Below, in pieces: positions 1 through 64,000 of a stretch of DNA of 64,000 bases. Location: NCBI GenBank assembly GCA_900696495.1, contig CAADGI010000012.1, positions 1 through 64,000 on the forward strand, given 5' to 3'. Each line of letters starts with the position of its first letter. Position 1 is the first letter of the stretch. Source of the stretch: an uncultured Alphaproteobacteria bacterium. GTDB taxonomy: Bacteria; Pseudomonadota; Alphaproteobacteria; Micavibrionales; Micavibrionaceae. The notes under the pieces are model-generated. The model was given only the letters and a program-made list of their open reading frames with translations. It was not told the DNA's origin and did no database searches. The translations under genes and the position numbers were made by a program.

Positions 1-137
1 CATAGTCTGGTACATTACGGCTGTTTTGATGCTGGTGGGCCTTTAAAAAGCCTGATTTCAGCGGTTTTTAAAAAAGGTGCCTTTTCCTCTCAACGGCACC
101 ATTCCTCTCAAGTTTTTCTGTCCGAATCGTCGAAAAG

Positions 138-159
138 CTCCTGGCCTTATTACCAGGAG
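138..159. promoter_or_regulatory. Perfect 7-bp hairpin covering a Shine-Dalgarno sequence, or a terminator
   Basis: The arms CTCCTGG (138-144) and CCAGGAG (153-159) pair perfectly around an 8-base loop. On the + strand the right arm contains AGGAG, placed like a Shine-Dalgarno sequence for the ATG at 166, so the stem would hide it. On the - strand the stem is followed by CTTTT and lies about 95 bases past the stop of the DUF350 gene, so it could be a weak terminator. The sequence does not decide between the two. Confidence 0.4.
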
Positions 160-165
160 ATTCTT

Positions 166-294
166 ATGGCTACACCTTTTAAGGTTCAAATCCCACCGCT
201 TATAGATATTGAAATCCGTCCCTTTTACATCGGAGCGTTTAATTGTCGCAAAGTCATACTGTTGAAATCAGCAATCCCAGCGAAATATAAATAA
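166..294 (+). CDS. Possible 42-residue peptide
   Basis: This is a short open frame with ATG at 166 and TAA at 292-294, preceded at good spacing by AGGAG inside the hairpin at 138-159. The peptide is basic and aromatic, with no recognisable domain, signal peptide or membrane segment. It overlaps the 3' end of the convergent DUF350 gene by 41 bases, which argues against it. The only support is the ribosome-binding site, so it may be chance. Confidence 0.18.
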   Translation: MATPFKVQIPPLIDIEIRPFYIGAFNCRKVILLKSAIPAKYK

Positions 295-1138
295 CTGCCT
301 GCAATGCGCCCACCGCGATATTACGCTGTTCCAGGACTTCCTGGTTTATATTCACTCTGAACAAAATAATGCGATGCGCAATAAAGCAAAGGGCCTTCCA
401 AATCAGAATGACGACTATGGATGCCAGAAACCACACAGCCAGAATAGATAAAATTTCATATTCTTCATAAACAACAATTCGCGCGGCCGTCGCGATGGCA
501 AAAGCCGTTCCGATCTTTTGCCCTGAAAAACGCAAAGCCAAGGCCGCGTTGCCATTTTTTAATTCGTTTTGAAGTTCGCTATCCTTATTAACGAAACCAA
601 AAACCTTCATTCTAAGCAAGGTCATAGCTGTCAGGATAACCTGGGAGACTGCAAAGCTGCCAAGAATAGCCGTCAAGCCGCCTATTGTATCCATGGGGAC
701 CCATATCATAATCGCGCGGATGACAATAGCGGTTGCGAGAACATTTCCGGCGTCGGCGATAGCAACAGAAATATTTCCTTTTACAATTTCATCCCGCAGA
801 GAAATATCCGGCAAGGTTATCCTGTCAAAGATCACGCGGGTAAGGGCCATTAAGATGATGCCGAGGACACCGCAGAGCGCTAAAACCAGGACGGCTTCCG
901 TTCTGGTGCTTTCAGGGTCACCGTACATTACGCCGCTTAGCATGATGGTAACAGCGAGCGTTGCGCCTGCCAGGGATATTCCAAATGCAGGATTGTCCTT
1001 TCTTAGAAGTTCATCAGATGCGTTGATATGGGCAATTGCGCCGGAGAATAAACGAAGAGACGCGAACAGCCCTGTGATGATTAAAAGATTTACAAGAAGA
1101 GTCGTATTATAATAGTGATCCCAATAAATCATATCCAT
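254..1138 (-). CDS. DUF350 (YjfL-type) integral membrane protein
   Basis: This is a 294-residue, very hydrophobic protein with about eight predicted membrane segments. They are arranged as two similar halves, each resembling a DUF350 unit (roughly residues 15-150 and 155-294); the short polar stretches NPAFGISLAG and NAALALRFSG occupy equivalent places. DUF350 proteins are inner-membrane proteins of unknown biochemical role, often near stress genes. AAGGTGA lies upstream of the ATG. A 76-base gap separates it from the upstream universal stress gene on the same strand, so it may be the last gene of the CBS-Usp-PH-Usp unit or have its own weak promoter. The family call is confident; the function is unknown. 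Confidence 0.8.
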   Translation of the reverse strand: MDMIYWDHYYNTTLLVNLLIITGLFASLRLFSGAIAHINASDELLRKDNPAFGISLAGATLAVTIMLSGVMYGDPESTRTEAVLVLALCGVLGIILMALTRVIFDRITLPDISLRDEIVKGNISVAIADAGNVLATAIVIRAIMIWVPMDTIGGLTAILGSFAVSQVILTAMTLLRMKVFGFVNKDSELQNELKNGNAALALRFSGQKIGTAFAIATAARIVVYEEYEILSILAVWFLASIVVILIWKALCFIAHRIILFRVNINQEVLEQRNIAVGALQAVIYISLGLLISTV

Positions 1139-1214
1139 TCGCTATTCACCTTTTCTCCCGGCCGATTCCGAAATATGCTATAATTTACACAATTTATCTT
1201 CAACGCAGATCTCG

Positions 1215-2111
1215 CTAAATCAAAATCTGCGACATATCCTTCCAATTGTTGGCAACCAGCACATCGCATGGCGGATCAAATAAAATTTCCATGGCTGTGC
1301 CGCCGAGTTTGGTGCCGGGGAGAAAAAGTCCTGCATCTTCGTTCGCGCCAATGGTCAATAAGTCGGCTTTCAAGCTTTTTATCTTTTTAGTTAAAATCTT
1401 ATGGGGTTTTCCGGCTGCCAGCTGGCCAATAATTTTACCCTCTCCATTTTTTCGAGTTTTCTTGAAATGAGAAGTTTCGTTCCTCAAAAACTGGTCCATC
1501 TTTTTCTTATGCCGTTCCTCTACAAGCGCCTTGGATATTGCATATTTATATGTTTTGTCGGCGTAGTAAGGGATTTCATAAGCATGAACGGTATAAAAAT
1601 CAGCTCTTGGAGCCAAATCCTTTGCCATTCGGAAGGCAGCGCGCGAACCTGGTGAATAATCGATGCCCGAAACAATTTTCTGATAACCCCCGCTTGTCAT
1701 GTTCTTGACGACAAGAACGGGTTTAAGACCCGAACGTATAATACGCTCCATAGTCGTTCCAACAAAATAATCTCTTAACCTGGCTTTGCCATGCATACCT
1801 AAAACGATCAGGTCGGCTTTGGTGTTGTGGGCGTGTACCAATATTTCATTGAAGATATCAGCGGCCTGAACAACATTAACGTAGGTTTTCACTTCTTTTC
1901 CAAAGCGCTGCGCCTCTGCCTGCTTGTGAATTAACGCCTGCAGTTCCTCTTTCAAAGAATTCGTCAGCGGCTTGAGTCTCTTGAGGGGGTAAGGCGGTAC
2001 AACGTGCAAAATGTATAAAGATGCGTTTGTTTCTCTTGCGAGTCTAATTGCCCGCGCGATTGCTCTATCTGAATTCGGCGTAAAATCTGTCGCTAGTAAA
2101 ATGTTCTTCAT
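1215..2111 (-). CDS. Universal stress protein, tandem UspA domains
   Basis: This 298-residue cytoplasmic protein has two UspA domains (about 1-140 and 145-290). The first starts MKNILLATDF and carries the ATP-binding pattern G-x2-G-x9-G-T as GMHGKARLRDYFVGTT. The second has an altered loop, GANEDAGLFLPGTK, so nucleotide binding there is doubtful. Such tandem proteins accumulate under starvation, low oxygen or oxidative stress. It lies 18 bases from the PH-domain gene on the same strand, which points to one transcript starting at the CBS gene, whose promoter region holds FNR-type boxes. A second tandem Usp is encoded two genes upstream. Confidence 0.9.
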   Translation of the reverse strand: MKNILLATDFTPNSDRAIARAIRLARETNASLYILHVVPPYPLKRLKPLTNSLKEELQALIHKQAEAQRFGKEVKTYVNVVQAADIFNEILVHAHNTKADLIVLGMHGKARLRDYFVGTTMERIIRSGLKPVLVVKNMTSGGYQKIVSGIDYSPGSRAAFRMAKDLAPRADFYTVHAYEIPYYADKTYKYAISKALVEERHKKKMDQFLRNETSHFKKTRKNGEGKIIGQLAAGKPHKILTKKIKSLKADLLTIGANEDAGLFLPGTKLGGTAMEILFDPPCDVLVANNWKDMSQILI

Positions 2112-2129
2112 ATGCTTTCCTTCTCTGGT

Positions 2130-2777
2130 TTATGCAGCTTTTAAAAAACCTTGTTTGATATGGCGTTGAATTCTTATGATCGGCTTTTCTGCCTCTTTAT
2201 ATCTGATTCGCTCTAAGTTTTCATGCAGCGCTTCATCCGTATAATCGATGTCGGGGTGGCGCATGCGAGCGGTGTGCATGGCTTTGATGAGTTTGTATGG
2301 CTTGCGCAGCGCAGGCAGGCGTACATCATCGATAAACCGGCAATCCAGCCGAATTCGTCCGTAGCCGAGCAACCAGCCAAACCAACCATGCGAAACATGT
2401 TCGGCCCGGATGTCTTCTAAATCCACTTGTTCGATTTCGATGAAAAGCAGATTCCGTTTGTAGATAATCCGCTGATTGGTCAAGCCGACTTCTGCGGAGA
2501 TATAAGCCAGAAATAAAGGATAAAAGATCGCGAATCCTGTAAAGCCGAATATCCAGGGAATGGGCGTGCGGATTTCATTGAATTTAACCAGCCATAAATC
2601 AATATCAAAGCGGATCGCATGGCTGCCGACATATAAGTAAAAATAATAATCAACGATTAAGCCAATTATCGTCAGGCCGAAAAAGCAGAGTAGTCCTTCA
2701 AAAATATAAATCCAGTGCGGACGCGAAATGGAAATTAATTTTTCATCCGTATTGATGACTTTCCTGATATATCCCAT
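2130..2777 (-). CDS. Bacterial PH-domain (bPH2/DUF304) membrane protein
   Basis: This 215-residue protein has two membrane segments near residues 28-50 and 73-92, followed by a bacterial PH domain (about 95-160) with the usual core: TNQRIIYKRN, the acidic VDLEDIR stretch and a glycine-rich turn GYGRIRLDC. The remaining 50 residues are charged and probably helical. Proteins of this class are membrane-anchored and of uncertain ligand. Ten bases separate it from the upstream Usp gene and 18 from the downstream one, so it is co-transcribed with stress genes, but its specific task cannot be read from the sequence. Confidence 0.75.
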   Translation of the reverse strand: MGYIRKVINTDEKLISISRPHWIYIFEGLLCFFGLTIIGLIVDYYFYLYVGSHAIRFDIDLWLVKFNEIRTPIPWIFGFTGFAIFYPLFLAYISAEVGLTNQRIIYKRNLLFIEIEQVDLEDIRAEHVSHGWFGWLLGYGRIRLDCRFIDDVRLPALRKPYKLIKAMHTARMRHPDIDYTDEALHENLERIRYKEAEKPIIRIQRHIKQGFLKAA

Positions 2778-2787
2778 AGCGCTTCTC

Positions 2788-3663
2788 TCAATGCATCATG
2801 AGAATTGGAACATCAGCATGCCTGAGCATGTGGGCTGTTACACCGCCCATAATCATTTCACGCATACGGCTGTGGCTGTAGGCGCCCATGACTATCAATC
2901 CTGCGCCTATTTTCTTGGCGCTGCTTAAGATAGTTGGCGCGGGGGAGTTTCCATTGATCCATGGCATCAAAGTTTCCGCATGAATTTCATGTTTATCAAG
3001 GTAATCAGCCAAGTCCTGCGGGAGAATAGCCGGGCCGTGCCAATTGTCGCTTTCTCCGGTCAAAATTTTGACATCCCCGTTCTTTAAAAAGGGGAGCGCA
3101 GCTGTGACGGCATGGATAGCTTCAGGACTGCCGTTCCAGGCTATAAGAATTTTCTCATTGAGAGGTTTTGCGTTATGGCCCGGGGGCACCAAGAGGAGCG
3201 GTCTTCCCGTTTCAAACATGGCAGTATGAACAATTTCATCGTAAATAAGATTTTGTTCAGGGTTCCTGCTCATAACGATCAGATCAGAAAGCCGTCCATG
3301 TGTTGTTATTATTTTCTCTGCATGATCAACGGTTGTGTGGAACGAAGTTGAAGCCTTATCCTTTTCAGGAGAGTCATCGCAAGGAATGCCAAATGCTTTC
3401 GCAGTCTTTATGAATTTCTGTAGAGTCTCTTTTCTGCTTTTCTCATTAAGTTTTAAAAGCTCGGCATAGCTGCTTTCATCAGGAAGGTAAGAGGCGCCCA
3501 TAATAAAAGAAGAATAAATCGTGATAATCTCTTCCGGATCCGGAAGAGCATGCCACACAGCCACATGAGCTTTCCATCGCTTTGCAAGCGTAAACGCTGT
3601 TTCGAGCGCCGCAAGCTCATGATCGTTCCCATTAAATGGCATCAGAATAATTTTAGGTGTCAT
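2788..3663 (-). CDS. Universal stress protein, tandem UspA domains
   Basis: This 291-residue protein has two UspA-like halves. The N-terminal half (1-150) has lost the nucleotide-binding glycine pattern. The C-terminal half (about 165-291) keeps a Usp ending, GAYSHSRMREMIMGGVT followed by DVPILMMH, typical of ATP-binding members. It is 24 bases downstream of the CBS gene and 10 bases upstream of the PH-domain gene, inside the same minus-strand unit. It differs clearly from the Usp at 1215-2111, so the two are old paralogues rather than a recent duplication. Confidence 0.88.
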   Translation of the reverse strand: MTPKIILMPFNGNDHELAALETAFTLAKRWKAHVAVWHALPDPEEIITIYSSFIMGASYLPDESSYAELLKLNEKSRKETLQKFIKTAKAFGIPCDDSPEKDKASTSFHTTVDHAEKIITTHGRLSDLIVMSRNPEQNLIYDEIVHTAMFETGRPLLLVPPGHNAKPLNEKILIAWNGSPEAIHAVTAALPFLKNGDVKILTGESDNWHGPAILPQDLADYLDKHEIHAETLMPWINGNSPAPTILSSAKKIGAGLIVMGAYSHSRMREMIMGGVTAHMLRHADVPILMMH

Positions 3664-3687
3664 GATCTTTCCTTCCCAGCCGGGAGC

Positions 3688-4122
3688 TTATGCTACTTCC
3701 CGGCGAACAGCGTGTTTGACAACATTGGAAATTTCTTTAGCGTCCGCGTTTCTGCGCAAGATGCCGCCAAATGATAAAACGCCGCTGACCTGCCCTGTTG
3801 CATCTCTTACTATCAAACGGCTGACCTTGTGTTCCCGCATCTTTTCCGCGGCATCCTCAAGGTAATCATCTTCCCGGCATCCGAAGCATTCATTGGTCAT
3901 GTAATTCAGAACTTTTTCTTTTTGAGGATCTTTGCCTCTCGATATAGCCCGGATGACGATGTCGCGGTCTGTAATGATTCCGATGACATCGCTTTTGCCG
4001 CAGACTGGCAAAAAGCCACAATCAACATTCGCCATCATCCGTGCGGCTTCCTGAAGTGTTGCATCCGGCGCAATGGTGCATGGCTGTTCTGACATCAGTT
4101 CTTTGACTTTGCGATTTCTCAT
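3688..4122 (-). CDS. CBS-domain pair protein
   Basis: This 144-residue stand-alone Bateman module has two CBS motifs: residues 8-60 (VKELMSEQPCTIAPDATLQEAARMM begins the first, read in pieces: VKELMSEQP, then DATLQEAA, then GIITDRDIV) and 72-125 (VLNYMTNECF, EDAAEKM, SRLIVRD). Such modules bind adenosine nucleotides and act as energy sensors. It is the first gene of the minus-strand stress unit. AAGGAG lies 7-12 bases before the ATG, and the start is about 65 bases from an FNR-like box in the divergent promoter region shared with the alcohol dehydrogenase gene. Confidence 0.88.
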   Translation of the reverse strand: MRNRKVKELMSEQPCTIAPDATLQEAARMMANVDCGFLPVCGKSDVIGIITDRDIVIRAISRGKDPQKEKVLNYMTNECFGCREDDYLEDAAEKMREHKVSRLIVRDATGQVSGVLSFGGILRRNADAKEISNVVKHAVRREVA

Positions 4123-4179
4123 GATCTTTCTCCTTGCTGTTTACTGAAGCAAGGAAAGCAAAAAAACACCAAGAGAGAT

Positions 4180-4193
4180 TTGATTTTTGTCAA
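4180..4193. promoter_or_regulatory. FNR/FixK-type box, near perfect
   Basis: TTGATTTTTGTCAA matches TTGAT-N4-ATCAA with one change; read on the other strand it is TTGACAAAAATCAA. Its centre is 41.5 bases from about 4145 on the - strand. That would give a 22-base leader for the CBS gene and place TTTCCT at the -10 position. It probably drives the CBS-Usp-PH-Usp unit. Confidence 0.65.
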
Positions 4194-4214
4194 AAAAACC
4201 AAAAATACAGAAAC

Positions 4215-4228
4215 TTGATTAAAATCAA
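4215..4228. promoter_or_regulatory. FNR/FixK-type box, perfect
   Basis: TTGATTAAAATCAA matches the FNR consensus TTGAT-N4-ATCAA at all ten defined positions. A start site 41.5 bases downstream of its centre would fall near 4263, 15 bases before the alcohol dehydrogenase ATG and just ahead of AAGGAG (4265-4270). A weak TTTCCT lies at the -10 position (4251-4256). The placement fits class II activation of the alcohol dehydrogenase gene. Confidence 0.75.
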
Positions 4229-4277
4229 TTCAGAATCATGGGGAATGTGGTTTCCTTCCGGACGAAGGAGAGCCTTT

Positions 4278-5318
4278 ATGAAAGCACTTGTTTATAACGG
4301 TCCTGGTAAAAAATCGCTTGAAGAGCGGCCCATGCCGCAAATTCAGATGCCTACCGATGCGGTTGTCAAGATTCTAAAGACAACCATATGTGGAACCGAT
4401 TTGCATATTCTAAAAGGAGATGTGCCGACTTGTGAGCGGGGGCGCGTTCTGGGGCATGAGGGGGTTGGTGTCATTGAACAAGCGGGGCCGGCGGTTACAG
4501 GTCTTGAGCGCGGAGACAAAGTTCTGATTTCCTGCATTACATCGTGTGGAAAATGCGAAAACTGCCGCAAGGGCATGTATTCACATTGTGCTCATGGCGG
4601 CTGGATTTTAGGGCATAAAATCGACGGCACCCAGGCCGAATATGTTCGCATTCCTTTTGCCGAGACCAGCTTATACAAGCTTCCTGAAGGTGTAGAAGAT
4701 GAAGCCGCTGTTATGCTGAGTGACATTTTCCCGACGGGATATGAATGCGGTGTTCTTAATGGAAAAATCAAACCCGGCGATACGGTGGCGATTATCGGTT
4801 CCGGCCCGATCGGGCTTGCAGTCTTGCTGACCGCTCAATTTTATACTCCCGCCCAGATTATTATGGTCGATGTAGATAATAAGCGGCTCGAAGTCGCCAA
4901 ATCCCTGGGCGCGACGCATATTATCAACGCCGGCGATGAACAAGCCGTAGAGAAAATTCTGGAACTCACGGAAGGTAAGGGCGTTGACGCCGCTGTTGAA
5001 GCGGTTGGGATTCCAGCCAGCTTTGTTATGTGTGAAGACATTGTTGCTCCGGGCGGCGTGATAGCCAATGTGGGCGTTCACGGCAGCAAGGTCGACCTTC
5101 ATCTTGAGGATTTGTGGAGCCAGAACATTACTATTACGACACGGCTTGTCGATACAGTGACTACACCGATGCTGCTGAAAACTGTTCAGGCGAAGAAAAT
5201 AATACCGACAAAGCTTATAACGCATCGCTTTAGCCTTGATGAAATTATCACGGCTTATGAAGTCTTCGGCAAAGCGGCTGAAACAAATGCTCTTAAGGTC
5301 ATTATCAACGCAGGTTAG
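4278..5318 (+). CDS. Zinc-dependent alcohol dehydrogenase (MDR family)
   Basis: This 346-residue cytoplasmic NAD(P)-dependent oxidoreductase of the medium-chain family interconverts alcohols and aldehydes or ketones. The catalytic zinc site is visible as C38-GTDLH and GHEGVG. The structural zinc site is CGKCENCRKGMYSHC. The Rossmann motif is GSGPIGLAVLL, and MVDVDNKRLEVAK ends the second beta strand. The start at 4278 is preferred over an upstream in-frame ATG because AAGGAG precedes it and homologues begin MKAL. It is transcribed divergently from the stress unit across two FNR-type boxes. A role in reoxidising NADH at low oxygen is an inference; the exact substrate is unknown. Confidence 0.9.
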   Translation: MKALVYNGPGKKSLEERPMPQIQMPTDAVVKILKTTICGTDLHILKGDVPTCERGRVLGHEGVGVIEQAGPAVTGLERGDKVLISCITSCGKCENCRKGMYSHCAHGGWILGHKIDGTQAEYVRIPFAETSLYKLPEGVEDEAAVMLSDIFPTGYECGVLNGKIKPGDTVAIIGSGPIGLAVLLTAQFYTPAQIIMVDVDNKRLEVAKSLGATHIINAGDEQAVEKILELTEGKGVDAAVEAVGIPASFVMCEDIVAPGGVIANVGVHGSKVDLHLEDLWSQNITITTRLVDTVTTPMLLKTVQAKKIIPTKLITHRFSLDEIITAYEVFGKAAETNALKVIINAG

Positions 5319-5498
5319 AAACCATGAAACCAATACAAGATAGTCCCATTATTAATTTCATGTGCAAAATCTTGATTTTGGAGAAATGCTTTCCATTTCT
5401 TTTCAAAAAGCAAGATTCGGCCCCCCGAAAGTTTACAGGCGCTCATTCCAAGGAAATGAAATGCCGTGATTGTGCAACGGACTAAAGGAGAACTTATC

Positions 5499-5957
5499 AT
5501 GAAAAATCTGCTGTTCATTACATCTATGATTTTGCTTTCATTCGTTTCCGCTCACGCGAGCGAGGAAAACACAGAAATTGAAGTTGCGTTCACAGTCGCA
5601 GACATCTTTCCCAACGGTCTTATCGATAGCGGAGAGTTCGATATTTATAATCTAAAGACGTTTGAGTCTCTGGATATGGATGGCAGCGCAAGCCTCGATC
5701 GTGAGGAGTGCGCGAATGATTGTTTTCCTGCAAATGTAAACATTGATGGTTCTCCGGGAGTGATCAGATACCCGTTCAGAGTGCTTGATGCCAATAAGAG
5801 CGAGAGCGTTACGGCAGCGGAATATCTATCGCACAGCAGAAAGCAATTCAGGGTTTACGACGATGATAAAAACGACTCGCTTAACAAAGATGAGTTTTAT
5901 GCGTTTTATCAAGGTTTAAAAGACAGAACCTATATTGCAGATAAGCAAAAAGAGTAG
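5499..5957 (+). CDS. Secreted EF-hand calcium-binding protein
   Basis: This 152-residue protein begins with a cleavable signal peptide (MKNLLFITSMILLSFVSAHA, cut after about residue 20). Three EF-hand loops follow: DMDGSASLDREE, DANKSESVTAAE and DDDKNDSLNKDE, each with acidic residues at loop positions 1, 3, 5 and 12; an earlier degenerate loop may exist near PNGLIDSGEFD. It should sit in the periplasm and bind calcium. AAAGGAG (5484-5490) fixes the start at 5499. It lies 180 bases after the alcohol dehydrogenase and 3 bases before the next small gene. The function beyond calcium binding is not evident. Confidence 0.78.
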   Translation: MKNLLFITSMILLSFVSAHASEENTEIEVAFTVADIFPNGLIDSGEFDIYNLKTFESLDMDGSASLDREECANDCFPANVNIDGSPGVIRYPFRVLDANKSESVTAAEYLSHSRKQFRVYDDDKNDSLNKDEFYAFYQGLKDRTYIADKQKE

Positions 5958-5960
5958 GTC

Positions 5961-6194
5961 ATGGGAAAAATGGTTTCCGTTCAGGATCTACGCACTCTTT
6001 TAGGACCTTCAGATGACGATCTGGTTATCAGCATCATCAATACGGGCGCCAGTCGCGGCGATGTTTTGAAAGCCATTCATTATCTTGAGCACACCACTTG
6101 CAACGAGCAGGAATTGCGGAACATGATGGGCCCGAAAGCCTACCAGGTTTATGAAATTCTTCAGGCAGAACAAGACCAAAATGAACAAGAATAA
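5961..6194 (+). CDS. Small conserved-looking protein of unknown function
   Basis: This 77-residue, acidic, mostly helical soluble protein has no recognisable domain. It starts three bases after the EF-hand gene's stop and its last 14 bases overlap the start of the amino acid permease gene, so it sits inside a tight operon. That arrangement is the main reason to believe it. Two cysteine-free helices around ISIINTGASRGDVLKAIHYL and NEQELRNMMG suggest a small helical bundle, perhaps a partner of a neighbour. No function is assigned. Confidence 0.55.
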   Translation: MGKMVSVQDLRTLLGPSDDDLVISIINTGASRGDVLKAIHYLEHTTCNEQELRNMMGPKAYQVYEILQAEQDQNEQE

Positions 6195-7392
6195 TGCGGG
6201 CGGACTTAGAAGAAGCCTCAATTTAAGCCTGTTGATTTTTTATGGTCTTGGAATCATTGTTGGGGCAGGCGTTTACGTTGTTATTGGCGATGTTATACGC
6301 ATTGCCGGGCCTGCCGCTTTGTTATCTTTTATTGTAGCCGGTTTACTGGCTTTTCTAACGGCGCTTTGCTATGCGGAACTGGCAAGCCGTTATCCCGAAG
6401 CCGCGGGGGCGGCGGCGTATGTGAAAGAGGCGTTTAAATCAGATAGGCTGTCATTGTTGACGGGCTTTCTTGTTACGCTTGTCGTTCTTATTACAGCTGC
6501 AACAATCGCGCATGGGGCGGCTTTTTATGCTAAAATATTTGTATCTTTGCCTGAAGGCATTCTCGCAAGTGCAATTATTATAGTTTTTACAGGCGTATCT
6601 TGTCTGGGCGTTAAGGATAGTGTGCGCGCCGCGGCATTCATGACAGTCATAGAGCTGACGGGATTGGCGCTTGTCGTCGGGGCAGGTTGGGAGCCCGTCC
6701 TTCATATTTTTAATACCGATACTCATTTTATGCCTGCCAATGCTGAAGCCTGGCATGCTGTTTTCGTGGGGGCCTTCTTTGCTTTTTTTGCATTCACCGG
6801 ATTTGAAAACCTTGCGAATATGGCGGAGGAAGCGGAAAGTGAGAGACGCACAATTCCTTATGCCATTCTTGCGAGTTTGGGCATAAGCACTGCCGTTTAT
6901 TTAATCGTAGCTTTTGTCGTTATCGCAGGCTTCTCATCGGGAGGTCCGGGGCCATCGCCTTTCTCTTTATTATCTGTCCTGGAGCATAGCGGGTGGGGGC
7001 TCACGAAGATTTTTGCGTTGCTGGCCATGATTGCAGTTTCAAATGGCGTGCTCATCCAAATTCTTATGCTCGCGCGTTTGTTCTATGGCATGGCCAAACG
7101 GGAATTGCTGCCGGTCTACTTTACAAAGCTGAGTCAAAAGCAAGTTCCGGTTCGCGCAACACTCGTTGCAGGCATTATGATCTTGGTTTCAGCCTATCTT
7201 TTGCCTTTTGAAGCATTGCTGCGTTGGAGCACGATATTAACGTTGCTCATTTTTGCTTTGGTTAGCTCATCCGTATGGGTCTTGCATAACAGAGCCAATC
7301 TGCCATCCCCGGATTTCAGGGTTTCATTCTGGATCCCGCCAGCGGCTGTGTCTGGAAATCTGGCCCTCATTATTGTTCAATTTATTGTTTAA
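6181..7392 (+). CDS. APC-family amino acid permease
   Basis: This 403-residue inner-membrane transporter has about 12 membrane segments. The first helix carries the APC signature GLGIIVGAGVYVVIG, and the region FAFTGFENLANMAEE corresponds to the conserved sixth helix and following loop. It probably moves an amino acid or polyamine by proton coupling or exchange; the substrate is unknown. The ATG at 6181 is chosen because homologues begin with a short polar stretch before RRSLNL; no strong Shine-Dalgarno sequence is seen, which suits translational coupling to the overlapping 77-residue gene. The C-terminus is slightly short compared with the paralogue at 22860-24140. Confidence 0.85.
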   Translation: MNKNNAGGLRRSLNLSLLIFYGLGIIVGAGVYVVIGDVIRIAGPAALLSFIVAGLLAFLTALCYAELASRYPEAAGAAAYVKEAFKSDRLSLLTGFLVTLVVLITAATIAHGAAFYAKIFVSLPEGILASAIIIVFTGVSCLGVKDSVRAAAFMTVIELTGLALVVGAGWEPVLHIFNTDTHFMPANAEAWHAVFVGAFFAFFAFTGFENLANMAEEAESERRTIPYAILASLGISTAVYLIVAFVVIAGFSSGGPGPSPFSLLSVLEHSGWGLTKIFALLAMIAVSNGVLIQILMLARLFYGMAKRELLPVYFTKLSQKQVPVRATLVAGIMILVSAYLLPFEALLRWSTILTLLIFALVSSSVWVLHNRANLPSPDFRVSFWIPPAAVSGNLALIIVQFIV

Positions 7393-7437
7393 TTCCAACG
7401 TAGCACAATATTAGTTAGCCCTAATAATCTGCAATTT

Positions 7438-7466
7438 TTGATTTTATCCCGTGTATTTAGTATAAA
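7438..7466 (+). promoter_or_regulatory. Sigma-70-like promoter of the Crp/Fnr gene
   Basis: TTGATT (7438-7443), a 17-base spacer and TATAAA (7461-7466) form a good housekeeping promoter. The predicted start is near 7473, about 20 bases before the GTG start at 7493. A small inverted repeat, ATTAG-N6-CTAAT (7410-7425), lies upstream. Confidence 0.55.
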
Positions 7467-7492
7467 GCGGCATATTCCTTTACAGGTGAGCC

Positions 7493-8272
7493 GTGGAGAA
7501 AATATTAAAAGATCCAGCAGGACAATTTGTTCGCACCTTGCCATTCTTTGATGGCTTGCCGGATACAGACATGAATGTTTTTGCCGCTGCAAGCCGCGCT
7601 AAAAATTATAAAAAAAACGAAAGTCTTTTTCATCTGGGCGACCCCGCCGACCGTTTTTTTGTCGTCTTAAGCGGATGGATAAAACTTTACCGCGAAACCG
7701 GCGATGGCGAAGAGGCCGTTGTCGCGCTTTTCAAGCGCGGCGATGTTTTTGGAGAGGCCGCAATCTTTAATGGCGCAGGCTATCCTTTCTCTGCGGTCGC
7801 GAGCGAAGATTCCAAGGTTATTGAAATTTCAGCCGCAGTGCTGCGCGAGCGCGCCCGCCAAAATCATGACATCATGGACAGGATCATGGCTTCTATGTCT
7901 AAGGAGCTAAGGGATTTGCAGCTTGAAAATGAGCATCTTGCGTTGATGAGCGCTCCGCAGCGTGTCGGCTGTCTTTTACTTCAGCTTTCCGCAGGCATGA
8001 TAGGGAAAGGCGGAACATTTTCTTTTCCTTACGATAAGTCGTTAGCTGCTGCGAGGTTGGGTATGAAGCCTGAAACATTTTCCCGCGCTCTCGCGCAGCT
8101 TAAACCTTACGGCGTCACTGTAAGCGGCCCGGAAGTTAAAGTTGAAAGTTTTTCCTGTCTTATTGATTATTGCTGCAGTCACTGCTCGTCACTTCCCGGG
8201 GAATGTCCGGGATCAAGAGGCAGATGCGCCGATAGAGCTTGTGCCGGGAAGAAAACAGGTACTTGTGATTAG
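7493..8272 (+). CDS. Crp/Fnr-family regulator with a cysteine-rich C-terminal tail
   Basis: This 259-residue protein has a cyclic-nucleotide-binding-like fold at about residues 15-130 (HLGDPADRFFVVLSGWIKLY, GDVFGEAAIF) and a dimer helix, followed by a winged helix (SLAAARLGMKPETFSRALAQL) whose recognition helix fits the FNR/FixK group. There are no N-terminal cysteines, so it is not a classical iron-sulphur FNR. Instead, eight cysteines lie in the last 38 residues (222, 227, 228, 231, 238, 245, 250, 258), including CCSHC. The start is GTG. It lies between two regions bearing FNR-type boxes and is the obvious candidate to bind them. Redox or metal sensing by the tail is an inference. Confidence 0.88.
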   Translation: MEKILKDPAGQFVRTLPFFDGLPDTDMNVFAAASRAKNYKKNESLFHLGDPADRFFVVLSGWIKLYRETGDGEEAVVALFKRGDVFGEAAIFNGAGYPFSAVASEDSKVIEISAAVLRERARQNHDIMDRIMASMSKELRDLQLENEHLALMSAPQRVGCLLLQLSAGMIGKGGTFSFPYDKSLAAARLGMKPETFSRALAQLKPYGVTVSGPEVKVESFSCLIDYCCSHCSSLPGECPGSRGRCADRACAGKKTGTCD

Positions 8273-8763
8273 AACCAAACAATCTTTTTCAGTTGCCGGT
8301 GTAATTCTTTCCCCTTCATTTTTGTAAGTTCTTTGTCAATTTCGGCCACGATCCGGTTTTGAACAGTTTTATGAAGGCGAGGGCGCAAGTCTCCCAAAGT
8401 TCGCGGCGCTGCAATCAGAACAAGGCGATCATAAGATTCAGTTTCTGCGGCCTCTTTAAGCCATTGAGACAGGTCCTGCGCAAAGTTAATAGCATCATGG
8501 CGACCTGGCTGCAGACGGGGCTGTAATTTGTGGCGGTTTGACCCGTGAAGACTGGTGACCCGGCCCATGGAATCATCCGGTATGCCTTTCCTGCGTTCTC
8601 TGATGACGGGATTGGCTTCGTATATGAGTTCAAGATGCGATCCGGATTTTTTATAAATATGCGCGATTTCCTGATCGGCAACGACAATCCAGACGATCGG
8701 CGCTTTATGATGATGCGGCTCCTTAGATAGAGGGGCTGCGTCCTTTGTCATTTTAAGTTTCAT
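8269..8763 (-). CDS. Host-attachment (eRF1-like, baeRF) family protein
   Basis: This 164-residue soluble protein resembles the pfam 'protein required for attachment to host cells'. It shows IVWIVVADQEIAHIYKK near the N-terminus and LVLIAAPRTLGDLRPRL followed by IDKELTKM in the second half. The fold is related to the eRF1 middle domain. Despite the name, the molecular role is unsettled and may concern ribosomes or RNA. It converges with the Crp/Fnr gene, overlapping it by four bases, and faces away from the operon at 8938; the FNR box at 8876-8889 could also serve this gene on the - strand. Confidence 0.75.
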   Translation of the reverse strand: MKLKMTKDAAPLSKEPHHHKAPIVWIVVADQEIAHIYKKSGSHLELIYEANPVIRERRKGIPDDSMGRVTSLHGSNRHKLQPRLQPGRHDAINFAQDLSQWLKEAAETESYDRLVLIAAPRTLGDLRPRLHKTVQNRIVAEIDKELTKMKGKELHRQLKKIVWF

Positions 8764-8875
8764 AAAGTTTTCCTTTTAAAAATGCTGGAAAGAAGTTTCC
8801 CCCTTTCCAGCGAGTTTTCAGGGAGATGGTGAGGTAAACACGGGTAAATAGCAGCACAAAGCGGTTTTTGCTTAT

Positions 8876-8917
8876 TTGATAAAAATCAAGAAAGGCCATT
8901 TCCCTCTGTGACATAAA
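8876..8917 (+). promoter_or_regulatory. FNR-type box with matching class II promoter
   Basis: TTGATAAAAATCAA (8876-8889) is a perfect TTGAT-N4-ATCAA site. CATAAA (8912-8917) lies where a -10 hexamer would be if transcription began near 8924, which puts the box centre at -41.5, the class II FNR position. The leader would be 14 bases and contains GGGAG (8926-8930) before the ATG at 8938. Confidence 0.75.
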
Positions 8918-8937
8918 AGTAAACAGGGAGAAGGGCT

Positions 8938-9648
8938 ATGTGTTTTTCAGCAGCGGCCAGCTTTGCAATGTCGGGAGTTCTCGCTGTCGGCGGGTTTTAT
9001 TGTGTTTCGAGGGCGTATAAACAAAGTCCAAAATACTTGCCCATGGCTCTTATGCCGCTATTTGTAGCTATTCAGCAATTTTTTGAGGGGTTGGCCTGGG
9101 TTAGCGCAGAAAATAATCTTCCAGACGCTCTTTATAGCGCAGCGCTTGCTTATATGTTTTTTGTCTGGGTGTTCTGGCCTTCGTGGGTTCCATACATGAC
9201 GTCTATACTCGAACCGCAAGAAAAAAGACGGAGGCTTTTATCTGCATTATCATTAACGGCCTTGTTCTTTGGTTTGTTTTTGTACGTCCCTTACTTTTTT
9301 CACCCGGCATGGCTTCAGGCACAAATTCTCTGCCATTCAATTGATTATAAAACCACGCTTATATCTGATCAATTTATTCCGAGACCGCTGACGGCATTAA
9401 TATATCTTGCATTTGTGGGCGCTACGCCGCTTTTATCGTCCCATCGGCAAGTTAAAAATTTTGGGCGCTCTTTAATCTTTTTTATCCCCTTGACTTATTT
9501 TGCCTATAGTCATGCATATATCTCAGTGCTTTGTTTCTTCGCAGCCATGGCAACTATTCAGCTCGTTTATATTATTTCTGAAGATAAATGCGCGATTAAC
9601 ACAAGGCGCGTGCCAGTCAAAAACAGTCGGGGAAGATTTTGGAGATAA
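8938..9648 (+). CDS. DUF6629-type membrane protein
   Basis: This 236-residue integral membrane protein has about seven membrane segments and starts MCFSAAASF, a beginning I associate with the DUF6629 family. Two conserved-looking cysteines lie in segment 1 and in the loop near residue 132. Its function is unknown. It is the first gene of a five-gene operon whose members overlap or abut, under the FNR-type promoter at 8876-8917. The start at 8938 follows GGGAG with good spacing. Its last ten bases overlap the LysE-family gene. Confidence 0.7.
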   Translation: MCFSAAASFAMSGVLAVGGFYCVSRAYKQSPKYLPMALMPLFVAIQQFFEGLAWVSAENNLPDALYSAALAYMFFVWVFWPSWVPYMTSILEPQEKRRRLLSALSLTALFFGLFLYVPYFFHPAWLQAQILCHSIDYKTTLISDQFIPRPLTALIYLAFVGATPLLSSHRQVKNFGRSLIFFIPLTYFAYSHAYISVLCFFAAMATIQLVYIISEDKCAINTRRVPVKNSRGRFWR

Positions 9649-10262
9649 TTTTATCTTTTATAGTGACGTGTGCCCTTATTGAGCTTACGCCCGGCCCCAA
9701 TATGGCTTATCTGGCGATTTTAAGCGCGGGCGAGGGAAAACGCGCAGGCTTTGCAGCTATAATTGGCATAGCTCTGGGTTTATTTATCGTGGGCATTGCT
9801 TCCGCTTCAGGCGTTGCCGTCCTCATCTCAAGCTCAAAGCTAATTTATGAAACTCTTCGCTGGTGCGGCGTTCTTTACCTGCTATGGCTGGCTTGGGATG
9901 GCTGGAATACAAGCAAGGAAACATCGCCGCCGCGAACGAATTCCAAAATAAGGGATAGGAAATTCTTTCAGCGCGGGCTGATCACGAATCTTTTGAATCC
10001 CAAGGCTGTTGTTTTTTATGTGGCGATTTTGCCGACTTTTACAAGTGACGCATCGCCGGTTTTGTCCCAGACAGTTCTTTTGACAATTATCTATGTAACA
10101 ATTGCCACATTTATTCATGTCATTATTGTTTTGCTCGCCGGCTATGCTTACAAACTCTTTGACAAGCCAAAACAGATATTATTTATTCGCCGTAGTTTGT
10201 CGTTCTTACTTGTTATCGTTGCGCTTTGGTTTGCGGTTTCAACGGCAGGGATGAAGCCATGA
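9639..10262 (+). CDS. LysE/RhtB-family amino acid exporter
   Basis: This 207-residue inner-membrane protein has about six membrane segments. The signature ELTPGPNMAYLAILSAGEG in the first loop identifies the LysE/RhtB family, which exports amino acids or small metabolites by proton exchange; NLLNPKAVVFYVAILP is the second family motif. Translation starts at TTG (9639) just after GGGGAAG, overlapping the upstream gene by ten bases. The stop overlaps the ATG of the metallo-hydrolase gene (ATGA). The substrate cannot be told from the sequence. Confidence 0.88.
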   Translation: MEIILSFIVTCALIELTPGPNMAYLAILSAGEGKRAGFAAIIGIALGLFIVGIASASGVAVLISSSKLIYETLRWCGVLYLLWLAWDGWNTSKETSPPRTNSKIRDRKFFQRGLITNLLNPKAVVFYVAILPTFTSDASPVLSQTVLLTIIYVTIATFIHVIIVLLAGYAYKLFDKPKQILFIRRSLSFLLVIVALWFAVSTAGMKP

Positions 10263-11614
10263 AGTTGACCTTTTTGGGCGCGACCCGGACTGTCACAGGC
10301 TCTAAGTATCTTCTGGAGCATGAACAGAAAAAATTTCTGGTTGATTGCGGCCTGTTTCAGGGCAAGAAAGAATTGCGACTGCGCAATTGGGATAATCCCC
10401 CCTTTGATGTCGGCAAGATCGATGCAGTTCTTTTAACGCATGCCCATCTGGATCATAGCGGATATGTCCCTAAGCTTGTTGCCAGGGGTTATGAAGGGCC
10501 GATTTATTGTTCCGAGGCTACTTATGATCTTTGCAAAATCCTATTACCGGACAGCGGCCATATACAGGAAGAAGACGCGGAAAGGGCGAACAGGTATGAA
10601 TATACCAGGCATCATCCTGCGCTGCCTTTATATACTGAAGCCCAGGCAAGAAAATCATTGCAGTTCTTTAAACCGTTGCCTTTTGGCCAGCCGCATTTCC
10701 TGACGGATGAACTCGGGTTTGAACTTTTCCGCGCCGGCCATATTTTGGGCGCTTCTTCCATTCGTATCAGTCATCTGAATACTTCCATTCTTTTTTCCGG
10801 TGATGTTGGACGCCTTCATAATCCTGTTATGAAGCCGCCTGTAAAAATTCATGACGCTGATTATCTGGTTCTTGAATCCACCTATGGAAATCGTCTCCAT
10901 GATAAAGATGATCCTATAGAAGATATTGGCCGAATTGTCAGGGAAACTGCCGCAAGGGGCGGCACCGTTGTTATCCCGGCCTTCGCCGTAGGACGCACGC
11001 AGGACATGCTTTATTATCTGCACACGCTAAAAAGCGAGCGCCGTATCCCGAATATTCCAGTCTATCTGGACAGTCCGATGGCCATCAATGCCACAGGTCT
11101 TATGCATAAACATATGAACGATCACAGGCTTTCGCCGGAGGAATGCGCCGATGTATGCGGCGTCGCCCGGTATCTCCACACGGTACAAGAATCGAAAAGC
11201 CTGAACAGTAACCCGATGCCGAAGGTCATTATTTCTGCCAGCGGGATGGCAACAGGCGGGCGTGTTTTGCATCACCTGAAGCATTATCTGGGCGATGCAA
11301 AAAACACTATTCTGTTTGCGGGCTTTCAGGCGGCAGGGACAAGAGGCGACAGACTGGTTAAGGGAGAAAAGGAAATTAAAATTCACGGCCATCTCCGGGC
11401 AGTGCATGCACAAATTGAAAATCTTCATAATGTTTCCGGCCATGCCGATTATGAAGAAATGTTAACCTGGCTGGAAAGCTTTAAAAAATCTCCGCGTAAG
11501 GTCTTTATCACGCATGGGGAGCTGGATGCTGCCAAAAGCATGAAGAAAAAGATCGAAGATAAATTTGGTTGGGATGTTATTGTTCCTGAATATATGTACA
11601 GCGAGGAACTATGA
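10259..11614 (+). CDS. Beta-CASP metallo-beta-lactamase-fold RNase-type hydrolase
   Basis: This 451-residue protein has a metallo-beta-lactamase core with THAHLDHSG as the zinc motif (residues about 60-68). A beta-CASP insertion follows with AFAVGRTQDML, DSPMAIN and SASGMATGGRVLHHL, and the protein ends with the RNA-metabolising domain (VSGHADYEEML, VFITHGE). Members of this group are zinc-dependent RNases related to CPSF-73 and archaeal CPSF; no S1 or KH domain is attached. The ATG at 10259 overlaps the exporter's stop, so an upstream in-frame start inside that gene is rejected. It lies in the FNR-box operon, which suggests RNA turnover under low oxygen. Confidence 0.88.
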   Translation: MKLTFLGATRTVTGSKYLLEHEQKKFLVDCGLFQGKKELRLRNWDNPPFDVGKIDAVLLTHAHLDHSGYVPKLVARGYEGPIYCSEATYDLCKILLPDSGHIQEEDAERANRYEYTRHHPALPLYTEAQARKSLQFFKPLPFGQPHFLTDELGFELFRAGHILGASSIRISHLNTSILFSGDVGRLHNPVMKPPVKIHDADYLVLESTYGNRLHDKDDPIEDIGRIVRETAARGGTVVIPAFAVGRTQDMLYYLHTLKSERRIPNIPVYLDSPMAINATGLMHKHMNDHRLSPEECADVCGVARYLHTVQESKSLNSNPMPKVIISASGMATGGRVLHHLKHYLGDAKNTILFAGFQAAGTRGDRLVKGEKEIKIHGHLRAVHAQIENLHNVSGHADYEEMLTWLESFKKSPRKVFITHGELDAAKSMKKKIEDKFGWDVIVPEYMYSEEL

Positions 11615-12288
11615 GTACGGTTCACAACGATCATGATTATAAGCTGTTGCGCGGCGCGGAAAACTATTTTCTCGATCTGAAGCGCTCTATAAGAATATGG
11701 CAAGAATTCCGTTACGGGTTCCGTAATCTCAACAAGGTCGGCAAATGTGTTACTATTTTTGGCTCCGCGCGTTTTAAAGAAGATAATCCTTATTACAAAC
11801 TTGCCTATCAAACCGCGTTTGAGGTTGGCAAAGCCGGATATGCCGTCATGACGGGAGGCGGGCCGGGAATTATGGAGGCGGCCAATAAGGGCGCAAAAAA
11901 CGCAGGCGCTTTATCGATTGGCTGCAATATAGAACTTCCTGTTGAGCAGACTCCCAATCCTTACACGGATGTCACGCTGCGGTTTCACCATTTTTTCGTA
12001 CGCAAGGTCATGTTGCTAAAATACTCCACGGCATTCATTCTCATGCCAGGCGGATTTGGAACCATGGACGAGGTTTTTGAAGTCGCAACGCTTATTCAGA
12101 CGAGGAAAGTCTGCAATTTTCCGATGATCGTTATGGGCAGCGACTACTGGAAGGAAATCGGGCCTTTCATGAGAAAGACGATGGTGGCCCAAGGCACAAT
12201 CAGCGAGAGCGATCTTGATATCGTCAAAATAGCGGATGATCCATCGGAGGCGCTGCGGCTTATCCAAACCCCTTACGAGTGCCCATGA
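11611..12288 (+). CDS. LOG-family nucleotide phosphoribohydrolase (TIGR00730-like)
   Basis: This 225-residue Rossmann-fold protein carries both LOG signatures: GGGPGIMEAANKGA (about residues 82-95) and PGGFGTMDEVFE (about 147-158). Enzymes of this family cut the base from nucleoside monophosphates (cytokinin-type or general purine and pyrimidine monophosphates). About 45 residues precede the core, more than in the shortest LOG proteins. Its ATG overlaps the upstream stop by four bases (ATGA). Being next to NnrD and a beta-CASP nuclease suggests nucleotide salvage or repair; whether it prefers adenosine monophosphate derivatives is not visible. Confidence 0.85.
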   Translation: MSTVHNDHDYKLLRGAENYFLDLKRSIRIWQEFRYGFRNLNKVGKCVTIFGSARFKEDNPYYKLAYQTAFEVGKAGYAVMTGGGPGIMEAANKGAKNAGALSIGCNIELPVEQTPNPYTDVTLRFHHFFVRKVMLLKYSTAFILMPGGFGTMDEVFEVATLIQTRKVCNFPMIVMGSDYWKEIGPFMRKTMVAQGTISESDLDIVKIADDPSEALRLIQTPYECP

Positions 12289-12296
12289 GGATCAAA

Positions 12297-13121
12297 ATGA
12301 ATTCAGTAAAAAATAACCCCGGCCTGTGGCTCTCCGATTTGCCTCAGCCGAGACCGGAAGGGAACAAGTATGATCGTGGTCATCTAATTATTTTAGGCGG
12401 CACGGAAATGACCGGCGCGGCGCGCCTGGCTTCCGAAGCTGCCATGCAGATAGGGTGCGGTCTTTGCACCATCGTATCAGCGCCGGAAACCAAGGACATT
12501 TATTTGTCCGGCCCGCCGCATATCATGTTTGAGTCTTATAAAACGCTTCAGGACTTTTCTGATCACTTAACCGATCCAAGACGCAATGCCTGTGTGATCG
12601 GTCCGGGTGCAGGAAGAGGCAATGCTGAAGAATTGAGGCATTGTGTCGAACATGTTTTAAAGCTCAGAAAGGCTACAGTGGTCGATGCCGACGCCATGAA
12701 TGTTTTTCAAGATAAGCATGCCGATCTGTCCTATGTGCTACATGAAAATTGTGTATTGACGCCGCATGAAGGAGAGTTCGCCCGGCTTTTTCCGTTTTTG
12801 GATGGAACGCGGGAAGAGCGAATCCGGAAAGCCGTGGAACTTACGGGCGCTGTTATATTGCTTAAAGGCCCCGAGACAATCATATGTGATCCAGGCGGCG
12901 AGATGATCATTAATGATCATTCAACGCCGCTATTGGCAACAGCGGGATCGGGCGATGTACTTGCCGGTATGATCGGCGGCTTGCTTGCCGAGGGCATGCC
13001 AATTTTGAAAGCCTGCGCCGCCGCGAGCTGGATTCATGGCGAAGCCGCATTAGAGTTTGGGCCCGGCCTGACAGCGCCTAATATAATAACCACCATTCCC
13101 CTTGTTTTGGCCTCTTTGTAG
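12297..13121 (+). CDS. nnrD: ADP/ATP-dependent NAD(P)H-hydrate dehydratase
   Basis: This protein of about 274 residues is a stand-alone YjeF C-terminal domain of the ribokinase superfamily. It removes water from damaged S-NAD(P)HX using a nucleotide. Motifs seen are GHLIILGGTEMTGAARLA, GPGAGRG, VDADAMN, LTPHEGEF, KGPETIICDP and TAGSGDVLAGMIGGL, the last containing the catalytic aspartate. The N-terminal epimerase domain (NnrE) found fused in many bacteria is absent. The ATG at 12297 has GAGG six bases upstream; ATG 12285 (overlapping the previous stop) and GTG 12279 are alternatives. It is the last gene of the FNR-box operon. NAD(P)H damage repair suits a cell with stalled NADH oxidation. Confidence 0.88.
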   Translation: MNSVKNNPGLWLSDLPQPRPEGNKYDRGHLIILGGTEMTGAARLASEAAMQIGCGLCTIVSAPETKDIYLSGPPHIMFESYKTLQDFSDHLTDPRRNACVIGPGAGRGNAEELRHCVEHVLKLRKATVVDADAMNVFQDKHADLSYVLHENCVLTPHEGEFARLFPFLDGTREERIRKAVELTGAVILLKGPETIICDPGGEMIINDHSTPLLATAGSGDVLAGMIGGLLAEGMPILKACAAASWIHGEAALEFGPGLTAPNIITTIPLVLASL

Positions 13122-13139
13122 TGTCCCTTAATAATCTTA

Positions 13140-13167
13140 AGTTCCTGAAATCAACAATTTAGGAACT
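13140..13167 (+). terminator. Hairpin after nnrD
   Basis: AGTTCCT (13140-13146) pairs with AGGAACT (13161-13167), and AAAT/ATTT extend the stem inside after a bulged G around a CAACA loop. It starts 18 bases after the nnrD stop. The following run is only GTTT, so intrinsic termination would be weak. Confidence 0.4.
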
Positions 13168-13205
13168 GTTTCCCTTCCGCGATTGTTGGAAGAAAAGGGA
13201 GATCG

Positions 13206-13307
13206 ATGATGCCGCAGCATGCTTACTGGACCGGCTATATGCGTTTGTCGCTGGTGACGTTTCCGTTCCGGCTTTACCCGGCGCTCTTAATATCGGTAAA
13301 AAACTGA
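13206..13307 (+). pseudogene. Remnant of a Ku DNA-end-binding protein (N-terminus)
   Basis: The frame beginning ATG 13206 encodes 33 residues, of which AYWTGYMRLSLVTFPFRLYP is an excellent match to the start of bacterial Ku (pattern WxGxxxLSLVxxPVxLYPA). GGGAGATCG precedes the ATG. It stops at TGA 13305. A second frame from 13286 continues with LNIGKKLNKTTEKI, which could correspond to the next Ku strand after a frameshift, then also stops. The remaining roughly 230 residues and a LigD partner are missing. Bacterial Ku works with LigD in non-homologous end joining, so this organism has lost that copy here. Confidence 0.65.
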
Positions 13308-13350
13308 ATAAAACCACCGAAAAAATAGTTAAGGATTTTTTCGATTCCCG

Positions 13351-13437
13351 CCAGGATTTGAGGATTATTTGACAGATAACGGCAAACCTGTCATAAAACC
13401 CGCGCAGTTGATAAATGCTCTCTTTGTTGAGGGCTGA
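13351..13437 (+). pseudogene. Possible transposase N-terminal fragment
   Basis: One frame reads FEDYLTDNGKPVIKPAQLI and on to ALFVEG before TGA at 13435. The pattern of an acidic start, G-K/R-P, then a helix with LLxALF resembles the DUF772 N-terminal domain of IS5/IS1182-type transposases. There is no start codon, no catalytic domain and no terminal repeat. The resemblance is short and could be chance. It would fit a decayed mobile element beside the Ku remnant. Confidence 0.22.
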
Positions 13438-13517
13438 GCTTACAGAAAAGTATCCGCCGTTAAGGGTACGTGAAGTTAGAATCCTCACTTTTTTCCGCAA
13501 AGTTCAATTTATAGCTG

Positions 13518-13573
13518 AAGCCTTTTAAGAGGCTTAGAAGCGTTTTCGCGTTGTGCGGAGCGCGCAACACCAT
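13518..13573 (+). promoter_or_regulatory. Structured leader of the cold-shock gene
   Basis: Two hairpins lie upstream of cspA. The first is AAGCCT-TTTAAG-AGGCTT (13518-13535), perfect. The second is GTTGTGC-GGAGC-GCGCAAC (about 13550-13568), with one G-T pair. Structured leaders are usual for cold-shock genes, where they control stability and translation with temperature. The promoter itself was not recognised. Confidence 0.45.
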
Positions 13574-13594
13574 ATTTGAACAAAGGAAGAAAAT

Positions 13595-13816
13595 ATGACG
13601 ACGACTAACACAGGCACAGTAAAATGGTTCAACGAGCAAAAGGGCTTTGGATTCATCCAGCCCGCAGGCGGCGGCGGCGACGTATTCGTGCATATCAGCG
13701 CCGTTGAAAAAGCAGGCATGCGCACATTGGCCGAAGGCCAGAAGATCAGCTACGAACTGCAGCTCGATCCCAAAAAGGGCAAAAACAGCGCGGTCAATCT
13801 GAAAGAAGCCGCCTAA
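13595..13816 (+). CDS. cspA: Cold-shock protein, CspA family
   Basis: This 73-residue single OB-fold protein binds single-stranded RNA and DNA. Both RNA-binding motifs are present: KGFGFIQP (RNP1) and DVFVHISAV (RNP2). A loop of three glycines (PAGGGGDV) is slightly longer than in enterobacterial CspA. GGAAG precedes the ATG. It sits 81 bases upstream of a DEAD-box helicase on the same strand; the two together form a cold-response pair that melts RNA structure. The gene symbol is the family name; several paralogues probably exist in the genome. Confidence 0.93.
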
Positions 13817-13847
13817 ACAATTTTAAAAAATCGACGCATGTGACGTG

Positions 13848-13864
13848 TCCGGTTTTAAACCGGA
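13848..13864. other. Palindrome between cspA and the helicase gene
   Basis: TCCGG-TTTTAAA-CCGGA is nearly a perfect palindrome 31 bases past the cspA stop and 33 bases before the helicase ATG. There is no T-run after it, so it may be an RNA-processing or attenuation hairpin rather than a terminator. Confidence 0.35.
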
Positions 13865-13897
13865 TGCGGCGCGGCGTTTGTTGAGAAAGAAAAAATC

Positions 13898-15118
13898 ATG
13901 AAAAATTTTGAAGGCTTCGGCCTTTCGCAAGAGCTAAACAACTCTTTGGCGAGAATGAATTATACGGCGCCCACGCCGATCCAGGAAAAAGCAATTCCGT
14001 TCGCGTTGCAGGGCAGGGATATCCTGGGCTCGGCCCAGACGGGCACCGGCAAGACAGCGGCCTTCAGCATTCCGCTGGTTGAAGCGGCGCTTCGCAATCC
14101 GCACGGCAATGCGCTTGTGCTGACGCCGACGCGCGAGCTGGCCAAGCAGGTGATGGATGTCATACACCAGTTGCTGGGGCCGCAGAGCCCGATCAAGACG
14201 GCTTTTGTCATCGGCGGCGAGCCCATGGGCAAGCAGTTCCAGCAATTACGCCAGCGCCCGCGCATCATCGTGGGCACGCCCGGCAGGATCAACGATCATC
14301 TGGAGCGCGGCCTGACGCTGAGCAAAACGAATTTCCTCGTTCTCGATGAAACGGACCGCATGCTTGATATGGGTTTTGGCGTGCAGCTCGACCGGATCTT
14401 GAAATATCTTCCGGCACAGCGCCAGACATTGATGTTCTCGGCGACCTTGCCGAGAGCGATTATTCAAATGTCCTCAAAATACCTGAACAAGCCTGAGCGG
14501 GTTGCGGTCGGCGAAACGAATGTGGTCGCGCCGAAAATCAAACAGGAAATCGTTCATATCGCGCACGAAAAGAAATATGAAGAGCTGGTTCAGCAGCTTT
14601 ACAAGCGCGAGGGTTCGGTCATCATTTTTTCGAAGACCAAATACGGCTCGGAAAAAATGGCGACCAAATTGTGCCGCGACGGTTTCGAAGCCGATGCGCT
14701 GCATGGCGATTTGAGGCAAAACCAGCGCACCAAGGTCATGAATAAATTCCGTCAAAAGCAATTCAGGATCCTGGTCGCGACGGATATCGCCGCGCGCGGC
14801 CTTGACGTTCCGCATATCGAACACGTGATCAATTACGATCTGCCGCAGGTCGCGGAAGATTACATCCACCGCATGGGCCGCACGGCACGCGCGGGCGCGG
14901 AAGGTTCGGCCCTTTGTTTCATATCGCCGCAGGAAGCCGATAAATGGCGGGCGATTGAAAGATTGCTCAATCCTTCGGCTGCCGGACCCGAGCGGAAAGA
15001 ACATCGAAGAGAACATCGGAAAGAGCAGGGCCGTTATGATCACAAGCCGTATGGAAAAAGAGGTGGATCGCGCAAGCGCCGTTTTAAACCTCGTCCCCGG
15101 CAAGCAATGGCCGCTTAA
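13898..15118 (+). CDS. DEAD-box RNA helicase, RhlE type, with DETD motif
   Basis: This 406-residue ATP-dependent RNA helicase has all the core motifs: a Q motif (PTPIQEKAIP), AQTGTGKT, PTRELA, GTPGR, SATLP, IIFSKT, ATDIAARGLD and HRMGRTARAG. Motif II reads VLDETDRMLDMGF, with threonine at residue 152 in place of the usual alanine. The last 45 residues are very basic (KEHRREHRKE, GKRGGSRKRR), a typical RNA-binding tail. Together with CspA upstream it should unwind structured RNA, for instance in the cold or during ribosome assembly. The alanine-to-threonine change is conservative in size and probably leaves ATP hydrolysis intact. Confidence 0.93.
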   Translation: MKNFEGFGLSQELNNSLARMNYTAPTPIQEKAIPFALQGRDILGSAQTGTGKTAAFSIPLVEAALRNPHGNALVLTPTRELAKQVMDVIHQLLGPQSPIKTAFVIGGEPMGKQFQQLRQRPRIIVGTPGRINDHLERGLTLSKTNFLVLDETDRMLDMGFGVQLDRILKYLPAQRQTLMFSATLPRAIIQMSSKYLNKPERVAVGETNVVAPKIKQEIVHIAHEKKYEELVQQLYKREGSVIIFSKTKYGSEKMATKLCRDGFEADALHGDLRQNQRTKVMNKFRQKQFRILVATDIAARGLDVPHIEHVINYDLPQVAEDYIHRMGRTARAGAEGSALCFISPQEADKWRAIERLLNPSAAGPERKEHRREHRKEQGRYDHKPYGKRGGSRKRRFKPRPRQAMAA

Positions 15119-15154
15119 TTAAAGCAAAATATTCTGTAAAATAAATTCGTCATT

Positions 15155-15220
15155 CGAAAGACGGCTGTATAATTTTTCGCGTAGGCGCAGCCTGCCCGGT
15201 CATCAGCCGTCTTTCTTTCG
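15155..15220 (+). terminator. Long stem-loop between helicase and transporter operon
   Basis: GAAAGACGGCTG (15156-15167) pairs with CAGCCGTCTTTC (15204-15215). The 36-base loop contains a second hairpin, AGGC-GCA-GCCT (15183-15193). The downstream sequence TTTCGAAGCTTTT is only moderately T-rich. It probably ends helicase transcription and may isolate the transporter operon. Confidence 0.45.
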
Positions 15221-15248
15221 AAGCTTTTAAAATTTATAGTCCCTCCCC

Positions 15249-16121
15249 ATGGACTTGTTTTTTCAGGTGTTCGTCAACAGCCTCGTCATCGGTTCCCTGT
15301 ACGGGGCGATCGCGATGAGCTTCGCGCTCGCGTACCGCACGACGCGGTTTTTCAATCTTGCGCACGGATCGATGGCCGCCATTGGCGGCTACATTTTTTT
15401 CTGGGTGCGGGACAATCTCGGCGCCGATTTTATCCTCAGCCTGGCGGCGGGGATTTTGGCGGCGGGTCTCGCGGGATTCCTGATCGACCGTTTTATCTAC
15501 GCGCCGCAACGCCAGCGCAAAGCTTCGAGTACGGTGCTGCTGGTTGTCTCGCTCGGCATTGTGACGGTGATCGAGGCGGTGTTATCGATGATGTTCGGTC
15601 CGCAGTTCAGGCCGCTCGTCACCGCCGGCCAGATCAGCAGTTTCCAGATCGGTCCCGCCTTTATCACGCATGTGCAAGTCTGGATCATCGCGGTCAATCT
15701 CCTGATTTTCGGCGGGTTGATCGCGCTTTTGTATAAAACCAAATTCGGCAGGATGATCCGGGCGATTGCCGATGACGCCGACGTCGCCCGCACGCTCGGC
15801 ATCCGCACGGATTTTTATATCGGCATCGTGTTTTTTATCGCCGCGGCGCTGGCCGGGCTGGTCGGCATCCTGAACGGGCTGGATACGGGCCTTCAACCCA
15901 CTATGGGCTTTTACCTGCTGTTGAAAGGTATCGTCGCGAGCATCATCGGCGGCGTCGGCAGCATTCCCGGCGCGTTACTGGGCGGCGTTCTGCTGGCCGT
16001 TGTTGAAAATACAGGCGTCTTTACAATAGGCAGCGAATGGCGGGACGCTATCGCGTTCGTGCTGCTGCTTGTTTTCCTGGCGCTCAGGCCGCAGGGCATT
16101 TTGGGAAAAGGAGGCGGGTAA
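15249..16121 (+). CDS. livH: Branched-chain amino acid ABC transporter permease LivH-type
   Basis: This 290-residue inner-membrane permease has about eight membrane segments and starts with the family opening VNSLVIGSLYGAIAMSFALAY. The cytoplasmic loop that contacts the ATPase is seen as TKFGRMIRAIADDADVARTLGI. The C-terminal GGVGSIPGALLGGVLLAVVE and FLALRPQGILG are standard LivH features. It is the first gene of a five-gene operon in the order permease, permease, binding protein, ATPase, ATPase. No specific regulator is encoded nearby. The real substrate may be branched-chain amino acids, urea, amides or another small compound. Confidence 0.9.
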   Translation: MDLFFQVFVNSLVIGSLYGAIAMSFALAYRTTRFFNLAHGSMAAIGGYIFFWVRDNLGADFILSLAAGILAAGLAGFLIDRFIYAPQRQRKASSTVLLVVSLGIVTVIEAVLSMMFGPQFRPLVTAGQISSFQIGPAFITHVQVWIIAVNLLIFGGLIALLYKTKFGRMIRAIADDADVARTLGIRTDFYIGIVFFIAAALAGLVGILNGLDTGLQPTMGFYLLLKGIVASIIGGVGSIPGALLGGVLLAVVENTGVFTIGSEWRDAIAFVLLLVFLALRPQGILGKGGG

Positions 16122-16988
16122 GTGGATTATCTCATCAACCTTTCCATTCTGTTCAGCATCTACGGCATCCTTGCGGTTAGCCTCAATTTGCTGGTCGGTT
16201 ATACGGGACTTGTTTCGCTGGCGCACGCGGCGTTCTACGGCATCGGCGCGTACGCCGCCGCGCTGCTGATGACAAAGGCGCAGATGGGTTTTTTCCCGGC
16301 AATGCTGTGCGGCATGGGATTGTCGGCCTGCGCGGCGCTGGTCATCGGTATGGTGCTCAGCAAATTCCGGGGCGATTACTATGTGATCGCATCGGCGGGA
16401 TGCACGATCATCGTCTACAATATTCTGATGAGCTGGCGCGAAGTGACCAACGGCGCGATCGGCATCTTCGGCGTGCCGCGCCCGGCCATCGGGGATTTTG
16501 TCTTTACATCCAATTTTGCGTTCCTGGGACTGGCTTTCGCGTTCCTGGTTTTGATCGTGCTGGCGGCGCAGCTGATTGCGAGTTCATCGTTCGGCCGCGT
16601 TCTTAAAGCCATCCGCGAGGATGAAGATGTCGCCCGCGTCTTCGGTTATCGCCCGCTGCATTACAAGATGTTGATATTCGTCATCTCGGCGATGATGGCG
16701 TCGGTGGCGGGCAGCCTGTTCGCCGTCTACCTGATGTTCATCGATCCATCGACCTTCAAGCTCGTGGAGAATGTGTTCCTGCTGGCTATCATCATTCTCG
16801 GCGGGCTGGCCGATAACCGGGGGGCGCTGATCGGCACGCTGATCCTGATCGGGCTGCCGGAATTGCTGCGCTTTACGGGCTTTCCCACGGAAATAGCCGC
16901 GCAGATGCAGAAGGTGGTTTACGGCCTTTTGCTGATCGTGTTGATGTTTCTGCGTCCGCAGGGTATTTTAGGAAAGTTTCGCATATAG
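16122..16988 (+). CDS. livM: Branched-chain amino acid ABC transporter permease LivM-type
   Basis: This 288-residue second membrane subunit pairs with LivH. It shows LNLLVGYTGLVSLAHAAFYGIGAYAAALL near the N-terminus, given here in parts as GYTGLVSLAHAAFYGIGAYA, and the ATPase-contact loop SSFGRVLKAIREDEDVARVFGY. It ends LMFLRPQGILGKF. Translation starts at GTG directly after the livH stop, with GGAGGCGGG upstream, so the two subunits are translated in step. It also has about eight membrane segments. It lacks the long N-terminal extension found in enterobacterial LivM. Confidence 0.9.
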   Translation: MDYLINLSILFSIYGILAVSLNLLVGYTGLVSLAHAAFYGIGAYAAALLMTKAQMGFFPAMLCGMGLSACAALVIGMVLSKFRGDYYVIASAGCTIIVYNILMSWREVTNGAIGIFGVPRPAIGDFVFTSNFAFLGLAFAFLVLIVLAAQLIASSSFGRVLKAIREDEDVARVFGYRPLHYKMLIFVISAMMASVAGSLFAVYLMFIDPSTFKLVENVFLLAIIILGGLADNRGALIGTLILIGLPELLRFTGFPTEIAAQMQKVVYGLLLIVLMFLRPQGILGKFRI

Positions 16989-16997
16989 GAGATTTTC

Positions 16998-18101
16998 ATG
17001 AGACATTTCGTGCTTGCACTCGCAGTCGTTTCATTCGCTTTTCCGGCTTTTGCCGCCGACAAGCCCATCGTAAAGATCGGCCTTACGGTTCCGCTGACAG
17101 GCGATAATGCCCAGATCGGCGACGCCATGAAAGGCGGCGCGACGCTCGCGAAGGAAGATTTAAAGACCGAAACGAAATATGATTACCAGCTCGTGTTCGA
17201 AGATGACGGGATGGAAGCGAAACGCACGGCGGCTACCACGGGCAAGCTGGTCAATGTCGACAAAGTCGATGCAATCGTGTCCATCAGCTCGGGCACCGGC
17301 GGCGTCGTTTCACCGATCGCTGAAACCAGCAAGGTCATTCACTTTGGACTGGCATCCGCGCAGAGCGTTGCGGACGGGGATTATAATTTCATTCACTGGA
17401 CGCCCCCGTCCGAGGAAGCGCGTACGCTGGTCGCCACGCTCGAGAAAAAAGGTATTAAAACTATCGCCATGCTCGGGCTGAACCAGCAGGGCTTCATGGC
17501 GATCCGCGATGAAATTCTGAAACAGCTGGAAGGAAAAGACATCAAAGTAACCAGCAACCAGGTCATCAATCCGGGTGAAAAGGATTTCAGAACGGCGATC
17601 GCCAAGGCAAAAGCCGACAATCCCGACATATATATTGTGACCTTCTTCTCGCCTGAAATTGAAATCCTGACCAAGCAAATGCGCGAAGCGGGTATCAAGG
17701 ACAATATCACCGCGATCGAGGCTTTCGGCCTGTCGACCGAGCCCAGCCTGTTCAACGGCCTGTGGTATGTCGACGCCGCGGTGGCGGAAAGCGATTTCAC
17801 CGAAAAATACACGAAGCGCTTTTCACGGGCTCCGGGATTTGGCTCCCCGAACGCCTATGACGTTTTCAACCTGCTGGTCGCCGCCTATGAAGCCGCCGGC
17901 ACGGACCCGAATGTGAAACCGCCGCACGAAGACGTCATCAAGAAACTGCATGAAATCAAAGATTTCGACGGCGTGCTCGGCAACCTGACGGTCGATGAAA
18001 AAGGCGTCGTTCTTTCGCCCGCTGCCGTGATCGTCATGAAGGACGGCAAGCCGGTTTCAGAGGACGCGCCGGAAGCCGTCGAACCCGCAGGCGCGCAATA
18101 A
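16998..18101 (+). CDS. livK: Periplasmic substrate-binding protein of the HAAT family
   Basis: This 367-residue protein has a signal peptide (residues 1-19, ending AFPAFAA) followed by a type I periplasmic binding fold (Peripla_BP_6). IKIGL-type first strand and VPLTGDNAQIGDAMKGGA mark the ligand-domain start. ISSGTGGVVSPIAE matches the loop that holds the amino acid carboxylate. It lies between the permease and ATPase genes with GGAG before the ATG. Whether leucine, isoleucine or valine is bound cannot be decided. The symbol follows family position, not proven substrate. Confidence 0.88.
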   Translation: MRHFVLALAVVSFAFPAFAADKPIVKIGLTVPLTGDNAQIGDAMKGGATLAKEDLKTETKYDYQLVFEDDGMEAKRTAATTGKLVNVDKVDAIVSISSGTGGVVSPIAETSKVIHFGLASAQSVADGDYNFIHWTPPSEEARTLVATLEKKGIKTIAMLGLNQQGFMAIRDEILKQLEGKDIKVTSNQVINPGEKDFRTAIAKAKADNPDIYIVTFFSPEIEILTKQMREAGIKDNITAIEAFGLSTEPSLFNGLWYVDAAVAESDFTEKYTKRFSRAPGFGSPNAYDVFNLLVAAYEAAGTDPNVKPPHEDVIKKLHEIKDFDGVLGNLTVDEKGVVLSPAAVIVMKDGKPVSEDAPEAVEPAGAQ

Positions 18102-18104
18102 TCA

Positions 18105-18836
18105 ATGACCGCCCTTGCCACCGAGCGCCTGTGCAAAAATTTTCTGGGCGTTCAGGCGCTCCGGGAATTGTCCATTGAATTCAAGGAAGGACAGTGCACG
18201 GGTTTGATCGGGCCGAACGGTTCGGGCAAATCCACGCTGCTGAATGTGGCGAGTGGTCTGGTTCCCATCAGCGAGGGCGCGATCGTGCTGAGCAAGCATC
18301 GCCTCAATTGCCTCAAGCCTCACCAGATTCTTAAATACGGCATGTCGCGGACGTTTCAGGACGGGCGGCTGATCGGGCAGATAAGCGTTCTCGACAATCT
18401 GCTGCTGGCCATGGCCGAACGAAAGCCGTTTCGCGCCCTGTTTCAGTTCAGAAAAAATGACGATCTCGCGCGCGCCGAAGAGATGCTGCGCCGGGTTAAC
18501 CTGTGGGACAAAAAAGACGTGCTGGCGAACGGGCTTTCCTACGGCCAGCGCAAGCTGCTGGAAATCACGCGCGCCATGGCGACCGGCGCGGAGACGTATT
18601 TACTGGATGAGCCGTTTTCCGGCCTGTTTCCCGAAGCGATAGAAATCATTGCCGGGCTGAGCGAGGACATGAAGAAAAAAGGAAAAACGATTGTGCTGAT
18701 CGAGCACAGCATGGATCTGATCACGCGGCTTTGCGATCGTGTGATTGTGATGGATGCGGGCAAGCTGCTGGCGCAAGGGACGCCGCAGGAGGTTCTGCAT
18801 AATGCAGACGTTCTCGAAGCTTATTTGGGTAAATAG
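18105..18836 (+). CDS. livG: ABC transporter ATPase LivG-type
   Basis: This 243-residue ATPase energises the importer from the cytoplasmic face. The Walker A motif is GPNGSGKST, the signature is LSYGQRKLLEI, Walker B is TYLLDEPFSG and the switch histidine is in LIEHSMD. It is slightly shorter than typical LivG and ends with QEVLHNADVLEAYLG, the standard family tail. It starts 3 bases after the binding-protein stop and ends 3 bases before the second ATPase gene. Confidence 0.9.
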   Translation: MTALATERLCKNFLGVQALRELSIEFKEGQCTGLIGPNGSGKSTLLNVASGLVPISEGAIVLSKHRLNCLKPHQILKYGMSRTFQDGRLIGQISVLDNLLLAMAERKPFRALFQFRKNDDLARAEEMLRRVNLWDKKDVLANGLSYGQRKLLEITRAMATGAETYLLDEPFSGLFPEAIEIIAGLSEDMKKKGKTIVLIEHSMDLITRLCDRVIVMDAGKLLAQGTPQEVLHNADVLEAYLGK

Positions 18837-18839
18837 AAT

Positions 18840-19550
18840 ATGCAGCCGCTGCTCGAACTCTCCAACGTCCATGTCGAATATAACCGCTTTCGCGCCCTGT
18901 GCGGAATCGACCTGGCCTGCGGCCAGAACCAGATTATCGCGCTGCTCGGGCCGAACGGGGCGGGAAAATCCACGATCCTGAAAGCGGCCTTCGGGTTGTT
19001 GCCGATTTCGCAAGGCACCATTCAATGGCAGGGCGAAACGGTGAAACCGGCGCCGCCGGACATGGTGCAGAGCGGCCTGTCTTTCACACCGCAGGGCAAG
19101 AGCGTATTCCCGACTTTAAGCGTGAAAGAAAATCTTGAGACCGCCGTGCATTTCATAAAAGACCGCAAGGATATTCAAAGCCGCCTTGATGAAGTGGTCA
19201 GCCTGTTTCCCGCGCTGGAAGGCAAATGGAATGCCGAAGCCGGGACCTTGTCCGGCGGCCAGCAGCAGATGGTCGTGCTGGCGCGGGGATTGATGACGCG
19301 GCCCCGGCTGTTGCTTCTGGATGAGCCTTCGCTCGGCCTTGCGCCCAAGCTGGTGAAGGAAGTGTTCATGAAGGTCAAAGAAATCAACCAGCGCCTGGGA
19401 ATGGCGTTTGTCATCGTTGAGCACAATCTGAAATCCCTGCTGGATATCGTCGATCATGCTTATGTGCTGCGGCAGGGAAAAGTGATCTCGAGCGGTCCGC
19501 CGACGGATGCGGCGCTGCGCGATACGATCCAGAATATTTTCAAGCTGTAG
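18840..19550 (+). CDS. livF: ABC transporter ATPase LivF-type
   Basis: This 236-residue second ATPase of the importer has Walker A GPNGAGKST, signature LSGGQQQMVVLARGLM, Walker B LLLLDEPSLGLAP and switch histidine IVEHN. It forms a heterodimer with LivG under the LivHM pore. It is the last gene of the operon; the Nudix gene converges on it after 12 bases, and no clear terminator hairpin is seen in that gap. Confidence 0.9.
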   Translation: MQPLLELSNVHVEYNRFRALCGIDLACGQNQIIALLGPNGAGKSTILKAAFGLLPISQGTIQWQGETVKPAPPDMVQSGLSFTPQGKSVFPTLSVKENLETAVHFIKDRKDIQSRLDEVVSLFPALEGKWNAEAGTLSGGQQQMVVLARGLMTRPRLLLLDEPSLGLAPKLVKEVFMKVKEINQRLGMAFVIVEHNLKSLLDIVDHAYVLRQGKVISSGPPTDAALRDTIQNIFKL

Positions 19551-19562
19551 TTTTACCAGAAT

Positions 19563-20048
19563 TCAGAGCGCGGGTTTTAAAGCCTGAGCCAACCCATTGC
19601 TTTCAGCATATTGCCTAATAGGCTCGTGCAATTCTTTGCGATCCAATATCGATTGCATGGCCGGTGACGCCGGTTGCGGCCAGTCTGAAAAAGGCTGCCA
19701 CCGGAAAGAGATGTGTTCCTTATTCAGAACAGGCGTGAATTGCTCGGCGCACAATCCCAGAAATGTAAGAAATGTCAGTTTATCTTTCTCTTCATAAAAC
19801 AGGGGCGTGAGAGAGATCAGATCGCCGCCCGTTTCCTCCCTGAATTCGCGGATGGCGGTCTGAATGGGCGTCTCACCCGGTTTTATTTTTCCGCCGGGCG
19901 TCCCCCATGTGCGCGGAAAATTTTGCGTATCGGATCGCAGCAGGGCGAGGCAATTTTCCGCCCGGTCGATGGCAATCACCCCGACGCGGAAGGGGCCGCG
20001 TTTAGGGTCCGGAAAAATCGTGCGCGCCATCTTCGAAAGATCAGTCAT
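19563..20048 (-). CDS. Nudix hydrolase
   Basis: This 161-residue soluble enzyme has a full Nudix box: GGKIKPGETPIQTAIREF continuing REETGG, with the metal-binding REEXGG core. The fold starts near FRVGVIAIDRAENCLAL. Nudix enzymes hydrolyse nucleoside diphosphate derivatives; the specific substrate is not evident. It is a single gene converging on livF. The Crp/Fnr gene lies 50 bases upstream on the same strand, so co-transcription is possible. Confidence 0.85.
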   Translation of the reverse strand: MTDLSKMARTIFPDPKRGPFRVGVIAIDRAENCLALLRSDTQNFPRTWGTPGGKIKPGETPIQTAIREFREETGGDLISLTPLFYEEKDKLTFLTFLGLCAEQFTPVLNKEHISFRWQPFSDWPQPASPAMQSILDRKELHEPIRQYAESNGLAQALKPAL

Positions 20049-20098
20049 GGCGCGACGCTATATTGTTTCCGTAATAAAAACAACTTTTTAAATCAGGC

Positions 20099-20824
20099 CT
20101 ATTTCGGCTTTTCCAAATGCAGATAGGCGGGGTTGAAATCGCCGATTTTGGCGAGGGCGTTCCAGTTGAAAATCCGCAGATGGCCGTTGTCGAATTCCAT
20201 GGTTTTTGTTTTGCGCAGTTTGATCAGCGTGCGGCTGATGGAGGGCAGGGACGAGGCCAGAGTTTCGGCGAGTTGGGTTTGCGTGAGAGGGAGTCTGCAC
20301 ATGTTTGCCTTCACGAGGCCGGTTTTTTCGGCGCGGTAATATTGTTCGCAGAAAAAATGGGCGAGGCGCATCTCCGGTTCGCGGCTGCTGTTGTTGGTGA
20401 TGGTTTCGCGAAAGATGGCCGCGTCGATCAGCGTTTCTTTCCAGAGCGCGAAACCCACTTCGGGGCGTTCCTTGAAAAGATTGGTGATGGCGGTGTGTGG
20501 CACCAGCGCGATTCCCGATTTCTCCACCGCGCAGACCGCATGGTCCATTCTCTCGAGAAAAAGCGTCTGCGCGTCCGGCATATCGCCCGCGATGTGGAAG
20601 GAGAGATATTGCCGCCGTCCGGACGGCGCGTTGTGATAGCGGGCGAGCATGCCCTCCAGCACGACCAGAGATTCCTTTGGCTTGTCACCCTGCCGCAGGA
20701 TGTCTTCGTTTTTGTCGATATGGCGGAGGACGCCGGGCAGCCTGCGAATGGCCGCGATATCGGGCCTGGAGAGGAGCGAGTGCTCCGTGAGTTTCCGTAT
20801 CAATATATCGTGCCATGATTGCAT
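20099..20824 (-). CDS. Crp/Fnr-family transcriptional regulator
   Basis: This 241-residue regulator has an N-terminal cyclic-nucleotide-like sensor domain (about 20-135; DKPKESLVVLEGMLARYH) and a C-terminal winged helix (LTQTQLAETLASSLPSISRTL). The recognition helix SLPSISRTL differs from the FNR/FixK pattern found in the island regulator, so it should read another site. It has only three cysteines, C97, C158 and C174 (approximate), and no cysteine cluster. AAGGTGA precedes the ATG. Two direct copies of TTGAT lie just upstream (within 20838-20856) but not as an inverted FNR box. Confidence 0.87.
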   Translation of the reverse strand: MQSWHDILIRKLTEHSLLSRPDIAAIRRLPGVLRHIDKNEDILRQGDKPKESLVVLEGMLARYHNAPSGRRQYLSFHIAGDMPDAQTLFLERMDHAVCAVEKSGIALVPHTAITNLFKERPEVGFALWKETLIDAAIFRETITNNSSREPEMRLAHFFCEQYYRAEKTGLVKANMCRLPLTQTQLAETLASSLPSISRTLIKLRKTKTMEFDNGHLRIFNWNALAKIGDFNPAYLHLEKPK

Positions 20825-20887
20825 TTTATTTTCACCTTTTAATCAAATGATCAAACAGGGGAATCGTTCCCGGCTCACACTTAAAGA

Positions 20888-21103
20888 ATGAATGATGAAA
20901 ATGCAGATGCCCGGCGTGTAAAAGGAAGAGTTCACAGTTACAGCCGCGCCGTTAATGCGGGCGTGATCATCATAGGCACCAAGAAGATGTATCTTTTCTG
21001 GCGCAAGGACTGGCTTTCGCCGGAGGACCCGAAAATCAACATGAATGTCGTTTTCATACCGGAAAGAAAATGGGCGAAATCGATCATGGTTGAACAGGGA
21101 TGA
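20888..21103 (+). CDS. Hypothetical 71-residue protein
   Basis: This short basic soluble protein is encoded divergently from the Crp/Fnr gene. It contains a compact beta-like stretch, AGVIIIGTKKMYLFW, and ends near ERKWAKSIMVEQG. AAAGA lies close to the ATG, so the ribosome-binding site is weak. No family is recognised. The amino acid balance looks like a real protein, but it stands alone in a 450-base gap. The sequence from 21104 to 21276 holds nothing I can identify. Confidence 0.4.
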   Translation: MNDENADARRVKGRVHSYSRAVNAGVIIIGTKKMYLFWRKDWLSPEDPKINMNVVFIPERKWAKSIMVEQG

Positions 21104-21276
21104 ACACAGGCCGACCAAGGCCTAAGCCTTCTTGTTTTTCAAGCATGGGTAGTAAAAAATAACTATTCAATGCCCGGTTCCGGCATATTTTAAATAATTA
21201 AAGCTGGCAATATTCAGTTTTTTCAATAAAGTGGCCTTTCTGCGAAAATAAAACGAAATGGAATTCACAGCCCCGC

Positions 21277-22821
21277 ATGTCATTGCCTGTGCTGAAAAAA
21301 GATATTGCCCTGGAGTTCGACACGGAGCATGCGCGTGCGCGGCTGGCCGCGATCGTTGAATCAAGCGACGACGCCATCGTCAGCAAGGATTTCAACGGCA
21401 TCATCCAGACATGGAACGCCTCGGCGGAGCGCATTTTCGGCTACAAGGCGGAAGAAGCGATCGGCAGCCATATTTCCCTGATCATCCCGGAAGACAGGCT
21501 CGAGGAAGAAACCCAGATCATTTCGAGCATCCGCGCGGGCCGCCGCGTCGACCATTTTGAAACCGTGCGCCTCGCCAAGAGCGGCAAGCTGGTGAATTTG
21601 TCGATCACCGTTTCACCGATCCGCGATGAAAAAGGAAAAATCGTCGGCGCGTCGAAAGTCGCGCGCGACATCACCGAGCGCATCGAAATTGAAAATGCGC
21701 TGCGCGAAGCCGACCGCCGCAAGGATGAATTCCTGGCGATCCTGGCGCACGAGCTTCGCAATCCGCTGGCGCCGCTGCGTAATGCGTTGGCGATTTTCCG
21801 CTCGGGCAAGGCGAACGAAAGCATGCAGGCGCAGGCGCGCGAAATGATGGAGCGCCAGATCACCCAGATGGTGCGTCTTGTCGACGATCTGATGGATGTA
21901 TCGCGCATCACGCGCGATAAAATCAAGCTGCAGAAAGAGCGTTTGACGCTTTCGTCGGTATTGCAGAGCGCCGTGGAAACGGCGCGCCCGGTCATCGATT
22001 CTTTCGGCCATTACCTGAAAATCGACCTGCCGCCGGAGCCGATTTACATCGATGGCGACAAGGTGCGCCTGGTGCAGATCTTTTCGAACCTGCTGAACAA
22101 TGCCGCGAAATATACGAAGCGCGGCGGGAATATTTCCGTCTCGGCGCGGCATGAGGGCGATGAAATCGAAATTCATATCATCGATAACGGTATCGGGATC
22201 GCGTCCGATGTCCTGCCGCGGGTGTTCGACATGTTCCTGCAGGCCGACAGCGCGCTGGAGCGTTCGCATGGCGGGCTTGGCATCGGCCTGACGCTGGTGA
22301 AAAAGCTGGTTGAGATGCATGGCGGACGTGTCGAGGCGTTCAGCGGAGGCGAGAACAAAGGCAGCGATTTTGTCGTTATGCTTCCGGCCGCTTCCGCCGG
22401 GACCGGCGAGGAGAACAGCAATAAAAACAAAACCGAAGTAAAACCGGCCGGCACCCGCGTGCTGGTGGTCGATGACAATGTCGATTCAGCGCGCACGCTG
22501 GGCTGGATGCTGGAGCTGCAGGGCCACGAGGTTGAACTGGCGTTTAACGGAAAAGATGCGATGGCGGCGGCGGAACGGTTTCAGCCGCGCATCGTGATGA
22601 CCGATATCGGCCTGCCCGGCATAACCGGTTATGAGCTGTGTCCCCTTATGCGTGAAGTGCCGGGCATGAAAGACGCGATCTTCATCGCCCAGACCGGCTG
22701 GGGCCAGGAAAAACACAGGCGTCAGTCGAAGGAAGCCGGATTCGATCATCACCTGATCAAGCCGGTCGAGATGAAAAAGCTTGAAGAGCTTTTTGCATCG
22801 ATCCTGTTATCCGCCGCATAA
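21277..22821 (+). CDS. Hybrid PAS sensor histidine kinase with receiver domain
   Basis: This 514-residue cytoplasmic kinase has no membrane segment. A PAS domain (about 24-140; SSDDAIVSKDFNGIIQTWN) leads to a HisKA domain with the phospho-acceptor in LAHELRNPLAPL. The ATPase domain shows FSNLLNNAAKYT, IDNGIGI and GGLGIGLTLVKKL. A receiver (about 396-510) carries DDN, the phospho-accepting aspartate in MTDIGLPG and the lysine in LIKPVE. It senses a soluble or redox signal through PAS and may pass phosphate from its own receiver to a separate phosphotransfer protein. No such partner is adjacent. An APC permease gene follows after 38 bases. Confidence 0.9.
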   Translation: MSLPVLKKDIALEFDTEHARARLAAIVESSDDAIVSKDFNGIIQTWNASAERIFGYKAEEAIGSHISLIIPEDRLEEETQIISSIRAGRRVDHFETVRLAKSGKLVNLSITVSPIRDEKGKIVGASKVARDITERIEIENALREADRRKDEFLAILAHELRNPLAPLRNALAIFRSGKANESMQAQAREMMERQITQMVRLVDDLMDVSRITRDKIKLQKERLTLSSVLQSAVETARPVIDSFGHYLKIDLPPEPIYIDGDKVRLVQIFSNLLNNAAKYTKRGGNISVSARHEGDEIEIHIIDNGIGIASDVLPRVFDMFLQADSALERSHGGLGIGLTLVKKLVEMHGGRVEAFSGGENKGSDFVVMLPAASAGTGEENSNKNKTEVKPAGTRVLVVDDNVDSARTLGWMLELQGHEVELAFNGKDAMAAAERFQPRIVMTDIGLPGITGYELCPLMREVPGMKDAIFIAQTGWGQEKHRRQSKEAGFDHHLIKPVEMKKLEELFASILLSAA

Positions 22822-22859
22822 GGAACTATCTCCGTCTCTATTTTGTTGGCGCGCCTGAC

Positions 22860-24140
22860 ATGGCAGAACTCAAGCGTTCATTGAACCTGACCCAGCTTAT
22901 TTTTTACGGTGCCGGCAGTATGATCGGCGCCGGTATTTATTCCGTCATCGGCGCCGCCGCGGGCGAAGCGGGCAACCATTTATGGCTGAGCTTTCTGCTC
23001 GCGGGGTTTGCCGCGTTTCTGACAGTTCTTTCCTACGCAGAACTGGCTTCGGCTTTGCCAAAAGCGGGCGCGGAATACCAGTTTCTCAAAAAAGCATTCC
23101 CTTCGTTCCGCATGGCGTCGTTCATGGCGGGGTACCTGATTGTGCTCAACGCGGCGGCGACGTCTGCGACAGTTGCGCTCGCTTTTGCCGGATACCTGAA
23201 TGTCTTTATCGAGGCGCCGACATTGCTGACGGCTTTCCTATTATTGACGGCGTGCACGGCGGTGAATGTTTCAGGCATCCGGCAATCGACATGGGTGAGT
23301 ATTATATTGATCTGCATAGAAATAGCCGGTCTTCTCCTGATTATCGCCGCAGGGCTATCGGCGGGAGAAATCACAAAATCTTTTGAGAGCGCTCCCGCAT
23401 GGAGTAACGCCACGGAAATTCTGTCTGCAACGGCCCTTATATTTTTTATTTATATAGGATTCGAGGATGTCGCCAATTTGTCGGAAGAATCGAAAGATTC
23501 AAAAAGGAATATTCCGCGTGCCCTGCTGACCAGCGTCATACTGACATCAGTCGTTTATATTTTAGTCGCATTATCGGTGATGGCGCTGAGCACGCCGGAG
23601 GCGCTGGCCGGAAGCGATTCGCCCCTGACGCTGGCGGCTGGAACAGCCGCCCCATGGATGGGGCAGGCGCTGGCGGTTGCGGCTCTGTTCGCCACCTCAA
23701 GCACGGCGTTGATTTCCCTCATCAGTATCAGCCGCATGCTGTTCGGCATGGCGAGGGATGGCGACATGCCATCCCTGCTCTCCAGAACGCACAGCAACCG
23801 GAAAACTCCGTGGGTGGCCGCGTTGACCTTGTTCGGTGTCGCCTGCCTTTTTCTTCCGCTTGGCGAAGTCAAGACGGTCGCCAGCGTCTCGTCATTCGGC
23901 GTGCTGATAGTTTTTATCGGCGTGCATGCCGCCATGATAGCGTTGCGCTATCGTGAGCCCGATTTGAAAAGGAGTTTTCATGTGCCTTTTGCAGCGGGAC
24001 GGTTGCCGTTAATCCCGGTGCTTGGCATTTTAATAACGCTGGCGCTTCTCACGCAGTTCGAATGGATCGTCTATATGATTGGCGTTGGCGCGATTGCGCC
24101 GGGCGTCCTGATTTATTTTGTTCGCAGGTCTATTAATTGA
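22860..24140 (+). CDS. APC-family amino acid permease
   Basis: This 426-residue inner-membrane transporter has about 12 membrane segments. YGAGSMIGAGIYSVIG is the substrate-binding first helix, and FIYIGFEDVANLSEESKDSKRNIPRA the conserved helix 6 region (seen in pieces FIYIGFEDVANLSEES and KRNIPRA). It is a paralogue of the permease at 6181-7392: the two openings, KRSLNLTQLIFYG and RRSLNLSLLIFYG, are nearly the same. The substrate is unknown. It lies just downstream of the hybrid kinase and may be transcribed with it. Confidence 0.88.
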   Translation: MAELKRSLNLTQLIFYGAGSMIGAGIYSVIGAAAGEAGNHLWLSFLLAGFAAFLTVLSYAELASALPKAGAEYQFLKKAFPSFRMASFMAGYLIVLNAAATSATVALAFAGYLNVFIEAPTLLTAFLLLTACTAVNVSGIRQSTWVSIILICIEIAGLLLIIAAGLSAGEITKSFESAPAWSNATEILSATALIFFIYIGFEDVANLSEESKDSKRNIPRALLTSVILTSVVYILVALSVMALSTPEALAGSDSPLTLAAGTAAPWMGQALAVAALFATSSTALISLISISRMLFGMARDGDMPSLLSRTHSNRKTPWVAALTLFGVACLFLPLGEVKTVASVSSFGVLIVFIGVHAAMIALRYREPDLKRSFHVPFAAGRLPLIPVLGILITLALLTQFEWIVYMIGVGAIAPGVLIYFVRRSIN

Positions 24141-24143
24141 AAT

Positions 24144-24710
24144 TCAGGCGGCGCGCTCGTGTTCGGGGCAGTCGATGCGCAGATCGGATAGGGCGAGCGG
24201 GACCTGCATGAGTTTGCAAAATCCGCCATCGCCGGTTTCCTGAAAATGGTTGCAGGTGGAGCACATGCGGTCGTGCGGGATGAGTCCCTGGGCCTGCATG
24301 ATTTTCAAAAGATTCAGCAATGCCGCCCATAATGCCTGTTTTTGCAAATCATCCATCTGCCCGACGGATTGCAGAAACGGCGCGGCATAGGCGCCCAGCA
24401 ATGAAGCCTGTTTTTCGCCGGCGGGGGTCAGGCTGATCTTATGGCTGCGGCCGTCTTTTTCATCGGCATGTTTTTTTACGAATTTTCGCGCCAGCAGCAC
24501 GGCGACGGAATCGCTGACTGTCGGCTTGGAAATGCGGAATCCTAAAGCGAGGGCGGAAATCGTCTGCGGGCCGGACTGAAGGCGGTGCAGGATGCGGGCG
24601 TGCAAGGGCGAGAGGCCCTGCTGCCGCCCCGCTTTTTGCAGCGAGGAGCGGGTGACGGTGTGAAGGCGCTCGAGCGCCGATAATATTTTTTCCTCGACTA
24701 TCATGAACAA
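24144..24710 (-). CDS. MarR-family regulator with C-terminal cysteine motif
   Basis: This 188-residue protein has a MarR winged helix in the first 140 residues: SPLHARILHRL, ISALALGFRISKPTVSDSVAVL and the wing DEKDGRSHKISLTPAGEK. An extra 45-residue tail holds CSTCNHF, GGFCKLM and RIDCPEH, four cysteines and a histidine in a pattern seen in a subgroup of MarR proteins and suited to metal or redox sensing. A palindrome that could be its operator lies at 25033-25049 upstream of the next gene, a thioredoxin-fold protein on the same strand. Confidence 0.85.
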   Translation of the reverse strand: MFMIVEEKILSALERLHTVTRSSLQKAGRQQGLSPLHARILHRLQSGPQTISALALGFRISKPTVSDSVAVLLARKFVKKHADEKDGRSHKISLTPAGEKQASLLGAYAAPFLQSVGQMDDLQKQALWAALLNLLKIMQAQGLIPHDRMCSTCNHFQETGDGGFCKLMQVPLALSDLRIDCPEHERAA

Positions 24711-24728
24711 TCACGGGCCGAAAAAAGT

Positions 24729-24759
24729 GGGCGTGAAGAGGACAGCCTACTTCACGCCC
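24729..24759. terminator. Strong two-way terminator
   Basis: GGGCGTGAAG (24729-24738) and CTTCACGCCC (24750-24759) form a perfect 10-bp stem. AAAAAA lies on the left (24721-24726) and TTTTTT on the right (24761-24766), so it can stop transcription in both directions. It directly follows the thioredoxin-fold gene read on the - strand, which should make that gene monocistronic. Confidence 0.85.
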
Positions 24760-24764
24760 GTTTT

Positions 24765-25013
24765 TTATCCTACAATTTTTTTCACGTCATCAAGGCTGGC
24801 GCCGAAATTGATGTGAAGAACCTCGCCGTCGATCAGGAGAGCGGGAACGGATTTAACGCCCGCTTTCTCGGCTTCGGTAATACGGTTTTTGGCGTTGCCG
24901 AAATGCACGACCTCGAGGTTGTATTTGTTTTTATCGACGATATTCAGGACTTTTTGCTCGGCTGAGACGCAGACGGGGCAACCGGCATGGTAAAATACGA
25001 CTTTAGCAGACAT
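24765..25013 (-). CDS. Small thioredoxin/glutaredoxin-fold protein
   Basis: This 82-residue protein consists of one thioredoxin-like fold. The active site is HAGCPVCVSAE (CPVC), and SVPALLIDGE holds the cis-proline. It is too short for a classical thioredoxin and closer to glutaredoxin or NrdH-like proteins, although the CPVC motif is not that of NrdH. It would reduce disulphides or bind a cofactor. A good palindrome (25033-25049) lies 20 bases upstream of the start, and a strong terminator follows. The MarR-type gene with a cysteine tail is the next gene downstream. Confidence 0.75.
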   Translation of the reverse strand: MSAKVVFYHAGCPVCVSAEQKVLNIVDKNKYNLEVVHFGNAKNRITEAEKAGVKSVPALLIDGEVLHINFGASLDDVKKIVG

Positions 25014-25032
25014 TTGGAGTTTCCTTTCATAA

Positions 25033-25049
25033 AGTTAGTAGTCCTAACT
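25033..25049. promoter_or_regulatory. Candidate operator palindrome AGTTAG-N5-CTAACT
   Basis: The arms AGTTAG (25033-25038) and CTAACT (25044-25049) are exact inverted repeats around TAGTC, placed where they would overlap the promoter of the thioredoxin-fold gene. Size and symmetry suit a MarR-type dimer, and a MarR gene is adjacent. Confidence 0.5.
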
Positions 25050-25164
25050 ATCTAGTCTGGCCCACCCGTTTGTCAAGGCGGGTCCGCGCGGCTTTCCACG
25101 GGTTTAATTTCCGTTCATTTCATGTCACAATGAGCCTTATAAACGCTTAGAAGTTCAGGGTTTC

Positions 25165-26856
25165 ATGGCTGTCCGGCACGATCTACCGCTTGTTACCACG
25201 CTTGCCATAGGCATGAGCGCCGCATTTGTGTGCGGCCTGATTGCTTCCAAGCTCCGGATTCCCCCGATTGTGGGCTATCTGATCGCGGGCATCCTGGTCG
25301 GGCCCTATACGCCGGGCTTCGAAGTGGATGTGAATATCGCCGAGGAATTGTCCGAGATCGGCATCGTTCTGCTGATGTTCGGCGTGGGCCTGCATTTTTC
25401 CCTGAATGACTTTATGGAAGTGAAGAAAATCGCGCTGACGGGGGCGCTGTCGCAGATTGCCATCGTCACGACGCTGGGCGCGGGGATTTCGCATTTATGG
25501 GGTTGGCCGTGGGAGAGCAGCATCCTTTTTGGGCTCTCGCTTTCGGTCGCCTCGACCGTCGTGCTGCTGCGCGCGTTCGAGGAGCGAAACCTGGTGCAGA
25601 CGATGCACGGGCATATCGCGATCGGCTGGCTGGTGATCGAAGATCTGGCGATGATTTTGGCGCTCGTTTTGAGCCCCGCGCTGGCCGCCAATGAGTCGGG
25701 CGTGGCGGTAGATGTTTCGCCGCTGCAGCAGCTGTTCATCGCGCTCGGCCAGATCGGGTTGTTCATTCTGATCATGCTGGTGGCGGGGAAGCGCCTTCTG
25801 CCGTGGCTGCTGACGGCGGTGACGAAGACGCGGTCGCGCGAGTTATTCACGCTGGCGGTGTTCGCCATGGCCATTGGAATTGCCTTCAGCGCGTCGCAGC
25901 TGTTCGGCGTTTCGTTCGCGCTGGGGGCGTTTTTCGCCGGCATGATGATCCGCGAATCCGACTTGAACCATGAGGTCGCGAACCGCGCCCTGCCGTTTCA
26001 GGACGCGTTCGCGGTTCTGTTCTTCGTGTCGATCGGGATGTTGTTCAATCCGCATATTTTGCTGGAGCAGCCGCTTCACGTGCTGACGGTGACGGCGATT
26101 ATCATGCTCGGGAACTTCGTCGTTTCATTTTCAATCGTCATGCTGTTCGGATACCAGCTCAAGACCGCATTGCTGGTTTCTTCGGGCCTTGCGCAGATCG
26201 GCGAATTCTCGTTCATCCTTGTGACGGTAGGATTGGCGTATGGATTGCTGCCCGAGGACGGGCGCGATCTCATTCTCGCAGGCGCCATGACGTCGATCGC
26301 GCTCAACCCGGTCGCGTTTTTCATTTCGCGGAAACTTTATGAATTCGCCGAACGCACGCCGAGGCTTTCGCATATGTTCAACATGCGCGGCGACAGCCTT
26401 GCGTTCCTGCGCTCGGACGAAAAATATGTGCTGAAGGATCTGGTCATTCTCGCGGGACACGGGCGCGTCGGGCGGCAGATTTCAAAAAATATCCATGACT
26501 CGCATATCGACCTGGTCGTCATCGACAATAACCGCGAGCGGGTCGAGGCCTTGCGCGAAAACGGGTTCCACGCCATCGCGGGCGATGCCAGCCAGCAGGA
26601 AACCCTGAAAGAGGCGGCGATTCACAAGGCGGTGGCGCTGGTGGTTTCGGTGCCGGACCCGTTCGAGGCGCGGCGCATCGTGGAATCGGCGAGGACGCTG
26701 AAGCCTTCCCTGAAAATCCTGGTGCGCGCGCATAACGAGGAAGAGCGCGATTATTTCATCACGCAGAATGCCGACCTGGCGACGACAGGTCCGCGCGCGA
26801 TCGGCCAGATGATGGCGAATTACCTCAACGATATGCGTTTGAAAAAAGCGGACTAG
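25165..26856 (+). CDS. CPA2-family cation:proton antiporter with TrkA-N domain (YbaL/Kef type)
   Basis: This 563-residue protein has 12 or 13 membrane segments in residues 10-385 (LRIPPIVGYLIAGILVGP, the GVGLHFSLNDF loop and SVASTVVLLRAFEE are family marks), then a cytoplasmic Rossmann RCK/TrkA-N domain (about 415-535) starting VILAGHGRVGRQI. Such proteins exchange potassium or sodium for protons and are gated by nucleotides bound to the C-terminal domain. GHGRVG is the intact dinucleotide-binding loop. No KefF/KefG ancillary gene is adjacent. It converges with trxA, leaving eight bases between them. Confidence 0.9.
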   Translation: MAVRHDLPLVTTLAIGMSAAFVCGLIASKLRIPPIVGYLIAGILVGPYTPGFEVDVNIAEELSEIGIVLLMFGVGLHFSLNDFMEVKKIALTGALSQIAIVTTLGAGISHLWGWPWESSILFGLSLSVASTVVLLRAFEERNLVQTMHGHIAIGWLVIEDLAMILALVLSPALAANESGVAVDVSPLQQLFIALGQIGLFILIMLVAGKRLLPWLLTAVTKTRSRELFTLAVFAMAIGIAFSASQLFGVSFALGAFFAGMMIRESDLNHEVANRALPFQDAFAVLFFVSIGMLFNPHILLEQPLHVLTVTAIIMLGNFVVSFSIVMLFGYQLKTALLVSSGLAQIGEFSFILVTVGLAYGLLPEDGRDLILAGAMTSIALNPVAFFISRKLYEFAERTPRLSHMFNMRGDSLAFLRSDEKYVLKDLVILAGHGRVGRQISKNIHDSHIDLVVIDNNRERVEALRENGFHAIAGDASQQETLKEAAIHKAVALVVSVPDPFEARRIVESARTLKPSLKILVRAHNEEERDYFITQNADLATTGPRAIGQMMANYLNDMRLKKAD

Positions 26857-26864
26857 GGTTTTTA

Positions 26865-27182
26865 TTAAACGTTGCCTTCGATCCACTCCGCGAGCTGCGC
26901 CTTGGGCATGCCGCCGACGCGGGTGTCGACGAGCTGGCCGCCCTTGAAGATCATCAGAGTCGGAATGCCGCGCACGCCGTATTTGGCGGGGGCTTCGGGA
27001 GCCTGGTCGATGTTGACCTTCACGACCTTGACCTTGCCTTGCAATTCTTCGGCGAGCTGGTCGATGACGGGAGAGAGAACCTTGCAGGGGCCGCACCATT
27101 CGGCCCAGAAATCGACCAGCACAGGCTCCCCGGCTTTCAGAACTTCGGCGTCAAAATCCTTGTCAGTGACTGCGATACTCAT
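26865..27182 (-). CDS. trxA: Thioredoxin
   Basis: This 105-residue thioredoxin-1 has the standard active site FWAEWCGPCK (cysteines about residues 32 and 35) and the cis-proline loop VRGIPTLMIF. It reduces disulphides of cytoplasmic enzymes with electrons from thioredoxin reductase. It lies just downstream of addA, a placement I know from many Alphaproteobacteria. The gap of 59 bases from addA does not show whether they share a transcript. Confidence 0.96.
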   Translation of the reverse strand: MSIAVTDKDFDAEVLKAGEPVLVDFWAEWCGPCKVLSPVIDQLAEELQGKVKVVKVNIDQAPEAPAKYGVRGIPTLMIFKGGQLVDTRVGGMPKAQLAEWIEGNV

Positions 27183-27241
27183 ATGAATTTCCCCTTTGTG
27201 TGAATCTTAAGCCATTAACTATGGGATTTTCGCCGCGCGGG

Positions 27242-30200
27242 TCAAGTGGGCGGAAGCTTCATCAGGCGCAGGCCGTCGGTCCAGAGCAGCGCGCAAGAGA
27301 TTGTTCTGTTGGGGTAAATCTTTGCCAGGATGGCGGCGTAGGCGTTCATCTGGGTGCGATAAAGGACGGGGACATCTTTGGCATCTTTCGGCGGCGGACG
27401 GTTGGTCTTGTAATCGACGATGAGAATTTCTTTATCGGTTACGAGCAGGCGGTCGATCTGGCCGCTGACGACGCGGCCGTCGTCCAGGAGGCCGGTGACG
27501 GGAATTTCGGCGAGCGAACCGGGGCCGAAGACGGCGGCGAAATCGGGGTGGCCGAGCACCTGAAGCGTTTCAGCGGCGATGCTGCTCCGGATATTTTCGG
27601 GAAGATCGGCGGCGAAACGGTTTAAAAATTCACGCGCGGCGTTTTCGCGTTTTGATTCCGGCAGGCCGGGTAGAAATTGCAAAAGTTTATGCGTGAGCGT
27701 GCCGCGGCGAAAACGGTGGAGATTTTCCGGCTGCAGCGGCGAATTGACGGGCGGTTCCGGCTCTTCGGATTTCGAGGGGCGGAGCGGCGGGGTGGCGGGG
27801 CGTTCCGGCGCGGCGGGCGTGAAGAGCCAGGGGGGCGGGGGTTCGGCTTTTGCAGCGGTTTGCGTTTTTTTGTCGGCGCGGTCGGGTTCTTTTCCTGCGA
27901 GCTGTTTGTTCTCAAGGCGCAATGTGCCATCGGCGAGGAGTTCGGTATCTGGAAGCGATTCCATCCCGGCGCGAAGGGGGAAAAACCATGAATCATCCAG
28001 CGGTGATTTTTTGCCGCTGCACCCCGCGAGATAAAGCCGGTCCTCGGCGCGGGTCATCGCGACGTAGAGCAGGCGGCGATATTCCTTTTCCTGTTCGAGG
28101 TCGATGGCGGCGAGGGCGTCGTCGTATTCCTTGTAGCCTTCCGGCGCGTGCGGCGACCAGAGCGGCGATTTAAAGCCGGTTTTATCGGGCCAGAGCAGGC
28201 GGCGGTCAGCCTTGTTGCTGCCGCCGCGCGTCGTGCGGGTGGTATCGGGCAGGATGACGATGGGCGCCTGCAGGCCCTTTGCGCCGTGGATGGTCATCAG
28301 GCGGACGAAATCGCCGCTTTCATCCATCTCGCGTTTGACTTCGGTATTGCCGCGTGACTGGCGGTGAAGGAAAAGCTGCAGCGAGAGCGGGTTTGAAGAT
28401 TCAAAATCGAGCGCGGCGTTCATGAGTTCGTCGAGCGGCTCCATGATGTCGCGGCCAAGGCGTTTTTGCATGGCGCGGAGGCCGCTGCGTTCATCTGCCG
28501 GGCAGGGGTTCTGCAGGATCGCGGTGAGGAAATCAAAGGGCCCGAGCGCGGCGTTTTGCCGGAGCGTTTCGAGATACGCGGCGATGGCTTTGTGTTTGCT
28601 TTCACGCAGCGCGAGCCATAACCGGCCTCCTTCAGGGCGCGGGTGGGCGAGATTGAATAGCTCGTCTTCGTTCATGCCGATGAGCGGTGATTTCAAAAGA
28701 CAGGCGAGATTCAAATCGTCGAGCGGCTGCAGCGCGAATTCGGCGCAGGTGAAAAGATCCTGCACGGAAATCTGCTCGTTCAGGATCATGCGGTCGGCGC
28801 CGCTGATCGGGATTTTCTGGTCTTTCAGCGCTTTCGCGACCTGGCGGAACAGGGCGTTGCGCGTGCGGAAGAGAATCATAATATCGCCCGCACGGATGGG
28901 GCGGCCGCGCGCGGGAAGAATATTATCGGGGTTGTCGATCCAGCCGCGAATGGTTCTGGCGATATGGGTGGCGAGTTTTGCCGCGCCGGTTTCATGGCCG
29001 GTGACCTGGGTGGGCGGCGCCCAGGGCGCAATATCTTCGGCTTCGGGCGTTTCGAACAGCGGCCACAGCTCGACGAGGCCAGCCTGCCCGCGCCGATGCG
29101 AGATATGCGCGACGGGGGATTCTGAAACACCGTCCTGCATAGTGGGCGGGGCAAAGACGGCATCGACGGTCTGCAGCACGGATTTTGTGGAGCGGAAGGA
29201 AATGCTCATCGGCACGTCGTCCCAGTTTTTCCCGGCGTCCGTGATTTTTTCGCGCAGCCAGCCGCGCATGCGGTGGAATTCCTGCGGCGCGGCGCGCTGG
29301 AAGCTGTAGATGGATTGTTTTTCATCGCCGACGACGAAGATGGTGCGTTCGGTTTCGGATGCGCCTGCCCCGGCGGTGAATTCTTTCGCAAGCGCCTCGA
29401 CCACGCGCCATTGCTCGGGGTTGGTGTCCTGCGCCTCGTCGACGAGGATGTGGTCGATGCCGCCGTCGAGTTTGTAGAGCACCCATTCGGCGCTGTCCTC
29501 GAGCAGGGCGCAGGTCATGAAGATGAGATCGTCGAAATCGAGCGCGGCGCGACCCAGTTTCAGGGATTGGTAGAGGGCGACGATTTCGCCGCCGAGAATG
29601 AGCAGGTCGCGGGTGAGAAGAGCGCTGGCGGCGGCGTTCACCCGGTCGAAGAGTCTGAAGAGGCGGTCGGCCTCGGCCTGTAATTGCGCGAGCGTGCCGG
29701 GCGCGCCGCGTTCGACATCGACGCCCGCGAGCTTGGCGCGAATCTGGCCGTCGGTTTTCTTGAGATAGGCAAGCGAATAATCGCGCAATGTCGCGGGGCG
29801 TTCTTTAGAGTCGAGCCAAGCCTGGATGATGGCGGCGTTGTCGCCATCGGTTTTGTTGCCGTGGTCGCTCAAGGCTTTGCACGCAGCGCGAAGGCCCGGT
29901 TCGTCGAAGGCGGCGGAGTGGCAGGCGTCCTTCAGCATGTCTTCAGGTTCACGCCCCGGCGGCAGGCCGAATTGGGCGCAGAGTTTCTGGTAGACGCTTT
30001 CCGCGCTGCCGGACATGACGCGTTCGAGCTGGCCGCGTTCCTTGGCGATGGAGCGGATGAGTTCGAAGAATTGCTGTTCGTTGACGGCGCGGGCGACGCG
30101 GTCCAGGGCGCGGGCAAGCGGTGAATTCTGATCCTCTTCGGCTTTTTTGAGAATGGTGTCGCGGGCCTGTTCGAGTAGCACGGCGGCGTCGATATCTTCC

Positions 30201-30703
30201 AGTGGGTGGAAATAAGGCGGGATGCCAGCCTCGAGAGGAAAGCGGCTCAGCACCGACTGGCAGAAGGAATGGATGGTGAGAATCTTTATACCGCCCGGCG
30301 TGTCGGCGACTTCAGCAAATAATTGACGGGCCTTGTCGAGGTCTTTGCGGGCCGGTTCGCGGTTCTGGAGCCGTTTAAGCTCGGCGCGGAGTTCTTCTTC
30401 CGGCGCGATGGCCCAGCGGGTGAGGGTTTTGCCCAGACGGATTGCCATCTCGCCCGCCCCGGCCTTGGTGTAGGTGAGGCAGAGGATGCGGGAGGGGCTG
30501 GTGCCGGGGCGGCCGTCGGCGTCCGGCAAAAGAAGGCGCAGGATGCGGTCGGTGAGGACCTTGGTTTTGCCCGTGCCCGCCGAGGCGGTGACCCAGACGG
30601 AGTAATCGGGACGCGAGGCCTTGCCCTGCTGGACGTTGGGGTCGGTTTCGCGGACGGTGTCAGGCGCGCCTGGCTGGGGCTTCTTTTGAACCTGATGACT
30701 CAT
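27242..30703 (-). CDS. addA: Double-strand break repair helicase-nuclease AddA
   Basis: This 1153-residue UvrD-like superfamily I helicase has a C-terminal nuclease domain. Walker A is VTASAGTGKTKVL, the DEAQD box is ILVDEAQDTNPEQW, and later motifs include DEKQSIYSFQ and the repeated SISFRST. VTRAEDRLYLAG-type sequence appears as VAMTRAEDRLYLAG. The nuclease shows ILIVDYKTNR with the catalytic D-x-K. With AddB it resects DNA ends for RecA. Its start overlaps addB by four bases, so the two are made together. Alphaproteobacteria generally use AddAB in place of RecBCD. Confidence 0.95.
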   Translation of the reverse strand: MSHQVQKKPQPGAPDTVRETDPNVQQGKASRPDYSVWVTASAGTGKTKVLTDRILRLLLPDADGRPGTSPSRILCLTYTKAGAGEMAIRLGKTLTRWAIAPEEELRAELKRLQNREPARKDLDKARQLFAEVADTPGGIKILTIHSFCQSVLSRFPLEAGIPPYFHPLEDIDAAVLLEQARDTILKKAEEDQNSPLARALDRVARAVNEQQFFELIRSIAKERGQLERVMSGSAESVYQKLCAQFGLPPGREPEDMLKDACHSAAFDEPGLRAACKALSDHGNKTDGDNAAIIQAWLDSKERPATLRDYSLAYLKKTDGQIRAKLAGVDVERGAPGTLAQLQAEADRLFRLFDRVNAAASALLTRDLLILGGEIVALYQSLKLGRAALDFDDLIFMTCALLEDSAEWVLYKLDGGIDHILVDEAQDTNPEQWRVVEALAKEFTAGAGASETERTIFVVGDEKQSIYSFQRAAPQEFHRMRGWLREKITDAGKNWDDVPMSISFRSTKSVLQTVDAVFAPPTMQDGVSESPVAHISHRRGQAGLVELWPLFETPEAEDIAPWAPPTQVTGHETGAAKLATHIARTIRGWIDNPDNILPARGRPIRAGDIMILFRTRNALFRQVAKALKDQKIPISGADRMILNEQISVQDLFTCAEFALQPLDDLNLACLLKSPLIGMNEDELFNLAHPRPEGGRLWLALRESKHKAIAAYLETLRQNAALGPFDFLTAILQNPCPADERSGLRAMQKRLGRDIMEPLDELMNAALDFESSNPLSLQLFLHRQSRGNTEVKREMDESGDFVRLMTIHGAKGLQAPIVILPDTTRTTRGGSNKADRRLLWPDKTGFKSPLWSPHAPEGYKEYDDALAAIDLEQEKEYRRLLYVAMTRAEDRLYLAGCSGKKSPLDDSWFFPLRAGMESLPDTELLADGTLRLENKQLAGKEPDRADKKTQTAAKAEPPPPWLFTPAAPERPATPPLRPSKSEEPEPPVNSPLQPENLHRFRRGTLTHKLLQFLPGLPESKRENAAREFLNRFAADLPENIRSSIAAETLQVLGHPDFAAVFGPGSLAEIPVTGLLDDGRVVSGQIDRLLVTDKEILIVDYKTNRPPPKDAKDVPVLYRTQMNAYAAILAKIYPNRTISCALLWTDGLRLMKLPPT

Positions 30704-33630
30704 GCGGCGGCCTCGCTGTCGTCATCGCCCAGCGCCGCCCATTCAGCGATGCGGGCGAGGTGGCCGTAATCGCTGAAGCGGGGCGCGTTGCCCGGGCGCG
30801 GGACGCTGTAATAGGGCGTGGATTCGCTGTCGAAGGCGCTGATGAGGGCGCGGAGACCGGATTCGGCGTCGTCGATGACATCCTTGAGGCCCTGTTCGGC
30901 TCTGGTGATTTTAACGGGCGGCGCGCCGCCGGTGACGGTCCAGTATTGCAGCGAAACGGGTTCAAGCCTGCCGATTTCCTTAAAGCCGCCCTTCGCGAGG
31001 ATGAAGCCCTCGAGCGGGAGCTGGGGCATTTTGCCGCCCGTGATATCGCCGGGATTGAACTGGCCGCCGGATTTGTAGTCGATGATCGCGCCGCCGGGGG
31101 CAAGCCTGTCGATGCGGTCGGCGCGAGCGGAGAGCAGGAAGTCGCCGCCTTTTGCCGCGACCGGGATTTCGCCGCGGATTTCGATTCCTGTGGGCTGGGC
31201 CCTCTGCCGCCAGTCCTGTTCATGCTGCGCGAGAGCATGGGCGGCTTTTTCGAAGCGGCGGCGCCAGAAGCTCCAGACGGATATATCCTCGCGGCGGCGG
31301 GCGATTTCCTCTTCGGCGGTTTCGATCAGGATTGCCGCAGCATTTTCGGGGAAAGATTCACGCGTTTTGCCTGCGAAATTTTTCATGGTCTCATGCAGCA
31401 ATTCGCCGCGCTCGGCGGCATCGATGTCCTTTTCGAGCGGGTCGGTTTTGCGCAGGCGCAGGACGTATTCGGCATAGATGCCGTAGGGGTCCTGCCGCCA
31501 TTTTTCGATACGGGTGACGGACAGGGCGCGGGGGCGGGCGCTGACCGGCGGGCGCGGTTCGGGGCGGCGAACGGGGGTTACGGTATCCGTTTCATCCATC
31601 GCGTTGGCCCAGCCGATAACAGGCGAAGCGGTAATGGCATCGGGCGAAATTGCTGCAGCATCCAAAATGGCGTCGAGGCGTTGGAGCCAGCGGGCGGGGA
31701 CGGTGGGGCCGCCATCCTGCCGCAGCGAGCGGGTAAGCACGACATGGGGGGCGCAGAAGCCCTGCACGAAGTCGTGGGCGGCGAGGCCGATTTGCCGCTC
31801 CGGCGGGGGCAGGCCGAATTCGTCGCGCATGGGCCGGGACATCCACGGGTCATGACTCGCTTCCGGCGGCCAGGTTTTTTCATTGAGCCCGGCCATGATG
31901 ACGAGGTCGGCATCGGTCATGCGGGCCTCGAGCTGGCCGAGGATGCGCAGGCGCGGGTGGGCGCCGTAGGCGGGGCGGACGACGATGTCTTTTATCAGGG
32001 CGCTGATGACATTGGCGTAGGCGGGGAGGTTCATGTTGGGGAAGTCTTCGGCGTGATCGAGAAGGGAGGCGAAAAAGGCGGCGGCCTTTTCCCCATCCTC
32101 GCCCTGCCACGGGGTTTCGGGGTTAAGCGCGAGCGCTTCGAGCATTTCGATGTGAGACTTGACGATTTTGCTGAATTGGCGGGGCTTTTCGGGGGATGAA
32201 CCACCCATGAACCGGGTCAGGACCGGCTCAATGATCCGCATGATTTTATTATCGGCGCGCTCTTTCAGGCCCGGAATGCCGGGGATGGGTTTGGGGCCGC
32301 GCAAAGCGAGGTCGAGGTTCTGAATGCCATCGGCCCGGCAGAAAGGATGTTTGAGAAGGGCCAGCAGGGCGACGGGCGAAAAATCGGCCGCGGCGGCATC
32401 AGCGGAGAGGCGGACATAACTCCCTGCCGGGGTTTCGGAGAGGGGCCGCCCGGCGGAGTCATCCAGCGCGATATTCCAGCGGCGGCAGGCGGCGGCGACG
32501 CGGCGGGCAAGGCCCCGGCGCGGGGTGATGAGGGCGGCGGTGCGGCCCGGTGTTTCCAGCGCCTGCCGCAGCAAAAGGGCGATAGCGGCGGCCTCCTCGC
32601 GTTCGTTCGCGCAGGTTAAAATATTGATATTTTTCAATGCGTTATTGATTTTTTGCTGCGCCTGTTTGTTATCAGGCAGGTCGTTCGCCCAACTTTCAGT
32701 GGTCTCGGCAGGGCGCATGATTTCGCCGGCCAGCCAGCTTTGGTCAATTTGTTTTGCTGCATCACTGTTCGGCCATGGCAGGACTTTGCTGCGGTCGATG
32801 CCGAGCTTATCGAGAAGGTGTTTGATCGCATGCTGCGGATGGGATTCGGTGAGGAGGTCCCAGCCTTCGGGGTCGATATCCGGGTCCAGCCCGGGCAGCA
32901 CGACGCGGCCTTGCGGCAGGGTGGCGATCACGCGCAGCAATTCCGCCGTGGCGGGAATGGTGCCGGTGGTGCCCGCAGCAATGATGGGGGTCCGGGGCGG
33001 GGATTTCTCCCAGCGCTTGGCCAGCGCGCGCAGCAAACGGCCCCGTCGGTCGGCCCCGTCGATGGCCCCTTCAGCGGCCAGGATGTCGGGCCAGCGGACA
33101 CTGAGGATTTCCATGAATGTGAGGGTCACCTGCCAGTGCGCGGCGAGGCGTTCGGCGCTGACTAAAGAGGGGAGTTTTTGCAGGTCGAGGCCTTCCGTAT
33201 AGACATGATCCATGAGCCGCCCGAGGGCCGCGGCAAGCAGTAAGGCCTGGTCGAAACCTTTGGCATAATCCGGGATTTTTTGAATGGTTTTCGCGAGCAG
33301 AATCTGGCGCTTCAAAGGCGGCAAGGCAGGGGGAATATCGAGTAGGCCGGTGGGGGTTTCGTCCGCCAGCAGGGAAAGCGAAAGCTCCTCCTCGTCGATG
33401 TCGCCGAGGGCATGCATCTGCGGCAGGAGGAGGGGTTTGCCCTCTGTTTCATCCAGAAATGCCTCGCGCAGAACACGGACGGCGCGGCGGGTGGGAAGGA
33501 TGATGCGATAGGCGGCGAGCGCCTCGGGATGGCTGCCGGATTCCTGAATCAATTGTGCAGCAAGAGAGCGCGCAAAGCTTGTTCCCGCGGGAATATTATA
33601 GATTCCGGAGGTTATTTTTGCTGCGCTCAT
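30700..33630 (-). CDS. addB: Double-strand break repair protein AddB
   Basis: This 976-residue partner of AddA has a degenerate helicase fold with no Walker A lysine motif at the N-terminus (YNIPAGTSFARSLAAQL), which is the alphaproteobacterial AddB type. The C-terminal PD-(D/E)XK nuclease shows GAIIDYKSGGQ with the catalytic D-x-K. A pair of early-domain stretches, ILPTRRAVRVLREAF and PQMHALGDIDEEEL, are typical. It overlaps murU upstream and addA downstream by four bases each. Together the proteins cut and unwind broken ends. Confidence 0.94.
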   Translation of the reverse strand: MSAAKITSGIYNIPAGTSFARSLAAQLIQESGSHPEALAAYRIILPTRRAVRVLREAFLDETEGKPLLLPQMHALGDIDEEELSLSLLADETPTGLLDIPPALPPLKRQILLAKTIQKIPDYAKGFDQALLLAAALGRLMDHVYTEGLDLQKLPSLVSAERLAAHWQVTLTFMEILSVRWPDILAAEGAIDGADRRGRLLRALAKRWEKSPPRTPIIAAGTTGTIPATAELLRVIATLPQGRVVLPGLDPDIDPEGWDLLTESHPQHAIKHLLDKLGIDRSKVLPWPNSDAAKQIDQSWLAGEIMRPAETTESWANDLPDNKQAQQKINNALKNINILTCANEREEAAAIALLLRQALETPGRTAALITPRRGLARRVAAACRRWNIALDDSAGRPLSETPAGSYVRLSADAAAADFSPVALLALLKHPFCRADGIQNLDLALRGPKPIPGIPGLKERADNKIMRIIEPVLTRFMGGSSPEKPRQFSKIVKSHIEMLEALALNPETPWQGEDGEKAAAFFASLLDHAEDFPNMNLPAYANVISALIKDIVVRPAYGAHPRLRILGQLEARMTDADLVIMAGLNEKTWPPEASHDPWMSRPMRDEFGLPPPERQIGLAAHDFVQGFCAPHVVLTRSLRQDGGPTVPARWLQRLDAILDAAAISPDAITASPVIGWANAMDETDTVTPVRRPEPRPPVSARPRALSVTRIEKWRQDPYGIYAEYVLRLRKTDPLEKDIDAAERGELLHETMKNFAGKTRESFPENAAAILIETAEEEIARRREDISVWSFWRRRFEKAAHALAQHEQDWRQRAQPTGIEIRGEIPVAAKGGDFLLSARADRIDRLAPGGAIIDYKSGGQFNPGDITGGKMPQLPLEGFILAKGGFKEIGRLEPVSLQYWTVTGGAPPVKITRAEQGLKDVIDDAESGLRALISAFDSESTPYYSVPRPGNAPRFSDYGHLARIAEWAALGDDDSEAAA

Positions 33631-34349
33631 GCTGCACCATTTTCACCTGCGAAGGCATCGTTCACGGCCCTTAAATCTTCCGGGGTGCTGATATGGTGCC
33701 AGTCGCCCTTGTGTTCAACGGCGAAGAGGCGGCCTGCCCGTTCGGCCTTGTCGAGGAGGGCGAGATAGGAGGACGGGCCTTCGGAGACGCCGTCGAAAAT
33801 CCGGGGGTGGTTGATGCGCATGCTGGTGAACATGTGGGTGCCGGTCCGGGTTTTGGAGCGCACGGCGCGGCCGTCCGGAGGGATGTCATAATCACCCACC
33901 CCGGCGGTCAGTTTCATGGCCGAAACCGGCTGCAACAAAATGAGGATATCCATCGTCGCGGGGTCCCATTTTGCTGCGAGGGCCTGGAGCGCGGGAGCCT
34001 CCGGCGCATCGGTCCAGAGGCCGTCGCCGCTGAGCACGAAAAAGGGGTCGCCGCCGAAATGCTGCAGGGCCTTTTTGATGCCGCCGGCGGTGTCGAGCAG
34101 GACGGGTTCGTGGGAGAGGACGATCTCCGGGCCGGGCCGGTTTTTCAGATGGTCGGTGATTTGCTGCGCCAGGTGGTGGGTGTTGATGACGGCCTTCTTG
34201 ACCCCGAATTGCTGCAGCTGATGAAGCGTGCGGCTGAGCAGGGTCTGCCCGGCGACCTCGGCCAGGGGTTTCGGGATGCGGTCGGTCAGCGGGCGCATGC
34301 GGGTGCCGAGCCCGGCGGCGAGGATGAAAGCTTTGTCCGGGGTTGTCAT
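33627..34349 (-). CDS. murU: Nucleotidyltransferase, MurU-type (N-acetylmuramate-1-phosphate uridylyltransferase)
   Basis: This 240-residue sugar-phosphate nucleotidyltransferase has the signature AAGLGTRMRPLTDRIPKPL. INTHHLAQQI and the acidic LSGDGLW follow the MurU pattern. MurU makes UDP-N-acetylmuramic acid from recycled muramic acid 1-phosphate, bypassing MurA. In most Alphaproteobacteria I know of, an AmgK kinase gene lies between tsaE and murU. Here tsaE and murU overlap by four bases and no amgK is in the window. The assignment rests on context and motif, so another sugar phosphate remains possible. Confidence 0.78.
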   Translation of the reverse strand: MTTPDKAFILAAGLGTRMRPLTDRIPKPLAEVAGQTLLSRTLHQLQQFGVKKAVINTHHLAQQITDHLKNRPGPEIVLSHEPVLLDTAGGIKKALQHFGGDPFFVLSGDGLWTDAPEAPALQALAAKWDPATMDILILLQPVSAMKLTAGVGDYDIPPDGRAVRSKTRTGTHMFTSMRINHPRIFDGVSEGPSSYLALLDKAERAGRLFAVEHKGDWHHISTPEDLRAVNDAFAGENGAA

Positions 34350-34786
34350 TTGCGCTCCGTCACCTGAATCGATCTTGAGTTCGGCTTATTTTTGACGGGG
34401 GCGAAGAGGATGTCCAGCCCGCGGGGCGGCAAAAGGCCCGAGTCGATCCGTTCCGGCCATTCGACAAGCATGATTCCGAGCAATGCGTCGTCCCAGCCAA
34501 GTTCAAAGATTTCACCGGAGGATTTCAGGCGGTAGAGGTCGAAATGGGAAAGCGGGCCTTTCGGGGTGTCATAAGGCTGGACCAGGGTGAAGGTGGGGCT
34601 GGGGACTTCGAGGCCCGGCTCGCCGGTCAGGGCGCGGATGAGGGCCCGGGCGAAAACAGACTTGCCGCCGCCAAGGGGCCCACGCAGCAAAACGCCGTCG
34701 CCGGGGCGCAGCAGGGGCGCGAGACCGGCCGCGATCCGGGCCGTTTCCTCTTCGGAATGCGTTTCGATTGCCGCCGGAAGCTTCAT
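34346..34786 (-). CDS. tsaE: tRNA threonylcarbamoyladenosine biosynthesis ATPase TsaE
   Basis: This 146-residue P-loop ATPase works with TsaB and TsaD to make t6A on tRNAs that read ANN codons. The Walker A motif is GPLGGGKSVFAR; SPTFTLVQPY and HFDLYRL are invariant family motifs, and VEWPERI ends the core. It has serine rather than the usual threonine after the P-loop lysine, which is compatible with function. It is the first gene of the tsaE-murU-addB-addA unit, all joined by four-base overlaps. Confidence 0.94.
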   Translation of the reverse strand: MKLPAAIETHSEEETARIAAGLAPLLRPGDGVLLRGPLGGGKSVFARALIRALTGEPGLEVPSPTFTLVQPYDTPKGPLSHFDLYRLKSSGEIFELGWDDALLGIMLVEWPERIDSGLLPPRGLDILFAPVKNKPNSRSIQVTERK

Positions 34787-34853
34787 GGTACAAGCACTAT
34801 ATTACGCCAAACCGCCTGTGGCTATGGGGGCCGGAAATTGGTAAAATAAAGGG

Positions 34854-35264
34854 ATGAAGGCTGTTTTTCCATTGCTGGCCCTGTTCCTGATTGCTGCACC
34901 CGCGCAGGCGCAGGAAATCGTGCAGGAACCGCTTTGTTTCGGGGTGCGGAACGAGGCGCCCTACAAGGTCTACGGCAATTTCGGGACGGATTATTACGTC
35001 GCCGAAGACGGCACCAAGGCGCGGCATCGCTCGAATTTCAGGCTCGACGAGCCGGGATCGGTGGACGAGGAGGGTTACCCGTCCGACCGCGCCGAATTCT
35101 GTTCCTATGGCCCGTTCTACCCGGACCGGAAGCTGGAAATCGTGCTGCGGACGCTGGTGCCGGTATTCAGCTGCAAGACGCGCATCGACCAGGGCGAGAT
35201 TGTTATTAAAGGCCACCGCAAGCCCGAGGGCGGCGCGGAGACGTGGGCGGAGTGTTTCGAATAG
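34854..35264 (+). CDS. Hypothetical secreted protein
   Basis: This 136-residue protein has a clear signal peptide (MKAVFPLLALFLIAAPAQAQ, residues 1-20). The mature part has four cysteines (in EPLCFGV, AEFCSYG, VFSCKTR and AECFE) that could form two disulphides in the periplasm. A beta-rich pattern is suggested by KVYGNFGTDYYV and LEIVLRTLVPVF. No family is recognised. It is transcribed divergently from tsaE with a short shared promoter region. Confidence 0.6.
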   Translation: MKAVFPLLALFLIAAPAQAQEIVQEPLCFGVRNEAPYKVYGNFGTDYYVAEDGTKARHRSNFRLDEPGSVDEEGYPSDRAEFCSYGPFYPDRKLEIVLRTLVPVFSCKTRIDQGEIVIKGHRKPEGGAETWAECFE

Positions 35265-35308
35265 CCCCAAATTTGCCCGTTTCCCAGGCATTATGATAGT
35301 TTAAGCCC

Positions 35309-35677
35309 ATGCAAAGAAATTTCAGACCGACAGGATTTACAGTCCGCCGCGAAGCGCGGACGGGCGCATTTGAAGTCGAGACGGGTTTCGGTCCTGAAAC
35401 GGATGAGCGTATGCATACGCTGCTGGTCATCACCGAGCCGGGAAATAATAAAAGTGCGGATGCGTTGATTGCCGCCGCCGTGCTGCAGGATGGAAAAATT
35501 CCGCGAGGCGCCGCGCGATCCCTGCCGCCGGATCTTTTATCTGATGATGGGACGATCCCCGGTGATTTCTGCGAAGCGATCCGGGCCGCCGTGCAATTTC
35601 ATTATCTCAGAGTCAAAGGCATGGACGCGCCGCATTTGACGCCGGGGCTGGATTTTTTGACGCCCGCGCCGCGTTGA
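35309..35677 (+). CDS. Hypothetical 122-residue protein
   Basis: This soluble protein has no signal peptide and no domain I can name. The middle contains HTLLVITEPGNNKSADALIAAAVLQ. It begins 44 bases after the secreted-protein gene on the same strand and its stop abuts the stop of the convergent divL gene. Codon use matches the GC-rich neighbours, which supports it as a real gene. Function unknown. Confidence 0.55.
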   Translation: MQRNFRPTGFTVRREARTGAFEVETGFGPETDERMHTLLVITEPGNNKSADALIAAAVLQDGKIPRGAARSLPPDLLSDDGTIPGDFCEAIRAAVQFHYLRVKGMDAPHLTPGLDFLTPAPR

Positions 35678-38020
35678 TTATTCCGCCGCCGCCGGGATTT
35701 TCAGGGATGTTTTGGTCGAGGTGACGGGGAGTAATAAAGTCACAGTCGTGCCTTTGCCCTGCTCGCTCTCCAGCTCCACCTTGCCTCCATGCAGGGCGAC
35801 GATGCTGCGTACCAGAGGAAGGCCGAGGCCCGCGCCGGTGCGTGACGTTTTGCGTCTGCCGCCGCCGGCGCGCTGGAAGGGTTCGAAGATACGCGTGCGA
35901 TCCTCTTTCGAAATGCCGATGCCGGTATCTTTCACGAAAATGGCGACGCCGTCCTTGCGGCGCTCGGCGCCGAGGGTGATTTGGCCGCCGGCCGGGGTGA
36001 AGGTGATGGCGTTGCGGATCAGGTTGATGATGGCCTGCTGCAGGCGGCGCTCGTCGCCCGCCACAACGCCGACATCCTTCGGGCATTCAAAAAGGATTTT
36101 AATATCTTCCTTGCGCGCCCAGTCCTGGACGAGATCGAACACGCCCTGCAGCATGGCGCGGACTTTCATATCGGCGCGGGCGAGTTTCATATAGCCGGCC
36201 TCGAGCGTCGAAAGATCGAGAATGTCGTTGATGAGGCCGAGCAGGCGTTCGCTGGCATCCTTCATGTCGCGCGTGTATTCCTTCTGGCGCTCGTTCAGAG
36301 GGCCGAAATATTGCTGTTCGAGGATTTCGGTGAAGCCCATGATGGCGTTGAGCGGCGTGCGGAGCTGGTAGGAGACGTTGGCGAGGAAGTCGAGCTTGAG
36401 TTGCTCGGCGGCCTCGAGCGCGGCGTTTTTCTCGCGGAGCGCGTTTTCGACGCGCATCTTGTCGGTAACGTCGGTGTAGGTGATGAGCACGCCGCCGTCG
36501 GGTAGCGGCACGGTCACGAAATCGACCAGCGCGCCGTCGCCGCGCGTCAATCTTCCCTCGTGCATCAGGCGGTCGAGGCCGCTGGCGATCAGTTCGTCGC
36601 GGCGGGCGGGCCAGTCGTCGTTCTGGAAGTTGTGTTTCATCTTCTCGACGATCTTGGTGATATGCGGCTCGCCCTCGAGATCTTCCGGGTGCAGGCCCCA
36701 AAGGCGGCCATAGGCCGGGTTCCAGAGTTTCAGGCGCCCATCGCCGCCGAACACCGCGACCGCTTCGGCGAGGTTGTCGAGCGTTTCCTTCTGCACGGCG
36801 ATAAGGATGTTGTAGGAGGATTCCAGTTGCAGGCGCGAGGTGACGTCTTCGAATGTCATCATCAGGCCGCCGAGCGAATGCGGCACGACGAGCACGCGTA
36901 AGGTCGAGCCGTCGGGCAGGTGCATCATGTCCTCGTAAGGCCCGATCAGGCTGGTGAACATGCCGATCCAGCTTTGCTTGAAGCGCTTGAAGTCGGCCTG
37001 CTCGGGCAGGCGGCGCGTCTGGCGGAGTTTTTCCATGATGTCGCCGAGCTTGGGCCCGGTGTTAAGCCACTGGTCCTCGAGGCCCCAGAGCTGGGAGAAG
37101 GCGGAATTGTAGAATTCCAGTTTTTCATCGGCGCCGTAGATGGCGATGGCGCTGCGGAGCTGCTCGAGCAGTTCCTTGTTCGAGGACTGGTAGCGCTTCA
37201 TGTTGGTTTCGAGCTCTTCCTCGCGCGTGATGTTGAAGGCGATGCCGAGCGTGACGGGAAGCGGCGTGAGCGGAATTTCAGAAATGCGCATCAGGATGCG
37301 CGCGCCCTTGACGACGGCGTGCGCGGTGGTGTCGAGCGTCTTGCCCTCTTTAAGCGCGAGGGCGGCGAGGGTTTTGCCGGGGGCAAGCTCGTCGCGGCTG
37401 GCGGATTTTTTCTTGAGCGCCTGCGCGGCGATTTCCTTCTGGTCTTTCAGAACTGTTTCAACGGTGGTGTTGAGGAAATCGGCATAGGTCGTGTTGCACC
37501 AGATGATTTTCTGGTCGGAATCGCGGAGCCACAAGGGACGGGGAATGGCGTTCAGCGCGGCGCGGGCTTTTACCAGTTCGCTTTCATGGTCCTGTGCGGC
37601 GGCGGGCGTTTTCGCGGGCGCATAATTTTCAGCGTCCTCGATCCACAGGACGTTGAACACGTGTTTGTTATCCGGGCCCGCCCCGCGCGCGCCGGATATG
37701 CGCAGGGATTTCGCGCCGTCATGCGCGCGGGCATTGAGGGAAAAGCGTGTAGCGCTGCGGCGCAGACGGTCCATCAATCCTTCAAGCGCGGCGGCATCGC
37801 CGGGGTCAAGGCGTGACTGGATGTCGGCGAGGCTGCGGACGGATTCGGCGCCGAGCAGGGCCGGCAGGCCGGGGCTGGCGATCACCTCGCCGCGCTCGGA
37901 CCAGCCGCAATATTCGCCGGGAAAGGCGGAGAGGAAGGCCTCGAGCCGCGCGGAGTCGCTGGCCTGCGCGCCGCCGCCGGCGAGTTTACTTAAAAAGGAG
38001 GATTTTTTGCCGCTCTTCAC
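35678..38020 (-). CDS. divL: DivL-type tyrosine kinase homologue (cell-cycle regulator)
   Basis: This 780-residue multi-PAS protein has a degenerate early region (about 30-240), PAS units near residues 285-400 and 410-525, a dimerisation helix, and an intact ATPase domain (INLIRNAITFTP, VKDTGIGI, GAGLGLPLVRSI). At the H-box the sequence is LANVSYQLRTPLNAIMG, so the phospho-acceptor histidine is replaced by tyrosine at residue 551. Caulobacter DivL has the same substitution near residue 550 and a similar length of about 770. DivL binds DivK and controls CckA and so CtrA phosphorylation at the cell pole. The early region has no clear membrane segment. The assignment is strong but rests on this substitution and overall architecture. 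Confidence 0.82.
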   Translation of the reverse strand: MKSGKKSSFLSKLAGGGAQASDSARLEAFLSAFPGEYCGWSERGEVIASPGLPALLGAESVRSLADIQSRLDPGDAAALEGLMDRLRRSATRFSLNARAHDGAKSLRISGARGAGPDNKHVFNVLWIEDAENYAPAKTPAAAQDHESELVKARAALNAIPRPLWLRDSDQKIIWCNTTYADFLNTTVETVLKDQKEIAAQALKKKSASRDELAPGKTLAALALKEGKTLDTTAHAVVKGARILMRISEIPLTPLPVTLGIAFNITREEELETNMKRYQSSNKELLEQLRSAIAIYGADEKLEFYNSAFSQLWGLEDQWLNTGPKLGDIMEKLRQTRRLPEQADFKRFKQSWIGMFTSLIGPYEDMMHLPDGSTLRVLVVPHSLGGLMMTFEDVTSRLQLESSYNILIAVQKETLDNLAEAVAVFGGDGRLKLWNPAYGRLWGLHPEDLEGEPHITKIVEKMKHNFQNDDWPARRDELIASGLDRLMHEGRLTRGDGALVDFVTVPLPDGGVLITYTDVTDKMRVENALREKNAALEAAEQLKLDFLANVSYQLRTPLNAIMGFTEILEQQYFGPLNERQKEYTRDMKDASERLLGLINDILDLSTLEAGYMKLARADMKVRAMLQGVFDLVQDWARKEDIKILFECPKDVGVVAGDERRLQQAIINLIRNAITFTPAGGQITLGAERRKDGVAIFVKDTGIGISKEDRTRIFEPFQRAGGGRRKTSRTGAGLGLPLVRSIVALHGGKVELESEQGKGTTVTLLLPVTSTKTSLKIPAAAE

Positions 38021-38064
38021 ACAAAGAGTCTAGGAAGGACCGGAGAAAAGGACAAGAGCGGAAA

Positions 38065-38994
38065 TTAAGATGCCTTAAGTTCCGGCTGGCCGGGATTGTT
38101 ATCATTGTCACCCTGCGGGGGGTGCGGCGCCGGTATGCGTCTTTCCCTAACCAGTTTTGCAATGAGTGAATCCCATTTTCCGATCTCTGTCTTTTCGCCC
38201 GATTTTTCCAGCATAATGTTGCGAACCTTGTAAAGTTGTTCCGCCTTGGCGGTCACTTCTTCCTGTGTCCATTGCTCGATTGGCTTGTTTCCAAGAATAA
38301 ATTCGTAAGGTTCCTTGGTCAGGTAATCCATGATGCTTGAGCCGGGTGCGATTTTTCCGCCCTGAAAGGCCTGCAAATAGGACAGCGCGACATCGTAACG
38401 GCCGCTAAAGTCGATGATGCGGCCTTTAAGCGTGTTGTGCTTGATATCTTCGATTTTAATACGGCCAGCGCGCAGGCTGGTGCTCAGATTCCGGATGTAA
38501 TCAAGATAAGGGACTGTCTTCTTGTCCTTATGGGTGAGCAGCGCAACATCGGCGACCACATCAGGCTCGAAGCCAAGTTCGATAAGAAATTCCGCAGTAA
38601 GATTAGAATTCTCGAGGACATCATGCAGCAGCGCGATCTGCTTTTCGTAGGGGTCATGAAGCCTCGCGGCAACGTGCTCGGGATGTCTGATATAGGGTTT
38701 TTTTTCAGTCTTCAGAAGCTGGCCTGCATGTGCTGTATGCGCAACGATGCTGGCGACGCTCACGTAAATGACGGCTTCCAGGTCGATTCTTTCAGCATTC
38801 GTGGCTTTGAGATCAACCGTCTTGATGTACTTCGCGACAAGGCTGCCGGCGCGTCTTACTCTCAGCCAGTTTACATGGAGCGCAACCTGCGCTTTGAGTT
38901 TTCCCCGCGTGATGGGACCAAAAATATTCTGCTTTTTCGGAAAGGATTTTTCCGAATTTTTTTGAAACTGATCTTTTATGTCGTCCGTGGCCAT
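38065..38994 (-). CDS. HD-domain hydrolase resembling the ppGpp-hydrolase part of RelA/SpoT
   Basis: This 309-residue protein has a central HD domain (about 80-195). AHTAHAGQLLKTEKKPYIRH matches the start of RSH hydrolase domains, ALLHDVLENS carries the HD pair (H124-D125) and E128, and IKIEDIKHN matches the last metal-binding helix (D183). The usual HDxxED becomes HDVLEN, so the second acidic residue of the ED pair is asparagine. No synthetase, TGS or ACT domain is present. It may be a small alarmone hydrolase or act on another nucleotide. Codon composition is AT-richer than divL next to it. It stands alone on the - strand. Confidence 0.65.
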   Translation of the reverse strand: MATDDIKDQFQKNSEKSFPKKQNIFGPITRGKLKAQVALHVNWLRVRRAGSLVAKYIKTVDLKATNAERIDLEAVIYVSVASIVAHTAHAGQLLKTEKKPYIRHPEHVAARLHDPYEKQIALLHDVLENSNLTAEFLIELGFEPDVVADVALLTHKDKKTVPYLDYIRNLSTSLRAGRIKIEDIKHNTLKGRIIDFSGRYDVALSYLQAFQGGKIAPGSSIMDYLTKEPYEFILGNKPIEQWTQEEVTAKAEQLYKVRNIMLEKSGEKTEIGKWDSLIAKLVRERRIPAPHPPQGDNDNNPGQPELKAS

Positions 38995-39070
38995 GGGCTA
39001 TGGTTGTAGCACACCCATTAATATATGTAAAAGTTTATTATGTATATTGTAGGTTTATATTAGGGATTTC

Positions 39071-39901
39071 TTATAAAATGATCGTCCGCTTATTATGCAG
39101 GAAAATCCGTCTTTCCGCATAAAGCTGGAGGGCGCGGGCGAGGACGCGGGCTTCGGTGTCGCGGCCCAGAGCCTGCATTTTTTGCGGTGTGAAGGCGTGG
39201 TTAACATGGACTGTTTCCTGCTCGATGATCGGGCCTTCATCAAGATCGGCGGTCGCGAAGTGGGCCGTCGCGCCGATGATCTTGACGCCCCTTTCATACG
39301 CCTGGTGATAGGGTTTTGCTCCCTTGAAGCCGGGCAGGAACGAATGATGGATGTTGATGACGCGGCCCGCGTATTTATTGCAAAGATCGGCGGATAAAAT
39401 CTGCATGTAGCGCGCGAGGACGATGAGCTCGGCGCTTGTCGATTCCACCAGTTCGGTGATTTTTTTCTCCTGCGCGGCTTTGTCGCCTTTCATGTAGTGA
39501 AAAGCGAGGCTGCGGTCAGTCACGAGTTTTTCATGCGTGTCATGGTTGGCGGCGACAGCGGTGATTTCAATCGGCAGGTGTTTGGTGCGCCAGCGGTAGA
39601 GCAGATCGTTCAGGCAGTGGTCTTCCTTCGAGACGAGAACCAGCGCGCGGACGGGCTCGCTCGCGGCGTCGATATGCCAGGTCATGGAAAATTTCTGCGC
39701 GATGGTTTTGAAGGCGGCGCGGAATTTTTTTTCGGAATCACTTTTCAACGGCGCATAAACGACGCGCATGAAGAAATGGCCGGAGAAGGGATCATGGAAC
39801 TGCGCGGATTCCTCGATATTGCATTCCGCTCCGCTCAATGCGCCGGCGACCGCGGCGACGATGCCGGGCTGGTCGAGGCAATTCAGGCGCAATACAAACA
39901 T
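39071..39901 (-). CDS. purU: Formyltetrahydrofolate deformylase
   Basis: This 276-residue enzyme has an N-terminal ACT domain (residues 1-75; LDQPGIVAAVAGAL) and a C-terminal formyl-transferase fold with NIHHSFLPGFKGAKPY and GATAHFATADLDEGPIIEQ, which include the catalytic asparagine, histidine and aspartate. It hydrolyses 10-formyl-THF to formate and THF, balancing one-carbon pools. The length fits the family (about 280). It is a single gene on the - strand and the GNAT gene is divergent to it. Confidence 0.93.
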   Translation of the reverse strand: MFVLRLNCLDQPGIVAAVAGALSGAECNIEESAQFHDPFSGHFFMRVVYAPLKSDSEKKFRAAFKTIAQKFSMTWHIDAASEPVRALVLVSKEDHCLNDLLYRWRTKHLPIEITAVAANHDTHEKLVTDRSLAFHYMKGDKAAQEKKITELVESTSAELIVLARYMQILSADLCNKYAGRVINIHHSFLPGFKGAKPYHQAYERGVKIIGATAHFATADLDEGPIIEQETVHVNHAFTPQKMQALGRDTEARVLARALQLYAERRIFLHNKRTIIL

Positions 39902-39953
39902 GGCTTCGGCTCGAAAATGTTATAGATTAATTCCTAACAGGAGTTGTAAAGCC

Positions 39954-40238
39954 ATGAGCGAAAACAATCAAGTAAGGTATAACAAGGCCAAAAAGCGGTA
40001 TGAGATGTCTTTTGACGGTGACATTGTTTACGCCAATGTTCGCAAGGATGAGAATACGCTTTATATCGATTACGTTTTTGCGCCGGAGGAACTGCGCGGT
40101 ACTGGTGCGGCGGGAAAATTCATGGAGCAATTAATGGATACCGTGCGCGCGAAAAAGATGAAAGCAGTGCCCATATGCGGCTATGCCGCCAGTTGGCTCC
40201 GGCGGCATAGCGAAGAATATGGGGATCTAACGTTATAA
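39954..40238 (+). CDS. GNAT-type N-acetyltransferase, small YjdJ-like
   Basis: This 94-residue protein comprises one short acetyltransferase fold: DYVFAPEELRGTGAAGKFMEQLM holds the acetyl-CoA loop (ELRGTGAAGKFM), and VPICGYAASWLRRHSEEY ends the domain. Such short GNATs are conserved but of unknown substrate. The start at 39954 follows CAGGAG; a longer in-frame opening overlapping purU is rejected for lack of sense. GC content is lower than in the surrounding genes. Confidence 0.8.
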   Translation: MSENNQVRYNKAKKRYEMSFDGDIVYANVRKDENTLYIDYVFAPEELRGTGAAGKFMEQLMDTVRAKKMKAVPICGYAASWLRRHSEEYGDLTL

Positions 40239-40245
40239 AACCGAT

Positions 40246-40360
40246 GTCATCCCCGCGACGGCGGGGATCCGGCAAAAAAAGTGCGGCGCCTTTCGGGCGC
40301 CGCGTTTGTATTCCAGATCCCCGTTCTGCGCTCGGCTTTGCCTCGCTGGCCGGGGATGAC
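40246..40360. repeat. Palindromic repeat pair flanking a terminator
   Basis: The left unit (40246-40270) reads GTCATCCCCGCG...CGGGGATCC and the right unit (about 40313-40360) reads GATCCCCG...CGGGGATGAC, in opposite orientation. They belong to the class of short mobile palindromes common in proteobacterial intergenic DNA, as at 48852-48929 and 54468-54493. Confidence 0.6.
40274..40303 (-). terminator. Terminator of ahcY
   Basis: GCGGCGCC (40283-40290) and GGCGCCGC (40296-40303) form a perfect 8-bp stem around TTTCG. On the - strand it is followed by AC and seven T residues (the A-run at 40274-40280 of the + strand). It lies about 67 bases past the ahcY stop. Confidence 0.8.
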
Positions 40361-40369
40361 AAGGGGAGG

Positions 40370-41680
40370 TCAGTACCGGTAGTCGTCTTTCTTGAACGGG
40401 CCCGTCGGCGAGACGCCGATATAGTGCGCCTGCTCTTTCGTCAGCTTCGAGAGTTTCGCGCCGACTTTTTCAAGGTGCAGCATCGCGACTTTTTCATCCA
40501 GTTCTTTCGGAAGAACGTAGACCTTGTTTTCGTACTTGCCGGAGTTGGTCCAGAGTTCGATCTGGGCGAGCGTCTGGTTGGTGAAGCTCGCCGACATGAC
40601 GAAGGAAGGGTGGCCCGTGCCGCAGCCGAGATTCACGAGGCGGCCCTCGGCGAGCAGGATGATGCGCTTGCCGGACGGGAATTCGATTTCATCGACCTGC
40701 GGCTTGATGTTGTTCCATTTCATGTTGCGCAGCGGCTCCACCTGGATCTCGTTGTCGAAGTGGCCGATGTTGCAGACGATGGAACGGTCTTTCATGCCGC
40801 GCATATGATCGACGGTGATGACGTCCTTGTTGCCCGTGGTGGTGACGAAAATGTCGCCGCGCGGAACAGCGTCTTCCATGGTCACGACTTCGTAACCTTC
40901 CATCGCGGCCTGCAGCGCGCAGATCGGATCGATCTCGGTGACGAGAACGCGGCAACCGGCGTGGCGGAGGGAGTCAGCCGAGCCTTTGCCGACATCGCCG
41001 AAACCGGCGACGACGGCGACCTTGCCGGCCATCATGATGTCGGTGGCGCGGCGGATCGAGTCGACGAGGGACTCGCGGCAGCCGTACTTGTTGTCGAATT
41101 TCGATTTCGTAACTGAATCATTCACGTTGATGGCGGGCACTTTCAGCGTGCCTTTTTTCGCCATGTCATGCAGGCGCAGAACGCCCGTGGTGGTTTCCTC
41201 GGAAACGCCCTTCACGTCCTTCATCAGGTCGGCATATTGCTCGTGCATGATTTTCGTGAGGTCGCCGCCGTCATCCAAAATCATGTTCGGCACCCAGCCG
41301 TCCGGGCCCTTGATGGTCTGGTGAATGCACCAGTCATATTCTTCTTCCGTTTCGCCTTTCCATGCGAAGACCGGCGTGCCGCGCGCGGCAATCGCGGCGG
41401 CGGCGTGATCCTGCGTCGAGAAAATGTTGCAGGACGACCAGCGAACACTTGCGCCGAGCGCCTGCAGCGTCTCGATGAGGACGGCGGTCTGGATCGTCAT
41501 GTGGAGGCAGCCGACGATGCGCGCGCCTTTCAGGGGCTGCTTGCCCTTGTATTCCTCGCGCGTCGCCATCAGGCCCGGCATTTCCGCTTCGGCGAGATCG
41601 ATTTCCTTGCGGCCCCATTCGGCCAGGGAAATGTCTTTTACCTTGTAATCGTTCTGTACGGCCTGCGGTTTGGCGCTCAT
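40370..41680 (-). CDS. ahcY: S-adenosylhomocysteine hydrolase
   Basis: This 436-residue NAD-dependent enzyme splits SAH into adenosine and homocysteine, keeping the methyl cycle running. [16 protein letters not shown], the NAD loop [21 protein letters not shown], and [13 protein letters not shown] are near-invariant; the protein ends PFKKDDYRY as expected. The start at 41680 (MSAKPQAV) has AGGAG upstream; a longer reading from 41746 is rejected. No SAH riboswitch was recognised in the 110-base leader. It sits between rapZ and divL, close to the usual alphaproteobacterial order. Confidence 0.96.
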
Positions 41681-41792
41681 CGGGAGGTCTCCTAAGGGGG
41701 TTAAAAAACGCACGCTTCTTTTGACACTTAAGGCCCGTAGAATCAAGCGAATTAAGGATTTTTTTACCTTTAAAGCGTGATACTATGACGCT

Positions 41793-42179
41793 ATGGGCCT
41801 GAAATTTAACGAACAAAGCGAAAAACCTGAATTCACCAGCAAACCGAACCCGCTGGTGCCGCATTCATGGCAGATTTTTCAGTATAAAAACGACAAGGAC
41901 GAATACGAGCCGGTGGCCGACTATGTCCTGGTCGATACTGAAGAACCCTTTGATATTACTGAGAAAAAAGTCATCAATATGGTGTCGATCCTGAATGGAA
42001 AAAAGAAGCTGATCGACTTCACAAATTTGACCGGAAAGCGGGTTTTGTTTAATATTATTCCAGAGACATCGGAGTCCAACCGTCAAAAAATAGTCTTCAG
42101 AACATATGACGGAGCCGGTGTTTCAAAAGAAAACGCGGTACTAACGATAGAAAAGGGTGTGTTCCATGAAGATTCTTGA
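41793..42179 (+). CDS. Hypothetical 128-residue protein in the former PTS slot
   Basis: This acidic, beta-rich soluble protein has no signal peptide and no recognised domain. It lies divergent to ahcY and convergent to rapZ, in the position where Alphaproteobacteria usually encode the EIIA and HPr proteins. Its sequence shows no histidine motif of either. The composition is AT-richer than its neighbours. It runs into the small frame at 42166. The function is unknown. Confidence 0.5.
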   Translation: MGLKFNEQSEKPEFTSKPNPLVPHSWQIFQYKNDKDEYEPVADYVLVDTEEPFDITEKKVINMVSILNGKKKLIDFTNLTGKRVLFNIIPETSESNRQKIVFRTYDGAGVSKENAVLTIEKGVFHEDS

Positions 42180-42282
42180 TCTGGCAGTCGAATTCGCGAG
42201 AGTGAACAGCGATTCCAATGTGACGACTGGCATTAAACCTGGCCTAGGTTCCAAGCCGGACACTCCGGGCTTTGGCATTTAA
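42166..42282 (+). CDS. Possible 38-residue peptide
   Basis: ATG at 42166 follows AAAAGGG and overlaps the end of the 128-residue gene by 14 bases in another frame. The peptide is MKILDLAVEFARVN followed by a glycine/proline-rich tail ending PGFGI, and its stop abuts the rapZ stop exactly. An amphipathic start and a flexible tail make a small secreted or signalling peptide conceivable. Only position and ribosome-binding site support it. Confidence 0.33.
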   Translation: MKILDLAVEFARVNSDSNVTTGIKPGLGSKPDTPGFGI

Positions 42283-43131
42283 TTATTTCCTGATATCGCG
42301 GTGCTCGATGTGGGCGGTGTAGCCCATATCCTTGAGCCATGCGCCAAGCTCGCGCGCGGCAAAGACGGAGCGGTGGCGCCCGCCTGAACAGCCGACGGCG
42401 ATCGTGAGGTAGCTTTTGCCTTCCTCGGCATAGCGCGGCAAAAGAGGTTTCAGCAGCGATTTGAAATTTTTCAGGAACGGATTCCATTGCGGGTCCTTTT
42501 TGATGTAGTCGCCGACCGGCTTGTCGATGCCGGTTTTTCTTTTAAGCGATTTCACCCAGTGCGGATTTTTCGCGAAGCGCACGTCCATGACGATGTCGGC
42601 TTCGCGCGGCACGCCGTTGCGGAACGCGAAGGATATTAATGTAACGACAAGGCGGCCGCTCTTGCGGCGGATGGCGAAATGACCCTCGAGGATATGGCGA
42701 AGATCGTGGATCGAAAGCTCCGACGTGTCGATGGTGAGCGCGGCTTTTGTCTTGAGGGTTTCAAGTTTTTTTCGTTCCTTGCGGATGCCGGTGCTGGCGG
42801 GTTTGTCTTTCGCGAGGGGGTGGCGGCGGCGTGTTTCGCTGAAGCGTTTTTGCAGAACGGCGGCGTCGCAGGTGATGAAAAGAAGGGTTGCGCCCAGCGC
42901 TTCGACTTTTTTCAGCACGGTATTGGTGGAAAAACCGCGGCTGCGCGTGTCGATGCCGATGGCGACCGGGCGGCCCTTCTTTGTTTGCTTCACTAAAGAT
43001 TTGACGAGTGTCAGCGGGAAATTATCGAAGACCTCGTAACCAAAATCCTCGAAGGTTTTCAGGACGGCTGTCATGCCTGCGCCCGAAAGGCCGGTGACGA
43101 TGACGACCTTGTTTTTATCAGTATGGGGCAT
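42283..43131 (-). CDS. rapZ: RNase adapter protein RapZ with altered Walker A
   Basis: This 282-residue RapZ/YvcJ-family protein has an N-terminal nucleotide-binding-like domain and a C-terminal domain with VGCSGGRHRSVF, the family ligand motif (GCTGGxHRSV). The N-terminal P-loop reads GLSGAGMTAV, with methionine at residue 20 where the family has lysine (GAGKS/T). FSETRRRHPLA and RDLR-like segments match the family. RapZ guides small-RNA decay and amino-sugar or cell-wall control in enterobacteria. Here it directly follows the chvG-like gene with no gap. ATP binding by the N-terminal site is in doubt. Confidence 0.85.
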   Translation of the reverse strand: MPHTDKNKVVIVTGLSGAGMTAVLKTFEDFGYEVFDNFPLTLVKSLVKQTKKGRPVAIGIDTRSRGFSTNTVLKKVEALGATLLFITCDAAVLQKRFSETRRRHPLAKDKPASTGIRKERKKLETLKTKAALTIDTSELSIHDLRHILEGHFAIRRKSGRLVVTLISFAFRNGVPREADIVMDVRFAKNPHWVKSLKRKTGIDKPVGDYIKKDPQWNPFLKNFKSLLKPLLPRYAEEGKSYLTIAVGCSGGRHRSVFAARELGAWLKDMGYTAHIEHRDIRK

Positions 43132-44787
43132 TTAAACCTTACCTAAAATAACGGTGAAGCGCGCGCCGGTGACGCGCATATTGGGGTCTTTTATGTTTTC
43201 AGCGAAAATCTGGCCGCCATGGGCGCTGACGATCTGCTTGCAGATCGCGAGCCCGAGGCCGGAATGACGACCGTAATCTTCATGTTCGGGTCGCTCGGTA
43301 TAGAAGCGGTCGAAAATCGTCTCAAGGCGGGTTTCAGGAATGCCCGGACCTTCATCCTCGACCGTCACGACAACGCGTTTCCTGACGGGGACGATGGTGA
43401 TGTGCACCGTGCCGCCCGGCGGGGAAAACGAGATCGCGTTGGAAAGCAGGTTTTGGAAAACCTGCGCGAGGCGCGTGTGCAGTCCCCAGACGAAACTGTC
43501 CTCCTCGCCCATGTCGCTCAGCGTTATGTTGACGTCGGCCTTTGCGGCGCGGGTCGTGCGGCTTCGGGTGACGGATGTTTCGCGGTCGAGCGGCGATTTA
43601 TGCAGATCGACCAGTTCGCTCAGGGTGCGGCGCAGGTCAACGCTTTCGAAACTTTCGCGCGAAAGCTCCGAGTCGAGGCGCGACGCATCCGAAATATCGT
43701 TAATCAGGCGGTTCATGCGTTCGATATCATGCGTGATGATCTGCATGAGCCGGGCGCGGTCCTCGTCTTTTTTGACGACGGCGGCGGTTTCGACGGCGCT
43801 TTTGAGCGAGGTCAGCGGGTTTTTCAATTCGTGCGCGACATCGGCGGCGAAGCGCTCGATGGAATCCATGCGGTCCCACAAGGCCTGCGTCATGTCGCGC
43901 AGGACGATTGAAAGCTCGCCGATTTCGTCATGCCGCGCGCTGAGATCGGGGAGTTCCGCCTCGCGGCCCCGGCGCAGGGCTTCCGCCGCCACCGCGAGCT
44001 TGCGCAAGGGGCGCGCAATCGTGCCCGAAAGATAAATCGAAAGCAGGATGGTGATGACAAGCGTGATAAAAAATACTTTCAGAATATTCAGCCAGACATT
44101 GCCGATATCTTCCTCGATGTCCTGCCCGCCGCGCGCCAGCATGACCGCGCCGAGCAGGTTGCCGTTTTTATACATCGGCGCGGCGGCAGTCAGGAAAATA
44201 TGCCCTTCGGCGTCGTGCCAGGCGGAGAGGCTGACGATGCCGCGCACGGCATCGGCGGCGTCCGGATGGCCGGCAGCGGTGCGGGCCGTAATATCGGGGT
44301 AGGACGGCAGAACCTGGCGCTCGGGCAGGAACTGGATGATCAGCCCTGCCATTTTCTTGAGCACGCGGATGCTGGAGAGCGTTTTAGGATGTTCCTCGGT
44401 GCCGCTGATATGGCCGGGTTCGGTAATCTCCGGGATATGATCGGAATCGAGAAGAAGCACGCCGGAGGCGTTAAAGAGGTAAACGCGCTGGGCCATGGTC
44501 TGGCTGAAGCGCTTCAGGGCGCGTGTGTAGGTTTCGGGCGCTGCGGCCGTGGGCCCCGGCGTCGCCTCGGACAGCGCGGCGGCGACCAGTTCAACTTCAG
44601 TTTTAAACGTATCCAGTTTGGTTTCAATCAGGCTTTTCTGGTAATGGCCCAGATAGAGCATGCCTATGGCCAGCATGAGCAGGGCGGCGGCGTTAACGCC
44701 GATAATGCGGACGGTGAGGCCCGTGATGCGCCGTTCGGGTCCGCCCCAGTAAAGGTCGAGGAGATCGTCGAAAGGGCCCTGCACCAT
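43132..44787 (-). CDS. chvG: ChvG/ExoS-type sensor histidine kinase
   Basis: This 551-residue inner-membrane kinase has a first membrane helix (IIGVNAAALLMLAIGMLYLG, about 26-46), a periplasmic domain of about 230 residues and a second helix (VFFITLVITILLSIYLSG). HAMP, then HisKA with VAHELKNPLTSLKS, then HATPase_c (FQNLLSNAISFSP, VEDEGPGIP, HSGLGLAICKQI) follow. The ChvG group responds to acid or envelope stress and phosphorylates ChvI. Start chosen at 44787; an upstream frame overlapping chvI is rejected. The downstream gene is rapZ, with no hprK between. Confidence 0.87.
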   Translation of the reverse strand: MVQGPFDDLLDLYWGGPERRITGLTVRIIGVNAAALLMLAIGMLYLGHYQKSLIETKLDTFKTEVELVAAALSEATPGPTAAAPETYTRALKRFSQTMAQRVYLFNASGVLLLDSDHIPEITEPGHISGTEEHPKTLSSIRVLKKMAGLIIQFLPERQVLPSYPDITARTAAGHPDAADAVRGIVSLSAWHDAEGHIFLTAAAPMYKNGNLLGAVMLARGGQDIEEDIGNVWLNILKVFFITLVITILLSIYLSGTIARPLRKLAVAAEALRRGREAELPDLSARHDEIGELSIVLRDMTQALWDRMDSIERFAADVAHELKNPLTSLKSAVETAAVVKKDEDRARLMQIITHDIERMNRLINDISDASRLDSELSRESFESVDLRRTLSELVDLHKSPLDRETSVTRSRTTRAAKADVNITLSDMGEEDSFVWGLHTRLAQVFQNLLSNAISFSPPGGTVHITIVPVRKRVVVTVEDEGPGIPETRLETIFDRFYTERPEHEDYGRHSGLGLAICKQIVSAHGGQIFAENIKDPNMRVTGARFTVILGKV

Positions 44788-44809
44788 CGGCCGGCCGAGC
44801 GGGAACCAG

Positions 44810-45535
44810 CTAGTCTTCCTTGTAGCGGTATCCGACTCCGTAGAGGGTTTCGATGTGGTTGAATTCCGGGTCAAGTTCCTTGAATTTCTTTCTGACGCGT
44901 TTGATGTGCGAATCCACGGTGCGGTCGTCGATATAGATATTCTCACCATATGCCATATCGATCAACTGGTCCCGGTTGCGGACATGGCCGGGGCGCTCAG
45001 CCAAAGCCTTGACCAGCAAATATTCCGTAACGGTGAGGCTGACGGGTTCGTCTTTCCATGTGCATAAATGCTTTGCATCGTCGAGTTTCAGATGGCCGCG
45101 TACGATCTGCTCCGCGGAATCGGAACTTGCGTTGGCGGTTTCTGCTGCGCCGTTACGCCGCAGCAAAGTCTTGATGCGCTCGATCAGGAGGCGCTGGGAA
45201 AAGGGTTTTTTGATGTAGTCGTCCGCGCCCATGCGCAGGCCAATGACCTCGTCGATTTCGTCGTCGCGCGAAGTGAGGAAGATGACCGGGATTTTGGATT
45301 TTTCGCGCAGGCGCGAGAGCACCTCCATGCCGTCCATGCGCGGCATCTTGATATCAAGAACGACCAGATGGGGCGGGGATTCAAACAGGCCCGCCAGGGC
45401 GGCCTCGCCGTCGTTATAGGTTGTGACCTTAAACCCTTCGGCTTCCAGCGCCATGGTGACGGAGGTCAGGATGTTGCGGTCGTCATCGACTAAGGCAATG
45501 GTTGGGGCAATGGTCGGGGCGGTGGATGGCGTCAT
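44810..45535 (-). CDS. chvI: ChvI-type response regulator, OmpR family
   Basis: This 241-residue regulator has an N-terminal receiver ([21 protein letters not shown] with the phospho-aspartate, [10 protein letters not shown]) and a C-terminal winged helix ([33 protein letters not shown]). The partner kinase gene starts 22 bases downstream, and the two form a two-component system. The N-terminus carries a short extra stretch rich in proline, threonine and alanine ([11 protein letters not shown]) before the domain; the real start could be at a later codon. ChvI controls envelope and host-adaptation genes in Rhizobiales. Confidence 0.9.
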
Positions 45536-45542
45536 GCCGTTA

Positions 45543-46886
45543 TTATCGCTTATCGACGCAGCTTTTCAAGACGTGCCCGGCGAGATAGAGGGAGCCCGCG
45601 ATTAAAATGCGGCCGGAGGAGTTATTGGCCGTGATATTTTTAACGGCGGCAGTGATATTCACCTGAGTCGCGGAGTCGAGGCCCGGCAACTGCGATTTTA
45701 CGCGTTTCAGCATGTCGGGACCGGAATGGGCCTGTGGTTCGCCGGGGATGTCGATGAAGCTGACCGATGAAAGATGGTTTTGCAGAATCTTTACGAAGCC
45801 TGCGGGGTCCTTGCGCTTCATCATGCCGAGGACGAGGTGGAGTTTTTTATCGTCCGCCCGCGCCCATTGTTCGGCCTGAAGGCTCAGGGCTTGGGCGGCG
45901 TCGTCATTGTGGCCGCCGTCGAGCCAGAGTTCCCAGCCGTCTTTTAATTCGAATTCTTTTGTGAGGTTCTGAAGCCGCGCGGGCCAGCGGATTTTCTGCA
46001 ATGCGGATTTGAGCGCGTCCGGTGAAACGGGGAACTGGTCCCCGATGATCTCCAGTGCGGCGATGGCTGCGCCAGCATTAGAGATTTGATGGCTTCCCTG
46101 TAAATTCGGGCGCGGCAGAATCATTTCCACATCCTTATGCACAAATTTAAACACGTCACCGTTTTCATGGGTGAACCATTCTGCGCCGCTGCGCGACAGG
46201 GGTGCGCCGTTGGATATAGCGATGGTGGAGAGGATTTTGACGACGCCCGCGGCTTGCGATTCCGGGTTTTGCGCGCCGATCACGCAAGGCACGCCGGGCT
46301 TGATGATGCCGCCTTTTTCGCCGGCGATCTTGTGCAGGGAATCGCCGAGGAATTCCATGTGGTCGTAGGAGACCGAGCCGATGATGCTGACCAGCGGTTT
46401 ATCGATGATGTTCGTGCAGTCGAGCCGTCCGCCGAGGCCGACTTCCAGCAGCAGGATATCGGCGGGGGTGCGGGCGAAGGCGGCGAAGGCGAGGGCGGTG
46501 GTGAGTTCGAAAAAGGTGATGTCGGCGTTGCCGTTATATTCCAGCGCCTCATCAATCAGTGATTCCAGAAAATCGTCTGTGATGTTTTCGCCTGCCAGCA
46601 CGATACGCTCGTTGAAAGCGCATAAATGCGGCGAAGTGTAGGCATGGACCTTGTAGCCAGCCTCTTCCAGCGCGGCGCGCAGCACGGCGATGATCGAGCC
46701 TTTGCCGTTGGTGCCCGCGACATGGATGACAGGCGGCAGGTTTTTGTGCGGATCGCCGAATTTCTGCAGCAATTCAAGGAAGGGCGCGCGGAAGCCGGGG
46801 TTAATGGTTTTGCGGCCGAGCGTGTAGATATGTTCGAGTTTTTTCCCGAGTGTGGGCGAAGGATGCTTCAGATCGCTCGCATACAT
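45543..46886 (-). CDS. folC: Bifunctional dihydrofolate/folylpolyglutamate synthase
   Basis: This 447-residue Mur-ligase-fold enzyme adds glutamate to dihydropteroate and to folates. [18 protein letters not shown] is the P-loop, [13 protein letters not shown] and [14 protein letters not shown] follow, and [11 protein letters not shown] lies in the C-terminal domain. It lies 17 bases downstream of accD on the - strand, as in most Alphaproteobacteria, and seven bases upstream of chvI. Confidence 0.93.
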
Positions 46887-46903
46887 GATTCAAGCCTTGT
46901 GTT

Positions 46904-47950
46904 TCAGGCCCGGCGCTTGGTTGCTTTCTTCTTGCCAGCCGGGAGGCCGAGTTTTTTAAGCGTGGCGCGGGCGGCGCGGACCTGGCGCTGGGCGCTGGCG
47001 GCCTTGGCGCCCTTTGCCGCGGGCGCGGAAACCATGGAATTCGCCCGGCCATTGGCGCGGGGGTTGCCGCCGCCGCTTTTCTTGCCGTTGCCTGAGCCTG
47101 CGTTTTTATTCATCAGGATGTTCAGGATGCGGGCCAGCGTTTCATGCTGGTCTTTACGCGCGACGACGAGGTCGACCATGCCTTTTTCACGAAGGTACTC
47201 GGCGGTCTGGAAGTCGTCGGGCAGTTTTTCGCGCACGGTTTCCTCGATGACGCGGCGACCCGCGAAACCAATGGTCGCGCCGGGCTCGGCGATATGGATG
47301 TCGCCGACCATCGCGAAAGAGGCGGAAACGCCGCCGGTGGTCGGGTCGACGAGAATGACGATATAGGGCAGGCGCGCTTCCTTCACCATTTCGACGGCGA
47401 TGATGGTGCGCGGCATCTGGATCAGCGAAAGCATGCCTTCCTGCATGCGGGCGCCGCCGGAGGCGGGGATGATGATGAGTGCGGATTTGGTGCGCACGGC
47501 CTCTTCGGCGGCCATGATGATGCCCTCGCCGACGCCGGAGCCCATCGAGCCGCCCATGTAGGAGAAATTGAACGCGGCGACGATCGCATTCTGGCCGCCG
47601 ATGGTTCCCTTGGCGACGGTGAGCGCGTCCTTGAGGCCGGTTTCGTTGCGGGCTTCGCGGATGCGGTCGGCGTATTTTTTACGGTCCTTGAATTTCAGCG
47701 GGTCGCTGGCGACGTCGGGCAATTCAAGGCGCGTATATTTGCCGCCGTCGAACATGATGGGGAGGCGTTCCTTGACCGTGAGGCGAAGGTGATGATTGCA
47801 GTGATTGCAGACGTTGAGGTTTTCAGCGAGGTCGCGGCTGAACAGCATGCCGTCGCATTTCGGGCATTTCTGCCAGAGATTGTCGGGAACCTCTTTGGGT
47901 TCGACGAGCGAGCGGATTTTCGGACGGATGAAATTGGTCAGCCAGTTCAT
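46904..47950 (-). CDS. accD: Acetyl-CoA carboxylase carboxyltransferase subunit beta
   Basis: This 348-residue subunit of acetyl-CoA carboxylase makes malonyl-CoA for fatty acid synthesis. A zinc ribbon (CPKCDGMLF and VCNHCNHH) opens the protein, and GGSMGSGVGEGI and GGARMQEGMLSLIQM lie in the crotonase-like core. After about residue 285 there is a basic, low-complexity tail (rich in K, A, G, R, ending KKATKRRA) that is longer than in Escherichia coli AccD and could bind nucleic acid or AccA. Gene order trpA-accD-folC is typical. Confidence 0.95.
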   Translation of the reverse strand: MNWLTNFIRPKIRSLVEPKEVPDNLWQKCPKCDGMLFSRDLAENLNVCNHCNHHLRLTVKERLPIMFDGGKYTRLELPDVASDPLKFKDRKKYADRIREARNETGLKDALTVAKGTIGGQNAIVAAFNFSYMGGSMGSGVGEGIIMAAEEAVRTKSALIIIPASGGARMQEGMLSLIQMPRTIIAVEMVKEARLPYIVILVDPTTGGVSASFAMVGDIHIAEPGATIGFAGRRVIEETVREKLPDDFQTAEYLREKGMVDLVVARKDQHETLARILNILMNKNAGSGNGKKSGGGNPRANGRANSMVSAPAAKGAKAASAQRQVRAARATLKKLGLPAGKKKATKRRA

Positions 47951-48050
47951 GAGTTTTTATCGGGTATGCCGTTTATTATTTATCGTTGTTGCTATGACAT
48001 TTTTGCGATGCGGAAACTATCGCCTATGGGTGCTGAAAGTCAAGCCCGGT

Positions 48051-48842
48051 CTAGCCCACGAGACCCCTGGAAAGGCCGGAAACCTGTTTGTAAACAATGG
48101 CTTGTAGGTCTTTGGCGTCCTGGTTCCGGGCGATGATATTGACGATGCTTGATCCCACCACGACGGCGTCGCCGATTTTGGCGAGGGCTTTTACGTCTTC
48201 CGGGGTTTTGATGCCGAAACCGATGGCGATGGGGAGTTTGGTGTGCTTCCTGATCTGCTCGATATGCGGGCGGATGGAGTCCGGGTTTGCTTTTGCTGCG
48301 CCGGTGATGCCGGTGACCGAGACGTAATAGAGGAAGCCGCTGGCGTTATTCACGACCGTGGGGATGCGCTCGTCTCTGGTTGTGGGCGTGAGCAGGCGGA
48401 TGAAATCGAGGCCGTTCTTTTTTGCTGCGGATTCGAGGTCGGCGGATTCCTCGGGCGGCAGGTCGACGATGATGAGGCCGTCGACGCCGGCCTTGGCCGC
48501 GTCCGCGCAGAATTTGTCGTTGCCGTATTGCAGGAGCGGGTTGGCGTAGCCCATGAGAACGATGGGAGTGGTTTTATTACCTTCGCGGAATTGCTGCACC
48601 ATTTTCAAAGTTTGCTGCATGGTCGCGCCAGCGTCGAGCGCGCGAAGTCCGGCGGCCTGGATGACGGGCCCATCGGCCATCGGATCGGTGAAGGGCATGC
48701 CGAGCTCGATGATGTCGGCGCCTGCTGCGGGGAGGGATTTTAAAATTTCCATGCTGCGCGCGGCGTCGGGGTCGCCTGCTGTTATGAACGTAATCAAAGC
48801 AGGGCGTTTGAGATTCTTAAATGTTTGAGCAATACGCGACAT
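48051..48842 (-). CDS. trpA: Tryptophan synthase alpha chain
   Basis: This 263-residue TIM-barrel enzyme cleaves indole-3-glycerol phosphate to indole, which passes to TrpB. FITAGDPD, ELGMPFTDPMADGPVIQ (catalytic glutamate and aspartate) and GFGIKTPEDV are present. The start at 48842 (MSRIAQTF) is preferred; a longer reading to 48878 would run through a palindromic repeat. The trpB gene is 97 bases upstream across that repeat, so the pair is less tightly joined than usual. Confidence 0.95.
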   Translation of the reverse strand: MSRIAQTFKNLKRPALITFITAGDPDAARSMEILKSLPAAGADIIELGMPFTDPMADGPVIQAAGLRALDAGATMQQTLKMVQQFREGNKTTPIVLMGYANPLLQYGNDKFCADAAKAGVDGLIIVDLPPEESADLESAAKKNGLDFIRLLTPTTRDERIPTVVNNASGFLYYVSVTGITGAAKANPDSIRPHIEQIRKHTKLPIAIGFGIKTPEDVKALAKIGDAVVVGSSIVNIIARNQDAKDLQAIVYKQVSGLSRGLVG

Positions 48843-48851
48843 AACTACAGC

Positions 48852-48929
48852 GTCATTCCAGCGAAAGCTGGAATCCATGGTTGGTTCAGCGCGAATGGAT
48901 GAATGGATCCCGGCTTTCGCCGGGATGAC
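48852..48929. repeat. Two palindromic repeats in opposite orientation between trpB and trpA
   Basis: The left unit (48852-48880) reads GTCATTCCAGCGAAAGCTGG and on to ATCCATGG. The right unit (48904-48929) reads TGGATCCCGG then CTTTCGCCGGGATGAC, the reverse complement of a near-identical unit. Each is a hairpin and they keep pairing despite different bases (CCAGC/GCTGG against CCGGC/GCCGG). The right unit is identical to 54468-54493. Confidence 0.75.
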
Positions 48930-48939
48930 GGAATAAAAA

Positions 48940-50157
48940 TCATTGGATTTTTACTCCCAGTTTCTCTGCGACGGTGAAGATGTCTTTATCGCCGCGGCCG
49001 CACATGTTCATGACGAGGATGTGGTCCTTCGGCAGTCGCCCTGCGATCTTGCAGACATGGGCGAAGGCGTGGCTGGGTTCGAGCGCCGGGATGATGCCCT
49101 CAAGGCGCGAACATAACTGGAATGCATCGAGGGCCTCTGCATCGGTGACTGACACGTATTCGACACGCTTCTGGTCGAAGAGCCAGGAATGTTCGGGGCC
49201 GATGCCGGGATAATCGAGGCCTGCGGAAATCGAGTGCGCCTCCTGGATTTGCCCGTCGTCATTTTGCAGAAAATAGGATTTCATCCCATGAAGTATACCG
49301 GGTTTACCCCCAGTTAAACTCGCAGCATGTTTGTCGGTATCGACGCCGTAACCGCCCGCCTCGACGCCAATTAATTTTACATCCGTATCATCGAGGAAGG
49401 GATGGAAGAGGCCCATGGCGTTGCTGCCGCCGCCGATGCAGGCGACGAGCGTGTCGGGCAGGCGGCCTTCACGCTCCTGCATCTGCTCGCGCAGTTCCTT
49501 GCCGATGACGGACTGGAAATCGCGGACCATGGCGGGATAGGGGTGCGGGCCCGCGACCGTGCCGATGAGGTAGAAGGTGTCGTGGACGTTCGATACCCAG
49601 TCGCGCAGGGCCTCGTTCATGGCGTCTTTGAGAGAGGCAGAACCGGACGTGCAGGGACGCACTTCCGCGCCGAGGAGTTTCATGCGGAAAACGTTGGGGG
49701 CCTGGCGCTCGATATCCTTGGCGCCCATGAAAATTGTGCAGGGGATCTTGAACAGGGCGCAGACGGTCGCGGTGGCGACACCGTGCTGGCCCGCGCCGGT
49801 TTCGGCGATGATGCGGGTCTTGCCCATGCGGCGGGCGAGCAGGATCTGGCCGATACAGTGATTGATTTTGTGCGCGCCGGTGTGGTTAAGCTCGTCGCGC
49901 TTGAAATAAACTTTCGCGCCGCCAAGATGCCTGGTCGTTTCCGCAGCAAAATAAAGCGGGGAGGGCCGTCCGATATAATCTTTCGCGAGATTGTTAAATT
50001 CTTGCCAGAAGGCGGCATCATTCTTTGCCTCGTTCCAGGCTTTCTCAACGCTGAGGATCAGCGGCATCAATGTTTCCGCGACATAGCGGCCGCCATAAGG
50101 GCCGAAATGGCCCTTCTCGTCGGGTGCGTTTTTAAGACTGTTAGGCTGTGAATTCAT
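48940..50157 (-). CDS. trpB: Tryptophan synthase beta chain
   Basis: This 405-residue PLP enzyme joins indole and serine to make tryptophan. [14 protein letters not shown] carries the PLP lysine, [15 protein letters not shown] is the substrate loop and [13 protein letters not shown] the phosphate loop. [12 protein letters not shown]-type sequence appears as [14 protein letters not shown]. It has the same short length as other proteobacterial TrpB1 proteins. trpF, usually adjacent upstream, is separated here by a TrmB-type gene on the + strand. Confidence 0.96.
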
Positions 50158-50307
50158 GCGGGTGTTATAGCTTTATTGTGGCTTGCTTGAAAAGGATTGA
50201 TTTCAGGCGTGATTTTTGGAACCTTAAATACACCACCGCCACTAGCTGATCTGCGTACGTACAACACGAGTCGCAAAAGCGCGACAGACAAACACTGGGA
50301 TTCATCA

Positions 50308-51126
50308 ATGATTCAGGACATTTTCGAGGTGCTCGGGTTCAAGCAGGAAGAGGCGAAGACCTATCTCGCCCTGGTCGAATCGGGACCCCGGACGGCGACG
50401 GAATTGTCCAAACTGGTCGGCGCGCCCAGGCCGACGATTTACGGATATCTTGAAAGATTGCTGGCGGCGGGGCTGGTGTCGGAGAACGCGACCCGCGGGA
50501 CGAAGGTTTTTATGGCCGCGGCGCCGACGCGCATTCGCACGCTGTACCGGAACAAGATCCGCGAGTTGCGGAGCCGCGAGGAATCGCTGGAATCGCTGAT
50601 CACCGATCTCGAAAACAAGACGGGCGGCGACCTGCTGAAGCCCCGGCTGGTGAATTTCGAGGGGCGCAAGGCGCTGCAGGGCGCGATGGAGGAAATATTG
50701 CTGGCGCGTCCCGGCACGGCGACATGCGCATTCTGGCCGGTTCGCAGCGTTATGAGCATGCTTTCGCCCGAGTACCTCGCCTATCACAATAAAAACCGTA
50801 TCCGCCGGGGCATTCACCTGCAGGCGGTGTGGCCGCGTTCGCAGGGCATCGATATCGGCCAGCACCCGTCGATGGCGTGGGGCCCGGAATTCAAGGCGGA
50901 GCTGCGTTACGCGCCGATGGGCGTCGACTCGCCGATGGCATACTGGGTTTACGGCAACAAGACGTTGTTCCTTACTTCGCGCGAAGAGCCGGTTGGATTC
51001 GTCATCGAGAGCGCCGACATGGCGCAGCAAATGCGCGCGCAGCATGTGCAGGTGTGGCAAAGATCGGAGCCCGTGCCGTTCGACCGCAAGGCGGCGAATG
51101 AATTCATCGCGCAAATCGCGGCTTAA
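50308..51126 (+). CDS. TrmB-family transcriptional regulator
   Basis: This 272-residue regulator has an N-terminal TrmB winged helix: LGFKQEEAKTYLALVESG, ELSKLVGAPRPTIYGYLERL, and the wing GLVSENATRG. A coiled stretch (about 75-105) leads to an effector region of about 160 residues with no recognised sugar-binding motif. The start at 50308 is favoured because homologues begin near MIQDIFEVLGF; upstream in-frame codons lack conservation features. It lies on the + strand between trpB and trpF, opposite to both, and overlaps the trpF stop by four bases. Its signal is unknown. Confidence 0.8.
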   Translation: MIQDIFEVLGFKQEEAKTYLALVESGPRTATELSKLVGAPRPTIYGYLERLLAAGLVSENATRGTKVFMAAAPTRIRTLYRNKIRELRSREESLESLITDLENKTGGDLLKPRLVNFEGRKALQGAMEEILLARPGTATCAFWPVRSVMSMLSPEYLAYHNKNRIRRGIHLQAVWPRSQGIDIGQHPSMAWGPEFKAELRYAPMGVDSPMAYWVYGNKTLFLTSREEPVGFVIESADMAQQMRAQHVQVWQRSEPVPFDRKAANEFIAQIAA

Positions 51127-51752
51127 GCCTTTTTGACTTTTTCGATGAAGGCGCGGATTTTGGCGGCGTCTTTCACGCCGCGTTCGATTTCGACGCCTGA
51201 CGAAACATCGACGGCTTTGGGGCGCAGGATGCCGAGCGCGGAGGCGACATTGCCCGCGTTGAGGCCGCCGCCCAGCATCCAGGGTTTTTCGATTTTGCGG
51301 CGGCGGAGCAACGACCAGTCGAAGGATTTTCCCGTGCCGCCATGCTCGCCTTCGACTTTTGCATCGAGCAGCAGCCAGTCGGCGACGGGCTCGAACTGTT
51401 CTAGTTGATCGAGGTCGGTTTTATCGCCGATGCGGATGGCTTTCATCACGGGGAGCCCGAATTTTCTTTTGATGTCCATGACTCGGTCGGGCGTTTCATC
51501 ACCATGAAGCTGGATCATGTCGAGCTTAAGGCCCAGGGCAAATTTTTCGAGAGTTTCGTCATCGGGATTGACGAAGAGGCCGACGGCCCTGACGTTTTCC
51601 GGCGTGAGCTGGCGCAAATTCGCTGCGGTGTGAAAATCGATGTTGCGCGGCGAGTCTTCGAAAAAAACGAAGCCGACGAAATCCGCGCCGGCCTCGATGG
51701 CGGCTTTGAGATTTTCGGAGTCCTTCAGGCCGCATATTTTGACTTGGGTCAT
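51123..51752 (-). CDS. trpF: Phosphoribosylanthranilate isomerase
   Basis: This 209-residue TIM-barrel enzyme converts N-(5-phosphoribosyl)anthranilate to CdRP in tryptophan synthesis. VKICGLKD near the start contains the catalytic cysteine; AVGLFVNPDDET, IQLHGDET and the phosphate loop AVDVSSGVE are present. It starts four bases inside the end of the small membrane gene upstream and is the last gene in that unit. Its neighbour trpB is no longer directly downstream, since the TrmB gene lies between. Confidence 0.94.
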   Translation of the reverse strand: MTQVKICGLKDSENLKAAIEAGADFVGFVFFEDSPRNIDFHTAANLRQLTPENVRAVGLFVNPDDETLEKFALGLKLDMIQLHGDETPDRVMDIKRKFGLPVMKAIRIGDKTDLDQLEQFEPVADWLLLDAKVEGEHGGTGKSFDWSLLRRRKIEKPWMLGGGLNAGNVASALGILRPKAVDVSSGVEIERGVKDAAKIRAFIEKVKKA

Positions 51753-52015
51753 GGAACATTTCGCGGGTTATTGATCGCCCACTGGTAATAGTTCGAGAGT
51801 ACCGTGACGCCGAGGGCTGCCACCAGAGGTGAAACATAGGCGACGATGGGCAGTATCAATATAAACAGGACCAATCTGAAACCAAGAGTATGGGCGTCAA
51901 AAAACATTCCGCTGATAACGCCGCATACGCCGCCGACTATTACGGAGATCAGGAAAAGTCGCCAGGATGAAAGAAAACCGGCAGAAATAAGCTTCCATAC
52001 ATAACCTGTGGTCAT
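51749..52015 (-). pseudogene. C-terminal part of a frameshifted membrane protein
   Basis: This 88-residue reading frame has two membrane segments (LFLISVIVGGVCGVISGMFF, and LVLFILILPIVAYVSPLVAAL). Its frame continues upstream past the ATG as AESWKMTTGYVWKLI, which is exactly what should follow ITL at the end of the upstream frame (SFYLPARAVDARITL). The two frames look like one gene split by the loss of one base. Together they give about 263 residues and six or seven membrane segments. It overlaps trpF by four bases, so the unit was once tightly coupled. If a frameshift exists only in the assembly, the gene is intact. Confidence 0.6.
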
Positions 52016-52536
52016 TTTCCATGATTCCGCAGGGTTATTCTTGCATCGACGGCCCTGGCCGGCAGATAAAAAGATATTTTGAAAAAAGCGACCAAACCGA
52101 AAATGGAAAGCGCGGCCAATATTACAACCGCGATGACAGGACCGCCGAGTTTTGCCGACAGAACGGCAAGCACGCCTGCTGCCACTGCATAGAGCACCAC
52201 CAACCCGAACGGCACGAAGATAAAAGCCAATTCATTTTTTTTGGGTTTGAATGGATTCATGGGCACGTAACGGTCGGGTCCGTGAATGACGACTCGGTGC
52301 CACGAGATCATCAAGGCCCCGAGAAAATAAGAACTCATCATCGACCCGATATTTAATCTTTTTGAGCCGTCCGGAAAAATCCAGTGGTCGATAAAAATAT
52401 TAAGCAGCTCGAAGCCGATGATAAACGGCAGAAGCGGTTTCAGGATTGTCCAGAACATATCCTGATTATCCCGGACGAAGGCGCGGGCGTTTTTTGCGGT
52501 TTCGCCGATGGGCAGGGTGGGCGTGAAATGTTTCAT
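52012..52536 (-). pseudogene. N-terminal part of a frameshifted membrane protein
   Basis: This 174-residue frame starts at 52536 after GGAGAG and has about four membrane segments (LKPLLPFIIGFELLNIFI, MSSYFLGALMISW, FIFVPFGLVVLYAVAAGVLAVL and VIAVVILAALSIFGLVAFF). It ends abruptly with NHGK after SFYLPARAVDARITLR, where homologues of this architecture go on with a hydrophobic C-terminal half. That half is found in the next frame (51749-52015). The break is at or near CTGCGGAATC (about 52025-52035 on the - strand). A missing G in CTGGCGGAA would restore it. The protein family is unknown. Confidence 0.6.
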
Positions 52537-52548
52537 GGTTTCTCTCCC

Positions 52549-53256
52549 TTATAAGGTGTCCAGAATCGCCTGCGCGGCGGCGGCGGGATCTTTCGCCTGC
52601 GTGATCGGGCGGCCGATGACGAGGTGGGTTGCGCCTGCGTCCATGGCTTGCTTCGGGGTCATGACGCGGTGCTGGTCATTATGGTCCGCGCCAACAGGAC
52701 GTATGCCTGGAACCATAAAAATAAAATCCTTTGAAAATTTGGTATCTCGTCTCAAAATTTCAAGTTCGTGGCCTGAGCAAACTATTCCATCCAGATTGCA
52801 TTCATCAGCCAGAGCTGCCAAAAAATGAACTTGTTCATCAATTGAAAATGAATCGATTTTTTGATCAAAAATTGCAAGCAAGCCTTCATCAAGACTTGTC
52901 AGGATTGTGACAGCTAAAAGCTTTGTCGGTTTGGCGCATGCCTTTTTTGCTTCTCGCATCATATCTTCACTGCCTGAGGCATGAACATTCAGATAGGCCG
53001 GGGCGAGGCTTTCGGAAACGGAGCGCACTACAGAGGCGACGGTGTTCGGGATGTCGTGGAATTTGAGGTCAAGGAAAATGTCGGCGCTGGGGCAGGCCTC
53101 GCGGATTTTCTCGACGCCCTGCGGGCCGAAAGTGCAGAAAAATTCGAGGCCTAGCTTCAGGCCGCCGGTGACGGGGCCGACGATTTTCGCGAGCTCAACG
53201 GCGCGGGTGAGGTGAGGCGTGTCGATGGCGCAGAAGATGATGGGCGAAGCGCTCAT
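52549..53256 (-). CDS. pyrF: Orotidine 5'-phosphate decarboxylase
   Basis: This 235-residue TIM-barrel enzyme makes UMP from OMP. The catalytic array is seen as FLDLKFHDIPNTV (D-x-K-x-x-D). LKLGLEFFCTFG, VPGIRPVG and VIGRPITQAKDP complete the family features. It overlaps the lapA-type gene by four bases and belongs to the ihfB-lapA-pyrF run. Within the gene, about 52.7-53.0 kb is noticeably AT-richer than the ends. Confidence 0.93.
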   Translation of the reverse strand: MSASPIIFCAIDTPHLTRAVELAKIVGPVTGGLKLGLEFFCTFGPQGVEKIREACPSADIFLDLKFHDIPNTVASVVRSVSESLAPAYLNVHASGSEDMMREAKKACAKPTKLLAVTILTSLDEGLLAIFDQKIDSFSIDEQVHFLAALADECNLDGIVCSGHELEILRRDTKFSKDFIFMVPGIRPVGADHNDQHRVMTPKQAMDAGATHLVIGRPITQAKDPAAAAQAILDTL

Positions 53257-53639
53257 AGATCATCCGTCCCGTTGCGGGGCAGAGCATTCCAGTCGCGGAC
53301 AGCGGGTTCGGCAGGTGTCGTCGTCGCGGGCGGAAGTTTGGAGACCAGAGATTCCTTTGTCTCCTTTTCCTTCGCGGCGCCGAGTTCCTTCTCGAGTTTC
53401 CTGATCTTGCGGCTCTGGACGGTTTTCTGCACGCGGACGGGAATGGATTTGAGCCAGGCCATAAATCCGCCAAGGATAAAACCGATCGCGAGCAGGCCGA
53501 GCGCGACGATATAAAGCGGAAAACTGACCGGCGGCAAAACCGGATGCCAGACGATGTCGACGCTCTGGCGGTTGGCGACGGCGAAAATCGCAAAAAGTAC
53601 GGCGAAGGCAAGACCGATGATGCCGCGGATGAAACCCAT
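53253..53639 (-). CDS. LapA-domain membrane protein
   Basis: This 128-residue protein has two membrane helices (about residues 3-20, and 39-60 as LYIVALGLLAIGFILGGFMAWL), a LapA/DUF1049 domain, then a basic coiled segment and a disordered tail with TTPAEPAVRDW. In Escherichia coli LapA takes part in lipopolysaccharide assembly with LapB. It lies between ihfB and pyrF, as in other Alphaproteobacteria, and overlaps pyrF by four bases. Confidence 0.82.
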   Translation of the reverse strand: MGFIRGIIGLAFAVLFAIFAVANRQSVDIVWHPVLPPVSFPLYIVALGLLAIGFILGGFMAWLKSIPVRVQKTVQSRKIRKLEKELGAAKEKETKESLVSKLPPATTTPAEPAVRDWNALPRNGTDDL

Positions 53640-53670
53640 CGACTACGCTCCTTTCAGTTGGAAAATTAAT

Positions 53671-53979
53671 TTACTGGTATTCGCTGCCGCCCTGGGGCGT
53701 GCCGCCGTTCAGGCGCTCGCGCAGGGCCTTGCCGGTCTTGAAGAAGGGCAGGCGCTTGGCATCAACCTTCACGGTCTCCCCGGTACGCGGGTTGCGGCCG
53801 GTGCGCGCGTCGCGGCTCTTGACCGAGAAGGCGCCGAAGCCGCGAAGCTCGACTCTGTCGCCCCTCGCCAGTGCGCCGGTGATTTCATCGAACACCGTCT
53901 CGACGATTTTCTCGATGTCGCGCAGGTAAAGATGCGGGTTGCGCTCGGCAAGGCGTTGAATAAGTTCGGACTTCGTCAT
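53671..53979 (-). CDS. ihfB: Integration host factor subunit beta
   Basis: This 102-residue HU/IHF protein has [22 protein letters not shown] (given in parts: GFGAFSVK and [10 protein letters not shown]), the DNA-inserting arm with its proline. [17 protein letters not shown] is the standard IHF-beta start. With IHF-alpha it bends DNA at promoters and in replication. The last 12 residues ([11 protein letters not shown]) form a glycine-rich tail common in this class. It is downstream of rpsA in the usual order, but 1.4 kb away here. Confidence 0.93.
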
Positions 53980-54346
53980 TGCTCTAATCCCCTTTGCAAT
54001 TCGCGCGAAAAAACCAGATTTCGCAGTTTTCCGTGTCGTTTCAATGAGTATGGACTCAACATTGCCACCATGGCGGCGGGGGCGTCAAGCAAAAGTCATT
54101 GAAGGGAAAGGGAAATTGGCTTTCACCACGGCGCTTTTGGCGGGGGAGGGGGGGCGCGGCGGATTTCGGGCCGGATTCTTACCAGTTCGTTTGGTCGTTT
54201 TTTAGGGAGGGGAGGGGCGAAGTTTTTTCATAAAGTGTGGAGAGGGGCGCGGAAATGGCGGTGAGGGCGGGCGGCCCTATGAACGATGATGTTGATATTG
54301 TATGACGGATGGCGGAGAGTGTAAAGAAAATGTTCATGATTTGTTC
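53980..54346. other. Non-coding stretch upstream of ihfB with G-runs
   Basis: No gene was recognised. Features include G-rich runs at 54142-54154 (five G, A, seven G) and 54205-54217 (GGG-A-GGGG-A-GGGG), which could form quadruplex-type structures on the + strand. A reading frame on the - strand at 54179-54385 has no protein-like features. Confidence 0.4.
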
Positions 54347-54370
54347 TTGACTTAAATTGTTATATGGACT

Positions 54371-54462
54371 GGAACGGAATGACATTGTTCCATTTGTAGC
54401 AAATGATGTAATTGATCGGTTTGCGATCGGATAAAAAACCCGGGAGTGATCCCGGGTTTTTT
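54371..54462 (+). ncRNA. Candidate small RNA with four hairpins and terminator
   Basis: Four consecutive hairpins fill this gene-free stretch: GGAAC/GTTCC (54371-54375 with 54387-54391, with inner AAT/ATT), CATTTG-TAG-CAAATG (54391-54405), GATCG-GTTTG-CGATC (54414-54428) and a perfect terminator (54439-54462). A possible -10, TTATAT (54360-54365), would begin transcription at the first hairpin. The predicted RNA is about 92 bases. It is not recognised as 4.5S, 6S or tmRNA. Because the terminator is symmetrical, the - strand remains possible. Confidence 0.5.
54433..54462. terminator. Perfect two-way terminator
   Basis: AAAAAA (54433-54438), CCCGGG (54439-54444), loop AGTGAT, CCCGGG (54451-54456), TTTTTT (54457-54462). 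It has a full stem and T-runs on both strands. On the - strand it ends the stress-protein gene region; on the + strand it ends the candidate small RNA. Confidence 0.85.
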
Positions 54463-54467
54463 GTGAC

Positions 54468-54493
54468 TGGATCCCGGCTTTCGCCGGGATGAC
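54468..54493. repeat. Palindromic repeat, identical to 48904-48929
   Basis: This 26-base unit begins TGGATCCCGGC and ends GCCGGGATGAC. It is a perfect copy of the right-hand unit between trpB and trpA. It lies directly after the two-way terminator. Confidence 0.8.
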
Positions 54494-54518
54494 AAAGGGG
54501 CGGATGACAAAAGAGTGA

Positions 54519-55052
54519 TTAGATAATCACGCCGCCGCGGTCGATGTCGGTGGCGTCGCGCTTGTCGGTGCGCGCGCCGCGGTTCCTGGCTTCGCCGAGG
54601 ATTTTCTGGACCTGTTTTTTCTGGTCGTTGTCGGCTGGCTTGACGGCGATGAGGTAGCTGCCGTGGCCGAGCTCCTCCTCGTAGAGTTTCGCTTCGTTTT
54701 CGGGGAAGCCGAGGCCGACCAGCGCGCCGAGGATGCTGCCGCCGGCTGCGCCGACGCCGAAACCGGCAACGGCCGAGACGAGATAGCCGGACACAACGAG
54801 GTTGAGGCCCGGAATGGCGATAGCGCCAGCCGAGGTCAGTCCGGCCAGCACCGCGCCGGCCAGTCCGCCGAGCGCCGCGCCGGTGGTGGCGCCTTCCTCG
54901 GCCTTGGTATTGTTTTCGATGACGAAGTCGCCGCGCGTTTCTTCGGTGGCGAGGATGCTGGTCTGGGCGGCGGTGACGCCGGCGGCTTCGAGTTTGAGGA
55001 GGGCGCGCTCGGCGTCCTCGCGGGTTTCAAAGATGGCTGTGATGTGGTCCAT
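54519..55052 (-). CDS. General stress protein (YflT-type N-terminus, glycine-rich centre)
   Basis: This 177-residue protein starts with a beta-alpha domain (residues 1-45; ITAIFETREDAERALLKLEAAGV) like general stress protein 17M. The centre (about 58-125) is a hydrophobic glycine/alanine-rich segment (TTGAALGGLAGAVLAGL, GFGVGAAGGSILGALVG) that may insert in the membrane. It ends in a soluble part with ELGHGSYLIAVKP and a charged tail. A stress role is inferred from the family. It stands alone, with repeats upstream and a strong terminator downstream. Confidence 0.72.
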   Translation of the reverse strand: MDHITAIFETREDAERALLKLEAAGVTAAQTSILATEETRGDFVIENNTKAEEGATTGAALGGLAGAVLAGLTSAGAIAIPGLNLVVSGYLVSAVAGFGVGAAGGSILGALVGLGFPENEAKLYEEELGHGSYLIAVKPADNDQKKQVQKILGEARNRGARTDKRDATDIDRGGVII

Positions 55053-55122
55053 GGGTGGTCTCCTTTATAATTGTGTGAGCTGATGGAGAACAAACAGAGG
55101 CAAGGCTTAATGGTTCCGTGTC

Positions 55123-55297
55123 GTCATTGCGAGGAGGCGAAGCCGACGAAGCAATCCATAAAATATTAAACCACAGAGATCACAGAGTGCACTGAGAAGG
55201 CACAGAGGTTTATATTCTCTGTGGTCTCAGTGTGCTCAGTGGTGAATTTTTTTTTGATTAATTCTGGATCGCTTCGGCCTGAAGGCCTCGCAATGAC
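55123..55297. repeat. Nested palindromic repeats upstream of the stress gene
   Basis: Outer units: GTCATTGCGAGG...GCAATCC (55123-55157) and its inverted partner GGATCGC...CGCAATGAC (about 55265-55297). Between them lies a different element (55170-55243) with ends ACCACAGAG...CAGAG and CTCTGTGG...CAGTGGT, inverted around TTTATATT. The latter is of the kind that in translation gives TTEHTE-like peptides and is scattered through many bacterial genomes. The false 68-residue frame through it shows FTTEHTETTE. Confidence 0.75.
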
Positions 55298-55303
55298 GGG
55301 GAA

Positions 55304-55336
55304 TAAAAAAAGCCGGGCGGTGAGGCCCGGCTTTTT
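55304..55336. terminator. Terminator of rpsA
   Basis: AGCCGGGC (55311-55318) pairs with GCCCGGCT (55325-55332). On the - strand it is followed by a T-run (A residues 55304-55311 of the + strand), about 80 bases past the rpsA stop. A five-T run on the + side makes it usable in both directions. Confidence 0.8.
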
Positions 55337-55408
55337 GGTTTGGCAGGCCCCCGCTTTAAAGGTTTGCCGCATTCGCGGCGGGCGCGGGGAAGACAGAAGG
55401 CGAGGAAA

Positions 55409-57220
55409 TTATTCCTCATCCTTCTTCTTTTTCTTTTTCGGCTTTTCTTCGCCTTCGGCATCCGCCTTCTTGGCTTTCTTCTTCGGCTTTTCTTCGGATT
55501 CCTCCGTTTTCTTGCCGAGCGCCGCGCCGAGAATGTCGCCGAGGGACGCGCCGGATTCGGTCGAGCCGAATTCCTTCATCGCCTGTTTGTCCTCGTCGAT
55601 TTCGCGAGCTTTGATCGAAAGGTTGAGTTGGCCTTTCTTGTCGGTGCCGATGACCTTGGCGTCGATCTTCTCGCCGACGGCGAAGCGGTCGGGGCGTTGC
55701 TCCGAACGTTCGCGGGACAGATCGGACTTCTTGATGAAGCCTTTCTGATCGCCGACGGTGACCTCGATGCCGCCCGACGTGATCGCCGAAACGGTCGCGG
55801 TGACGACTTCGCCCTTGCCTTCCGATTTCGAAGCGGAAGATTTTTTCGGGCGCTTGCCTTCATGCGGGTCCTTGGTCAGTTGCTTGATGCCGAGCGCAAC
55901 GCGTTCCTTCTCGGGGGACATGTCGAGGATTTTCGCCTTGACCTTGTCGCCCTTGTTGAACGCCTTGAGGGCTTCCTCGTTGTTGTCTTCCCACGAAATG
56001 TCGGACAGGTGAACCATGCCGTCGATTTCGTCGGTGAGGCCAACGAACAGGCCGAACTCGGTGACGTTGCGCACTTCGCCCTCGATCTCATCGCCGATCG
56101 ATTTGGAATCGGCGTATTTCTTCCAGGGGTTTTCCTGGGCCTGTTTCAGGCCGAGGGAGATGCGGCGTTTGTCCGGGTCGACGTCGAGCACCACGACTTC
56201 CACTTCCTGAGAGGTGGAGATGATCTTGCCGGGATGGACGTTTTTCTTGGTCCAGGACATTTCCGAGACGTGCACGAGGCCTTCGATGCCTTCCTGCAGC
56301 TCGACGAACGCGCCGTAATCGGCGATGTTCGTGACGCGGCCCTTGAATTTCTCGCCGACGGTGAATTTCGCGGCGACGTCCTTCCAGGGATCGTCCTCGA
56401 GTTGTTTCATGCCGAGAGAAATGCGTCCGGTCTCTTCGTTGAAACGAATGACCTGGACGTCGATGCTCTGGCCGATCTGCAGCACTTCGGAGGGGTGATT
56501 GACGCGCTTCCACGAAATATCCGTGACGTGGAGCAGGCCATCGACGCCGCCGAGGTCGACGAACGCACCGTAATCGGTGATGTTCTTGACGACGCCCTGC
56601 AAGATCTTGCCTTCCTTCAGCGTGTCGAGCAGGTCGGAACGCGCGCTCTCGCGGCTTTCCTCGAGCACGGCACGGCGCGAGACGACGATGTTGCCGCGCG
56701 CGCGGTCCATTTTCAGGATGAGGAACGGCTGCGGCGCGCCCATCAGGGGCGATACATCGCGCACGGGGCGGATGTCGACCTGAGAGCCGGGCAGGAACGC
56801 GATGGCGCCGCCGAGATCGACGGTAAAGCCGCCTTTCACGCGGCCAAAGATGATGCCGGTGACGCGCTCGTTCTTCTTGTGGGATTTTTCAAGTTCAATC
56901 CAGACTTCCTCGCGGCGCGCTTTTTCGCGGCTGAGGACGGATTCGCCGTCGCGGCCTTCGATTTTTTCAACGAAGACCTCGATGTTGTCGCCGATCCGGA
57001 TTTCCGGGTCTTCGCCCGGCTTGGAGAATTCCTGGACCGCGATGCGGCCCTCGGATTTGAGGCCGACGTCGACGATGACGAAATCATCGGTCAGACCGAC
57101 GATCGTGCCGGTGACGACGTTACCTTCGAATTTAGCGGATTCGCCGAGAGACTCGGCCAGTAGTTTCGCAAAGTCTTTCGACTCTACGCGGTCTTGTAGT
57201 TTTGCAGCAGTGCTAGCCAT
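55409..57220 (-). CDS. rpsA: 30S ribosomal protein S1
   Basis: This 603-residue protein contains six S1 domains, starting at roughly TGTIVGLTDDF, TGIIFGRVKGGF, GVVKNITDYGAF, GRVTNIADYGAF, GEVRNVTEFGLF and ATVSAITSGGIE. It binds mRNA at the small subunit and helps start translation. The start at 57220 (MASTAAKL) has AAAGGAAA upstream; a longer frame to 57253 is less likely. The last 40 residues are lysine- and glutamate-rich (KPKKKAKK, KPKKKKKK), longer than in enterobacterial S1. A 607-codon reverse frame across it is a shadow. Confidence 0.96.
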   Translation of the reverse strand: MASTAAKLQDRVESKDFAKLLAESLGESAKFEGNVVTGTIVGLTDDFVIVDVGLKSEGRIAVQEFSKPGEDPEIRIGDNIEVFVEKIEGRDGESVLSREKARREEVWIELEKSHKKNERVTGIIFGRVKGGFTVDLGGAIAFLPGSQVDIRPVRDVSPLMGAPQPFLILKMDRARGNIVVSRRAVLEESRESARSDLLDTLKEGKILQGVVKNITDYGAFVDLGGVDGLLHVTDISWKRVNHPSEVLQIGQSIDVQVIRFNEETGRISLGMKQLEDDPWKDVAAKFTVGEKFKGRVTNIADYGAFVELQEGIEGLVHVSEMSWTKKNVHPGKIISTSQEVEVVVLDVDPDKRRISLGLKQAQENPWKKYADSKSIGDEIEGEVRNVTEFGLFVGLTDEIDGMVHLSDISWEDNNEEALKAFNKGDKVKAKILDMSPEKERVALGIKQLTKDPHEGKRPKKSSASKSEGKGEVVTATVSAITSGGIEVTVGDQKGFIKKSDLSRERSEQRPDRFAVGEKIDAKVIGTDKKGQLNLSIKAREIDEDKQAMKEFGSTESGASLGDILGAALGKKTEESEEKPKKKAKKADAEGEEKPKKKKKKDEE

Positions 57221-57303
57221 TTTAGATTTTCCTTTCGTGGTGATGCGGGCCATCCTTGCTTCTTGAAGGCTATGGGGCAGTCACCTGTCTCAAGGGTTTT
57301 GAT

Positions 57304-57993
57304 TTATGCGTTTTGTAAACGAGAGCGGATATAGTCCATGGCTTTTTCAAAAGCCTGATCCGGCGAGAGATTGGTGGTGTCCAGTTCGAGGGCATCACCG
57401 GCCGGTTTCATGGGGGCTATTTTCCGTTCCGCGTCGCGGGCGTCCCGCTCGCGCATATCCCTTAAAACGGCCTCATATGTAGTGGTTATGCCCCGGGATT
57501 GCAACTCTTTTAGGCGCCTTTGAGCGCGGGTTTCGAGGGAGGCGGTGACGAAGAGTTTGGCCGGGGCGGCGGGGCAGATGACGGTGCCGATGTCACGGCC
57601 ATCCAGTACTGCGCCTAAATATTTGTTTCCATTAGTGTTTTGGCCCGGATTTTCGGCGAAATCGCGCTGGAGGGCGAGGATGACGGCGCGCACATCCTGC
57701 ATGGAGGCGACAAGAGAAGCTGATTCAGACGCCGCGTCGGTGCGCAAATCCGGGTTCTGGAGATAGGCGGGATCGGATTTCACGCGGGCGGGCAGGGAAC
57801 GGGCGACATCCAGCGCCGTTTGCAGATCGGACGGGTTGCCGCCGGTGGAGGTCACGCCGTGGCCGATGGCGCGGTACAGGAGGCCCGTATCGAGGTAATT
57901 ATAATTGAGCGCGGCGGCGATTTTACGCGCGATGGTGCCCTTGCCGCTGGCGGCGGGACCGTCTATGGCTATGACAGGCGTGGCGTTCGTCAT
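57304..57993 (-). CDS. cmk: Cytidylate kinase
   Basis: This 229-residue P-loop kinase phosphorylates CMP and dCMP with ATP. The P-loop is AIDGPAASGKGTIARKIA, LDTGLLYRAIG is the CMP-binding loop and LDGRDIGTVICP, with RDIGT, is typical. The last third ends EKAMDYIRSRLQ, normal for the family. It is the gene before rpsA, as in most bacteria. Its usual neighbour aroA lies 2.7 kb away, beyond the cassette at 58016-60750. Confidence 0.95.
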   Translation of the reverse strand: MTNATPVIAIDGPAASGKGTIARKIAAALNYNYLDTGLLYRAIGHGVTSTGGNPSDLQTALDVARSLPARVKSDPAYLQNPDLRTDAASESASLVASMQDVRAVILALQRDFAENPGQNTNGNKYLGAVLDGRDIGTVICPAAPAKLFVTASLETRAQRRLKELQSRGITTTYEAVLRDMRERDARDAERKIAPMKPAGDALELDTTNLSPDQAFEKAMDYIRSRLQNA

Positions 57994-58015
57994 GCTTCGC
58001 TTCTAACATGCGGTG

Positions 58016-58639
58016 ATGAAGTTGAAAAAAGAATTTTTGATCCTGGCTTTACTGCTCACAGGCTGCACAAAGGGCAACGGCATCAGCATGATGCCTTATT
58101 CCAGCAAGAGCGACTGGCCGGGCGAATTCAATCTTTGCCATGGTTTTTCATGTTCGGAAAAAAGCCTGGTGACGCTGGATGAAAAACAATGGAACAAGGT
58201 GGCGGCGGTTTTTAAAAAGCCCGCGAAAACACCCGAGAAAGAACGCGAGCAGATCACCAAAGCCATCGCGATACTGGAAACGGAATCGACGAAGGATGCG
58301 AAGCTCCAGCCTGATTTCGGCGAGGCCAACACGTTCGAGAGCGATCAGGCGCAGATGGATTGCATCGACGAGGCGATCAATACGACGCATTATCTGGAAT
58401 TTCTGGACGAGGCGGGGTTGCTGAAATATCACGACGCGGCGGCGCCGATCCACCGCGGATTCTTGGTCGACGGCCAGTGGCCGCATAACAGCGGCGCGGT
58501 GAAGGAAAAAGCGAGCGGTGAAATCTACGCGATCGATTCCTATTATTTCGACAGCGGCAAGCCGCCCGCGGTCGTTCCCATCGATGTGTGGCTGGATGAA
58601 TGGCGCCCTGCGAATTTGCCGCCGCGCCGGCGTTCGTAA
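58016..58639 (+). CDS. Predicted lipoprotein of unknown function
   Basis: This protein of about 207 residues has a lipoprotein signal: ILALLLTGC places the lipobox cysteine at about residue 17, so it should be anchored in the envelope. The mature part has a conserved-looking stretch QMDCIDEAINTTHYLEF, then HRGFLVDGQWPHNSGAV and IYAIDSYYFDSGKPPAVVP. The order cysteine, histidine, aspartate there recalls transglutaminase-like cysteine peptidases, but the match is weak. ATG 58016 and GTG 58013 are alternatives. It is divergent to cmk and opens the cassette before aroA. Confidence 0.6.
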   Translation: MKLKKEFLILALLLTGCTKGNGISMMPYSSKSDWPGEFNLCHGFSCSEKSLVTLDEKQWNKVAAVFKKPAKTPEKEREQITKAIAILETESTKDAKLQPDFGEANTFESDQAQMDCIDEAINTTHYLEFLDEAGLLKYHDAAAPIHRGFLVDGQWPHNSGAVKEKASGEIYAIDSYYFDSGKPPAVVPIDVWLDEWRPANLPPRRRS

Positions 58640-58681
58640 TAAAATTAGCGCTTTCGTGCCCATTCCTATTATAATCTGTCC

Positions 58682-58900
58682 ATGCAGATGGCCGAATATT
58701 TTAATGAAATCAGCCCGGCAAAGCGGGCGGCTTTGACCTTCGTAACCGGGTTCGCGCTGACCGGCGGCTGTATGGATCTTTCGCAAAGATTGCTTATGCC
58801 CGGAAGCTCCCGCTCTTTAACGCTTATAGGCGCTGTACTCGGCGGGGCAGCTTTTGCCGCGCGCTCAATGGATAATAAAAATTTCCGTATTGAACCATAA
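58682..58900 (+). CDS. Small membrane protein
   Basis: This 72-residue protein has two membrane-like stretches (RAALTFVTGFALTGGCM and LTLIGAVLGGAAFAA). TATAAT lies at 58670-58675, only 7 bases before the ATG, so an mRNA from it would be leaderless or nearly so. No Shine-Dalgarno sequence is seen. Its arrangement resembles that of the 93-residue protein at 60469-60750. Function unknown. Confidence 0.45.
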   Translation: MQMAEYFNEISPAKRAALTFVTGFALTGGCMDLSQRLLMPGSSRSLTLIGAVLGGAAFAARSMDNKNFRIEP

Positions 58901-58924
58901 TAAACCGCCCTCAACTCTGTATCA

Positions 58925-58953
58925 TTGACATAATAGTAAATCTCCACTAAAAC
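58925..58953 (+). promoter_or_regulatory. Candidate promoter before the 461-residue gene
   Basis: TTGACA (58925-58930), a 17-base spacer and TAAAAC (58948-58953). It is followed by a leader of about 125 bases with a possible 24-codon frame (ATG 58991 after GGGAG, stop 59063-59065) before AAGGGG and the ATG at 59087. Confidence 0.4.
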
Positions 58954-59086
58954 CGGCTTTTCCAAAGAATTTAACGGGGGCAGGGAGATAATGCGCAATT
59001 CACACCGCAAGTGGATCATAAAACCAGGCTCGCGCTGGAGCGGAACGCCGGTTCCAAGAATGTGAGTTTCTGCGTAAGGGGTAAAG

Positions 59087-60472
59087 ATGAGTGAAGAGTC
59101 TTTAACAGGGTTGCCGGGTTATGCCAGGGATTTTCTGGTTTATGTGAGCGATTATCACAAGGCCGCCCGGAATATGCATCCAAGCCTGGAGCAGTGCCGC
59201 ATGTTGTTTTTCCGGCTTAAGGGGATCGGCGATGCGGCCCTCGCGCTGGTCGAGGAAGCAAAGCAGTCTCCCAGCCAGAGCAACAATCCGGTCGTGAATT
59301 CGCTTCTGATGCAGGCGCGTCGGTTTTGCAGTGGAGATTTCGATGTTGTTGAGCTGGTGTTGAAACTCCAGACGGCGGCGCAGATCTATGCCGTCAATCC
59401 GCAATGGAACGAATTCATAAAAAATCACGGAAACGCGGTTCCTTATTCCATGCCGGTGTCCTCTATGGGAACCGACCGGCCGGAAAGCCAGGATCAAAGA
59501 TACTGGGGCGACAAGAGGCGCGCGCAGGCCGGCGTCGAATGGTTGCTGGAAAGCGTCCAGAAATATCACGAAACCAGAGACCGATTTAATACAGAAAATG
59601 AGGGCACTTTTGATCCCGAGTATGGTTTGCGGGCATACACGATGGCGCAGAACGGCGAGTTGAACCGTTGTTTTATGGAGATTCAAGAAATAATCGGTTT
59701 GCTGAAAAAATATGCCCCGCGCTATGAGCGCATAGAGAATAAAAATGCGGCTGTCGAAGCGATTATGCGGTATGCGTTCCAGGCGTCGGAAGATAAGTTC
59801 GGTCCGAGCGCGATTGCGGACGAGATGAGAAAAGCGGCGGCCGAATATAGTCGGCGCGGAGAATCCTATTTTAATCTGTCTGAAGTGGAATCAACTTTTC
59901 CGCGCGTGCCGGTCTTCGGGATTTATCTGCGCATCAATTATCCCTATGAAACGGTTAGAGCTGACAAACTTACAAAGCATTGTGCAGAAATGAAGGCGCG
60001 CTATAAAGACATGATCGCGGGCAAAGCGGGCTATGTCGAATACAACAAAAATGGTTTTTTGCTCAAGGTCAAGGATATCGAGAGCGCCAGAAAAATCGCG
60101 GTGGCCGACCCGCTTTGCTACAATTTTTGCACTTTCAAGGCGGAGTATTTAACCAACAATATTGTTAATGCCGCATTGTGCAAAATCGAGCAGGAGCAAA
60201 AAGAAGAGTATGTGGGCAAGGTTGTGCCGTTCAGCCGGATGGAAGCGGGCACCCAGATGCACAGGGATTTCATAGAGGACGGTCAATGCACCCATATTTT
60301 CATCTCGACGCAGGGCGTGATGTTTATAAACTCCCAATATAAAAACATCATTCACGATCGGTCCGCCGGGCAAGTCTGGCCTGTATCGCCGGCGGAAGTG
60401 AAACGGGAAGCGGCGGTCGTGGCCGCGGCGAGACTGGCGTTGCAGCAGCAATTTATGCCGAGCCTGACATGA
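59087..60472 (+). CDS. Unrecognised 461-residue soluble protein
   Basis: A large protein with no signal peptide or membrane segment and no domain I can name. It is mostly helical in the first 270 residues (LPGYARDFLVYVSDYHKAAR, DVVELVLKLQTAAQIYAV), then a mixed part with FGIYLRINYPYE, IAGKAGYVEYNKNGFLLKVKD and VMFINSQYKN. It has a normal bacterial composition but is AT-richer than cmk and aroA. AAGGGG precedes the ATG and the stop overlaps the next gene (ATGA), so the two are coupled. It could be an orphan of a local family or part of an acquired element. Confidence 0.65.
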   Translation: MSEESLTGLPGYARDFLVYVSDYHKAARNMHPSLEQCRMLFFRLKGIGDAALALVEEAKQSPSQSNNPVVNSLLMQARRFCSGDFDVVELVLKLQTAAQIYAVNPQWNEFIKNHGNAVPYSMPVSSMGTDRPESQDQRYWGDKRRAQAGVEWLLESVQKYHETRDRFNTENEGTFDPEYGLRAYTMAQNGELNRCFMEIQEIIGLLKKYAPRYERIENKNAAVEAIMRYAFQASEDKFGPSAIADEMRKAAAEYSRRGESYFNLSEVESTFPRVPVFGIYLRINYPYETVRADKLTKHCAEMKARYKDMIAGKAGYVEYNKNGFLLKVKDIESARKIAVADPLCYNFCTFKAEYLTNNIVNAALCKIEQEQKEEYVGKVVPFSRMEAGTQMHRDFIEDGQCTHIFISTQGVMFINSQYKNIIHDRSAGQVWPVSPAEVKREAAVVAAARLALQQQFMPSLT

Positions 60473-60750
60473 ACAGCGGGTTTAAAAAAGCTGCCTATTG
60501 GGTGCGCGAGCATTTTGAAAGACCTCAGAAAACTCCTAGCCGTGTTTTTGCGAAAGCGGCTGTGCAGGGTACAGCCGGCGCAGGGCTTGGCGCGATATTC
60601 AGTGAAATATCGAAGGCGACGCATGTTCTGCTTTTGGATCCATCGAAACAAACCGGCGCTTTCGTTATTATCTGCCTGGCGGGCGCCATTCATTTGAGTT
60701 TGGAGCAGGACCTGAAAGCCGCGCGCGCGGCCCGCAACGAACTTTCCTAG
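60469..60750 (+). CDS. Small membrane protein coupled to the 461-residue gene
   Basis: This 93-residue protein has two apolar stretches (AKAAVQGTAGAGLGAIF and TGAFVIICLAGAIHLSL) and basic ends, so it is probably a two-helix membrane protein. Its ATG overlaps the stop of the large gene by four bases. The arrangement is reminiscent of the 72-residue protein at 58682-58900. The stop lies one base before the convergent aroA stop. Function unknown. Confidence 0.5.
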   Translation: MNSGFKKAAYWVREHFERPQKTPSRVFAKAAVQGTAGAGLGAIFSEISKATHVLLLDPSKQTGAFVIICLAGAIHLSLEQDLKAARAARNELS

Positions 60751-60751
60751 T

Positions 60752-62080
60752 TTAAATTGAACTGATATCCATCCCGAGATCGTTCATCAGGATTTCGAAT
60801 TTCGGGAACGAGGTTTTGATCGGCGCGGAGTCGTCGATTGAAATCGGTTCTTCCGTTGCACTGCCCAGTACCAGGAAACTCATGGCGATGCGGTGGTCGA
60901 GCGCGGTGGCGATTTTAGCGCCGCCTTTCGGGGGTTTGCCGTTGCCGTGAATGGTGAGAGAATCTTCGCCCATTTCGAGTTTGACGCCGCAGGATTTGAG
61001 GCCTTCGGCGATCATCAGCAGGCGGTCGGATTCTTTTACCCGGAGTTCCTCGAGGCCGGTCATTTTGGTGGTGCCGTCTGCCAGGGACGCGGCCATGGCG
61101 AGGACGGGGAATTCGTCGATCATGCTGGACACGCGAGATGCCGGGACGTTCACGCCTTTTAATTTGCCGGTGGATTTGACGACAATGTCGGCGACCTGCT
61201 CGCCCGCCTCGAGGCGCTGGTGCTCGAATGCCACGTCGGCGCCCATTTCCTGAAGGGTTAAATAGATTCCGTTGCGGCGTTCGCCGACACAGACGCGTTC
61301 GATGCGGAGCTCGGAGCCGGGTTGCAAAAGCGCGGCGACGACGGGGAACGCGGCGGAAGACGGGTCGCCCGGCACATCGACGGCGCAGGGCTGCATTTCC
61401 TGCTGGCCGCGCACGGAGATGGCCATGGCGCCGCCGGGCAGTTTTTCGGTTTTTACGTCGAGGCCGAAATGGCGCAGCATGTTTTCGGTGTGGTCGCGCG
61501 TGGGCGTGGCCTCGATGACCGTCGTGGTGCCGCGCGCGTTGAGTCCGGCGAGCAGGATCGCGGATTTGACCTGCGCGGATGCGACGGGAAGTTCGTATTC
61601 AATCGCGAGCGTATCCTTCGGCCCGTGCAGCGTGAGCGGCAGGCGGCCGCCTGCCGCCGCTTCAAATTTCACGCCCATCATTTCGAGCGGGGTCATGACG
61701 CGTTTCATCGGGCGCTTCGAGAGCGAGGCGTCGCCCGCGAAGATCGCGGAAATATTGTGTCCACCCGCGAGACCCATGAGCAGGCGCGTCGAGGTGCCGG
61801 AGTTGCCCATTTGAAGCGTGGATTTGGGCTGCGCGAGGCCGCCGATGCCGACGCCGTGGATGCGCCAGAGGCCGTCGCCGCCTGTTTCGATTGTAGCGCC
61901 GAGCTGGCGCATGGCCTCGGCGGTGTGGAGGACGTCTTCGCCCTCCAGCAGGCCGGAAATCATGGTTTCGCCAACCGTGATGGCGCCGAACATCAGAGCG
62001 CGGTGGGAGATGGATTTATCGCCGGGGACGCGGATGGTGCCGCTCAGGGGGCCGGATTTTGATGAGGTCAAAGGACGCAT
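60752..62080 (-). CDS. aroA: 3-phosphoshikimate 1-carboxyvinyltransferase (EPSP synthase)
   Basis: This 442-residue enzyme transfers the enolpyruvyl group from PEP to shikimate 3-phosphate on the way to aromatic amino acids. Motifs are GDKSISHRALMFG, GNSGTSTRLLMGLLAGG-like sequence read here as GNSGTSTRLLMGLAGG, SSMIDEFPVLAMAAS and LRVKESDRL. The P-loop-like alanine/glycine pattern near residue 100 suits the class II type found in Alphaproteobacteria. It usually sits beside cmk; here the 58016-60750 cassette intervenes. Confidence 0.95.
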   Translation of the reverse strand: MRPLTSSKSGPLSGTIRVPGDKSISHRALMFGAITVGETMISGLLEGEDVLHTAEAMRQLGATIETGGDGLWRIHGVGIGGLAQPKSTLQMGNSGTSTRLLMGLAGGHNISAIFAGDASLSKRPMKRVMTPLEMMGVKFEAAAGGRLPLTLHGPKDTLAIEYELPVASAQVKSAILLAGLNARGTTTVIEATPTRDHTENMLRHFGLDVKTEKLPGGAMAISVRGQQEMQPCAVDVPGDPSSAAFPVVAALLQPGSELRIERVCVGERRNGIYLTLQEMGADVAFEHQRLEAGEQVADIVVKSTGKLKGVNVPASRVSSMIDEFPVLAMAASLADGTTKMTGLEELRVKESDRLLMIAEGLKSCGVKLEMGEDSLTIHGNGKPPKGGAKIATALDHRIAMSFLVLGSATEEPISIDDSAPIKTSFPKFEILMNDLGMDISSI

Positions 62081-62139
62081 GCAGAAGGAATATATAAGCC
62101 CGGCCCGGCAATCAATTTATTTTCGCTTATCCTTTTCTC

Positions 62140-62168
62140 TTGACGTGGTTTATGGAAAGGTTTTAGAA
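62140..62168 (+). promoter_or_regulatory. Candidate promoter of the small paralogue pair
   Basis: TTGACG (62140-62145), a 17-base spacer and TTAGAA (62163-62168). The start would fall near 62175, about 28 bases before the ATG at 62203. Another -10-like TATAAA occurs at 62183-62188 but lacks a fitting -35. Confidence 0.4.
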
Positions 62169-62202
62169 AGGCCTGTCTGACCTATAAAGAACGGGAATTC
62201 AA

Positions 62203-62406
62203 ATGTCCGCCACTAAAGAACATGTGATTATTCTTAAAAATCCTGACTCGCTTCCGAAAGTCCAAAACGCCTTTAGCGAAGCCGGTGTGGAGATTATGGA
62301 GCCTCCGACAGCTAACGGGCTCGTAGTCAGAAGCGATTCCAGCGAGGACGAGATCAATTCCCTTCTTCATGGAGAGGGTTTTATATTTCATTACGCCCAA
62401 CAATAA
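62203..62406 (+). CDS. Small paralogue A of unknown function
   Basis: This 67-residue soluble protein has a beta-alpha-beta pattern: HVIILKNP, LPKVQNAFSEAGVEIMEPPT, GLVVRSDSSEDEI. It resembles the next gene: KVQNAFSEAGVEIMEPPT corresponds to DISRAFEAAGIPIIEETT. The pattern of strand-helix-strand is like a small ACT-type ligand domain, but no ligand motif is seen. It starts 22 bases before the next gene's start after its stop, with weak GGGA upstream. Confidence 0.55.
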   Translation: MSATKEHVIILKNPDSLPKVQNAFSEAGVEIMEPPTANGLVVRSDSSEDEINSLLHGEGFIFHYAQQ

Positions 62407-62427
62407 AAAGAGTAGGAAGAACAGAAA

Positions 62428-62652
62428 ATGATTCAGAACAGTAACGAGTTTCCCCGCGAGTACCTCGTATTCCCTAAATCACGCGTTAAGCTTCATGATA
62501 TTTCACGAGCTTTTGAAGCTGCCGGTATTCCAATTATAGAGGAAACTACAAAACTCAGAATGCTTACGGTCGTAGCGACGCCACATGATATTGAAGCTGC
62601 TGGCGGTAACAGGGTTCGTTATGAACCTAATCATCGTCAAACGCTGGGCTAA
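62428..62652 (+). CDS. Small paralogue B of unknown function
   Basis: This 74-residue soluble protein matches its neighbour at 62203-62406 in the helix and second strand (AFEAAGIPIIEET), with REYLVFPKSRVK as the first strand and LRMLTVVATPHDIEAAGG as the third. AGGAAG precedes the ATG. The pair probably shares one promoter. No family can be named; a small ligand-binding or interaction role is a guess. It converges with the GGDEF/EAL gene. Confidence 0.55.
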   Translation: MIQNSNEFPREYLVFPKSRVKLHDISRAFEAAGIPIIEETTKLRMLTVVATPHDIEAAGGNRVRYEPNHRQTLG

Positions 62653-62658
62653 GCGGAT

Positions 62659-64000
62659 TTAAGTCTTATCGAAGCTGGCGAGGTTGCCGTCGTAGGATTG
62701 CGCGAACTCGATGAATTTTTCGAGCGGCACGGGACGGGAATAGCGGTAGCCCTGGACTTCGTCGCAACCTTCGGCGAGCAGGAATTTTTCGTGGTCTTTC
62801 GTTTCGACGCCTTCAGCGATGACTTTCAGGTTCAGGGAGTGGCCGAGGCGCACGATGGTGCGGGCGATGGAGGCGTCGTTCTGGTCGTTCAAGGCATTGC
62901 GGATAAAGGACTGGTCGATCTTCAAGCGGTCGATCGGGAACTGGCGCAAATAAGAGAGCGACGAGTAGCCGGTGCCAAAATCGTCAATCGCGAGCTCGAC
63001 GCCGATGGCGTGCAGGCTCTGGAGCGTGCGGATCGTGTGTTCGATGTCATGCATGAAGACGCTTTCGGTGACTTCGAGTTCCAGTTTGTTGGCGGCGAGG
63101 CCGGTCTGGCGCAGAACTTTCTGGACATAGTTGACGATATCGCCCTGCACGAATTGCGCGGCGGCGACGTTGACGGCGATGCGCAAATCTTTTCCTAGTT
63201 TTTTATTCCAGTCGGCGGCGGCCTGGCAGGCGACTTCCATGACCCATTCGCCGATCGGGACGATGAGGCCGGATTGCTCGGCGACGGGGATGAATTCGTT
63301 GGGCGGGATGAAGACGCCGCCCTGCTTGCTTGAATCGGGTTTCCACCAGCGGAGCAGCGCCTCGGCGCCGATGATCTCGCCGGTTTTGAGGTCGAGCTGG
63401 GGCTGGAAGTAAACGCTGAGTTGTTTTTGCTCGAGCGCGTCGCGCAGGTCGCGCAGCATCTGGAAGCGCTGCTGCACGGCGCGGTCGAAATCCTCGGAAT
63501 ATTCCTTAATCCGGTCGCGGCCTTCTTCCTTGGCGCGGTTGAGGGCGATGTCGGCATTTTTCAGCACGCCGTCGGGCTCGGTGCTGTCGTCGGGGAAGGT
63601 GGAGGCGCCGATGGAGGCGCGGACCTGGAAATTTTCGTTGAAGACCTTGAACGGTTCCGAGCGGATGACGCCCAGGACACGCTCGGCGACGTCGCGCGCG
63701 GTGTTGATGTCGGTCGAGAGCGGCATCATGACGGCAAATTCATCGGCGTCCATCCTGGCGACGACGGCGGTTTCCGGCATCGCGGCCCGTAAACGTTTAC
63801 CGACGCCTTTCAGAATCGCGTCGCCGACATTGTGACCCATGGAGTCGTTGATGTCCTTGAAATGGTCGATGTCGATGGCGACGACGGCGAAACGCGGCAC
63901 TTCTTCATCGTCATCATGCTTCGCCTTGTGCGCCAGGTTTTGCAGGAACAAGGTGCGGTTGGGCAGCGATGTCAGCGTGTCATAGTAAGCGAGTTTATGA
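62659..64000 (-). CDS. GGDEF/EAL protein with degenerate GGDEF, cut by window end
   Basis: The visible part begins inside the GGDEF domain (YDTLTSLPNRTLFL continues out of the window, so the gene is incomplete). The GGDEF motif reads ARMDADEFAV, so the two glycines are methionine-aspartate-alanine in frame with DEF, and cyclase activity is unlikely. The EAL domain (about 180-420 of the visible frame) is intact: AEALLRW, the glutamates in ELEVTES, IDDFGTGYS and AEGVET. It should hydrolyse cyclic di-GMP. The end EFAQSYDGNLASFDKT is normal. Sensor domains upstream are not visible. Confidence 0.9.
   Translation of the reverse strand, partial: HKLAYYDTLTSLPNRTLFLQNLAHKAKHDDDEEVPRFAVVAIDIDHFKDINDSMGHNVGDAILKGVGKRLRAAMPETAVVARMDADEFAVMMPLSTDINTARDVAERVLGVIRSEPFKVFNENFQVRASIGASTFPDDSTEPDGVLKNADIALNRAKEEGRDRIKEYSEDFDRAVQQRFQMLRDLRDALEQKQLSVYFQPQLDLKTGEIIGAEALLRWWKPDSSKQGGVFIPPNEFIPVAEQSGLIVPIGEWVMEVACQAAADWNKKLGKDLRIAVNVAAAQFVQGDIVNYVQKVLRQTGLAANKLELEVTESVFMHDIEHTIRTLQSLHAIGVELAIDDFGTGYSSLSYLRQFPIDRLKIDQSFIRNALNDQNDASIARTIVRLGHSLNLKVIAEGVETKDHEKFLLAEGCDEVQGYRYSRPVPLEKFIEFAQSYDGNLASFDKT

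Follow-up and report, generated by a model that had tools for sequence, protein, structure and literature searches.

The stretch of DNA analysed here (the window; 64,000 nt from an uncultured member of the Micavibrionaceae) contains five tightly packed genes behind a site for Crp/Fnr-type regulators, which raises the question of what this site responds to and what, if anything, the genes behind it do together. An earlier note described a textbook class II FNR promoter in front of an operon that would combine RNA turnover, base release and NAD(P)H repair; what it observed is confirmed, and its interpretation is supported in part, without the canonical FNR and without conservation of the gene order. 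We read the locus as an operon of FNR/FixK type that is expressed at low oxygen and turns RNA over to free bases, with a LOG enzyme in place of a phosphorylase, and would put the probability of this reading at roughly 0.48, slightly under even odds. The following features make up the promoter and the gene cluster (G002 is a relative in the same genus):

8876–8889, no strand: FNR/FixK/DNR-type palindrome TTGATAAAAATCAA (TTGAT-N4-ATCAA), identical in G002
8912–8917, + strand: −10-like CATAAA at class II spacing to the box, with the same 22-nt gap in G002
8938–9648, + strand: DUF6629 protein, first gene (PF20334, 63.3 bits; cut-off 27)
9639–10262, + strand: LysE-type translocator family protein with a TTG start (PF01810, 98.4 bits; cut-off 25.6)
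10259–11614, + strand: beta-CASP metallo-hydrolase with an RNA-specificity domain and the motif THAHLDHSG (PF10996, PF07521)
11611–12288, + strand: type-II-like LOG nucleotide phosphoribohydrolase (TIGR00730, 136.6 bits; cut-off 96.35)
12285–13121, + strand: stand-alone NnrD, an NAD(P)H-hydrate dehydratase with the motif GSGDVLAG (PF01256, 180.6 bits; TIGR00196, 185.8 bits, cut-off 129.85)

Class II promoters of the Crp/Fnr family are defined by a spacing rule between box and −10 element. Re-reading of the sequence confirms the perfect box and the CATAAA element in front of the packed genes: the box, a TTGAT-N4-ATCAA palindrome as expected of FNR, FixK or DNR promoters, is followed by 22 nt and then by CATAAA, placing the box centre 29.5 bp from the first −10 base, in agreement with class II spacing, and the ATG of the first gene lies downstream at 8938. 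In G002, box, −10 element and spacing are unchanged, with 13 of the 22 spacer bases identical and 9 differing. The class II architecture proposed earlier therefore stands. Its assignment to FNR does not, because FNR, FixK and DNR have one common target sequence (according to the part of PMC2908626 consulted) and the genome yielded no canonical FNR.

Profile searches support both the packing and the families of the genes (DUF6629, LysE, beta-CASP with RMMBL, TIGR00730/LOG and Carb_kinase/NnrD), which overlap or nearly do so. The TTG start of the LysE gene (9639) falls within the end of the DUF6629 gene (9648), and the other joins are ATGA overlaps (10259–10262, 11611–11614 and 12285–12288), although NnrD could also start at ATG 12297 or GTG 12279. 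Single promoter- and terminator-like matches on the + strand do occur within the genes. As their numbers are not clearly above those in shuffled sequences (10 promoter-like consensus matches vs a mean of 7.1, sd 3.4; 8 terminator-like matches vs 6.7, sd 2.3), it is plausible, judging from sequence, that the five genes are expressed as one transcript.

The same region of the box is shared with a divergent gene, and a second pair of boxes lies further upstream in the window:

8269–8763, − strand: Host_attach/baeRF-12 gene, divergent, sharing the box region (PF10116, PF18856)
4215–4228, no strand: second perfect box, upstream of a Zn-alcohol dehydrogenase gene (4278–5318)
4180–4193: one-mismatch box beside 4215–4228, upstream of the same Zn-alcohol dehydrogenase gene

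The box might mainly serve the Host_attach gene, with the + strand operon using it only incidentally. A Host_attach gene is likewise divergent at the corresponding place in G002, and a box of this kind lies at −69 of the Bradyrhizobium Host_attach gene bll4645, which is listed in a FixK2-dependent table (PMC9104804, consulted in part). On the + strand, however, the spacing from box to −10 is exactly class II and kept in G002, whereas the best −10-like element on the − strand, TATTTA (by eye), is 3 bp too far from the box, making this explanation quite improbable. The copy of the Zn-alcohol dehydrogenase gene in G002 is preceded by two one-mismatch boxes. The own genome has 7 perfect TTGAT-N4-ATCAA sites in 2.04 Mb, against none for the reversed pattern, and four of the seven lie within ~20 kb of a single contig (C14), next to genes whose by-eye labels point to nitrate respiration, molybdopterin and anaerobic functions.

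The regulator that reads the box might be encoded close by:

7493–8272, + strand: Crp/Fnr-family regulator with recognition helix ETFSR (194–198) and cysteines C160, C228, C231 and C238; proposed box reader

Four Crp/Fnr proteins over cut-off are encoded in the genome, three of them with an ETFSR helix, which we take to match the DNA contacts of FNR; regulators with a suitable recognition helix are thus present. Canonical FNR is marked by an N-terminal pattern of [4Fe-4S] cysteines, and this set is absent, by eye, from all four proteins over cut-off, the set that the check covered, with two sub-cut-off matches outside it. FNR itself, the reader proposed earlier, is thus not among the four. The neighbouring 7493–8272 protein is the likeliest reader of the box. 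Its four cysteines are invariant in 25 of 25 sequences (its own included; identity of at least 45%), which hints at sensing through a metal or an Fe-S cluster. The pattern resembles that of the Fnr proteins of Bacillus subtilis and B. cereus, which also have conserved C-terminal cysteines (C-x2-C-x(n)-C), with n=4 in Bacillus and n=6 here; the likeness concerns the cysteine pattern, kinship aside. In B. subtilis Fnr, the fourth ligand is Asp141, for which the invariant C160 may substitute in the regulator. A single-sequence AlphaFold2 model of the regulator was too poor for use (pLDDT 52.9), and the consulted part of a paper on RedB (PMC9603854) holds nothing on cysteines.

What the regulator senses can be debated, as the signal behind the site may be nitric oxide or nitrate respiration (a DNR/NNR-type control) instead of oxygen. 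The genes of the two other ETFSR regulators, both immediately preceded by a perfect box, lie in the nitrate-respiration region of C14 (narK, NnrS; by eye). Of the solved structures related to the 7493–8272 protein, that of a DNR protein (3dkw) comes third, ahead of FNR-type and FixK2 entries, and the common target sequence would suit DNR equally. The regulator adjacent to the operon, on the other hand, has the four invariant cysteines of a possible metal or Fe-S sensor, and FixK/FNR regulons include genes similar to the others of the island (USP, ADH and Host_attach, plus what by eye is a CBS-like gene in G002). We therefore consider a nitric oxide or nitrate response unlikely, if clearly less so than a box serving Host_attach. 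The alphaproteobacterial FNR, FixK and DNR core regulons have the same type of site; in the part of PMC2908626 consulted, USP is listed under FNR, while a CBS-domain protein, phosphoketolase and Zn-alcohol dehydrogenase stand in a group printed before FNR, which we take as FixK. The words lactamase, exonuclease and phosphorylase are absent from its main text.

Among the enzymes, the 10259–11614 protein combines MBL, beta-CASP and RMMBL domains with an HxHxDH motif, and its solved relatives (TTHA0252, Cas14, and archaeal and eukaryotic CPSF) include RNases, making it a putative beta-CASP ribonuclease. It is similar to the TTHA0252-type ribonuclease over nearly its whole length, although genomic context and control differ. 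An identity as type VII Cas14 was rejected (NF045584, 388.6 bits vs a cut-off of 800). The LOG protein scores over the TIGR00730 cut-off and has the PGGxGTxxE motif (PGGFGTMDE, 146–154) with the catalytic residues R131 and E154, these residues being invariant in 15 aligned sequences; its scores stay below those required by the stricter equivalog models for LOG and PpnN (38.1/300 and 32.2/450). With its solved relative, the type-II LOG CgLOGII Cg1261 (5wq3), it has in common this motif, both catalytic residues and an N-terminal extension. Activity of type-II LOG has been assayed with AMP (PMC5379747, consulted in part), and the consulted part of the CgLOGII paper contains no nuclease linkage, unlike the situation here. 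Bacterial type-II LOG enzymes are often annotated as lysine decarboxylases.

The NnrD protein corresponds to the ADP-dependent dehydratase of NAD(P)HX repair. Its epimerase partner NnrE gave no match in the own genome or in two other genomes of the genus, in a family search that was positive in 13 of 14 controls (over cut-off in 12); full NAD(P)HX repair, the role once proposed for the operon, is therefore unlikely. A bifunctional Nnr gene lies directly behind the beta-CASP gene in two genomes of a genus in another family (g53), which leaves some, though weak, linkage of NnrD to the nuclease. Within the genus, the five-gene order is not kept, and the core is present in two of three members: G002 has no DUF6629 match and has two extra genes between LOG and NnrD, one an ion-channel family member, and at the thresholds applied nothing in G001 matched DUF6629, NnrD, beta-CASP or LOG.

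The linkage between nuclease and base release extends further. Among 52 beta-CASP copies, own included, LOG adjoins 15, an AMP-phosphorylase-type enzyme 8, and both none. Seventeen family genomes have both LOG and beta-CASP; in 15 of them, from 12 genera, no more than 1.3 kb separates LOG from beta-CASP (or from the LysE gene before it), and the two are on different contigs in the remaining two genomes (G006, G034); as 13 of the pairs are divergent, adjacency is not kept by co-transcription alone. The phosphorylase-type enzyme stands beside beta-CASP in 8 of the 9 genomes having one over cut-off, and none of these 9 has a LOG of this type at E 1e-25. We do not regard the two as strict alternatives: no genome has both, yet with 51 beta-CASP genomes the P value is no better than 0.02, kinship uncorrected. 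LysE is directly 5′ of only 9 of the 52 copies. The proposal that RNA turnover and base release are handled together thus finds support in this linkage, though not for its NAD(P)HX part. A wider beta-CASP–LOG association is not supported, as the best 80 of at least 595 LOG stretches from elsewhere contain no beta-CASP match and one weak LysE match (≤60 bits), in a genome_contigs scan where several flanks were short and own or very near genomes may be left out. In G070 and G088, genes for phosphoketolase (a label from sub-cut-off NCBIfam matches), beta-CASP, phosphorylase, PRPP synthase and DUF6629 lie in a row; the own genome has neither a phosphoketolase match nor an AMP phosphorylase over cut-off, and ribose fermentation to acetyl phosphate via phosphoketolase was therefore rejected here.

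Up to 2.5 kb upstream of the 52 beta-CASP copies there are 6 perfect boxes (own genome, G002, G086, G068 and two in G048) and no reversed ones, where a first-order Markov model (30 rounds) predicts 0.13. Boxes with one mismatch show no clear enrichment (10 vs 6.5 expected; reversed 1). Within the same distance, a perfect box is absent from 12 of 15 LOG-linked and all 8 phosphorylase-linked copies, and low-oxygen control is therefore neither general nor inherent to the module. This also fits a regulon island that merely gathers unrelated stress genes under a common promoter, with no pathway between them, as do the differing operon contents of the own genome and G002, the other beta-CASP partners in relatives (DUF350, an ATPase-like gene, Nnr) and the 80 LOG loci without adjacent beta-CASP. 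Against this stand the recurrent, mostly divergent LOG–beta-CASP adjacency and its phosphorylase parallel; we find such gathering without a pathway rather unlikely, though the most serious of the alternatives considered.

The closest known arrangement is the predicted operon bll3117-bll3116-bll3115 of Bradyrhizobium diazoefficiens (PMC9104804 and PMC6515984, both consulted in part), encoding a thymidine phosphorylase family protein, PRPP synthase and an MBL hydrolase. It has an FNR/FixK-type site, ATGATCTGGGTCAA at −74, and values of −6.6 (bll3117) and −30.6 (bll3115) in the fixK2 deletion column (PMC9104804); all three genes appear in the section 18 table of differential protein/gene expression (PMC6515984). 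As here, such a box goes with an MBL hydrolase gene and a base-releasing-type gene, and the operon depends on FixK2 and features in a table of low-oxygen data that also has Host_attach and USP genes. It differs in having phosphorylase and PRPP synthase instead of LOG, and no NnrD, DUF6629 or LysE; the comparison with bll3115 is made at the level of MBL hydrolases. Among the open-licence PMC papers listed for the nuclease, LOG, LysE, DUF6629, AMP phosphorylase and regulon terms, we found no description of an operon of the present make-up, no paper on DUF6629 and none on AMP phosphorylase together with phosphoketolase.

Under the low-oxygen reading, the operon would belong to an FNR/FixK-type regulon island. 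A drop in oxygen would lead an activator of the Crp/Fnr family, for which the 7493–8272 protein is the likeliest candidate, to bind the box at −41.5 and recruit RNA polymerase. Beta-CASP and LOG, often joined by LysE, would form the recurrent working core. The nuclease may help RNA breakdown, LOG would hydrolyse the nucleoside monophosphates so released, giving free base and ribose 5-phosphate, and LysE may export a product. NnrD, which would remove hydrated NAD(P)H, and DUF6629 are probably lineage-specific additions. More speculatively, and with rather low odds, beta-CASP may form an exchangeable RNA-to-base module with either LOG or AMP-phosphorylase/PRPP synthase, placed in some lineages under a Crp/Fnr oxygen sensor with four C-terminal cysteines, so that anoxia would turn surplus RNA into ribose phosphate and exported bases. 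Relatives pair the same kind of nuclease with another base-releasing enzyme, which makes the low-oxygen reading, with RNA cutting and base release behind one switch, testable. If true, that reading would provide a genetic handle on bacterial RNA disposal when respiration stops and suggest a function for bacterial type-II LOG enzymes and TTHA0252-like nucleases. The locus also draws attention to Crp/Fnr regulators that share four conserved cysteines, a group of candidate oxygen sensors.

Pfam and NCBIfam place the five genes downstream of the FNR-type box in the DUF6629, LysE, beta-CASP (with RMMBL), LOG (TIGR00730, over cut-off) and NnrD (NAD(P)H-hydrate dehydratase) families. The LysE gene starts with a TTG codon within the 3′ end of DUF6629, and ATGA overlaps mark the LysE/beta-CASP, beta-CASP/LOG and LOG/NnrD joins. 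Two predicted promoter elements precede them:

8876-8889: box, TTGATAAAAATCAA, perfect TTGAT-N4-ATCAA
8912-8917: -10 element, CATAAA, 22 nt after the box

Measured from the centre of the box, the -10 element begins 29.5 bp away, as in class II activator promoters. The observation of the earlier note, a perfect box with a class II-spaced CATAAA ahead of five packed genes, is confirmed. A consensus scan of 8750-13600 gave 10 promoter-like sites where shuffles average 7.1 (sd 3.4), and for terminator-like sites 8 against 6.7 (sd 2.3). Some matches fall on the + strand within operon genes, so internal starts are possible. A Cas14 label for the nuclease was rejected, the NCBIfam match (388.6 bits) being far under the cut-off of 800. 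Behind the operon, a short broken reading frame (13206-13360) presumably resembles the start of a Ku protein; its 33 residues matched nothing in Pfam.

This genome (2.04 Mb, 25 contigs) holds seven perfect boxes and no copy of the reversed pattern. Two lie in the window, at 4215 (ahead of a Zn-alcohol dehydrogenase) and 8876, and four within about 20 kb of contig C14, next to two Crp/Fnr regulators found by family search and to genes for nitrate reductase, nitrate transport and molybdopterin (labels by eye); the one on contig C23 has no recognisable anaerobic gene adjoining. The box at 4215 belongs to a tandem (4180-4228), the other member having a mismatch; the counterpart in G002, a genome of the same genus (L075, 16458-16505), consists of two boxes with one mismatch each.

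In G002 (nuclease 83%, LOG 82% identical) the 14-base box, CATAAA and the 22-nt gap separating them are all unchanged, in a region flanked by LysE on one side and a divergent Host_attach gene on the other. The spacers from box to -10 agree at 13/22 bases and the 60 bases ahead of the box at 23/60 (ungapped); box and -10 stand out as conserved above their surroundings, on the thin basis of one relative. G002 lacks DUF6629; there LysE, beta-CASP and LOG are followed by an ion-channel family protein, a further small protein unmatched in Pfam, and finally NnrD. The genus has one more genome, G001, in which DUF6629, NnrD, beta-CASP and LOG went unmatched at the thresholds used. Two of the three genomes, then, share the promoter together with LysE, beta-CASP, LOG and NnrD; a conserved five-gene order, left for checking by the earlier note, does not hold, the exact order occurring in one of the three. 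An EF-hand protein at 5466-5957, whose lanmodulin match is weak (29.5 bits, cut-off 135), is also kept in G002 (78% identity).

The nearest solved protein to LOG is CgLOGII (5wq3), whose catalytic Arg155 and Glu178 have kept counterparts in Arg131 and Glu154; in its paper, phosphoribohydrolase activity was assayed with AMP (PMC5379747). An FNR/FixK-type low-oxygen operon for RNA-to-base turnover is the most likely reading of the sequence, at a probability slightly under one half. RNA would be converted to nucleoside monophosphates and these to free base and ribose 5-phosphate, base release would be induced at low oxygen, LOG would do by hydrolysis what a phosphorylase may do elsewhere by phosphorolysis, and LysE, at a guess, might export a base. 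NnrD fits this reading less well. Neither this genome nor its genus gave a match to the epimerase partner NnrE, so NAD(P)HX repair would be limited to its dehydratase step. Within the family, NnrE occurs in 26 of the 71 genomes with NnrD, pointing to loss as a lineage trait, not particular to the operon; the other 45 have a stand-alone NnrD.

A beta-CASP search (E 1e-60 or better) of 143 genomes, this one included, gave 53 copies in 51 genomes, of which 52 were examined with flanks, some cut by contig ends; a short G139 match was left out. These comprise three distant copies (38-39% identity) and one fragment (G116), and counted genes in pieces or with a stop are beta-CASP in G086 and G076 and LOG and LysE in G038. 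In 15/52 copies LOG is a near neighbour, 61 bp to 1.3 kb away from beta-CASP (or, in divergent cases, from the LysE gene preceding it); 13 are divergent, those of this genome and G002 co-directional and downstream. Seventeen genomes of the family have both genes, side by side in 15 and on separate contigs in G006 and G034. A LysE gene immediately precedes the nuclease in 9/52 copies (this one counted). DUF6629 occurs in 17/143 genomes, again including this one; in G070, G088 and G103 it follows a PRPP synthase gene, so it too recurs with the nuclease, and a box with one mismatch closely precedes it in G048 and G075. In two genomes of a genus from another family, a bifunctional Nnr gene comes directly after the nuclease gene: it starts 3 bp past it in G106 and is placed likewise, by coordinates, in G103.

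A LOG alignment was also scanned against named bacterial and archaeal genomes. The best 80 loci kept, from many phyla, include none with beta-CASP beside LOG and one with a weak LysE match (at most 60 bits) somewhere in the locus; on this ground the pairing is known only from this lineage. Relatives of the DUF350 protein (window 254-1138) lie 0.9-3.5 kb 5′ of beta-CASP in five genomes (L265, L266, L270, L180, L280). In four genomes an ATPase-like gene (label by eye, GGPGAGKTA motif) is directly 3′ of beta-CASP:

L181: 10928-11635
L180: 8891-9562
L265: 5442-6146
L183: 12697-13356

The nuclease has a second partner, an AMP-phosphorylase-type enzyme (NF003338, over cut-off) found in 9/143 genomes and adjoining it in eight of these nine; PRPP synthase accompanies both in 7/8, the G073 contig ending there. 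The two phosphorylases tested score 486.3 and 490.6 bits on the AMP phosphorylase equivalog, short of its 535-bit cut-off, which makes AMP a presumed substrate. None of the nine genomes has this LOG at E 1e-25 (non-overlap within the 51 nuclease genomes, P = 0.02, kinship uncorrected). Of the RNA, nucleotide and NAD(P)H repair that the earlier note had coupled, the pairing of nuclease and base-releasing enzyme recurs; the NAD(P)HX part would be reduced to half, NnrE being unmatched. The interpretation given in that note is partly supported. At L033 (3460-10369), a phosphoketolase-like gene, beta-CASP, AMP-phosphorylase-type enzyme, PRPP synthase and DUF6629 are packed in a row, possibly a ribose fermentation route from nucleotides.

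Within 2.5 kb upstream of the 52 copies there are six perfect boxes (0.13 expected, first-order Markov) and no reversed pattern; the bearers are this genome, G002, G086, G068 and G048 (two), with differing neighbours. One-mismatch boxes are not striking (10, 6.5 expected), and perfect ones are missing from 12/15 LOG-linked and 8/8 phosphorylase-linked copies. Predicted FNR-type control of nuclease loci is recurrent, not general. Bradyrhizobium diazoefficiens has a predicted operon of bll3117 (thymidine phosphorylase family), bll3116 and bll3115 (MBL hydrolase). In the fixK2 deletion column bll3117 and bll3115 have the values -6.6 and -30.6, and a site is given at -74 (PMC9104804); the three genes are also listed in a differential protein and gene expression table of a microoxia study (PMC6515984). 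Because G130 shows the same succession of phosphorylase, PRPP synthase and nuclease, we infer that bll3115 is probably a beta-CASP protein.

Four Crp/Fnr proteins of this genome exceed the HTH_Crp_2 cut-off, with two weaker matches under it; ETFSR forms the recognition helix of three, and the fourth lacks it. E. coli FNR has an N-terminal set of cysteines that, by eye, none of the four carries; canonical FNR as reader is not supported. The box is 0.6 kb away from the gene of one ETFSR regulator (7493-8272). An alignment of 32 sequences (best-scoring loci from the search plus paralogues of this genome) has C160, C228, C231 and C238 invariant in all 25 at ≥45% identity, this one included; among seven more distant regulators, C238 is kept in 7/7 and the others in 4/7. 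One cysteine precedes the DNA-binding domain and three lie in the C-terminal tail (7493-8272; L136-L159); four of the seven distant proteins keep all four, ending C-x2-C...FPC. Bacillus Fnr binds its [4Fe-4S] cluster through C227-x2-C230-x4-C235 and Asp141 (PMC3520743); from these ligands and the invariant cysteines, we propose that the regulator may carry an oxygen-labile cluster. Since FNR, FixK and DNR have a common target sequence (PMC2908626), the box may instead be read by an NO-sensing regulator, and a DNR protein ranks third among solved relatives of the 7493-8272 product. The surprise is not the FNR box; it is one nuclease repeatedly paired with two different base-releasing enzymes, and the four-cysteine regulator adjoining the operon.
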